This document shows positions 1 through 36,882 of a DNA stretch of 36,882 bases, piece after piece (position 1 is the stretch's first letter; each line of letters begins with the position of its first letter). Location of the stretch: NCBI GenBank assembly GCA_949744165.1, contig CATJWG010000158.1:1-36882 (forward strand), read 5' to 3'. The notes under the pieces are model-generated. The model worked only from the letters and a program-made list of their open reading frames with translations. It ran no database searches and was not told the DNA's origin. Source of the stretch: an uncultured Eubacteriales bacterium (GTDB lineage Bacteria > Bacillota > Clostridia > Oscillospirales > Oscillospiraceae). A program made the position numbers and the translations under genes.

Positions 1-24
1 CATATAGCTCGTCCTTTCTGAAAC

Positions 25-186
25 TTACTTCGTTTCGGTGTGAACAGTGTGCTTGCGGCAGAAACGGCAATACTTTTTCATCTCCACACGGTCGGGAGTA
101 TTCTTCTTGTTTTTCTTGGTATTGTAGTTTCTCTGCTTGCATTCGTTGCATCTGAGGGTAATTTTTACTCTTGCTCCTGCAGCCAT
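25..186 (-). CDS. rpmG: 50S ribosomal protein L33
   Basis: [53 protein letters not shown] is classic L33 with CxxC..CxxC. The start is trimmed from the 88-aa ORF to the ATG at 186, which is preceded by an AAGGAGGTG Shine-Dalgarno. Confidence 0.95.
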
Positions 187-315
187 TGTTTTCGGCACCT
201 CCTTGTAAAATTGGACCCCCTCGGGGTCTTTTTGCCTCCCTGTTTTTAAGGTCAGACCGGTAAATCTGCGCGCAAACGCGCGCAAAAACAAACCCGTCTG
301 CCGACAGGTAGGTTG

Positions 316-344
316 AGTATATCACAAGCCCACTGTCCGGTCAA
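316..344 (-). promoter_or_regulatory. Sigma70-type promoter for rpmG (TTGACC-N17-TATACT)
   Basis: On the minus strand TTGACC (344-339), 17-nt spacer, TATACT (321-316), upstream of rpmG. Confidence 0.55.
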
Positions 345-367
345 TACTTTTTTGCCCGTTTTCCAGG

Positions 368-393
368 AAAAAATCCCGCCCTCGAGGACGGGA
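368..393 (-). terminator. Rho-independent terminator reading on minus strand
   Basis: Minus strand TCCCGTCCTCGAGGGCGGGA hairpin followed by a T-run (TTTTTT). It falls inside the 322..699 ORF, so that ORF's C-terminus is unlikely to be real. Confidence 0.6.
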
Positions 394-399
394 CAAAGG

Positions 400-719
400 C
401 TTTTTATTCATTCCGGCACACATCCGCCACCAAATACTACGCATGGTCCTATCGCGCTTGTCCCGTACTTTGACGTAAGCCCGCTCCGACTCGCCGCTGG
501 CGGCGCGGTAAAAGCTCACTATCAGCCCACCGCTGCCATCCCAGGCATCGAGCTCACGCGCCTGGAGACACCGATTATCCGCGCACACGCCCTCAGGCAG
601 CTCCCGCAGGCGCACAGCGTACTCAGCGCCGGTACGGCAGGACCTGCGTATACCGCGCGGCGTCAGGCTTCGTATCTGCTCACGATATCTTCCTCCCATT
701 TATCTGTTATTTTTGTCAT
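400..719 (-). pseudogene. Possible small hypothetical gene, frame-disrupted
   Basis: Coding-like minus-strand reading (GAEYAVRLRELPEGVCADNRCLQARELDAWDGSGGLIVSFYRAASGESERAYVKVRDKR) in one frame. A plausible N-terminus MTKITDKWEEDIVSRYEA from ATG 719 lies in another frame and ends at a TGA. A terminator follows at 368-393. Confidence 0.3.
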
Positions 720-792
720 GATATGCGGTTTTTGTATCAAATTTGGAACGGACTTGCATCACGCCGTCAAAATTTTTATCACTTTCCCATGA

Positions 793-821
793 TTGCCTTT
801 TCTGATACACCGATATATAAT
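793..821 (+). promoter_or_regulatory. Promoter for folC (TTGCCT-N17-TATAAT)
   Basis: TTGCCT 793-798 and TATAAT 816-821 with exact 17-nt spacing, about 30 nt upstream of folC. Confidence 0.5.
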
Positions 822-852
822 ATAACAATCCTAATCACAGGCTGGCGATTTT

Positions 853-2118
853 ATGACCTACGAACAGGCCCTCAATTTCATACATTCCCTCGGCAGAAGC
901 TCGGACGGCCGCAGCCTTGAGCGCACGCGCTCCTTGCTCGACGTGCTCGGTAATCCCCACAAATGCACCCGCTTTGTCCACGTCGCGGGCACCAACGGCA
1001 AAGGCAGCGTCTGCGCCATGCTCGAATCGGTCCTGCGCGCGGCGGGGTACAGAACAGGACTGTTTACCTCCCCATACCTCCACCGCTTCAACGAGCGCAT
1101 CCGCATAAACGGTGAGCCCATTCCTGACAAAGAACTCGCCGCACTGATTGAACAGGTGAAGCCCCTTGCCGAAAACACAGGCGGCTTCGGCGAGTTTGAG
1201 CTGGACACCGTGCTCGGCTTTGCGTATTTCGCGCAAAGCTCCTGCGAGGTCGCCGTGCTGGAGGTCGGCATCGGCGGGCTGCTGGACCCTACAAACGTCA
1301 TAGGCGCGCCCGACTGCGCCGTGATAACCAACATCGGCCTTGACCACACTGCGATACTCGGCCGCACCCCCTCCGAGATTGCCGCGCAGAAGGCAGGGAT
1401 AATAAAGCCCGGCTGCGCCGCGGCGCTCTACAGCCAGTCCGACCCCGACGCCGCGCGCGTACTCGCGGATTCCTGCCGTAAAAACTGCCGCGACTGGCGC
1501 ACGTCGGACTTCGACGCACTGAAGCTGCTGAGCGTGACGGAGCGCGGCCAGCGCTTTCGTTACCGTGGACGCGAGCTCACCCTGCCGCTTATGGGCCGAA
1601 ACCAGCTTCGCAACGCCGCCACGGCGCTTGAGGCCATAGAGCTTCTGCGCGCGCGCGGCTATGATATAAGTGAGCCGGCAATCGCGGACGGCTTTGCCCA
1701 CGTGCGCTGGCCCGCACGCTTTGAGCTGGCCTCCCGCGAGCCCGACTTCGTAATAGACGGCGGACACAATCCCCAGTGCGCGCGCTCACTTGCAGAAAAT
1801 CTGTGTCTGTACTACCCCGAGCGGCGGCGCGTGCTGCTGCTCGGCATCATGGCCGACAAGGACTTCAAATCATTTCTGCGTGAACTCCGCTCCACTGCCG
1901 ACGTTTTTGTCTGCACCGCCCCACGTGGCGAGCGCGCTCTCCCTCCAGAGCTTCTGGCACAGGAGCTTGAAGGCCTTGGAAAGCCCGTTTTCGTCCGCAG
2001 CAGCCTGCCCTGCGCCATAGATACGGCTCGGCGAGCGGCCGGTGTCGACGGCGTTGTGTGCTGCGCCGGCTCGCTTTACCTGGCCTCCGAGGCCCGGGAA
2101 TATTTCGGATTGGAGTGA
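853..2118 (+). CDS. folC: Bifunctional folylpolyglutamate synthase/dihydrofolate synthase
   Basis: Mur ligase-type P-loop HVAGTNGKGSVCAM, TNIGLDHTAILG, and FVIDGGHNPQCARSL are typical of FolC. Confidence 0.95.
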   Translation: MTYEQALNFIHSLGRSSDGRSLERTRSLLDVLGNPHKCTRFVHVAGTNGKGSVCAMLESVLRAAGYRTGLFTSPYLHRFNERIRINGEPIPDKELAALIEQVKPLAENTGGFGEFELDTVLGFAYFAQSSCEVAVLEVGIGGLLDPTNVIGAPDCAVITNIGLDHTAILGRTPSEIAAQKAGIIKPGCAAALYSQSDPDAARVLADSCRKNCRDWRTSDFDALKLLSVTERGQRFRYRGRELTLPLMGRNQLRNAATALEAIELLRARGYDISEPAIADGFAHVRWPARFELASREPDFVIDGGHNPQCARSLAENLCLYYPERRRVLLLGIMADKDFKSFLRELRSTADVFVCTAPRGERALPPELLAQELEGLGKPVFVRSSLPCAIDTARRAAGVDGVVCCAGSLYLASEAREYFGLE

Positions 2119-2123
2119 CAGTT

Positions 2124-2555
2124 ATGGACAGCAGCGAAAATCCCTGCCGGATTATGGCCATAGATTACGGCGACAGGCGCATAGGCTTAGCCGTATCCGA
2201 CCCGAGCGCCACGCTGTGCGGCGAGGCGCTGACAATAACAAACCGCGGTATGGAAAGCGCCGCAGCGGCCGTCGCGGACGAGGCGCGTAGCCGCGGCGTG
2301 CTCACGTTAGTGCTGGGTCTGCCGAAGAACATGGATGGCAGCGAGGGCGAGCGCGCCCGCCTCAGCCGCGATTTCGCCGAGCTTCTCACGGAGAAGCACG
2401 GCCTTGCCGTCACGCTCTGGGACGAGCGCCGCAGCAGCATCGAGGCCCACGCGATTCTGCACGCCAACGGCCGAAAAATGAAGCAGCACAAAAAGAACGT
2501 AGACGCCGTAGCCGCGTCGCTGATACTTGAGGGATATCTTGACAGCCTGAAATGA
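2124..2555 (+). CDS. ruvX: Putative Holliday junction resolvase RuvX/YqgF
   Basis: IMAIDYGDRRIGLAVSDP, VLGLPKNMDGSEGERA, LWDERRSSIEAHAIL, DAVAASLILEGYLD are YqgF signatures. Start ATG 2124 chosen over 2058 (which overlaps folC). Confidence 0.92.
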   Translation: MDSSENPCRIMAIDYGDRRIGLAVSDPSATLCGEALTITNRGMESAAAAVADEARSRGVLTLVLGLPKNMDGSEGERARLSRDFAELLTEKHGLAVTLWDERRSSIEAHAILHANGRKMKQHKKNVDAVAASLILEGYLDSLK

Positions 2556-2570
2556 AAAAGGAGGCAAGCC

Positions 2571-3224
2571 ATGAAATATGACGTAATATTATTCGACCTT
2601 GACGGAACCCTTACCGATTCCGGTCCCGGTATAATGAATGCGGCGGCCTACGCTATGGAGCGCTTTGGCCTCCCCTGCGGCGATGCGGCCCTGCTCCGAA
2701 AATTCGTCGGCCCTCCGCTGCGCGACAGCTTTCAGGATTTCTGCGGATTAGGCCCCGAGCAGGCGGTCGAGGCAATCGGCGTGTTCCGCGAATATTACGA
2801 GCCCCGCGGCGTGTTTGAAAACAGCGTCTACTCCGGCGTGCCGGAGATGCTCGGCACGCTCCGCGCCGCAGGAGCACGCCTTGCCGTGGCAACATCAAAG
2901 CTGGAATCTACAGCTCTGCGCGTGCTCGAGCACTTTGACCTTACAAAATACTTTGAGCTCGCAGCCGGCTCGCTTGCGGACAACACCAGAACGCGCAAGG
3001 CCGAGGTCGTCGCCTATACGCTGAGCAAGCTCGGAGTGACGGACAAATCCCGAGTGCTCATGGTTGGCGACCGCGAGCACGACGTTATCGGCGCGCGCGA
3101 AAACGGCCTTGCCTGTCTCGGCGTGCTCTATGGCTACGGCAGCCGCGGTGAGCTGGAAGCCGCCGGAGCCGCCCTTTTTGCCGAAACTCCGCAACAGGCG
3201 GCGGAAATTATTCTGACAGCCTAA
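2571..3224 (+). CDS. HAD family hydrolase (phosphoglycolate phosphatase-like)
   Basis: DLDGTLTDSGPGI at the N-terminus and VLMVGDREHDVIGARENG motif. Confidence 0.92.
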   Translation: MKYDVILFDLDGTLTDSGPGIMNAAAYAMERFGLPCGDAALLRKFVGPPLRDSFQDFCGLGPEQAVEAIGVFREYYEPRGVFENSVYSGVPEMLGTLRAAGARLAVATSKLESTALRVLEHFDLTKYFELAAGSLADNTRTRKAEVVAYTLSKLGVTDKSRVLMVGDREHDVIGARENGLACLGVLYGYGSRGELEAAGAALFAETPQQAAEIILTA

Positions 3225-3260
3225 AGTGCCCCTGTCTGCCAGCCAAGCAGCTTTTTCATA

Positions 3261-3289
3261 TTGCGCACGGGTAAAATAAATGCTATACT
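3261..3289 (+). promoter_or_regulatory. Promoter for recJ (TTGCGC-N17-TATACT)
   Basis: TTGCGC 3261-3266 and TATACT 3284-3289, 17-nt spacer, upstream of recJ. Confidence 0.55.
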
Positions 3290-3331
3290 ATACGATTATA
3301 AAGATGAGATAAAAATTCAAGGAACAGCGAT

Positions 3332-5350
3332 ATGAGCTATACCCGATGGAAAATTCCATATGGAGATACCACGGCGCCTCCGGACCTGATAAACGAAGGC
3401 TACTCGCCGCTCCTGGCGGCGGTGCTGTGCCGTCGCGGATTGTCCGACCCCGTCCAGGCCCGCCGCTTTATCGACTGCGGCATCGAGCTTTTAGGCGACC
3501 CAATGACTATGCAGGGTATGCCCCAGGCCGTCGCCCGGCTGCGCTCCGCGCTTGATACAGGAGAAAAAATAGCTGTCTACGGCGACTACGATGTAGACGG
3601 CATAACAAGCACCTGCCTGTTGGTGGACTACCTGCGCTCGCGCGGTGCGGACTGCCTGAGCTATATTCCCGACCGTCTCGGCGAGGGCTACGGAGTGAAC
3701 TCCGGAGCGATAGAGCGCCTGCACGGACAGGGTGTAAGTCTTATTGTGACCGTGGACTGCGGCGTAACCGCCGTGCAGGAGACTGCGTTTGCCGCATCTC
3801 TTGGCATTGACATGATAATAACCGACCATCACGAATGTCCCGAGGAGCTGCCCGCCGCCGTAGCCGTTATTGACCCGAAACGCTCCGGCTGCGTGTATCC
3901 CGGGCGCGACCTTGCCGGCGTCGGCGTTGCCTTTAAGCTGTTGTGCGCCATGGAGCAGGACGCGGAAGCTCTGCTGAGCTGGTACGCGGACCTCGTCGCC
4001 GTGGGCACGATTGCCGACGTGATGCCCATAACCGGCGAGAACCGCTATATAATCAAGGCTGGCCTGGAAAAGTTAGCCCGTTCCCCGCGCGTGGGCCTGC
4101 GCGCACTGATTGCCGAGTCAGGACTCGGCAGCCGGAAAATTACCGCCACGACCGTAGGCTTTACGCTGGCCCCGCGGCTGAACGTCTCCGGCCGTTTAGG
4201 TCAGGCGGAACTTGCCGCGGGCCTGCTTCTCACCGGCTCGGATTCCGAGGCCGCGCAAATGGCCGGACAGCTCTGCCAGCTAAACCGCGACCGTCAGGCG
4301 CTCGAGACGCAGATATGGAACCAGGCTGTGTCTATGCTCGGAGCAAGCGAGCCCTCCGGCCCCATTGTGCTCTGTCACGAAAACTGGCATCAGGGAGTAA
4401 TAGGCATCGTCGCGTCCCGTCTCGCCGAGACCTACAATGTGCCGACCGTTATGATTTGCCTTGACGGGGAAAACGGCAAGGGCTCCTGCCGCAGCTTCGG
4501 CGGCTTTAACCTGTTCGACGCGCTTGGCGCCTGCTCTGCCCATCTGTGCTCCTTCGGCGGCCACGCGCTGGCCGCCGGCCTGACAATAAAGCGCGAAAAC
4601 GTGGACGCTTTCCGACGCGCCCTGGGCGAGTATTACAGGTACAATCCCGCCTCAGGCGAGGCCGTACTGGATATTGACATCCGGATTGACCGGCCCGAGC
4701 TGCTGGACATGCGCTGTGTGGAGGACCTTGAACGCCTTGAGCCCTGCGGCAGCGGCAATCCGGGCGCACGGCTGTGCCTGTGCCGCGCGGTTTTGGAGTC
4801 CGTTACGCCTATCGGCGGCGGGCGACATCTTCGCCTGCGTCTTGGCCGCTTCGGTCGAATCTATGACGCGGTGTATTTTTCCAAGACCGAGGCCGAGCTC
4901 GGCCTGCGTGCCGGAGACTGCGTGGATGCAGCCTTCCAGGCGCAGATAAACGAATTTCGTTCCCGCCGGAGCGTCCAGCTTTTGATAACGGACCTGCGGG
5001 CTCACGATTTCCTGCCTGCGCTCGCCGTACTCGGCGGAGCCCTGCCGGAGCCGGAGGATGACCTTGTTCCCTGCCGGCCGGACTTTGCTCGCGTCTGGCG
5101 CGGGCTGTGTTCGCGCGGAGGCGAGGTCAGCGGCACGCTCCAGCGTCTTTTTGACAGTCTCTCTCCGGGCATGTGGGACGTTAAGCTGTGCCTGTGCCTG
5201 AAGGTGTTCGAGGAGCTGGGTCTGCTCACCATTAAACAGACTGGCGGCCACTGGACGGTCCGCCGCAGCGGCTTTGACGGAAAGGCGGACCTGTCATCGT
5301 CAGCCATCCTGCGTCAGCTCAATTCACGAAAGGAGTCCGCACGCAAATGA
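3332..5350 (+). CDS. recJ: Single-stranded-DNA-specific exonuclease RecJ
   Basis: DHH phosphoesterase motifs: AVYGDYDVDGITSTCLL, IIVTVDCG-like, MIITDHHECPEELP, GHALAAGLTI (DHHA1), plus a C-terminal domain. Confidence 0.95.
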   Translation: MSYTRWKIPYGDTTAPPDLINEGYSPLLAAVLCRRGLSDPVQARRFIDCGIELLGDPMTMQGMPQAVARLRSALDTGEKIAVYGDYDVDGITSTCLLVDYLRSRGADCLSYIPDRLGEGYGVNSGAIERLHGQGVSLIVTVDCGVTAVQETAFAASLGIDMIITDHHECPEELPAAVAVIDPKRSGCVYPGRDLAGVGVAFKLLCAMEQDAEALLSWYADLVAVGTIADVMPITGENRYIIKAGLEKLARSPRVGLRALIAESGLGSRKITATTVGFTLAPRLNVSGRLGQAELAAGLLLTGSDSEAAQMAGQLCQLNRDRQALETQIWNQAVSMLGASEPSGPIVLCHENWHQGVIGIVASRLAETYNVPTVMICLDGENGKGSCRSFGGFNLFDALGACSAHLCSFGGHALAAGLTIKRENVDAFRRALGEYYRYNPASGEAVLDIDIRIDRPELLDMRCVEDLERLEPCGSGNPGARLCLCRAVLESVTPIGGGRHLRLRLGRFGRIYDAVYFSKTEAELGLRAGDCVDAAFQAQINEFRSRRSVQLLITDLRAHDFLPALAVLGGALPEPEDDLVPCRPDFARVWRGLCSRGGEVSGTLQRLFDSLSPGMWDVKLCLCLKVFEELGLLTIKQTGGHWTVRRSGFDGKADLSSSAILRQLNSRKESARK

Positions 5351-7569
5351 AAACCTATGACGATATGCTCGAGCGCTGTTATTCCGAGCTCGAGGAAAAG
5401 ATACAGGAGTGCGCGCTGAGCGTTGACCTGGGCCGTGTCCGCGCTGCGTTTGAAACGGCTGTGGACTGCCACAGCGGCCAGCTCCGGCGCGACGGCTCGC
5501 CCTATGTCACACATACGGTGGCCGCAGCGGTGATAGCCGTGGAGATGGGTCTGGACGAGGACTCCATAGTCTCGGCCCTGCTGCACGACGCGCTGGAGGA
5601 CACCTCCATGCAATATGATGAAATATCCAAGCAGTTCGGTCCCTCCGTTGCCGCTATAGTGGACGGCGTGACCAAACTCACGCGCGTGAATTTCACCAGC
5701 CGCGAGGAAGCGCAGATGGAGAATATGCGCAAAATGCTCATGGCCATGTCCGAGGACATACGCGTAATTCTCATAAAGCTGGCCGACCGTCTGCATAACA
5801 TGCGCACCATGGACTATCAGACGCCGGAAAAGCAGCGGATAAAATCCTTGGAGACAATGCAGATTTACGCGCCAATCGCCCACCGTCTCGGTATGCAGCG
5901 CATAAAGTGGGAGCTCGAGGACCTTTCGTTGATGTATCTTGACCCGATAGGCTATAAGAGCATTCTCGACATGCTCGACCGCCGGCGCGACGACCTTGAG
6001 CAGTTCATGGACAGCATGGAAAAAAAGATAAGCGCCCGGCTCAGCGACTGGGGCATAGAGTGCACCATAAGCCGCCGCCTCAAGCACCTGTACAGCATCT
6101 ACCGTAAGATGTACACGCAGAAGCTCGACCTGTCAGAGATTTTCGATTTGTGCGCCCTTCGCGTAACGGTGGAGACTTTGTCTGAGTGCTATAACGTGCT
6201 CGGTCAGATACACGACATGTTTAAGCCCATTCCCGGCCGCTTTAAGGACTATATCTCCACTCCCAAGCCCAACGGCTACAAGAGTCTGCATACCACCGTC
6301 ATAGGCTCCGAGGGTATCCCCTTCGAGGTGCAGATACGCACCTGGGAGATGCACCGCACAGCTGAATACGGCGTGGCCGCACACTGGAAATACAAATCCG
6401 GCACGGCCGGCGTCAGGGACGGGGACGAGGAAAAATTTGCCTGGGTGCGCCGCCTTCTGGAGCTTCAGCAGACCAGCGACGCGACGGACTTTCTCTCGGG
6501 CCTGAAGGTGGATATGTTCGCCGACGAGGTATTCGTGTTCTCCCCCAAAGGCGACGTTATAAACCTGCCGGCCGGCGCCACGCCTATAGATTTTGCCTAC
6601 AGCATCCATTCTGCGGTAGGCAACAGCATGGTGGGGGCCAAGGTCAACGGGCGCATCGTGCCCATTGACTACACCATGCAGAACGGCGACATCGTGGAGA
6701 TACTCACCTCCAAGGCCGCCTCCGGACCCAGCCGCGACTGGCTGAAAATTGCCAAAAGCGGCTCGGCCCGCAGCAAGATAAAGCAGTGGTTTAAAAAGGA
6801 ACGTCGCGAGGAAAATATAATCCAGGGCCGCGATATGCTCGACGCGGAGCTCAAGCGCTGCGGCATAAGCATGGCGGATGTTACTGAGTATGACCTCATG
6901 CCCATAATCCTGCGCCGCCTGTCCCTCAGCTCGGTGGACGATGTTTACGCCGCGATTGGCTACGGCGGAATAACTGCCACCAAGACCGCCAACCGCCTGC
7001 GTGACGAGCTGCAAAAGGCCCATAAGCAAAATGCGGCAAGGACCCCGCTGGATAAGCTAAACGAGGCCGCGGAGCGCCGCACGGAGCTCAAGCGCACTCA
7101 AAAGCCCCGCGCCGTGCAGGGCGTTCTGGTCGCCGGACTGGACAACTGCCTTATCAAATTCGCCCGCTGCTGCACCCCCGTTCCGGGGGACGAGATAGTC
7201 GGCTTTATTACCCGCGGCTACGGCGTGTCCGTCCATCGCACGGACTGCGCCAACCATATAAACGGCCGTCTCGACCCTGACGGCGGCGGGCGCTGGATAG
7301 ATGTGTCCTGGGCCGATGATACCAACGACAGCTATACCACAACGCTTAAAATATGCTCCAAGGAGCGCAACGGCCTTGTCATGGACATAGCTACGGCGCT
7401 GACCTCAATAAACGCAAAGGTTCACAGCCTTCTCGCCCGTGATGTCGGCGGCGGCTGCGCCCAGACCACCGTGACGCTCGAGGTAAAAAACCTGTTTGAT
7501 TTGCAGCTGATAATAAACCGCATCCAGGCCATCTCCGGCGTAACCGAGGTCAGCCGCTCAGGAAATTAA
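5347..7569 (+). CDS. relA: Bifunctional (p)ppGpp synthetase/hydrolase (RelA/SpoT family)
   Basis: HD domain (ALLHDALEDTSM), synthetase (TPKPNGYKSLHTTVIG), TGS (FSPKGDVINLPAGATPIDFAYSIHS), ACT domain at C-terminus. ATGA overlap with recJ. Confidence 0.95.
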   Translation: MKTYDDMLERCYSELEEKIQECALSVDLGRVRAAFETAVDCHSGQLRRDGSPYVTHTVAAAVIAVEMGLDEDSIVSALLHDALEDTSMQYDEISKQFGPSVAAIVDGVTKLTRVNFTSREEAQMENMRKMLMAMSEDIRVILIKLADRLHNMRTMDYQTPEKQRIKSLETMQIYAPIAHRLGMQRIKWELEDLSLMYLDPIGYKSILDMLDRRRDDLEQFMDSMEKKISARLSDWGIECTISRRLKHLYSIYRKMYTQKLDLSEIFDLCALRVTVETLSECYNVLGQIHDMFKPIPGRFKDYISTPKPNGYKSLHTTVIGSEGIPFEVQIRTWEMHRTAEYGVAAHWKYKSGTAGVRDGDEEKFAWVRRLLELQQTSDATDFLSGLKVDMFADEVFVFSPKGDVINLPAGATPIDFAYSIHSAVGNSMVGAKVNGRIVPIDYTMQNGDIVEILTSKAASGPSRDWLKIAKSGSARSKIKQWFKKERREENIIQGRDMLDAELKRCGISMADVTEYDLMPIILRRLSLSSVDDVYAAIGYGGITATKTANRLRDELQKAHKQNAARTPLDKLNEAAERRTELKRTQKPRAVQGVLVAGLDNCLIKFARCCTPVPGDEIVGFITRGYGVSVHRTDCANHINGRLDPDGGGRWIDVSWADDTNDSYTTTLKICSKERNGLVMDIATALTSINAKVHSLLARDVGGGCAQTTVTLEVKNLFDLQLIINRIQAISGVTEVSRSGN

Positions 7570-7601
7570 AAACATCCCCCAAATTTTAAGGAGGCTTAAA
7601 A

Positions 7602-8213
7602 ATGCACATCAAAACCCTTACAGTCGGCCCCATTGAGACCAACTGCTATGTCGTCTCCGACGAGGAGACGCAAGAGTGCGCCGTTATCGACCCCGGCGAT
7701 GAGTCGGGCACGATATTGGATTACCTTGAGTCAAATAATTTAAAATGCCGATGCATACTGCTCACCCACGCTCACTTTGACCACGTCGGCGCGGTTTCCG
7801 AGCTCATGGCAGAGACGGGTGCGGCGCTGTATATGAGCGAGCAGGACAACGGCGTGCCCATAGGCAGCGGCAGCGAGTGCTTCCGTGCGCCGGAGGGAAC
7901 AAAATTTTATAAGGACGGCGACACGGTGGCCGTCTCTTCGCTAAGCTTCAGGGTGCTCGCAACGCCGGGCCACACCCCCGGCTGCGTCTGCCTTATCTGC
8001 GGCGACGCGATATTCTCCGGCGACACGCTTTTCCGCGACAGCTGCGGCCGTACGGACTTCGTCTCCAGCAATACGGACGACATGCTCGCCTCCCTCAGGC
8101 GAATAGCTGAGCTTCCCGGCGATTATGAAGTGTTTCCCGGCCACATGTCCGCCACCACGCTCGAGCGCGAACGCCGCATGAACTATTTCATGCACGCCGC
8201 CCTCAAAAGCTGA
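7602..8213 (+). CDS. MBL fold metallo-hydrolase (glyoxalase II-like)
   Basis: LLTHAHFDHVGAV (HxHxDH), ATPGHTPGCVCLI, IFSGDTLFRDSCGRTD, FPGHMSAT motifs. Confidence 0.93.
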   Translation: MHIKTLTVGPIETNCYVVSDEETQECAVIDPGDESGTILDYLESNNLKCRCILLTHAHFDHVGAVSELMAETGAALYMSEQDNGVPIGSGSECFRAPEGTKFYKDGDTVAVSSLSFRVLATPGHTPGCVCLICGDAIFSGDTLFRDSCGRTDFVSSNTDDMLASLRRIAELPGDYEVFPGHMSATTLERERRMNYFMHAALKS

Positions 8214-8227
8214 AAAGGAGAACAACA

Positions 8228-8650
8228 ATGGCCCACCAAAGAACAGTCCGCGGAACGGACGAGTACGATTTTCCCGTCGAGCTCGTGTGGAAGGCCCTGA
8301 CAGGGAGCAACAACTCCAATCTTGTGGACCCTCTCGACGAGGAAACCTATAACAACTCCGTTCCCAAGCCCGGCACCGTGTTCACCCGCTCGCTGGAGGT
8401 AGTGACAAACGAGCGCTTTTCCTTTCAGATAAAAACCGTGATGTATACCGCCACATGGAAAATCGCCCTCAAGTCCACGGGAGCGTGCAAAACTCGCGTG
8501 ACAGTCGATGAGATTGTGGACTTCGCGGACTTTCGCGCCTTCGCCGCCTGCCGCTTCGGCGCCGGCCTGAGCCACGAGATGCGATATTTTATGAAGGACG
8601 TTGAGAGTAAGCTGAAAAATTACGAGAAAAAGCTTAAGCTCAGGCTGTAA
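8228..8650 (+). CDS. Hypothetical protein, possibly SRPBCC/START-like
   Basis: Intact 140-aa ORF with a good SD (AAAAGGAG) directly after the MBL gene. Fold guess only from the DFPVELVWKALTG..N-terminus and the sheet-rich pattern. Confidence 0.75.
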   Translation: MAHQRTVRGTDEYDFPVELVWKALTGSNNSNLVDPLDEETYNNSVPKPGTVFTRSLEVVTNERFSFQIKTVMYTATWKIALKSTGACKTRVTVDEIVDFADFRAFAACRFGAGLSHEMRYFMKDVESKLKNYEKKLKLRL

Positions 8651-8654
8651 GGCT

Positions 8655-8765
8655 TCAAATCAGAGGCTTTCATCCTCTGATTTGAGAGGATTCGCTTCAC
8701 TGCGCACACTGCGCCGCTTTCGGCGGCTGCTCGCCTGCATGGCGCCTGCGGGCGCAAAATCTACG
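8655..8765 (+). repeat. Intergenic structured repeat, copy D (partial)
   Basis: TCAAATCAGAGG-ctttcat-CCTCTGATTTGA hairpin (8655-8685) followed by GAGAGGATTCGCTTCACTGCGCAC, a GCCGC/GCGGC hairpin, and GCGCCTGCGGGCGCAAAATCTAC, matching modules of copies B, C and E. Confidence 0.5.
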
Positions 8766-8799
8766 CGTAATATTTACGATGTTTTTCCGGAGGGATAAA

Positions 8800-9495
8800 A
8801 TGACTAAAAAAGCCCTGGTTATCGAGGACGACGGCAATATTGCCGAGCTTCTGCGCCTGTATCTGGAAAAGGACGGCTTTGAGGTCTCCCACGCCATGGA
8901 CGGCGGGGAGGGACTGGAGATGTACCGCGCCTTTCATCCGGAAATCGTGCTGCTGGACATCATGCTGCCCGTGATGGACGGCTGGAGTGTCCTGCGCGAG
9001 ATACGCGCGCTGGACCCGCATGTATACGTGATAATGCTCACGGCCAAGGGCGACACGCCCGACAAGATTTCCGGCCTTGAGATGGGCGCGGACGACTATG
9101 TAACAAAGCCCTTTGAGGTCAAGGAGCTGCTCGCGCGCATCCACGCTGTCATGCGCCGCAGCGAGGAGCCCGCGGCCCTGTCCGGCAAGCGCCTGGAGTT
9201 TGATAAATTAGTTATCAATCTTGACTCCTATGAGCTTATCGTGGACGGCAAGCGCATAGACACCCCGCCGAAGGAGATGGAGCTGCTGTTCCATCTCGCG
9301 TCGTCCCCCAACCGCGTTTTCACGCGCAACCAGCTCCTTGACGAGGTCTGGGGCTTCGACTATTTCGGAGACAGCCGCACCGTGGATGTACACATAAAGC
9401 GCCTGCGCGAAAAGCTCGAGGGTGTTTCCGACCAGTGGTCACTGAAAACTGTCTGGGGAGTAGGCTACAAATTTGAGGCCGTGGGCCTCGGCTAA
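8800..9495 (+). CDS. OmpR/PhoB family response regulator
   Basis: Receiver domain (ALVIEDDGNI, VLLDIMLPVMDGW, MLTAKGD, YVTKPFEVKEL) plus winged-helix (FTRNQLLDEVWGFDYFGDSRTVDVHIKRLREKL). Start trimmed to ATG 8800 after GGAGGG. Confidence 0.95.
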   Translation: MTKKALVIEDDGNIAELLRLYLEKDGFEVSHAMDGGEGLEMYRAFHPEIVLLDIMLPVMDGWSVLREIRALDPHVYVIMLTAKGDTPDKISGLEMGADDYVTKPFEVKELLARIHAVMRRSEEPAALSGKRLEFDKLVINLDSYELIVDGKRIDTPPKEMELLFHLASSPNRVFTRNQLLDEVWGFDYFGDSRTVDVHIKRLREKLEGVSDQWSLKTVWGVGYKFEAVGLG

Positions 9496-9511
9496 GAGAC
9501 TTTGGGCCCTT

Positions 9512-9610
9512 TAATTGAAAGAGATTCACTCCGCGCAGAATTTTTTCCGACGTACATTCCGCCGGAAAACCGGATTTAACTTTATTTGCGGCATACGCCG
9601 CAAACCCTGC
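9512..9610 (+). repeat. Intergenic structured repeat, copy A
   Basis: GAGATTCACTCCGCGC, TTTTTTCCGACGTACATTCCGCCGGAAAACCGGATTTAACTTTATTTGC (9541-9589; 43/49 by hand to 36362-36410), TTTGCGGC-atac-GCCGCAAA. Confidence 0.65.
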
Positions 9611-9683
9611 GAGGCCCTGTCCTCGGCCATTTGGTCGTGAAGTCGGCGGAAGAGGGAACGCAGCTTTTAAGAAGGTATAATCT

Positions 9684-11105
9684 TTGCACAGCTTTTATTT
9701 TAAAAACTTCATAATCGCCGCTCTTGCGGTCATGCTAAGCTTTATTTTTCTTGGCGCGGTGTTCATCGGCATCGGCCAAAACATGACCCTGCGCGAGCGT
9801 CAGGAAACGCTTGACGCCAACGCACAGGAGCTGGCCAGACTGTCCTCAGCCTATACGCTCGACGGCAAACTGAGCGATTTGACCCTGCGCGTTGTGCTCT
9901 CCGCCATAAGCCGCGTGTCCGGCAACCATTGTTTTTTGTGCGATGAGCAGGGCCTTATAATCTCCTGCTCGGACACGGAGGTAAACTGCGGCCATATCGG
10001 CAAGCGCGTTGACAGCCAGATAATCTCGCAGATGAGCTCCGGCAGCGGTTACAGCGCCATAACCTCGCTCAGCGGGCTCTACTCCGACAGCTACTATGTT
10101 GCCGCCCGCCCCATAGTCAGCTACTCAGGCACAACTCTCGGCTACGTGTTTGTCGGCGCAAATACGGGTTCCATAGTCCGCGTCTGGCACAGCCTGATGG
10201 GAGTGTTCCTGATAACCGCAATACTCATAATGGCCCTGACACTCGTCATAAGCTATGTCAGCGCGGTCCGTCAGGCAAAGCCGGTCAATGAGATGTCGGC
10301 CGCCGCCATTCGCTTCGCCCACGGCGACTTCTCCGCACGTGTCGGGGTCGGTGGGGACGACGAGGTCGGCGCTCTGGCCGCCGCATTCAACAACATGGCA
10401 GACTATCTTGAGCGCTCAGAAAAGCAGCGCAGCGATTTTCTGGCCAACGTCGCGCACGAGCTCAAAACCCCAATGACCACCATCTCCGGCTTTGCCGACG
10501 GCATACTCGACGGAACCATTCCGCCGGAGAGCCAGCGGCGCTATCTTGAGACCATTTCCAGCGAGACCAAGCGGCTAAATCGCCTTGTCCGCCGCCTGCT
10601 GGATGTCTCTCGCATACAGTACGAGGGCCCCGAGCAGCTCCGCCGCAAGTTTTTTGATGCCTCCGAGCTTCTTCTCCAGGTTCTCATCGTGTTTGAAAAG
10701 AAGATAACCGACAAACAGCTTGAGGTAAACGCCATGGTCCCTGAGGACGCGATAATTGTCCTCGGCGACGCCGACTCGATAAATCAGGTTATCTATAATC
10801 TATTGGAAAACGCCATAAAATTTGCCGCGCCCGGCTCCGAGCTTGGCATAGCCATCTTCAAGCAGAACGGCAAGGCGTATATCTCCATCAAAAACCAGGG
10901 ACCTACCATCCCCGCTGGGGAGCTGGCCCTCATCTTCGACCGCTTCCACAAAACCGATAAATCCCGCTCCATGGACCGCGACGGCGTCGGTCTGGGCCTG
11001 TACATAGTAAAAAGTATCCTCACCAACCACGGCGAAGATATAGTAGTAACCAGCAAAGACGGCGTGACCGAGTTCGTCTTTTCGCTTACGCTGAAGGTCA
11101 AATGA
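9684..11105 (+). CDS. Sensor histidine kinase (HAMP, HisKA, HATPase_c)
   Basis: TM segments, HAMP-like region, FLANVAHELKTPMTTISGFADGILDG (H-box), NLLENAIKFA (N-box), DGVGLGLYIVKSI (G-box). Likely TTG start at 9684 after AAGAAGG. Confidence 0.93.
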   Translation: MHSFYFKNFIIAALAVMLSFIFLGAVFIGIGQNMTLRERQETLDANAQELARLSSAYTLDGKLSDLTLRVVLSAISRVSGNHCFLCDEQGLIISCSDTEVNCGHIGKRVDSQIISQMSSGSGYSAITSLSGLYSDSYYVAARPIVSYSGTTLGYVFVGANTGSIVRVWHSLMGVFLITAILIMALTLVISYVSAVRQAKPVNEMSAAAIRFAHGDFSARVGVGGDDEVGALAAAFNNMADYLERSEKQRSDFLANVAHELKTPMTTISGFADGILDGTIPPESQRRYLETISSETKRLNRLVRRLLDVSRIQYEGPEQLRRKFFDASELLLQVLIVFEKKITDKQLEVNAMVPEDAIIVLGDADSINQVIYNLLENAIKFAAPGSELGIAIFKQNGKAYISIKNQGPTIPAGELALIFDRFHKTDKSRSMDRDGVGLGLYIVKSILTNHGEDIVVTSKDGVTEFVFSLTLKVK

Positions 11106-11143
11106 AAGGGCGCTCCCCCGCCTTACAAAAATGATGCCTTTTG

Positions 11144-11171
11144 TTTACAAATCATTCACCGGCAATTCACA
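11144..11171 (+). promoter_or_regulatory. Candidate OmpR/PhoB-type response-regulator box upstream of htrA
   Basis: TTTACA-AATCA-TTCACC-GGCAA-TTCACA: three 6-mers starting at 11144, 11155 and 11166 (exact 11-bp period), with CTTACA at 11122 also in phase. TAGAAT -10 candidate at 11192. Confidence 0.5.
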
Positions 11172-11224
11172 GATTTATCTAAATTAGCTGTTAGAATAAA
11201 TTCGTCCTCAAGGAGGTAAGCCTG

Positions 11225-12559
11225 ATGGAGCAGGACAGACGCAGCGGCTGGTACGACACCTCGCCGCACCGTGAGTGGTACAGGCAATATTCCACGCAAA
11301 AGGATAACGCGGCCCTGAAAGTGCCGGACACGTCCAGCGTGAAGCGGCCGAGAAAAAAGCACACCGGCATGAAGGTGACCATGATAAGCCTGTGCGTGCT
11401 TGTTCTCATAGCCGCAACGGCCTTGGCCTTTGCCGAGCCGTCCGTGGGCACAGTAGGCCCGGGCATAACGCTTAATCCGCAGTTTCCGGATGCGGGCGAT
11501 GATTACGCGGATGACTTCCGTGATTTCTTCAACGGCTACTACTCCGGCTCCTCCTCAAATGATGAGGTAAGCCGCCTGCCGAGGACAAAAGCCGAGGACA
11601 GCGTGCGCATAACGCTCGCCTCCTCCGAAGGTCTCGACGAGCTCACGCTCGGCCAGCTCTACGAGCAGAGCATCAACTCTATCGTCGGCGTTGCCGCGAG
11701 CGTGGACGGACAGGAGGGTTACTTCTGGGGCACGGGTATAATAATGACCGGAGACGGTTATATTCTCACCAACGCCCACGTTATAGCCGGCACTGATTCC
11801 GCGGCCGTCACCACAAGCGACGGCCGCCAGTACGAGGCCCTTCTTGTCGGCGAGGACAGCCAGAGCGACATTGCGGTACTCAAGATTGACGCCCGCGGGC
11901 TTCAGGCCGCCAGCTTCGGCAGAAGCGATGAGCTGAACGTAGGCGACGAGGTTGCTGCCATAGGCAATCCTCTCGGCGACCAGCTCTCCGGCACGATAAC
12001 CAACGGCATCGTCTCCGCGATAAACCGCGACGTGGTGGTCGATTCCCACATGATGACCCTCATTCAAACCAATACGGCAATAAACGAGGGCAATTCCGGC
12101 GGACCGCTGCTGAACATGTACGGCCAGGTTATCGGCGTAACGAACATGAAGATGGTTGCCAACTTCTCCCAAGCCACAATAGAAGGCATTGGCTTTGCCA
12201 TACCGACCAGCGTTGTCCAGGATATAGTAAACCAGCTTATAGTCAACGGAGAAGTGTCCGGCCGCCCCGGAATCGGGATAACGGTTGGCGCGATACCCTA
12301 CGACGCGGCTGAGCGTTACAGCCTGCCTGACGGGCTTTATATCAGCGAGGTTGAAGCCGGTTCGGACGCATACGCCAAGGGAGTACGCGAAGGCGATGTA
12401 CTCACGGCGGTAAACGGCACTCCCGTCTATACCACACAGGACGTGGGGAAGATACGAGATGGGTTCGGCGTTGGAGATACCATAACGCTGACTGTGTTTC
12501 GTGACGGCAGGACCTTCGACATCGAGGTTGAGCTCATGGACGTAAACGAGCTGTACTGA
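11225..12559 (+). CDS. HtrA/DegP-like S1C serine protease with PDZ domain
   Basis: N-terminal TM, GDGYILTNAHVIAG (His), SDIAVLKIDARG (Asp), NEGNSGGPLLN (Ser), C-terminal PDZ region. Confidence 0.94.
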   Translation: MEQDRRSGWYDTSPHREWYRQYSTQKDNAALKVPDTSSVKRPRKKHTGMKVTMISLCVLVLIAATALAFAEPSVGTVGPGITLNPQFPDAGDDYADDFRDFFNGYYSGSSSNDEVSRLPRTKAEDSVRITLASSEGLDELTLGQLYEQSINSIVGVAASVDGQEGYFWGTGIIMTGDGYILTNAHVIAGTDSAAVTTSDGRQYEALLVGEDSQSDIAVLKIDARGLQAASFGRSDELNVGDEVAAIGNPLGDQLSGTITNGIVSAINRDVVVDSHMMTLIQTNTAINEGNSGGPLLNMYGQVIGVTNMKMVANFSQATIEGIGFAIPTSVVQDIVNQLIVNGEVSGRPGIGITVGAIPYDAAERYSLPDGLYISEVEAGSDAYAKGVREGDVLTAVNGTPVYTTQDVGKIRDGFGVGDTITLTVFRDGRTFDIEVELMDVNELY

Positions 12560-12610
12560 CCTCCCAAATTACTTTACTAACTCTCTTTTTTACACACTCC
12601 TCTCTTTTTT

Positions 12611-12653
12611 ACAAAATGCCGGGCTGTCCCCCACAGTCCGGTGTTTTGTATTT
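12611..12653 (+). terminator. Probable terminator of htrA
   Basis: ACAAAAtgCCGGgcTGTcccccACAgtCCGGtgTTTTGT imperfect hairpin followed by ATTTT. Confidence 0.5.
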
Positions 12654-12734
12654 TAAATTTTCAAATCCCTATCTGCCCATAGCTTCCCGCGGTCAAGAAA
12701 CAGCAGCAACATATGCAACAAAAAATAATGATAA

Positions 12735-12771
12735 AACCTGTAAAAAAGCTTCTGAAGCTTTTTTACAGGTT
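12735..12771. terminator. Perfect 17-bp stem, likely bidirectional terminator between convergent htrA and methyltransferase genes
   Basis: AACCTGTAAAAAAGCTT-ctg-AAGCTTTTTTACAGGTT, 3-nt loop. Confidence 0.6.
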
Positions 12772-12831
12772 ATTAATTCGGCGACACGGCGCATTCAAAG
12801 CTCCACGCCACACCCGGCTTTTCCTCCTACC

Positions 12832-13749
12832 CTATCTCCCGCTGTTCCTCTCCCAGAAAACGCCGTCTGAAAAACCCTGAATCGTCTTGTCCGACTCCGC
12901 GGCCTCAAGCCTCTTCTCTCCCCAGAGCGCAAACTGAGCGTTGAGCTCAATCCCCGCGTAGTGCCGTCCTAACTTCTTCGCCGTCACCAGCGTTGAACCC
13001 GAGCCGGAAAAGGGGTCAAACACCGTGTCCCCCACGTTTGAGCTGGCTAAAATGAGCTTGGCCAGCAGCTTTTCCGGCTTCTGTGTCGGGTGCGCGGTGT
13101 TCTCTGCCATCGACCAGTAGGGTACAGTGATGTCGTCCCAGAAGTTGGACGGGCAAGTGTCGCGGAAGCGGCCCCGCTCCGTCTCCTGCCAGTCCTTCGG
13201 CCGTCCCGCCTCGCGATAGGGCGCTATAACCCGCCGACGCTGCTTGACCGCGTCGAGGTTAAATGTGTAATTGTCCGATACCGTTGCAAACCAGATGTCC
13301 TCCATGGAGTTTTTCCAGTTTTTCGCTGCTCCGCGCCCCTTCTCGCGCTGCCAGGTGATACGGCTGCGCACAATAAAATGCCTCCGCAGCACCCGCTCAA
13401 TCGCGGCGCTGCACCGCCAGTCACAGCAGACATAGACGCTCGCGTCCCGCGTCACCAGCGGCCGCAGCAATGACGCCCAGCTTTCCGTGTAGTCCTCATA
13501 CTCCGCCTCACCCAGCTTTTTAAAAACCCCGCCGCCGAAGTCCATACGCTGGTTGTACGGCGGGTCGGCAATCACGAGCCGCGCAAAGCCCCGCGGCAGC
13601 AGAGGCATGACTTCAAAGCAGTCACCGAGGATGGTCCTGTCCCTTATCCGCTCTGTGTTCGCCGAAGCACTCAGCGTTACGCACCTCCGCAGGTACTCCT
13701 CCCCCTCCTCAAGTCCAATATCAAGAGTTTTGTTCCGTTTTGACTTCAT
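12832..13749 (-). CDS. Beta-class site-specific DNA methyltransferase (N6-A or N4-C), orphan
   Basis: ADPPYNQRMDF (catalytic DPPY) precedes HPTQKPEKLLAKLILASSNVGDTVFDPFSGSGSTLVTAKKLGRHYAGIE (SAM-binding motif I): beta-class order. No restriction endonuclease nearby. Confidence 0.93.
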   Translation of the reverse strand: MKSKRNKTLDIGLEEGEEYLRRCVTLSASANTERIRDRTILGDCFEVMPLLPRGFARLVIADPPYNQRMDFGGGVFKKLGEAEYEDYTESWASLLRPLVTRDASVYVCCDWRCSAAIERVLRRHFIVRSRITWQREKGRGAAKNWKNSMEDIWFATVSDNYTFNLDAVKQRRRVIAPYREAGRPKDWQETERGRFRDTCPSNFWDDITVPYWSMAENTAHPTQKPEKLLAKLILASSNVGDTVFDPFSGSGSTLVTAKKLGRHYAGIELNAQFALWGEKRLEAAESDKTIQGFSDGVFWERNSGR

Positions 13750-13908
13750 CGCCGCTTCCTCCGAAAGTGCCTTTTGTCCTATCTTAGCACATGTAAAGCA
13801 TCAAGCGCAACAGCTTACATGCCGAGGCACCACCCGATTTGACGTGCCTGCTCATGGCGGTCGAGCCTTCGGGCTTTGTCAAACATATAAAGTCAAAAAG
13901 TAATTTTT

Positions 13909-14095
13909 ACTAAAAATTTGCAACTTTACGCAGGCAAATTTTTAGTTGTAAATAAAAATCCGCTTCCTGCCGCCGCTTGCCTTGGAGGAGGAAAGCCTGT
14001 ATAATAATTGCAGAGCAATTATTATACTAAATTTTCTGGTGGTGCATATGCACATAGCCAATTATACCATGGCCATGAAGCCGCCATGGTATAAT
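13909..14095. repeat. Cluster of four perfect inverted repeats/palindromes around the lysA 5' region
   Basis: 13909-13921/13934-13946 (ACTAAAAATTTGC/GCAAATTTTTAGT); 13999-14011/14015-14027 (GTATAATAATTGC/GCAATTATTATAC); 14042-14053 (GTGCATATGCAC); 14061-14073/14083-14095 (ATTATACCATGGC/GCCATGGTATAAT). Confidence 0.75.
13977..14005 (+). promoter_or_regulatory. Candidate lysA promoter (TTGCCT-N17-TATAAT)
   Basis: TTGCCT 13977-13982 and TATAAT 14000-14005 with a 17-nt spacer. The -10 sits in the left arm of a perfect inverted repeat. Confidence 0.5.
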
Positions 14096-15436
14096 ATAAA
14101 ACAATATTACGAAAAAGACGGGTGTGACGGAGTGCTTTACGACAATCTGACAATTAACGAAAAGGACCATCTGTGCATGGCGGGCATGGACACGGTGGAG
14201 TTGGCGCAGGAATACGGAACGCCGCTCTACCTGATGGACGAGGAGCGAATCATCAACAGAATGCGCACCTACAAGCGCGCGATGAGCAAGCATTTCGGTG
14301 GGACCTCCCTGCCGTTTTACGCCAGCAAGGCGCTGTGCTGCCGCCGTATTATCGAGCTGGCAAAGGCCGAGGACATGGGCGTTGACGTTGTTTCCGCCGG
14401 CGAGCTGTTTGTTGCCGAGTCCGTGGGCTTTCCCATGAATAAAATCTGCTTTCACGGCAGCAGCAAGACGCGGGCCGAGATTGACTATGCCGTCGGTCTC
14501 GGCGTGGGCTTTTTCATCTGCGACAGCGAGGAGGAGCTGCGCCGCATTGACGCTTCCGCGGCCGTGCGCGGCGTGCGCCAGAGCATCATTCTGCGAGTTA
14601 CGCCCGGCATAGACCCGCACACCTTCGCCGCTGTAGCCACGGGACTTATTGACTCAAAGTTCGGCCTTCCCATTCCAACCGGACAGGCCAGAGAGTTCAC
14701 GCGTACGGCGCTGAGCCTGAAAAACATTGAGCTGCGCGGCTTCCACTGTCACATTGGCTCCCAGATTTTCGATAAGCAGCCGCTGTGCGACGCCGCAACG
14801 GTGATGGCCGGTTTTGCCGCGGACATGCGCGACGAGCTCGGCTACAGCGCGGAAATTATTGACCTTGGCGGCGGCTTCGGCGTACCCTATGTCGAGTCCG
14901 AAGCGGAGATTGACATTGACGATACCATCCGCCTTGTTGCCGAGCACTACAAAGCGGAAATGTCCCGCCGCGGCTTTGGCGATACCGCGGTGTTCATGGA
15001 GCCTGGCCGCAGCATAGTCGGCGACTCCGGCCTGACTCTGTACGAGATACAGGACGTCAAGGTAATCCCCGGACTTAAAAACTACGTTGCCATAGACGGC
15101 GGCATGACCGACAATCCGCGCTATGCGCTTTATCAGTCCCAGTACACGATGCTGCTTGCCAACCGCGCAGGAGAGCGTGCGGACACGCTCTACACCGTAG
15201 GCGGCCGCTGCTGCGAAAGCGGCGACATGCTCGGCGAGGATATCCCGCTGCCCGCCGCGCGCGTGGGCGACATGCTCGCCGTAATGACCACAGGGGCCTA
15301 CAACTACTCCATGGCTTCGCACTACAACTGCGTGCCCAAGCCGCCGATTGTGATGCTTAAGGACGGGAAGTCATACGCCGCAGTCCGGCGCGAGAGCTTC
15401 CACGAGATGCTCGCGTGCCAGTTTGACGACACATGA
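14048..15436 (+). CDS. lysA: Diaminopimelate decarboxylase
   Basis: ELAQEYGTPLYLMDEERI, YASKALCCRRI (PLP Lys), DVVSAGEL, GFHCHIGSQI, EIIDLGGGFGVPY, EPGRSIVG, GRCCESGDML. Start is uncertain (13982, 14048, 14069 or GTG 14132); 14048 has a GGTGG upstream. Confidence 0.92.
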   Translation: MHIANYTMAMKPPWYNIKQYYEKDGCDGVLYDNLTINEKDHLCMAGMDTVELAQEYGTPLYLMDEERIINRMRTYKRAMSKHFGGTSLPFYASKALCCRRIIELAKAEDMGVDVVSAGELFVAESVGFPMNKICFHGSSKTRAEIDYAVGLGVGFFICDSEEELRRIDASAAVRGVRQSIILRVTPGIDPHTFAAVATGLIDSKFGLPIPTGQAREFTRTALSLKNIELRGFHCHIGSQIFDKQPLCDAATVMAGFAADMRDELGYSAEIIDLGGGFGVPYVESEAEIDIDDTIRLVAEHYKAEMSRRGFGDTAVFMEPGRSIVGDSGLTLYEIQDVKVIPGLKNYVAIDGGMTDNPRYALYQSQYTMLLANRAGERADTLYTVGGRCCESGDMLGEDIPLPAARVGDMLAVMTTGAYNYSMASHYNCVPKPPIVMLKDGKSYAAVRRESFHEMLACQFDDT

Positions 15437-15825
15437 AGTACATCGAGCTGCAAAACGAGATAATACGCCGCTATGGCATCGAGATATGCGGCGGCGAGAG
15501 GTGTGTCAGCGACTGGCACCGCACCCACGCGCACGTGGCCGAGCGGAGAGTTTGCAAGTGGGAGCAGCGAAACAGCATGGCGTCCACCTTCACGCTCCTG
15601 CACGAGATAGGCCACATCGAGACAAGCCGCAGCTCCATGCGCCGCTGCGAGTCGGAGTATTTCGCCACGGTCTGGGCCCTGCGCACAGCCAAGGAGTACG
15701 GGATAAAAATCCCTGATAAGCTCATAGACCGCTATCAGAACTACATCATGCTGGAATACTCCCGCGGTATACGCCGCGGCGGGCGCCTGCCCCCTCCTAC
15801 AAGCTTTCGTTTGCCGAGATATTGA
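15433..15825 (+). CDS. Small putative zinc metallopeptidase (ImmA/IrrE-like)
   Basis: STFTLLHEIGHIETSR (HExxH) followed by RCESEYFATVWALR. ATGA overlap with the lysA stop. Confidence 0.7.
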   Translation: MKYIELQNEIIRRYGIEICGGERCVSDWHRTHAHVAERRVCKWEQRNSMASTFTLLHEIGHIETSRSSMRRCESEYFATVWALRTAKEYGIKIPDKLIDRYQNYIMLEYSRGIRRGGRLPPPTSFRLPRY

Positions 15826-15829
15826 CATG

Positions 15830-16005
15830 TCAAATGAAAGGCCGCTTCAGCGGCCTTTCATTTGAGGGGATATGGAAAAAGCGGCAAAGCCGTTTTTTCG
15901 AGGAGGTTTTGCTGCGCGAAAAGAATCTTTCCGAGGCGTATGTCCCCTGAAAAATAATTTGAATTTATTTGCGGCGTGCGCGCCGCGAACTCTGCATGTC
16001 TTGTC
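15830..16005 (+). repeat. Intergenic structured repeat, copy C
   Basis: Perfect 16-bp stem TCAAATGAAAGGCCGC-ttca-GCGGCCTTTCATTTGA, then GAAAAAGCGGCAAAGCCGTTTTTTCGAG, TTTTGCTGCGCG, TTTCCGAGGCGTATGTCCCCTGAAAAATAATTTGAATTTATTTGCGGCGTGCGCGCCGCGAACTCTGC, aligning to copies A and B. Confidence 0.65.
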
Positions 16006-16053
16006 AGACCCGAGACTTGCGGGGCTTTTCAACCACACTTGGGAGGTGCTTTT

Positions 16054-16941
16054 TTGTACGAATTGATAAGGGCTGGGGAGTGCAGCTATTACATTGACTG
16101 CCCTGCGAAGATTGGCGTTTACACCGTCGCGGCGGATGCGGTCTGGCTCATAGACAGCGGCGGGGATAAGGACGCCGGTCGCAGGGTCAAAAAAATCCTT
16201 GACGCCGAGGGCTGGACCCTTCGCGGAATTATCAACACCCACGCCCATGCCGACCACACCGGCGGAAACGCCTGGCTGCAAAAGCAGTATAGCTGCAAGG
16301 TCTTTGCCTGCGGAGTCGAGAGCGCGATTGCCCGCCGGCCCGAGCTGGAGCCGGCGCTGCTCTATGGCGGCCGTCCCTTCGGCGAGCTGCGGCACAAGTT
16401 TCTCATGGCCCAGCCGAGTGAGGCCCGTGACGTAAGCAATCCCGATTTTCCACCCGAGCTGGAGCTTATCGACCTGCCGGGGCACTATTTCGACATGACC
16501 GGCGTGCGCACGCCGGACGGCACCATGTTCCTGGCAGACTGCGTGAACAGTCCCGCCACTTTGGCCAAATACCGCGTCGGCTACATCTACGACGTGGAAA
16601 AATACCTGCAAACGCTGGATAAGGTGGAAAGCATGACCGCGCCGCTGTTCGTCCCCGCGCACGCGCCGGCCTGCGCTGACATGGGCGAGCTGGTTCGCCT
16701 AAACCGCGCGGCGGTGTACGCTGTCGCGGACGCGGTGCTGGAGATATGCCTGGGCGGCATTGACTTCGAACGTCTGCTCAAGGCGGTGTTTGACCGCTTC
16801 GGCCTTACAATGAGCTTCGAGCAGTACGTGCTTGTCGGCAGCACGCTGCGCTCATATTTGAGCTGGCTGGCCGACGGCGGCAGGGTCTCGGCTGAGATTT
16901 CGGACAATATGCTCATCTGGAAAACTGCGGAAAATGTCTGA
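16054..16941 (+). CDS. MBL fold metallo-hydrolase
   Basis: GIINTHAHADHTGGNAWLQ (HxHxDH), DLPGHYFDMTGV, MFLADCVNSP. Likely TTG start at 16054 after a GGGAGGTG SD; the upstream ORF extension lies in repeat DNA. Confidence 0.9.
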   Translation: MYELIRAGECSYYIDCPAKIGVYTVAADAVWLIDSGGDKDAGRRVKKILDAEGWTLRGIINTHAHADHTGGNAWLQKQYSCKVFACGVESAIARRPELEPALLYGGRPFGELRHKFLMAQPSEARDVSNPDFPPELELIDLPGHYFDMTGVRTPDGTMFLADCVNSPATLAKYRVGYIYDVEKYLQTLDKVESMTAPLFVPAHAPACADMGELVRLNRAAVYAVADAVLEICLGGIDFERLLKAVFDRFGLTMSFEQYVLVGSTLRSYLSWLADGGRVSAEISDNMLIWKTAENV

Positions 16942-17215
16942 GTGCTGGACCTATATCCTGCGCTGCGCCGACGGCACGCTGTACACCGGCTGGACCAACA
17001 GTCTTGAGCGCCGCCTGTGCGCACACAACGCAGGTCGGGGCGCGAAATATACCCGCGCACGCCGGCCCGTGGAGCTGGCGTACTGCGAAAAAAGCACAGA
17101 TAGAAAGGCGGCAATGCGCCGCGAGTGGGAGATAAAGCAGCTCAGCCGGGCGGACAAGCTCAGGCTGTGCGAGAGATGGAAGGAGCGTCAGAGAGATGGA
17201 ACGGTCGCAGGATAA
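16934..17215 (+). CDS. GIY-YIG nuclease family protein (YhbQ/UPF0213-like)
   Basis: CWTYILRCADGTLYTGWTNSLERRLCAHNAGRGAKYTRARRPVELAY. Confidence 0.93.
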   Translation: MSECWTYILRCADGTLYTGWTNSLERRLCAHNAGRGAKYTRARRPVELAYCEKSTDRKAAMRREWEIKQLSRADKLRLCERWKERQRDGTVAG

Positions 17216-18536
17216 GCTTGGTACGATGCCGATAGGCCGGCTGCTGATAACGATGTCGGTGCCGATGATGATATCAATGTTTGTCCAGGCGCTGTACAAC
17301 ATGGTAGACTCCATGTTCGTCGCGCGGCTGAGTGAAAACGCTCTGACCGCGGTATCGCTGACCTTTCCGCTGCAAAACATCATGAACGCCATAGCCGTCG
17401 GCACTGGCGTGGGCGTCAGCGCGATGGTCTCCCGCTCGCTCGGCGAGGGCGATGGACGACGCGCAGAGCGGGCGGCAAACGTTCAGGTTACGCTCTCGGC
17501 GCTCTACGCGGTGATTTTCGCCGCCGTCGGCCTGCTCTGCTCCCGCAGCTTTTTTGAGCACCAGACGGACGTGGCGGAGATTATCGCCTACGGGCACGAT
17601 TACATGCTGATAGTGTGCGTGTGCGCGGTTGGCATGTTCTACGGGCAGAACTTTGAAAAGCTGCTCGTTGCCACGGGCAGCAGCGCGCAGTCGATGGTCA
17701 GTCAGGCGGCGGGCGCTGTGATAAACATCATTTTCGACCCCCTGCTTATCTTCGGCATCGGCCCCTTCCCAAGCCTCGGCGTCTCCGGCGCAGCCTGGGC
17801 CACGGTGCTGGGCCAGTGTGTCTCGGCCCTGCTGGCACTTTTCTTTAACCTGCGCTGCAACCACGCAACGCGCTTTCGTGCGAAAAGTATGCTCCCCGAC
17901 CCCGAAACCCTGCGCGGCATCTTCGCCGTGGGACTGCCCTCGATGATAACCGTTGGCCTGGGCTCGGCAATGTCGTATCTGATGAATCAGATATTTCTCG
18001 GCTTCAGCACAACGGCCGTGGCCGTGTTTGGAATCTGGATAAAGATGCAGAGCTTCGGCTTCATGCCTGTGTTCGGCCTGAATAACGGCACGATTGCGAT
18101 ATACTCCTTCAACTTCGGCGCAAAGCAGTATGACCGCGTGCGCGCGACGCTGCGCCTGGCGCTGATGGTCGGCATAGGCGTCACCGTTGCTTGGGCGCTT
18201 ATGTACGAGCTCCTGCCGGTGACAATGCTGCGGCTGTTCCGTGCATCGGACTACATGCTGTCCATAGGCGTGACGGCGCTGCGGCTTTGCTCGGCATCCC
18301 TGCCGCTGGGAGCCTGCTGCGTGGTCCTCTCCTCCTGCTTCCAGTCGCTGGGCTGTGCGCGCTATACGCTGCTGCTAAACCTCATGCGCCAGCTCATCAT
18401 TCAGGTACCCGCCGCATGGCTGCTCGCGCTCGGCGGACGGCTCGAGCCGGTATGGCTCGCCCCCCTGATAGCCGAGGCCACCGCCGCCGCACTCGCGGTA
18501 GTGCTCAGCCGAAGGGTCATGAGGACCCTAAACTGA
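17196..18536 (+). CDS. MATE family efflux transporter
   Basis: LGTMPIGRLLITMSVPMMISMFVQALYNMVDSMFVARL and a multi-TM pattern of about 12 helices. Confidence 0.92.
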   Translation: MERSQDKLGTMPIGRLLITMSVPMMISMFVQALYNMVDSMFVARLSENALTAVSLTFPLQNIMNAIAVGTGVGVSAMVSRSLGEGDGRRAERAANVQVTLSALYAVIFAAVGLLCSRSFFEHQTDVAEIIAYGHDYMLIVCVCAVGMFYGQNFEKLLVATGSSAQSMVSQAAGAVINIIFDPLLIFGIGPFPSLGVSGAAWATVLGQCVSALLALFFNLRCNHATRFRAKSMLPDPETLRGIFAVGLPSMITVGLGSAMSYLMNQIFLGFSTTAVAVFGIWIKMQSFGFMPVFGLNNGTIAIYSFNFGAKQYDRVRATLRLALMVGIGVTVAWALMYELLPVTMLRLFRASDYMLSIGVTALRLCSASLPLGACCVVLSSCFQSLGCARYTLLLNLMRQLIIQVPAAWLLALGGRLEPVWLAPLIAEATAAALAVVLSRRVMRTLN

Positions 18537-18550
18537 AAAAAATTACTCAT

Positions 18551-18618
18551 ACTACCACAATAGTGTTGACAAGCTCACACTATTGTGGTAGTATCGCGTT
18601 GTAAACTATTGCAATAGT
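18551..18618. promoter_or_regulatory. Triple BlaI-like operator overlapping the blaI promoter
   Basis: ACTACCACAATAGT (18551-18564), ACTATTGTGGTAGT (18579-18592), ACTATTGCAATAGT (18605-18618), all ACTA-N6-TAGT. Promoter TTGACA 18566-18571, N17, TAGTAT 18589-18594. Confidence 0.75.
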
Positions 18619-18640
18619 TTGAAGTAAAGGATTTGATGCT

Positions 18641-19012
18641 ATGGCTGTAAAACTCTTTGACTCGGAACTGAAGGTTATGGACGCGCTGTGGCGGCGGGGC
18701 GATATGACCGCCAAACAGCTTTCGGACATTCTCAAGGATGAGACCGGCTGGAACATGAACACGACCTACACGGTGATAAAAAAATGCGTGGCCAAGGGCG
18801 CGATTGAGCGCATGGAGCCGAATTTTCGCTGCCGCGCGCTTATCACGAAGGAGGACGCACAGGACGCGGAAACCGACGAGCTGATAGGCAAGCTCTACGA
18901 CGGCTGCGCCGATAAGCTTTTTGCCGCGCTGCTGGACAGGAGAAAGCTAAGCGGCGTGGAGATTGCCAGGCTCAAGGCACTGGTCGCGGAGCTGGATGAG
19001 GTGGGAAAATGA
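18641..19012 (+). CDS. BlaI/MecI/CopY family transcriptional repressor
   Basis: LFDSELKVMDALWRRGDMTAKQLSDILKDETGWNMNTTYTVIKKCVAKGAIER. Confidence 0.94.
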   Translation: MAVKLFDSELKVMDALWRRGDMTAKQLSDILKDETGWNMNTTYTVIKKCVAKGAIERMEPNFRCRALITKEDAQDAETDELIGKLYDGCADKLFAALLDRRKLSGVEIARLKALVAELDEVGK

Positions 19013-21336
19013 CGCTCGCGCAGATGAGCCTGACAGGCGGCGTGATGGCCGCAGCGGTCATAGTCATCCGCGCGCTGACGCGTGGCAGGCTGCCGAGGCA
19101 AACCATTCTGCCGCTGTGGTACGCGGTGCTGGCGCGGCTGCTTGTGCCGTTTTCGCTGCCCTGCGCGTGGAGTGCTTACACGCTTCTGGCAAGACTGCGT
19201 GTTTCTCCCGACATACCCGACCCGCATGTCACCGTTCCCGCGCCCGCCGCGGCTGTAATTGCTCCCGCCGTCCCTGCTGTGAATACACTGCCCACCGCGC
19301 CGGAGGCTCCGTGGCTCTCCATTGACCCGTGGATGGCGGTATGGCTGCTGGGCGCTGCATGCTGCGCGGCCTTCTTCACCGCGGCCTATATCCGCTGCCG
19401 CCGGCGCTTCGCGGAGTCGCTGCCGGCGGAGGGCGATCGCGTCCACCGCTGGCTGGACACGCACCGGCTTGTCCGCCGCCTTAATCTGCGGCAGTCCGAT
19501 CGCGTGCGCGCCCCGCTGACTTACGGCGTGCTGCATCCCGTGATACTTCTGCCACGGGACTTTGACTGGGACGAGGCGGAAAGCACGAAGTACGTGCTTG
19601 AGCATGAGTACGTGCATGTTCGCCGCTTCGACGCGGCAGTTAAGCTTCTGCTCACAGCCGCGGTGTGCCTGCACTGGTTCAATCCGCTGGCGTGGTGCGT
19701 ATACGTGCTGACAAACCGCGACATCGAGCTTTCATGCGACGAGGCGGTGCTGCGACGTTTCGGGCCCGAGGCAAAATCGGCATACGCCATGGCTTTAATC
19801 CGCATGGCCGGCTCCGGAGACGGTCCGGCCCCGCTCTACAGCGGCTTTGGAAAAAGCGCTGTGGAAGAAAGGATTACTGCAATTATGAAAATGAAAAAGA
19901 CATCTTTCGCGGCGCTGCTTGTCGCCGCCTGCCTGCTCGCGGGTGTAACGACGGCGTTCGCGACCTCCACCGCGGCCGACATTGAGGACCGCGACCGCGC
20001 GGCCAACGCCCAGACCGTCACCGCGACTGACACCGTGATGTCCTACACGGACGAAAACGGCAAGATATGGTACAGCGAGGACGGGGGTAAGTCCTTCATA
20101 TCTGAGGAGGAATACAACGCCCTTTACCCTGACAGCGACGTGGAGTGGTGGACCTATGAGGAATACTCCGCATGGCTGGAAAACGAAAGGGTACTGCTGC
20201 AAGAGATGCTCGGCGAGCGCGGCTGGACCGGTGGACGCGGCGAGTTCGTCTGGACGCAGGAGATTATTAACGAAACCATCGCCCTTTATGAGGAGATTTT
20301 GGAGCAGATAGGCCGCGGAGTGCTGGTATCCAAGACAGTCAATGGCTCGGAGGACACCATGCTCATGCAGGGCATCGACGACATGCTGCTGGGCGTTGGC
20401 GAGAGCGGCGTTTCCGCGGCGGATTTTGCCGAGTACGCGCCCTTTGGGCTCGAGTGGGACGAAGCGCAGAAGGCGCTGTTTTACAACGGCGAGAGGGTGC
20501 GCTACTTCCTCGACGGGGCGGAGGTTGACGACTTCGGGGGCATGGCGGTACGCCTTGAGTACGCCGACCGTGAGCTGGAGGGCGAGCTTGACCTGCGCGC
20601 CGTGCGGCAGCGGGTGGACAACGCCGACGGCAGTTACGACCTCATGGGTCCGCTGCTGCGTCTGGAAAAGTGCCCCGAGGGGATGTTTGACGAGCGCGCT
20701 TCCTCGTCTCCCGCGCTGGCGCAGGCTACGGCGGACATCTATTTCCGTGAGCTTTCCGCCGAGACCAACGCGGAGACGGAGAAGCTGCTGGAAAAGTACG
20801 CCCCCTTCGGCCTGAGCTGGCGCTCGCACCCCGTCACGGGCGAGCTGAGCATGAGCTGGAACGGCAAGACCGTGCACAGCCTGTTCGACAGCGTGGAGCA
20901 GGTGTGGATAGCCAACAACATGAACGGCACGGACCTTGAAGCAGGGGCGCTGGAGCTCGAGGGGGTGTACGAAAAGGGTAAGCTGACAGGTCTGCGGGAG
21001 GTGCAGGCACAGCCGGGCGCGGTGACGGCCGCGGAGCAGGAGCCGCCCGCCACGGGCGGGGTTACCGCCGTGGCGGAGGGCACGGGCGAGCCGGGCGGCA
21101 AGACCTTTGCGGAGATTTTTGAGAAATACGCGGCGTTTGGAATCAGCTACGTCGAGGCCGAGGGGGCCGGCGGCTCGGGGAATGTTTACCTGAACGGGCG
21201 GCTGGTCAGCCGCTTTGCCGACGCGAGGCCCGATGGCGGGGTGTTTACCTTTGATTCGGCGGACGAGGGCGGTTTGGCCGTACAGGCCGTATATGACAGC
21301 GCCGGAAAGCTGACGGGTGTCAGGGAGCTCGGGTAA
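19009..21336 (+). CDS. BlaR1-type M56 family metallopeptidase with C-terminal triplicated sensor-like domain
   Basis: TM segments, YVLEHEYVHVRRFD (HExxH), LTNRDIELSCDEAVLRR, YAMALIRMAG. C-terminal repeats with YA(P/A)FG...NG..V...(L/F).D. ATGA overlap with blaI. Confidence 0.9.
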   Translation: MTLAQMSLTGGVMAAAVIVIRALTRGRLPRQTILPLWYAVLARLLVPFSLPCAWSAYTLLARLRVSPDIPDPHVTVPAPAAAVIAPAVPAVNTLPTAPEAPWLSIDPWMAVWLLGAACCAAFFTAAYIRCRRRFAESLPAEGDRVHRWLDTHRLVRRLNLRQSDRVRAPLTYGVLHPVILLPRDFDWDEAESTKYVLEHEYVHVRRFDAAVKLLLTAAVCLHWFNPLAWCVYVLTNRDIELSCDEAVLRRFGPEAKSAYAMALIRMAGSGDGPAPLYSGFGKSAVEERITAIMKMKKTSFAALLVAACLLAGVTTAFATSTAADIEDRDRAANAQTVTATDTVMSYTDENGKIWYSEDGGKSFISEEEYNALYPDSDVEWWTYEEYSAWLENERVLLQEMLGERGWTGGRGEFVWTQEIINETIALYEEILEQIGRGVLVSKTVNGSEDTMLMQGIDDMLLGVGESGVSAADFAEYAPFGLEWDEAQKALFYNGERVRYFLDGAEVDDFGGMAVRLEYADRELEGELDLRAVRQRVDNADGSYDLMGPLLRLEKCPEGMFDERASSSPALAQATADIYFRELSAETNAETEKLLEKYAPFGLSWRSHPVTGELSMSWNGKTVHSLFDSVEQVWIANNMNGTDLEAGALELEGVYEKGKLTGLREVQAQPGAVTAAEQEPPATGGVTAVAEGTGEPGGKTFAEIFEKYAAFGISYVEAEGAGGSGNVYLNGRLVSRFADARPDGGVFTFDSADEGGLAVQAVYDSAGKLTGVRELG

Positions 21337-21388
21337 AGCCCTGCGCCCGCGGCGGAGTATTGGAAACATCGGAATAGTTGACAGAGAA

Positions 21389-21430
21389 AAGGGCCGCCCT
21401 TCGGGGGCGGCCCTTGGTTTTTATTTTTTT
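21389..21430 (+). terminator. Rho-independent terminator between blaR1-like gene and ppaC-like gene
   Basis: AAGGGCCGCCC-ttcgg-GGGCGGCCCTT followed by GGTTTTTATTTTTTT. Confidence 0.85.
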
Positions 21431-21490
21431 GTTGCATTTGTTGCAGCTATTTTTCGCGGGCGGTAGGAGTCCGGATAGAAAGGTGTTTTA

Positions 21491-23125
21491 TCAGCCCCAG
21501 ATGGCGGAGAGCATGGGAATTACCTGCTTCTTTCTTGAGATGACACCCGGAAGGAAGAAGGCGTTGTCCTCGCCGGGAACGTTGAACGCCTGGTGAATGG
21601 CCTCGCTGCTTCCCGCGCACAGGAGCAGCGAGCCCTCGCGCAGTATATCCGTGACCATGAGAACGGCAAACTCGTAGCTGTTTTTCATTCGCAGGTCCTC
21701 CAGGTACTCCATAAACTCATCCTGACGGTCGAGCATGGCGTCTGAGTCCACGCAGGTAATCTGGCTGACCGCCAGCGTATGGCCGGCTATATGGAACTGC
21801 TTGAGGTCGGAGCTCACAAGCTCCGGCACCGGCTTGCTCTCTCCGTAGGACGCGGAGAAAATTTCCTTTCCAAGCTCCTCGAGCGAGACGTTAGCAATCC
21901 TTGCCAGGCGCGCGGCAATCTCGCGGTCAAGCTGCGTACAGGTCGGAGACTTGAAAATAACCGTGTCGGAGAGTATCGCCGCGGCCATAAGCCCCGCCAT
22001 GCGCTCTGAGGGCATCACCCCACGGGCCTGATACATCGCCGCGATTATCGTAGTCGTGCTGCCGACAGGCTCGTTGCGCACAAAAACGGGGTTGGTGGTC
22101 TGTATGTCGGCCAGACGGTGATGGTCGATGATGCCGATAATCTCCGCCTGGTCAAGTCCGTTTACGGACTGGGAAATCTCGTTGTGGTCAACGAGCACGA
22201 CCTGCTTTTTGCGGTGGTGGAGTATGTGATAGCGGGACAGCGTGCCGGCAACCCTCTCATTTTCGTCGAGTATCGGATAGCTGCGATACCGGCTTTTGAG
22301 CATGGTGGCGCGCACATCGTCAACGTAGTCGTCAAGGTGGAACTTCACTGGGTCCTGGTCTGCGCACAGCTTGGACATCTGCGTGGCCTGATAGAGCATC
22401 CGCGCCGTGCGCACGGGGCCCATGGGCGTGGAGATGATGCACGTGTCGGTCGGTATTTCGTAGATGGACTGGTCCAGCTCGGCCTGGCAAACGATAACAC
22501 AGTTGACCCCGATATCCAGTGCACGGCGCACCATCTCCGGCTGCTCGCCGCAGATAACGATGCTGTCACGGTTTGAAAACAGAAGGTTTTCACGGCTCTG
22601 TGGCAGAGCAATGAGCACCTCACCCTTGATGCTGTCCACGTCCGCGCCGCGGCCGGCCTTGTTCCTGACCTTACCCTCGATGGCCCCCAGCAGGTTGAAC
22701 AGCGGCACCTCGTGCAGATAGGGGTCCTCGCAGGACTCCATGTTGTAGGTTGCCACGTCGCCTATGGACGCCATACCGTAGAGCGTGCCGTCGTCGTTTA
22801 TTATCGGCAGCACGCCGATGCCCTCGTCTGAGTGCAGCAGCGACCAGGCACGTGAGACCGTCGCGCCCTTGTTCAGGCAGGGCGGCGTGTCATAGTCCAG
22901 ATCACGAAGCTGCGCGCGCAGGTCCTTGACATACTCCGGCGGCTCAAAGCCGAAGCGCTCGAGCACAAGCTTTGTTTCGTCGCTGACAAGTCCCAGGCGC
23001 CCTGCCCTGTACTCGCTGTCTCCCAGCGCGTTTCTCAGCGCGGCATAGGCCATGGCCGAGACTATTGAGTCCGTGTCGGGGTTCTTGTGGCCAAGAACAT
23101 ATATGATTCCTTTGCTTTCCTTCAT
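21491..23125 (-). CDS. Manganese-dependent inorganic pyrophosphatase, family II, with CBS/DRTGG regulatory insert
   Basis: VLGHKNPDTDSIVSAMAYA, CBS-like regions, VVLVDHNE, GIIDHHRLADIQT, VGSTTTIIAAMY, LMAAAILSDTVIFKSPT. Confidence 0.93.
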   Translation of the reverse strand: MKESKGIIYVLGHKNPDTDSIVSAMAYAALRNALGDSEYRAGRLGLVSDETKLVLERFGFEPPEYVKDLRAQLRDLDYDTPPCLNKGATVSRAWSLLHSDEGIGVLPIINDDGTLYGMASIGDVATYNMESCEDPYLHEVPLFNLLGAIEGKVRNKAGRGADVDSIKGEVLIALPQSRENLLFSNRDSIVICGEQPEMVRRALDIGVNCVIVCQAELDQSIYEIPTDTCIISTPMGPVRTARMLYQATQMSKLCADQDPVKFHLDDYVDDVRATMLKSRYRSYPILDENERVAGTLSRYHILHHRKKQVVLVDHNEISQSVNGLDQAEIIGIIDHHRLADIQTTNPVFVRNEPVGSTTTIIAAMYQARGVMPSERMAGLMAAAILSDTVIFKSPTCTQLDREIAARLARIANVSLEELGKEIFSASYGESKPVPELVSSDLKQFHIAGHTLAVSQITCVDSDAMLDRQDEFMEYLEDLRMKNSYEFAVLMVTDILREGSLLLCAGSSEAIHQAFNVPGEDNAFFLPGVISRKKQVIPMLSAIWG

Positions 23126-23337
23126 TTTATGCCTCCCTGCTTCTTTTTAAGAGGATGTATACTGCCGTCGGGCTCCTGTATGCGAACGCTTTCAAGCACC
23201 GCGACGGCGCCCGCGCGCCAGTCGTCAATGTACTGCCGGCGCAGCTCAGCGCGCTCGGCCAGCTCCATGGGCGTAAGCTCCCGCTCCTTAGCTAATCGGG
23301 CCAGCTGGTTTATACGGGCTATTTTTTCCTTCTCCAT
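23122..23337 (-). CDS. DUF896 family protein (YnzC/YneJ-like)
   Basis: KIARINQLARLAKERELTPMELAERAELRRQYIDDWRAG. Confidence 0.93.
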   Translation of the reverse strand: MEKEKIARINQLARLAKERELTPMELAERAELRRQYIDDWRAGAVAVLESVRIQEPDGSIHPLKKKQGGIK

Positions 23338-23338
23338 C

Positions 23339-23935
23339 TCAGAGTCCCTCCCCTATGGTTCCCAGCTCGTCGAGATTGCTCTCGAACGCGGGAATGAAAT
23401 GCTCCATGAAATACCGTACCTCCGGCAACGGGCTTTTTAAAAGCTTCTCGCGCGTTGAGGCCTCGGCCGAGAGAAACTCAAGATTGCCGGCCTTCCTCTC
23501 TTCAACGCACTTGATATACGCCGAGAGCTTATCCGCGGCCTTTACCAGCTCATACCGCTCCGCGTCCTGTTCGGCGGTGAACAGGCTTCTGTACGCCGCG
23601 CGCAGAGCCTCCGGCAAAGTGTTCAGCAGCTTTTCGACCGCTATGCGCTCCACTTCGCCGTAGGCCGCGCGCAGGCCGCGGCTGTGGTATTTTATCGGTG
23701 TGGGCAGGTCTCCCGTGAAAATCTCCGACGCGTCGTGGTAAAGCGCAATCGCGGCCAGCTCATTCACATCGCAGTCACGCCCGAAAACGTCGCGGCGTAT
23801 AAGTCCCAGAGCATGGGCGATTACGGCTGTCATGTGGCTGTGCTCCTGTATGTTCTCGGGCACGCTGTTTCGCATGAGGCTCCAGCGCGTGATAAAACGC
23901 ATGCGGCTTATCAGCGCGAAAAAATTGTAGCGCAT
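23339..23935 (-). CDS. HD domain hydrolase, YfbR-like 5'-nucleotidase
   Basis: RWSLMRNSVPENIQEHSHMTAVIAHAL, ALYHDASEIFTGDLPTPIKY. Confidence 0.92.
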   Translation of the reverse strand: MRYNFFALISRMRFITRWSLMRNSVPENIQEHSHMTAVIAHALGLIRRDVFGRDCDVNELAAIALYHDASEIFTGDLPTPIKYHSRGLRAAYGEVERIAVEKLLNTLPEALRAAYRSLFTAEQDAERYELVKAADKLSAYIKCVEERKAGNLEFLSAEASTREKLLKSPLPEVRYFMEHFIPAFESNLDELGTIGEGL

Positions 23936-23938
23936 TGC

Positions 23939-25294
23939 TTATTCCTCCGTTTTACGCACAATACTGCCCCGCCTCCAGCGGCCCGTTGCAAAGCGCAGCA
24001 ACGCTACGGCAAAGGCGACGGACCAGCCTATGGCATTGCAGCGCCAGCAGGCGCTGTAGCCCATATTCAGCAGATACACCATGCCGTAGGCTCCCGCGAC
24101 CTTGGCTATGAGGGCGCTCATGGACGCCAGAAGCGCGCCGCGCGGGTCGCCACAGCCCTGCATGGCACCGTTTATCGGGATATAGCAGGCAAAAATGGGG
24201 TAGGCCAGCGCCATAAAGCGCAGGAACTCCACCGACTGCTCAAGTATTTCGCCTTCTACTCCGAACAGGCGGGAAAGCGGTGTGGCCAGCACATAGATAA
24301 GCACCGACAGAAGTATGACGAAGGTAAGATCCATTATTATCGTCATCTTAAGTCCGCGCTTTACCCGCTCGGGCTTGCCAGCGCCGATATTCTGCCCCGC
24401 GAAGGCGGACACACCGCTGTAAAAGCCCATAACGGGCACGCCCATGTAGTGGTCAAAGCGCACGCCAACTGTGTAGGCCGACATGGTGACGGAGCCGAAG
24501 CTGTTGACAAGACGCTGTAAAAGCAGATTGCCGCAGGATATTACGAGCTGCTGTATAGACGTCGGTATACCCATTTTAAGGCACAGGATGAATTTTTCCC
24601 TGTCGAAAACAAGATGCCGCGGCGTAAAACGCAGATATTCATAGCGGCGGAACATATAGATAAAGCTCACCGCCGCGCAGGCCGCTTGCGCAATGACCGT
24701 GGCCCAGGCCGCGCCGGCCACACCCCATGAAAAAACATAGACAAACACCAGGTCCAGCACCGTATTTATCAGCGTAGACACCAGCAGGAAATACAGCGTT
24801 GCCCGGCTGTCGCCCACGGAGCGGAGTATCGCGGCCACCGCATTGTAGATAAACTGAAACAGAAGGCCCAGGGAATAAACACGGAAGTATACCGCGGCGG
24901 GGCCGTTTATCTCCGGCTCCTTAATGCGCAGTATTTTGTCCATGATGAAGTCCGCGCTGTAAAAGCCTAAAACAGAGAAGAACATGCCCAACGCAAAGAG
25001 CATTATAAACGCCGTGGAGGCGGTTCGGCGCAGCTCAGACATTTTCCGCGCACCGAAGAGCTGGGCCACGACAATTCCGCTGCCGTTTGACATGCCAAGC
25101 GCAAGGGCGATGAACACCATCGTCAGCGTCGCGCAGCTCCCAACCGCGGCCAGAGCGTCGGAGGATATGAAGTTGCCGACAACTATGCCGTCAACCGTGT
25201 TGTAAAGCTGCTGGAGCAGATCCCCCGCCATTATCGGCAGGGAGAACAGCAAAATCTTCCTCCACTCGCTGCCCTCGGTGAGTGTTTTTCCCAT
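23939..25294 (-). CDS. MATE family efflux transporter
   Basis: ILLFSLPIMAGDLLQQLYNTVDGIVVGNFI, multi-TM, repeated MATE half. Confidence 0.93.
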   Translation of the reverse strand: MGKTLTEGSEWRKILLFSLPIMAGDLLQQLYNTVDGIVVGNFISSDALAAVGSCATLTMVFIALALGMSNGSGIVVAQLFGARKMSELRRTASTAFIMLFALGMFFSVLGFYSADFIMDKILRIKEPEINGPAAVYFRVYSLGLLFQFIYNAVAAILRSVGDSRATLYFLLVSTLINTVLDLVFVYVFSWGVAGAAWATVIAQAACAAVSFIYMFRRYEYLRFTPRHLVFDREKFILCLKMGIPTSIQQLVISCGNLLLQRLVNSFGSVTMSAYTVGVRFDHYMGVPVMGFYSGVSAFAGQNIGAGKPERVKRGLKMTIIMDLTFVILLSVLIYVLATPLSRLFGVEGEILEQSVEFLRFMALAYPIFACYIPINGAMQGCGDPRGALLASMSALIAKVAGAYGMVYLLNMGYSACWRCNAIGWSVAFAVALLRFATGRWRRGSIVRKTEE

Positions 25295-25319
25295 TTATTT
25301 TCTCCAATCCCGTAAAGAT

Positions 25320-25396
25320 AAATCTGCGTCCTTGCAGATGTCTCGCCCGTACCCCAAGGGCACTTTGTCGCAGCCTGCGGCGACGCAGTGAAGCGC
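25320..25396 (-). repeat. Intergenic structured repeat, copy F (weak)
   Basis: Minus strand GCGCTTCACTGCGTCGCCGCAGGCTGCGACAAAGTGCCC resembles copy D (TTCGCTTCACTGCGCAC...). Confidence 0.3.
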
Positions 25397-27418
25397 TTAA
25401 TTAATTCTCTTAAATTGCTTGTCCAATTCCCTGTGTGTTAATTTTACGCACACGGGGCGGCCATGGGGGCAGTAGCGGACCTCTCCGGAGAGGACCTTTT
25501 CCGCTATCACGCGGCGCTCGGCCTCGTCCGTACGCCAGCCGGCCTTTATCGCGGCCTTGCAGGCAACCGTGTGCAAAACCGCGTCGCGCCGCTCGTCCAG
25601 CCCGAGGCCGCGGCGGAGCTTTTCGCACAGCTCCTCCAAAAGCGCGCGCTCGTCGCCGTCCGTGTCGGCGGGTACGGCACGGATTATCACGCTCTCCCTG
25701 CCGTATGGCTCAATCTCAAATCCCGCCGAGCGCAGAAGCGGCAGATTTTCCTGAATCATTTCTACGTCTCCCGCTCCGGGGGAAAAGGTCACAGGCATGA
25801 TAAGGCTCTGGCTCATCACCTCGCCTGTCTTTTGCCTGAGCGCGTCAAAAATCATGCGCTCGTGCGCGGCGTGCTTGTCTATGAGCAGGAGAGAGTCGTT
25901 CCACTCCACGATTATGTAGGTGTTCATCGCCTCGCCTATAACGCGGAAATCCGGCACAAGCGGCGCGTCGGGCTCCGGAGACGGCGCGCTGAACGCCATG
26001 GCGGGCACTAAAGTCTGCGACGGCGGCTCCATCCGGTTTGCAGCGGTAAGGCTCTGGGAGGCGAACGCGCTCCGCGCGGCATCCTCAGGAGCCGGCAACG
26101 GTGCCCTGAATTCCGCGGACTGTGCCCGCGTTGGCTCCGAACGCGGCGCTGACGCGGGGGCGCGGGAATAAACCGTTTCCCCGCCCTGGCGCAGGCTCAT
26201 TCTGTAATTCTCGCCCTGAGCGGGCTCGGAGCGCAACGGCGGTCCTGGTTCGGCGGCGTGGGCGGCAGCGCTTTTTGCTCCCTGCGGCGCGTTCTGCCGT
26301 GCGCGGAACTGCTCGGCGCTCATGTTTTTATAAAAATCGGGTCTCGGTTCGCTTACGGCCTTTTGCTGCACGGAGGGCACGGAGGAGCGTTTTGTCTCCG
26401 CGGGACCCAGGCATATTTCCGCCGTGCCGCGCTCTACATCCAGGGCGGACAGCACAGCATAGTACACCGCGTCGAACACAGTTTTCTCCTCGGTGAACTT
26501 CACCTCCGTTTTTGCGGGATGTACGTTGACGTCCACGCGGGCAAAGGGCAGATCGATATACAGCACGCAGCCGGGAAACCGTCCGGCCAGCAGGGTGTTT
26601 TTGTACGCCTGCTCGAGCGCGGCCTGTATCGCGGAGCTCTTGAAGGAACGGCCGTTTATGAAGAAAAACTGCATCGCGCGGTTTCCGCGCCCTGCGTGGG
26701 GCGCAGTTACGCAGCCGCTTATGCGCACGCCGCCGTTCTCGCCCGAGCAGTCGAGCATGTTCATGGCGTTGTCGCGCCCGAGCAGGCTGTAAACGGCGCT
26801 TTTCATCTTTCCATCGCCGGGGGTGAAGAACACCTCTTGCCCGTCGCGTATCATGCGCACGGATATTTCAGGGTGGCCGAGAGCGCAGCGCAGGGCCATA
26901 GCCGCGCAGGCGCTGCCCTCGGCCTTGTCGCTTTTCATAAATTTCAGCCGGGCAGGGGTATTGTGGAAAAGGTCGCGCACGCTCAGGACCGTGCCCTCCG
27001 GACAGCCGGCGGGGCCCATCTCCTCAATTTCGCCCGCCGCAAGCGTGACGCGCGTGCCGTTTTCGCTGCCGCGGGCGCGGGTTAAAAGCTCTATGCGCGA
27101 CACCGAGGCAATCGCCGCCAGAGCCTCGCCACGGAAGCCGAGCGTGGATATGCTCTCCAAGTCGCGTTCGCCGTGCAGCTTGCTGGTAGCGTGGCGCTGG
27201 AAAGCCACGCCCGCATCCTCCGGCGACATCCCGCAGCCGTCGTCAGTCACGCGCACAAGGCTCATGCCGCCGCCGCGTATCTCCGCCGTGATGCTCCTCG
27301 CGCCGGCGTCTATTGCGTTTTCTATAAGCTCCTTGACCACTGAGGCTGGTCTTTCCACCACCTCGCCTGCGGCAATCATGTCCGCCACGTGCGGGGAGAG
27401 TATGTTAATTACGGACAT
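25397..27418 (-). CDS. mutL: DNA mismatch repair protein MutL
   Basis: INILSPHVADMIAAGEVVERPASVVKELIENAIDAGA, DDGCGMSPEDAGVAFQRHATSK, STLGFRGEALAAIASVS. C-terminal DKHAAHERMIFDAL and CPHGRPVCVKL. Start trimmed to ATG 27418. Confidence 0.95.
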   Translation of the reverse strand: MSVINILSPHVADMIAAGEVVERPASVVKELIENAIDAGARSITAEIRGGGMSLVRVTDDGCGMSPEDAGVAFQRHATSKLHGERDLESISTLGFRGEALAAIASVSRIELLTRARGSENGTRVTLAAGEIEEMGPAGCPEGTVLSVRDLFHNTPARLKFMKSDKAEGSACAAMALRCALGHPEISVRMIRDGQEVFFTPGDGKMKSAVYSLLGRDNAMNMLDCSGENGGVRISGCVTAPHAGRGNRAMQFFFINGRSFKSSAIQAALEQAYKNTLLAGRFPGCVLYIDLPFARVDVNVHPAKTEVKFTEEKTVFDAVYYAVLSALDVERGTAEICLGPAETKRSSVPSVQQKAVSEPRPDFYKNMSAEQFRARQNAPQGAKSAAAHAAEPGPPLRSEPAQGENYRMSLRQGGETVYSRAPASAPRSEPTRAQSAEFRAPLPAPEDAARSAFASQSLTAANRMEPPSQTLVPAMAFSAPSPEPDAPLVPDFRVIGEAMNTYIIVEWNDSLLLIDKHAAHERMIFDALRQKTGEVMSQSLIMPVTFSPGAGDVEMIQENLPLLRSAGFEIEPYGRESVIIRAVPADTDGDERALLEELCEKLRRGLGLDERRDAVLHTVACKAAIKAGWRTDEAERRVIAEKVLSGEVRYCPHGRPVCVKLTHRELDKQFKRIN

Positions 27419-27459
27419 TGTCTGCCCCTTTCCGTATCGGTAAAATTTAAAAAGTGTCG

Positions 27460-27556
27460 CAGACTTCGCGGAGCGTGCGCCGAAGCACCATTTGGGCGGT
27501 GAAGTGCGCAGCAAAACGAAGCTCTTCAATTCAAAGGCTGTGAACCCTTGAATTGA
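27460..27556 (-). repeat. Intergenic structured repeat, copy E
   Basis: Minus strand TCAATTCAAGGGTTCACAGCCTTTGAATTGA hairpin followed by AGAGCTTCGTTTTGCTGCGCACTTC and CGCTCCGCG, the same order of modules as copies C and D. Confidence 0.45.
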
Positions 27557-27581
27557 TTTCTTTTATTATATTACATATCCG

Positions 27582-27610
27582 TTGAAAACGCCATGAAAAA
27601 ATGCTATAAT
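27582..27610 (+). promoter_or_regulatory. miaB promoter (TTGAAA-N17-TATAAT)
   Basis: TTGAAA 27582-27587, TATAAT 27605-27610. The -10 is embedded in a 12-bp-arm inverted repeat (27605-27616/27628-27639). Confidence 0.7.
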
Positions 27611-27660
27611 TTGAAACTAAACGACAATTTCAAATTATATTTTAGAAAGATACGTGAAAG

Positions 27661-29076
27661 ATGAGCTACAAAAGACAGGAAATTCCGCAAAGCGAGATAA
27701 GCCGCCAGCTTGAAATATGCGCGCGCGTAAGGGAGCGCCTTGCCGCTGCGGGACGGCCCATGCTCGCCCTGGTTGACACCTACGGCTGCCAGCAGAACGA
27801 GTCGGACAGCGAGGTTCTGCGCGGCTATCTGCGCGAGATGGGCTGCGGCTTTACCGACGACGAGTTTCAGGCCGATATCATCGTGGTGAATACCTGCGCG
27901 GTGCGCGAGCACGCGGAGATGCGTATTTTAGGCAATGTCGGCGCGCTCAACCACGCCAAGAAGGCAAAGCCGGACCAGATTATCGCGCTTTGCGGCTGCA
28001 TGGTTCAGCAGGAGCACATGGCTGAGAGGGTCAAGAGGTCCTACCCCATCGTGAACTTAGTCTTTGGGCCGCACGAGCTCTGGCGCTTTCCCGAGCTGCT
28101 TGAGCGCTCGATGACGGGCAAAAAGCGTGTTTTTGAGACGCGGCAGTCTGACGGCGCGGTCAGCGAGGGTATGCCGAGGGCGCGCGACGGCGCGCTCAAG
28201 GGTTGGCTGTCGGTAATGTATGGCTGCAACAATTTCTGCACCTACTGCGTGGTACCCTATGTGCGCGGGCGGGAACGCTCGCGCCGGCCGGAGGACATCG
28301 TGCGCGAGGCCCGCTCGCTTGTGGAAAACGGCTGCAAAGACATAACGCTGCTGGGACAGAACGTCAACAGCTACGGCCGCGACCTTGGCCTCGGCGTCGA
28401 TTTCGCAGACCTTATCCGCATGATAAACGACATACCGGGCGAGTTTCTCATACGCTTTATGACAAGTCATCCCAAGGACGCGACGGAGAAGCTTTTTAAG
28501 ACCATGGCCGAGTGCAAAAAGTGCGCGCGGCAGCTCCATCTTCCGGTGCAGGCAGGAAACGACCGTGTGCTGCGCGCGATGAACCGCGGCTACACCGCCG
28601 CGCAGTACATTGAAAAGGCCGAGCTGGCGCGGCGGTATATGCCCGACCTGGTGCTGACGACCGACATAATAGCCGGCTTCCCCGGCGAGACGGACGGGGA
28701 GTTTGCCGACACGCTGGAGCTTGTGCGACGGGTGCGGTACGACGCGATGTTTACCTTTATCTACTCCCCCCGCGTGGGCACGCCCGCGGCGGCTCTGCCC
28801 GACCCCATGCCGCGGCAGGACAAGCAGAAAAACTTTGACCGCCTGCTGGAGCTGTCAAACGCCATATCGCAGGAAAAGCACAACGAGTATGTAGGCAGGA
28901 CCCTGCGCGTGCTGGTGGACGGGGAAAACAGCGACAGACAGTACCCTCTCACAAGCCGCACCAACGGCGGGAGGCTTGTCCACCTGCGCGGCGGGCGGGA
29001 GCTTATCGGGCAGTTCACGGACGTGAAGATAGAAAAAGCCGCCACCTGGGCGTTGTTCGGCGAGGCAGCGGAGTGA
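27661..29076 (+). CDS. miaB: tRNA-2-methylthio-N6-dimethylallyladenosine synthase MiaB
   Basis: DTYGCQQNESDSE, VVNTCAVREHAEMR, GCMVQQ, VMYGCNNFCTYCVVPYVRGRERSR (radical SAM CxxxCxxC), TRAM domain. Confidence 0.95.
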   Translation: MSYKRQEIPQSEISRQLEICARVRERLAAAGRPMLALVDTYGCQQNESDSEVLRGYLREMGCGFTDDEFQADIIVVNTCAVREHAEMRILGNVGALNHAKKAKPDQIIALCGCMVQQEHMAERVKRSYPIVNLVFGPHELWRFPELLERSMTGKKRVFETRQSDGAVSEGMPRARDGALKGWLSVMYGCNNFCTYCVVPYVRGRERSRRPEDIVREARSLVENGCKDITLLGQNVNSYGRDLGLGVDFADLIRMINDIPGEFLIRFMTSHPKDATEKLFKTMAECKKCARQLHLPVQAGNDRVLRAMNRGYTAAQYIEKAELARRYMPDLVLTTDIIAGFPGETDGEFADTLELVRRVRYDAMFTFIYSPRVGTPAAALPDPMPRQDKQKNFDRLLELSNAISQEKHNEYVGRTLRVLVDGENSDRQYPLTSRTNGGRLVHLRGGRELIGQFTDVKIEKAATWALFGEAAE

Positions 29077-29092
29077 AAGGAGCATTGCGATA

Positions 29093-31702
29093 ATGGCGGA
29101 GATAACCCCCATGAAGGCGCAGTACAACCAGATAAAGTCACAGTACAGCGACTGCCTGCTGTTTTTCAGGCTGGGCGATTTTTATGAGATGTTCGACGAG
29201 GACGCGGTTCTGGCCTCAAAGGAGCTGGACCTGGCACTGACCACGCGCGACCGCAGCAAGCCCGCCGAGGAGCGCACACCCATGTGCGGCGTGCCATACC
29301 ACAGCGCTGAGGCCTACATCGGCCGTCTTATCGCCAAGGGCTACAAGATTGCCATATGCGAGCAGATGGAGGACCCCGCGCTGGCAAAGGGCATAGTCAC
29401 GCGCGATGTTATCCGCGTGATTACCCCCGGCACCGTGACCGAGAGCAGCATGCTCGACGACTCGCGCAGCAACTATATCTGCTCCATTTGCCTGGACGGG
29501 GACTCCGGCTCGGTCTGCTTTGCCGAGGTATCCACGGGCGAGTTCTGCGTCTCCGGCTTTGCCGAGGACGCGGCGGGGCACATTATAAACGAGCTGGGCC
29601 GCTTTGCGCCCCGCGAGGCCGTGCTCAGCGAGACGGCGGAGGCAAACGTTCAGATTATGGCCTTCCTCACCGGCCGGCTCGACGCTATGCCGGAGCACGC
29701 CTCGGGCGCATTTGACCTCGGCCAGTGCGCCGAGCGCGTGTGCCGCCGGTTTTCCGCCGGAAGCGTGGCCGAGCTCGGCTTCACGGGACCGGACGCGGAC
29801 TGCTCGGTCCGCGCGGCTGGCGCCCTGCTCGGCTACATAGAGCAAACGCAGAAATTCGACATCTCGCACATAAACAAATTAGAGGTGCTCTCCGGAGAGC
29901 AGTACATGGAGCTGGATTACGCCGCCATGCGCAGCCTGGAGCTGACGCAGAGCCTGCGCACAGGCGAGAAAAAGGGCAGTCTTCTCTGGGTGCTGGACCG
30001 GACAAAAACTCCCATGGGCGCGCGTATGCTCCGAAGCTGGGTGGAGCGTCCGCTGCTGGGGCTCACGGCGATAAACAACCGCCTTACCGCCGTCGGCGAG
30101 CTGTATTCCGACGCTGTGCTGCGCGGCGAGCTGACGCTTGCGCTCAAGGAAATCGGCGACATACGCCGGCTCGTCGGAAAGGCGGTTTACGGCACGGCCA
30201 ACGGCAGGGACCTCAAGGCCCTGGGCGAATACTGCTGCGTGCTGCCGCGGCTTTGCTCTCTGCTGTCCGGCACGTCCAGCCGCCTGCTGCGCCGCGGGGC
30301 CAAGATGGACACGCTCGAGGATATAAGTTCCATGCTCTCCGGCGCCATATGCGCCGACCCGCCCTTTTCCGTGCGTGAGGGAGGCATCTTCGCCGAGGGC
30401 TGGAATGAGGAAATTGACCGGCTGCGGCAGGTGAAAAACCACGGCGCGGACATGGTGCGCGCGCTTGAGGAGCGCGAGCGCGGGCGCACGGGTATAAAAA
30501 AGCTCAGGACCGGCTACAACAGGGTTTTCGGCTATTACATCGACGTGCCCCGCTCCGCCGGCGAGGTGTCCCTGCCTCCGGAATATATACGCAAGCAGAC
30601 TTTAGCAAACAATGAGCGCTACTTTACTCCCGAGCTAAAGGAGCTGGAAAACACGCTTCTGTCCGCCGGCGACCGGCTGTGCGAGCTTGAGTTTGAGCTG
30701 TTCACACGCCTGCGCGAGAGCGTGGCGGCGCAGGTCGAGCGCATACAGTACGCCGCCGACAGAGTGGCGGAGCTCGACTGCCTGTGCTCACTGGCCGAGA
30801 CAGCCGTGCGCAACGGATACTCCATGCCGGAGGTCGATTTAAGCCGCCGGCTGCACATCCTCGAGGGCCGCCACCCCGTGGTCGAGCAGATGCGCCGCGA
30901 TACGCTTTTTGTGCCCAACGACACCTATCTCGACGACGCGGACAACTCCCTTGCCATAGTTACGGGCCCGAACATGGCCGGAAAATCAACCTACATGCGC
31001 CAGACGGCGCTTATCGCGCTCATGGCGCAGATAGGTTCCTTCGTCCCCGCCAAAAGCGCACATGTCGGCGTGGTTGACCGCGTGTTTACGCGCATAGGCG
31101 CAAGCGACGACCTGTCGGCGGGACAGTCAACCTTCATGGTTGAGATGAGCGAGATGGCAACTATACTCAGGTACGCCACGCCGGCCAGCCTGCTGATTTT
31201 AGACGAGATAGGCCGCGGTACCTCCACCTATGACGGCATGGCCATAGCCCGGGCTGTACTCGAATACTGCGCGGACAAGCGCCGTATAGGGGCCAAGACG
31301 ATGTTCGCCACTCACTATCACGAGCTTGGCGCGCTTGAGGGCGTGGTACCCGGCGTGAAAAACTACAGTATCAGCGCAAAAAAACAGTCCGGCCGCCTTA
31401 TTTTTCTGCGCAAGATAGTCCCCGGCGCGGCGGACGACAGCTACGGCATTGAGGTCGCCAAACTCGCGGGGGTTCCGGACGCTGTTATAAGCAAAGCCAA
31501 GGCCTATCTCAGCGAGCTCGAGTCCGCGGGAACCGCGCCGCGCGTGAGCGCGCCCGAAGCGTCCGGAAGCGAACAGATAAGCATGACGGACGTCGGCTCC
31601 GGCGAGGTCTGCCGTCTCCTGCGGCGCACAGACCTGGACACTCTCACGCCCATAGAGGCATTCAATCTGCTCTACGAGCTGAAAAAGAAGGTGGAGGAAT
31701 GA
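29093..31702 (+). CDS. mutS: DNA mismatch repair protein MutS
   Basis: YSDCLLFFRLGDFYEMFDEDA, GPNMAGKSTYMRQTALIALMAQIGSFVPA (Walker A), ILDEIGRGTSTYDGMAIA, TMFATHYHEL. Confidence 0.96.
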   Translation: MAEITPMKAQYNQIKSQYSDCLLFFRLGDFYEMFDEDAVLASKELDLALTTRDRSKPAEERTPMCGVPYHSAEAYIGRLIAKGYKIAICEQMEDPALAKGIVTRDVIRVITPGTVTESSMLDDSRSNYICSICLDGDSGSVCFAEVSTGEFCVSGFAEDAAGHIINELGRFAPREAVLSETAEANVQIMAFLTGRLDAMPEHASGAFDLGQCAERVCRRFSAGSVAELGFTGPDADCSVRAAGALLGYIEQTQKFDISHINKLEVLSGEQYMELDYAAMRSLELTQSLRTGEKKGSLLWVLDRTKTPMGARMLRSWVERPLLGLTAINNRLTAVGELYSDAVLRGELTLALKEIGDIRRLVGKAVYGTANGRDLKALGEYCCVLPRLCSLLSGTSSRLLRRGAKMDTLEDISSMLSGAICADPPFSVREGGIFAEGWNEEIDRLRQVKNHGADMVRALEERERGRTGIKKLRTGYNRVFGYYIDVPRSAGEVSLPPEYIRKQTLANNERYFTPELKELENTLLSAGDRLCELEFELFTRLRESVAAQVERIQYAADRVAELDCLCSLAETAVRNGYSMPEVDLSRRLHILEGRHPVVEQMRRDTLFVPNDTYLDDADNSLAIVTGPNMAGKSTYMRQTALIALMAQIGSFVPAKSAHVGVVDRVFTRIGASDDLSAGQSTFMVEMSEMATILRYATPASLLILDEIGRGTSTYDGMAIARAVLEYCADKRRIGAKTMFATHYHELGALEGVVPGVKNYSISAKKQSGRLIFLRKIVPGAADDSYGIEVAKLAGVPDAVISKAKAYLSELESAGTAPRVSAPEASGSEQISMTDVGSGEVCRLLRRTDLDTLTPIEAFNLLYELKKKVEE

Positions 31703-32415
31703 TAAAACGGCTTTTCGCCTGCCCCGAGTGCAACAACCGAATGACGCAGACGCAGGCTGTGCTCGGGTGGTTTTATCTGCCGCTGCATTTCGCTCTGCTG
31801 CCGATGTTTATCGGGATGTTTGTCTACTTCGCACGCGTCAGCCTCTCGGGCGTAGCGGTGAACAAGATTTACTTCGGCTTTGGCATCGTCTTCGTGCTGG
31901 CTGTTATGGGAAGCTGGCTGCGCCGCAATTTTGATATACTGCTCGACGCCCCCGGCCGCTTCGCTCTGTGCCTTGCCATAGGCTTTGCGGCGGACTACGC
32001 GCTGTCCATTGCGGTGCAGCTTGTCCTTATGCTTGCGCTCGGCGCTGCGGAAAACCCCAACAACGCGGAGCTGGCTGAGCTGGCCGGCGCGGATTTCAGC
32101 GCGATGATGGGCATAAGCATTTTTCTCGCTCCCTTAGTGGAGGAAACGCTTTTCCGCGGCGTGGTGTTCGGCACAATACGTCGAAAAAGCCGGGTCGCGG
32201 CCTATGTGGTGTCCGCGCTGCTCTTCGCCCTGCTGCACGTGTGGCAGTATGTGCTTATCGAAGGCGACGCGCGGCTTTTCATCTATATGCTGCAATACCT
32301 GCCGGTGTCCCTTGTGCTGGCCTGGCAATATGAGCGCAGCGGCAGCATATGGACGCCTATTGCCTTTCACACGCTGTTTAACGCGTTGTCGTTTTACATG
32401 CTTACGGGCTTCTAA
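31699..32415 (+). CDS. CPBP family intramembrane glutamic endopeptidase
   Basis: LAPLVEETLFRGVVFGTI (EExxxR), ALLFALLHVWQYV, AFHTLFNAL. ATGA overlap with mutS. Confidence 0.9.
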   Translation: MIKRLFACPECNNRMTQTQAVLGWFYLPLHFALLPMFIGMFVYFARVSLSGVAVNKIYFGFGIVFVLAVMGSWLRRNFDILLDAPGRFALCLAIGFAADYALSIAVQLVLMLALGAAENPNNAELAELAGADFSAMMGISIFLAPLVEETLFRGVVFGTIRRKSRVAAYVVSALLFALLHVWQYVLIEGDARLFIYMLQYLPVSLVLAWQYERSGSIWTPIAFHTLFNALSFYMLTGF

Positions 32416-32436
32416 GCGGGAAGGAGGAACAAAACA

Positions 32437-33390
32437 ATGACGCTGAAGGAAGATGTGCTGCGCCGCCTTCGCGGCGCGGACGCGCCCGTATCCGGTCAGG
32501 AGCTGGCACAGGAGCTGGGCGTGTCGCGCAACGCCGTATGGAAGGCCGTGCAGGCTCTGAGGCAGTCCGGATATGAGATAGGCTCCGCCACGAACCGCGG
32601 CTACAGCCTGCTGCACGACAGCGACGCGCTAAGCGCCAGCGTGATTGCAGATTTGCTTGAGGACAAGAGCCTTACCGTACACGTGCTTGAAACGGTGGAC
32701 TCCACCAGTAATGAGTGCCGGCGCCTGCTCGCCGCGGGAGAGGGACGCTGTCTTGTGCTCGCGCGGCAGCAATCCGGCGGGCGCGGGAGGAACGGCAAAT
32801 CCTTCTTTTCGCCTCCGGACGCAGGCCTTTACATGAGCGCGGCGCTGCGGCTGGGCATGCCGCACATCGACGCGGTGGGCATAACGACCTATGCCGCGGT
32901 GTGCGTTGCCGGCGCGATACGGGACGTCACGGGGCTTGAGAGCGGCGTGAAGTGGGTAAACGACGTCTACTACCGCGGCAAAAAGGTCTGCGGCATACTC
33001 ACAGAGGCTGTCAGCTCCTTTGAGGACGGACAGGCCCTGTCCGCCGTTGTCGGTATCGGCGTTAACCTGCACCCGAGCGCGGTGCCCGCCGGGCTGGAGA
33101 ACATCATCGGCTTTTTAGACTGCGGGGCAGTAAAAAACGAGCTGGCCGCGGAAATAATAAACCGTCTTGAGCGCTATGACCCGCGCGACCGCTCGTACAT
33201 CAACGAATACAGGTCCCTGTCTGTTGTGCTCTCGCGCCGGATAAGCTACGTCAGCGCCGGCGTGACGCATTACGGCACCGCCGTGGACATAGACGAGCGC
33301 GGCGGCCTGGTGGTGGACACCGACGGCGGAGAGCGCGTAACCCTTAGCAGCGGGGAGATTTCCCTGACAGGCATAGAGGGAATAAAGTAG
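32437..33390 (+). CDS. birA: Bifunctional biotin-[acetyl-CoA-carboxylase] ligase/biotin operon repressor BirA
   Basis: N-terminal HTH (VSGQELAQELGVSRNAVWKAVQALR), VDSTSNECRRLL, RQQSGGRGRNGKSFFSPPDAGLYMSA, VKWVNDVYYRGKKVCGILTE. Confidence 0.94.
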   Translation: MTLKEDVLRRLRGADAPVSGQELAQELGVSRNAVWKAVQALRQSGYEIGSATNRGYSLLHDSDALSASVIADLLEDKSLTVHVLETVDSTSNECRRLLAAGEGRCLVLARQQSGGRGRNGKSFFSPPDAGLYMSAALRLGMPHIDAVGITTYAAVCVAGAIRDVTGLESGVKWVNDVYYRGKKVCGILTEAVSSFEDGQALSAVVGIGVNLHPSAVPAGLENIIGFLDCGAVKNELAAEIINRLERYDPRDRSYINEYRSLSVVLSRRISYVSAGVTHYGTAVDIDERGGLVVDTDGGERVTLSSGEISLTGIEGIK

Positions 33391-33398
33391 ACATGGCA

Positions 33399-33430
33399 AA
33401 GGCGCTTCCCTGAGGAAAGCGCCTTTTTCG
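33399..33430 (+). terminator. birA terminator
   Basis: AAGGCGCTT-ccctgagga-AAGCGCCTT followed by TTTTC. Confidence 0.75.
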
Positions 33431-33463
33431 AGACTGTTTATCTCAACTAAAGACAAATATGTT

Positions 33464-33653
33464 TTATTCTTCTCCGGAGCCTTGCGGAAGCTGAATAGGG
33501 CCATGCCGACTTTCGTATTCAGCGATGTATTCAGACAGCGCATGTTCTATCTGCATGTTTACCGCCCTGCGCTCAACGAATGCCAAATAACGGACCTTTT
33601 CATAAATTTCCTCTGGTAAGCACAGCATGGCAGGTCTTTTTTTCGGTCGCCAT
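33464..33653 (-). pseudogene. Ribbon-helix-helix (CopG/Arc-like) small protein, apparently frame-disrupted at its 5' end
   Basis: RPAMLCLPEEIYEKVRYLAFVERRAVNMQIEHALSEYIAEYE is RHH-like. The only good SD-ATG (AGGAGG 33668-33663, ATG 33653) reads MATEKKTCHAVLTRGNL* in a different frame across an A7 run (33643-33637). Confidence 0.5.
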
Positions 33654-33721
33654 ATAAAAATGCCTCCTGATTTCAGAGTGATTTCATTATGCCTTGAATG
33701 AAAGGAAACGTCAATCAAACT

Positions 33722-33895
33722 TTACGGCTCGGCATCGAGCGCAGCGGCGATGCGGTATAGAGCTACCATAGACACGGGATAGCTCGATACAGATTTAATA
33801 TGACTTATAGTGGAGCAACTTAACTCGCTCTTTTCCGCAAGCTCCTCCTGGCTTAACCCTTTCTTCTTGCGGAAAAATTGTATGCAAAAGCCCAT
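33722..33895 (-). CDS. XRE-family HTH transcriptional regulator (57 aa; absent from the ORF track)
   Basis: Minus strand: MGFCIQFFRKKKGLSQEELAEKSELSCSTISHIKSVSSYPVSMVALYRIAAALDAEP*; LSQEELAEKS...STISHIKS...ALYRIAAAL is a canonical Cro/CI HTH. Confidence 0.8.
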   Translation of the reverse strand: MGFCIQFFRKKKGLSQEELAEKSELSCSTISHIKSVSSYPVSMVALYRIAAALDAEP

Positions 33896-33939
33896 ATTCT
33901 TCTAATAAGAATTAATTTGAATTAGAAAGAGGGCAACTT

Positions 33940-34165
33940 ATGATGATCGGGCAGCAGCTCCGCTGGCATACCTGCTGCTTTACGGGGCACAGGCCGGAAA
34001 AGCTGGGGCAGGAGGAAAGGGAAATCAGGGCTCTGCTGGTGACAGAAATTCTGAGGGCCATAAATGGACGAATATGTTAGCTTTATTTCCGGCATGGCGC
34101 GTGGTGCGGATATCTGGGCAGCGGAGGTGACCGCTGCGCGGCGCGGGCGGTGTATTCCGCGATAA
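33940..34165 (+). pseudogene. SLOG-family (DUF1273/YpsA-like) protein fragment, frameshifted and truncated
   Basis: Frame 1: HTCCFTGHRPEKLGQEEREIRALLVTEILRAINGRIC*. Frame 2: EYVSFISGMARGADIWAAEVTAARRG*. CFTGHRPEKL and FISGMARGADIWAAEV are consecutive motifs of one family. Confidence 0.75.
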
Positions 34166-34625
34166 CCCTGCAGGACAACGCGAAGGTGCTTTTGCAGGCG
34201 CTGGCGATGGGCTCGGAAACTCACTACATCAGCCGAGAGGAGGCAGAGGCGGGAACGTATCAGCAGTTTTGCAAATTAGGGCTGGCAAAGAAGCTGGTTT
34301 ACGCAACGCGGCGGGCGACATTTCTCACGCCGTTTATTATGTTCGCAATCTACGGAATTATTGCGGGAATAGGTCTGGGGCTATCTACACCTTCCTTATT
34401 CTCACGCCGATAGTTATGCAGGCGGCCAAGGAAACCGGAATGAACCCGGCGCTGGTGGCGACCTCCCCGGGCAGCTCGCCTTTTTCGCTCCGGGGCGGGC
34501 TGTTGCTCTCCACGCCGGACAGCGACAAGGAGAGCAACAGGATATTTATGGCGCTTATCGCAATCACGGTGGCACTCACGCTGCTGTGGCTGCTGACGGT
34601 AGCGGTCGGAATAGTCAACTACTGA
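34150..34625 (+). pseudogene. Membrane-protein remnant split over two frames
   Basis: 34150 frame: ...LTPFIMFAIYGIIAGIGLG then off-frame. The 34269 frame continues ...AIYTFLILTPIVMQAAKETGMNPALVATS...MALIAITVALTLLWLLTVAVGIVNY*. The crossover falls near the CTGGGG at about 34375-34380. Confidence 0.5.
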
Positions 34626-34677
34626 AAACGCAAAATGCAGAAAAGGCCGCCCCAAAGGGCGAACTCTTCCGTGCGGC

Positions 34678-34706
34678 TTGACAATCGGGGGCGCAGGATA
34701 TAAAAT
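34678..34706 (+). promoter_or_regulatory. proS promoter (TTGACA-N17-TAAAAT)
   Basis: TTGACA 34678-34683, 17-nt spacer, TAAAAT 34701-34706. Confidence 0.65.
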
Positions 34707-34765
34707 ATATGAACTATGCTGAATTTTTTGATGGGGGAGGGTCCCTCGTCGAAGGGAGAAATATT

Positions 34766-36202
34766 ATGGCAAAAGACAAAAAGGTTGAGCAGATTACCGA
34801 CATGGAGCAGGACTTCGCGCAGTGGTTTACGGACGTGTGCGTCAAGGCTGAGCTGGTGGACTACTCCAGCGTGAAGGGACTTTTTATCCTGCGGCCCTAC
34901 GGCTACGCGATTTGGGAAAACATTATGGCTTGGCTTGACCGCCGCTTCAAGGAGACGGGGCACGAGAACGTGTCCATGCCGCTTCTTATCCCCGAGAGCC
35001 TGCTGCAAAAGGAAAAAGACCACGTGGAGGGCTTTGCGCCCGAATGCGCGTGGGTCACCACCGGCGGCAGCGAGCCCCTGCCCGAGCGGCTGTGCATACG
35101 GCCCACCAGCGAGACGCTGTTTTGCGACCACTGGAGCCGCGTATGCCACTCCTGGCGCGACCTGCCGATGAAATACAACCAGTGGTGCTCCGTGCTGCGC
35201 TGGGAAAAGACCACGCGGCCCTTCCTGCGCGGACGCGAGTTCCTCTGGCAGGAGGGACACACGATTCACGCCACGGCTGAGGAGGCCATCGCCGAAACCG
35301 AGCAGATGCTCGAGGTATACGCCGAGTGCTGCGAAAAGCTTCTGGCAATGCCGGTTGTGCGCGGGGAGAAAACCGAGAAGGAGAAATTCGCCGGTGCGGA
35401 GCGCACCTACACCGTGGAGTGCATGATGCACGACCGCAAGGCGCTGCAGAGCGGCACCAGCCACTATTTCGGCGACGGTTTTGCCAAAGCCTTCGGCATA
35501 AGCTTTGCCGATAAAAACAACAACCAGTGCGCGCCCCATGAGACGAGCTGGGGCATGTCCACGCGCGTGATAGGCGGGCTTATCATGACGCACGGCGACA
35601 ACAACGGACTTGTCCTGCCGCCGGAGGTGGCGCCGGTGCAGGTTATAGTTGTGCCCGTGGCGCAGCACAAGCCGGGCGTTATTGAGAAGGCTCAGGAGCT
35701 TTATGAGGCGCTCAAGGACGCGGGCGTACGCGCAAGAATTGACGTGAGTGACAACAGTATGGGCTGGAAGTGCGCGCAGTATGAGATGAAGGGCGTTCCT
35801 CTGCGGGTGGAGATAGGACCGCGCGACATTGAAAATGGCGTTTGTGTTGCGGTGCGGCGCGACAATTTTGAGAAGGTAACCGTATCTATTGCAGAGCTGA
35901 CCGCGCGAGTGCCGGAGCTGCTGGGCGCGGTGCAGCAGGGGCTGTACGACAAGGCCAGGCGCAACCTTGACGAGCACCTTTTCCCCGCTTTTTCGCTCGA
36001 TGAGGCGAAAGCGGTGCAGGAGGAGCACGGCGGTTTTGTTAAGACCATGTGGTGCGGCGAGCCGGAGTGCGAGCTGGCCATGAAGGAAAAGGCCGGTATG
36101 ACCAGCCGGTGCATTCCCTTTGAGCAGGAACGTTTGTCCGATGTCTGCCCCGTCTGCGGCAGGCCGGCCAGGCACATGGTTTACTGGGGAGTGGCGTACT
36201 GA
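34766..36202 (+). CDS. proS: Prolyl-tRNA synthetase (short, archaeal/eukaryote-like type)
   Basis: FILRPYGYAIWENIMAWLDRRFKETGHENVSMPLLIPESLL, CIRPTSETLFCDHWSRVCHSWRDLPMKYNQWCSVLRWEKTTRPFLRGREFLWQEGHT, C-terminal zinc-binding-like Cys cluster. Start trimmed to ATG 34766. Confidence 0.95.
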   Translation: MAKDKKVEQITDMEQDFAQWFTDVCVKAELVDYSSVKGLFILRPYGYAIWENIMAWLDRRFKETGHENVSMPLLIPESLLQKEKDHVEGFAPECAWVTTGGSEPLPERLCIRPTSETLFCDHWSRVCHSWRDLPMKYNQWCSVLRWEKTTRPFLRGREFLWQEGHTIHATAEEAIAETEQMLEVYAECCEKLLAMPVVRGEKTEKEKFAGAERTYTVECMMHDRKALQSGTSHYFGDGFAKAFGISFADKNNNQCAPHETSWGMSTRVIGGLIMTHGDNNGLVLPPEVAPVQVIVVPVAQHKPGVIEKAQELYEALKDAGVRARIDVSDNSMGWKCAQYEMKGVPLRVEIGPRDIENGVCVAVRRDNFEKVTVSIAELTARVPELLGAVQQGLYDKARRNLDEHLFPAFSLDEAKAVQEEHGGFVKTMWCGEPECELAMKEKAGMTSRCIPFEQERLSDVCPVCGRPARHMVYWGVAY

Positions 36203-36213
36203 GAAATCAAATA

Positions 36214-36244
36214 AGAAGTCCGGCCCTTATAAGGGGCCGGACTT
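36214..36244. terminator. Terminator-like hairpin, copy 1 of an exact 31-bp duplication (proS 3' end)
   Basis: AGAAGTCCGGCCCTTATAAGGGGCCGGACTT, identical to 36503-36533. Confidence 0.7.
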
Positions 36245-36251
36245 TCGCGCA

Positions 36252-36497
36252 TGTCGAAAAAGTGACGAAGCCACTTTTTCGAGAGAGAGATTCGCTGCGC
36301 TCTGCGCCTTTGTTGCCTGCCGAAAGCGGCAGGCAAGCCGACGCTCGCTCCGCGCAAAGTGTTTTTTCCGACGTACACGCCGCCGGAAAAAACGATTTAA
36401 CTTTTTTTGCTCCTGCGGGCGCGAAACTCTACTCTGTCTTAAGAAACTGTAAGCGGCAAAGCCGCTAACAGTTTCTTAATGCGAGACTTTTTCGACA
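36252..36497. repeat. Foldback/MITE-like structured intergenic element; contains repeat copy B
   Basis: 12-bp ends TGTCGAAAAAGT (36252-36263)/ACTTTTTCGACA (36486-36497). Internal hairpins TCGAAAAAGTG/CACTTTTTCGA, TTGCCTGCCG/CGGCAGGCAA, TTTTTTCCG/CGGAAAAAA, TTAAGAAACTGT...ACAGTTTCTTAA. Confidence 0.65.
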
Positions 36498-36502
36498 GAC
36501 TG

Positions 36503-36533
36503 AGAAGTCCGGCCCTTATAAGGGGCCGGACTT
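36503..36533. terminator. Terminator-like hairpin, copy 2 of the 31-bp duplication (flagellin 3' end)
   Basis: AGAAGTCCGGCCCTTATAAGGGGCCGGACTT. Confidence 0.7.
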
Positions 36534-36568
36534 CCGGATTTATGCTATTTTTCCAAAAACAACTGCTC

Positions 36569-36882
36569 TTACTGGAGGAGCTGGAGAACGCCCTGCGGGA
36601 CCTGGTTGGCCTGAGCCAGCATGGCCTGCGCGCTCTGGATGAGGATGTTGTTCTTGGTGTATGCCATCATCTCCTCTGCCACGTCTACGTCGCGAATCGT
36701 GGACTCGGCGTCCTGGATGTTCTCGGTCATGACGGACAGGTTGTTGATGGTGTGGTCCAGACGGTTCTGGGTCGCGCCCAGGGTACCGCGGACGTCGGAA
36801 ACCTTGTTGATGGCAGCCTTAATCTTGTCGGTCGCGGCCTGAGCGGCTTCCTCGGTGGAGATGTCAAGCTTACCAATGCCCA
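36569..36882 (-). CDS. Flagellin, C-terminal part (gene continues beyond the window)
   Basis: Minus-strand translation GIGKLDISTEEAAQAATDKIKAAINKVSDVRGTLGATQNRLDHTINNLSVMTENIQDAESTIRDVDVAEEMMAYTKNNILIQSAQAMLAQANQVPQGVLQLLQ* is a canonical flagellin C-terminus. The ORF track shows only an antisense ORF here. Confidence 0.95.
   Translation of the reverse strand, partial: GIGKLDISTEEAAQAATDKIKAAINKVSDVRGTLGATQNRLDHTINNLSVMTENIQDAESTIRDVDVAEEMMAYTKNNILIQSAQAMLAQANQVPQGVLQLLQ

Follow-up and report, generated by a model that had tools for sequence, protein, structure and literature searches.

The standard teaching on BlaR1 is that it senses penicillin, and a gene such as the one described here is easily annotated as a regulator of beta-lactam resistance. 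The locus raises the question of what a BlaR1-type protein senses if its C-terminal half is not a penicillin-binding domain. It is located in a window of 36,882 nucleotides, which is the whole stretch of DNA analyzed, from an uncultured, gut-type Eubacteriales bacterium of the Oscillospiraceae (assembly GCA_949744165.1, contig CATJWG010000158.1). We consider it likely that the repressor gene and the protease gene at this locus form a self-contained, autoregulating module of the BlaI/BlaR1 type, in which the input domain has been exchanged and an envelope-related signal other than a beta-lactam is sensed.

Organization of the operon

The operon contains the following features:

18566-18594, plus strand: sigma-70-type promoter, TTGACA-17-TAGTAT, 10 of 12 matches
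18641-19012, plus strand: BlaI/MecI-type repressor gene, 123 amino acids, PF03965
19009-21336, plus strand: blaR1-like open reading frame, 775 amino acids, M56 membrane protease with a non-penicillin-binding C-terminal half
21389-21415, plus strand: intrinsic terminator 3' of blaR1, a strong terminator-like hairpin with a 12-bp stem and a T-rich tail

The repressor was assigned to PF03965 (Pfam, E = 4.4e-20, 72.6 bits versus a cut-off of 22.6), and MecI structures were sequence matches of it. The blaI stop codon and the start codon of the M56 gene overlap as ATGA, which points to translational coupling. The promoter was the sole promoter-like site in the region 18400-21550 (0.7 expected), and together with the terminator-like hairpin it suggests that blaI and blaR1 are probably transcribed as a bicistronic unit. 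The gene 3' of the operon is on the opposite strand and encodes a DHH/CBS protein, and no Rfam matches were obtained in the window. At the BlaI cleavage position, Ala-Leu aligned with the Asn-Phe type of known repressors, such that a bulky hydrophobic residue is kept at P1' but the Phe, which is nearly invariant among known BlaI proteins, is replaced. Cleavage by the M56 protein of the window is therefore not assured.

The earlier note had seen no beta-lactamase gene beside the pair, and we likewise found no dedicated one. A gene for an MBL-fold hydrolase (PF00753) is located at 15976-16941, about 1.7 kb upstream of the module; it lacks an operator of its own, and there is no sign that it is a beta-lactamase. 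Homologs lie near the module in 3 genomes, counting the window (the others at L115 2554-3441 and L014 2204-3082), and directly 5' of blaI in a same-genus genome. The survey of homologous neighborhoods that had been suggested covered 34 loci and revealed no conserved output gene next to the module.

The protease half

The features of the BlaR1-like protein are:

19012-19884, plus strand: M56 protease/transmembrane domain, residues 2-292, PF05569
20026-20373, plus strand: stalk, presumably extracytoplasmic, residues ~340-455 (~115 residues), with invariant columns
20425-20649, plus strand: sensor unit 1 (slot-1 type), residues 473-547, from iterated HMM and unit tree
20782-20994, plus strand: sensor unit 2 (slot-2 type), residues 592-662, from iterated HMM and unit tree
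21112-21321, plus strand: sensor unit 3 (terminal type), residues 702-771, from iterated HMM and unit tree

The identification of the N-terminal half as a BlaR1-type M56 protease with an HEYVH motif was confirmed by the match to PF05569 (Pfam, E = 1.5e-44, 152.8 bits versus a cut-off of 31), with HEYVH at residues 199-203 and ELSCD at residues 240-244. In the alignment, H199, H203, D208, E240, D244, Y259, and R288 corresponded to H201, H205, D210, E242, D246, Y261, and R294 of BlaR1, the zinc-ligand and catalytic-support residues of which have been described (PMC9834060). The BlaR1 protein of S. aureus aligned with the profile of the window protein across most of the membrane/protease part. 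A search of the PDB with the full-length model recovered BlaR1 structures at E ~1e-7 as the sole matches at E<=0.001, and the transmembrane/protease fragment of the model differed from BlaR1 by 2.8 A over 163 columns. A near-invariant residue, Phe280, is located 8 residues N-terminal to R288, in the same loop as the BlaR1 self-cleavage site F284, which is located 10 residues before R294. Judging from the alignment, Phe280 may be the counterpart of F284, with the loop alignment shifted by two.

No penicillin-binding domain detected in the C-terminal half

The C-terminal half had no family match in Pfam or NCBIfam and no significant sequence match in the PDB. A single SxxK motif was present in it (0.78 expected by chance) and K[TS]G was absent, in agreement with the earlier observation that the transpeptidase triad is missing. 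The score against the NCBIfam model for the BlaR1 beta-lactam sensor (NF000326) was 89.2 bits, below the equivalog cut-off of 400. As a positive control we used L001, the one further M56 protein that the assembly yielded, in which a transpeptidase domain was readily detected (PF00905, E = 8.2e-25, with STYK and KTG motifs), and the absence of such a domain from the window protein is therefore not a failure of the search. Structure prediction, which had been proposed as a check for a penicillin-binding fold, instead yielded units of an alpha plus six-strand type. A penicillin-binding fold was thus not found by Pfam, motif, or model. Similarities to Hemolysin II (E = 0.05) and to C. difficile CD630_05490 (E = 0.35) were not significant. 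It was also noted that L001 (1088-3231) holds a BlaI/BlaR1 pair of the canonical kind, in which the sensor is a transpeptidase domain.

A conserved stalk and three old unit types

The stalk, which connects the M56 protease to the sensor units, is characterized by the motif EWWTYEEYxxWLE ... FVWTQExIxETIAxYE and is better conserved than any other part of the alignment, the protease included (17 aligned homologs). An HMM search identified it in 28 M56 proteins. Neither the stalk nor the three-operator promoter described below had been marked in the earlier note.

Repeat detection by iterated HMM placed the three units close to the positions given before. Pairwise scores between the units exceeded those of shuffled sequence by 6.6 to 11.3 s.d., and none of 2000 shuffles scored as high. 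Each unit of about 70 residues was modeled as a short helix followed by six strands (alpha+beta) on alignments of 13-17 sequences; unit 3 modeled alone reached a pLDDT of 84.9 and a pTM of 0.75. The unit folds gave no match at E<=0.001 against the PDB and viral proteins, and the unit family had no match in Pfam. In a tree of 56 units, with modest support at the deep forks, units 1, 2, and 3 of the window fell into three groups, each with the units that occupy the same slot in relatives. The domain had previously been called triplicated; the relationship between the three units stands, but a recent triplication is rejected by the slot-by-slot grouping with other species. The tree instead indicates three distinct unit types of old origin, which had differentiated before the lineage of the window, although they are repeats nonetheless. 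Unit 2 grouped with the single unit of another, mostly stalk-less, M56 subfamily.

Relatives and distribution

The units were identified in 19 of the 401 genomes of the family, and a unit-profile search of 391 genomes from across the class retrieved 5, the window genome included, such that they are rare beyond the family. Among the relatives that bear a name are Angelakisella massiliensis and metagenome-assembled genomes labeled Oscillospiraceae. The number of unit copies per M56 protein ranged from 1 to 4, and the reading frames were intact in the relatives. Some of the unit-bearing M56 proteins also contained an M23 peptidoglycan-hydrolase domain: L014 consists of M56, stalk, two units, and M23 (Pfam, 3.3e-29), and in L048 and L075 the M23 domain was recognized by reading the sequence. 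Stand-alone unit proteins, which were secreted or lipoprotein-like, were also found (L017, L060, L051). The same-genus homolog L012 contained about 200 additional residues that separate the M56 domain from the stalk (bases ~697-1320, residues ~233-440). In genome G476 (L120, 4390-6239), an M56 gene and a separate, adjacent open reading frame with two units were located next to a gene for a BlaI-like protein; the module may have been broken or split there.

Predicted operators

Three candidate operators with the consensus ACTA-N6-TAGT overlap the near-ideal promoter 5' of blaI:

18551-18564, no strand assigned: operator O1, ACTACCACAATAGT, an exact site upstream of the -35 box
18579-18592, no strand assigned: operator O2, ACTATTGTGGTAGT, within the promoter spacer and overlapping the -10 box
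18605-18618, no strand assigned: operator O3, ACTATTGCAATAGT, downstream of the promoter and ahead of the blaI start

O3 is the core of a perfect 18-bp palindrome. Pattern searches of the 2.35-Mb assembly, which is 87.5% complete, located the exact pattern ACTAYYRYRRTAGT three times, in all cases at the blaI promoter, compared with no occurrence of the reversed-pattern control. Of 31 blaI upstream regions from relatives, 16 likewise had three sites within 1 mismatch, against 0.03-0.2 sites per region after shuffling. In 14 related genomes, most of the operator sites found were located at the blaI gene of such a module. Operator pairs in G002 and G412 that seemed separate were actually located 5' of blaI at a contig end, and a few single one-mismatch sites elsewhere (e.g. 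in G404) look like chance.

The exact operator sites in the assembly pointed to no separate target gene, nor were ACTA-N6-TAGT operators found upstream of the blaI gene of the canonical pair. A wider regulon found no support: one-mismatch matches elsewhere in the genome, 6 per strand compared with 16 for the reversed control, were not above chance, and these counts therefore speak neither for nor against weaker targets. Operators of the TACA-N2-TGTA type were represented by two one-mismatch matches in the window, which is below chance. Provided that BlaI binds the predicted operators, the locus would be an operon of two genes that regulates itself, with no other target visible.

A second operator type, the palindrome TTCTA...TAGAA, was located 5' of blaI in L014, L048, L049, L050, L055, and L075. 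It belongs to the M23-bearing modules and their relatives, and the motif was recognized by eye only; a scan with one fixed 14-bp form did not register the sites because the spacing differs. Both operator types were present in four genomes (G031, G147, G208, G417), which suggests insulated parallel modules.

Comparison with known systems

The module resembles the BlaR1/MecR1 and BlaI/MecI systems of S. aureus and B. licheniformis in the pairing of an M56 protease with a BlaI-type repressor, in the HEXXH...E motif and the conserved Asp, Tyr, and Arg, and in the repeated operators over the promoter. It differs from them in that the C-terminal half consists of a stalk and three non-penicillin-binding units, in that no beta-lactamase or PBP2a gene is linked, in the operators (ACTA-N6-TAGT as opposed to TACA-N2-TGTA), and in the Leu in place of the P1' Phe. 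A BlaR-type protease that lacks the beta-lactam sensor domain and still works, together with BlaI, is known from mycobacteria (BlaR, Rv1845c; PMC5473688), but that protein has no extracellular sensor domain whereas the window protein has a different, multi-unit one. In C. thermocellum, the paired GACTAT sites to which BlaI_1845 binds lie at its own operon only (PMC8457756). The ACTAT-type paired sites and their confinement to the own operon are shared with the window; unlike the window, the C. thermocellum BlaI_1845/BlaR1 operon contains two further genes, and the likeness rests on BlaI and the sites. Proteins that combine M23 and M56 have been mentioned (PMC9662197), and their extracytoplasmic domain, too, is not of the penicillin-binding kind; compared with the L014-type fusion, the window protein carries three units and lacks M23.

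A model for signaling and its alternatives

From the layout and conservation of the sites, we infer that BlaI dimers on the three operators would hold the operon low in the resting state. By homology to BlaR1, the zinc protease would face the cytoplasm, with the stalk and the three units outside. The units may bind an envelope-related ligand or partner, or lose a resting contact, and the change would be passed through the stalk and the fourth helix to the protease, which would then inactivate BlaI and thereby raise expression of the operon. The signal acting directly on the protein would be one other than a beta-lactam, as the earlier note had supposed from the non-penicillin C-terminal half and the missing beta-lactamase neighbor. 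A cell-wall or surface ligand seems the most likely, since relatives add an M23 domain and the units occur in secreted or lipoprotein-like proteins, although the M23 fusion belongs to a side branch and lends the cell wall thin support. Since no separate target gene is visible, the output may be the raised sensor itself, or targets with weaker sites. More tentatively, and on balance doubtful to us, the units could represent an undescribed extracytoplasmic family that binds a non-beta-lactam envelope or surface ligand, with slot-specific units that read different features of the ligand, in a closed loop of which the sensor is the own main product.

Beta-lactams might still act indirectly, either through units that detect wall damage or muropeptides or through binding of a cytoplasmic peptidoglycan fragment to BlaI, as proposed for B. 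licheniformis. A peptidoglycan-derived dipeptide does bind BlaI/MecI (PMC3305447), and the M23 fusion in a relative and the functional sensor-less BlaR of mycobacteria (PMC5473688) fit this explanation as well, but a further BlaR1, canonical and with its transpeptidase domain, is encoded in the same genome, and the operators of the module were not found upstream of the blaI gene of that pair; we regard an indirect response as unlikely. The possibility that the unit array is mainly an effector, a surface domain for adhesion or wall binding that is displayed on a membrane protease in amounts set by BlaI and with no sensing, would account for the missing separate target and for the stand-alone unit proteins. 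It is harder to reconcile with a fully conserved protease active site and with a stalk that exceeds the protease in conservation, as would fit signal transmission, and we consider it highly improbable. That the C-terminal half is a degenerate, functionless sensor is scarcely credible: the dN/dS value was highest for unit 1, at 0.46, but all segments of the protein ranged from 0.21 to 0.46 against a same-genus homolog, well under 1 and with purifying selection apparent, and the unit types have been maintained across genera in intact frames. Our preferred reading is the autoregulating module with an exchanged input domain.

M56 proteins of the family mostly lack a transpeptidase domain

The missing penicillin-binding domain had been presented as a surprise, which was overstated given the mycobacterial precedent and the survey of the family. 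None of 28 M56 proteins, taken from the best matches of the family M56 search, contained a transpeptidase domain in Pfam, although some of the frames were cut by locus ends, and a domain near the C terminus may have gone unseen in those. Judged from these sequences, it is normal for M56 proteins of this bacterial family to have no transpeptidase domain. The general pattern is thus already known or ordinary; what is new here is the three operators over the promoter and a sensor domain family that is uncatalogued in the libraries searched. The literature searched contained no overview of the sensor architectures of M56 proteins. Since the M56 protease mostly carries other domains on the outside, annotation as BlaI/BlaR1 is a poor sign of resistance in this family, and the pattern points to a signaling scheme of one protease and many sensors. 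The family survey recorded up to 12 M56 matches per genome and open frames of up to 1696 amino acids, and the other domains among the 28 proteins were M23, DUF4825, DUF4829, and FG-GAP, once each, and Ig-like domains in two.
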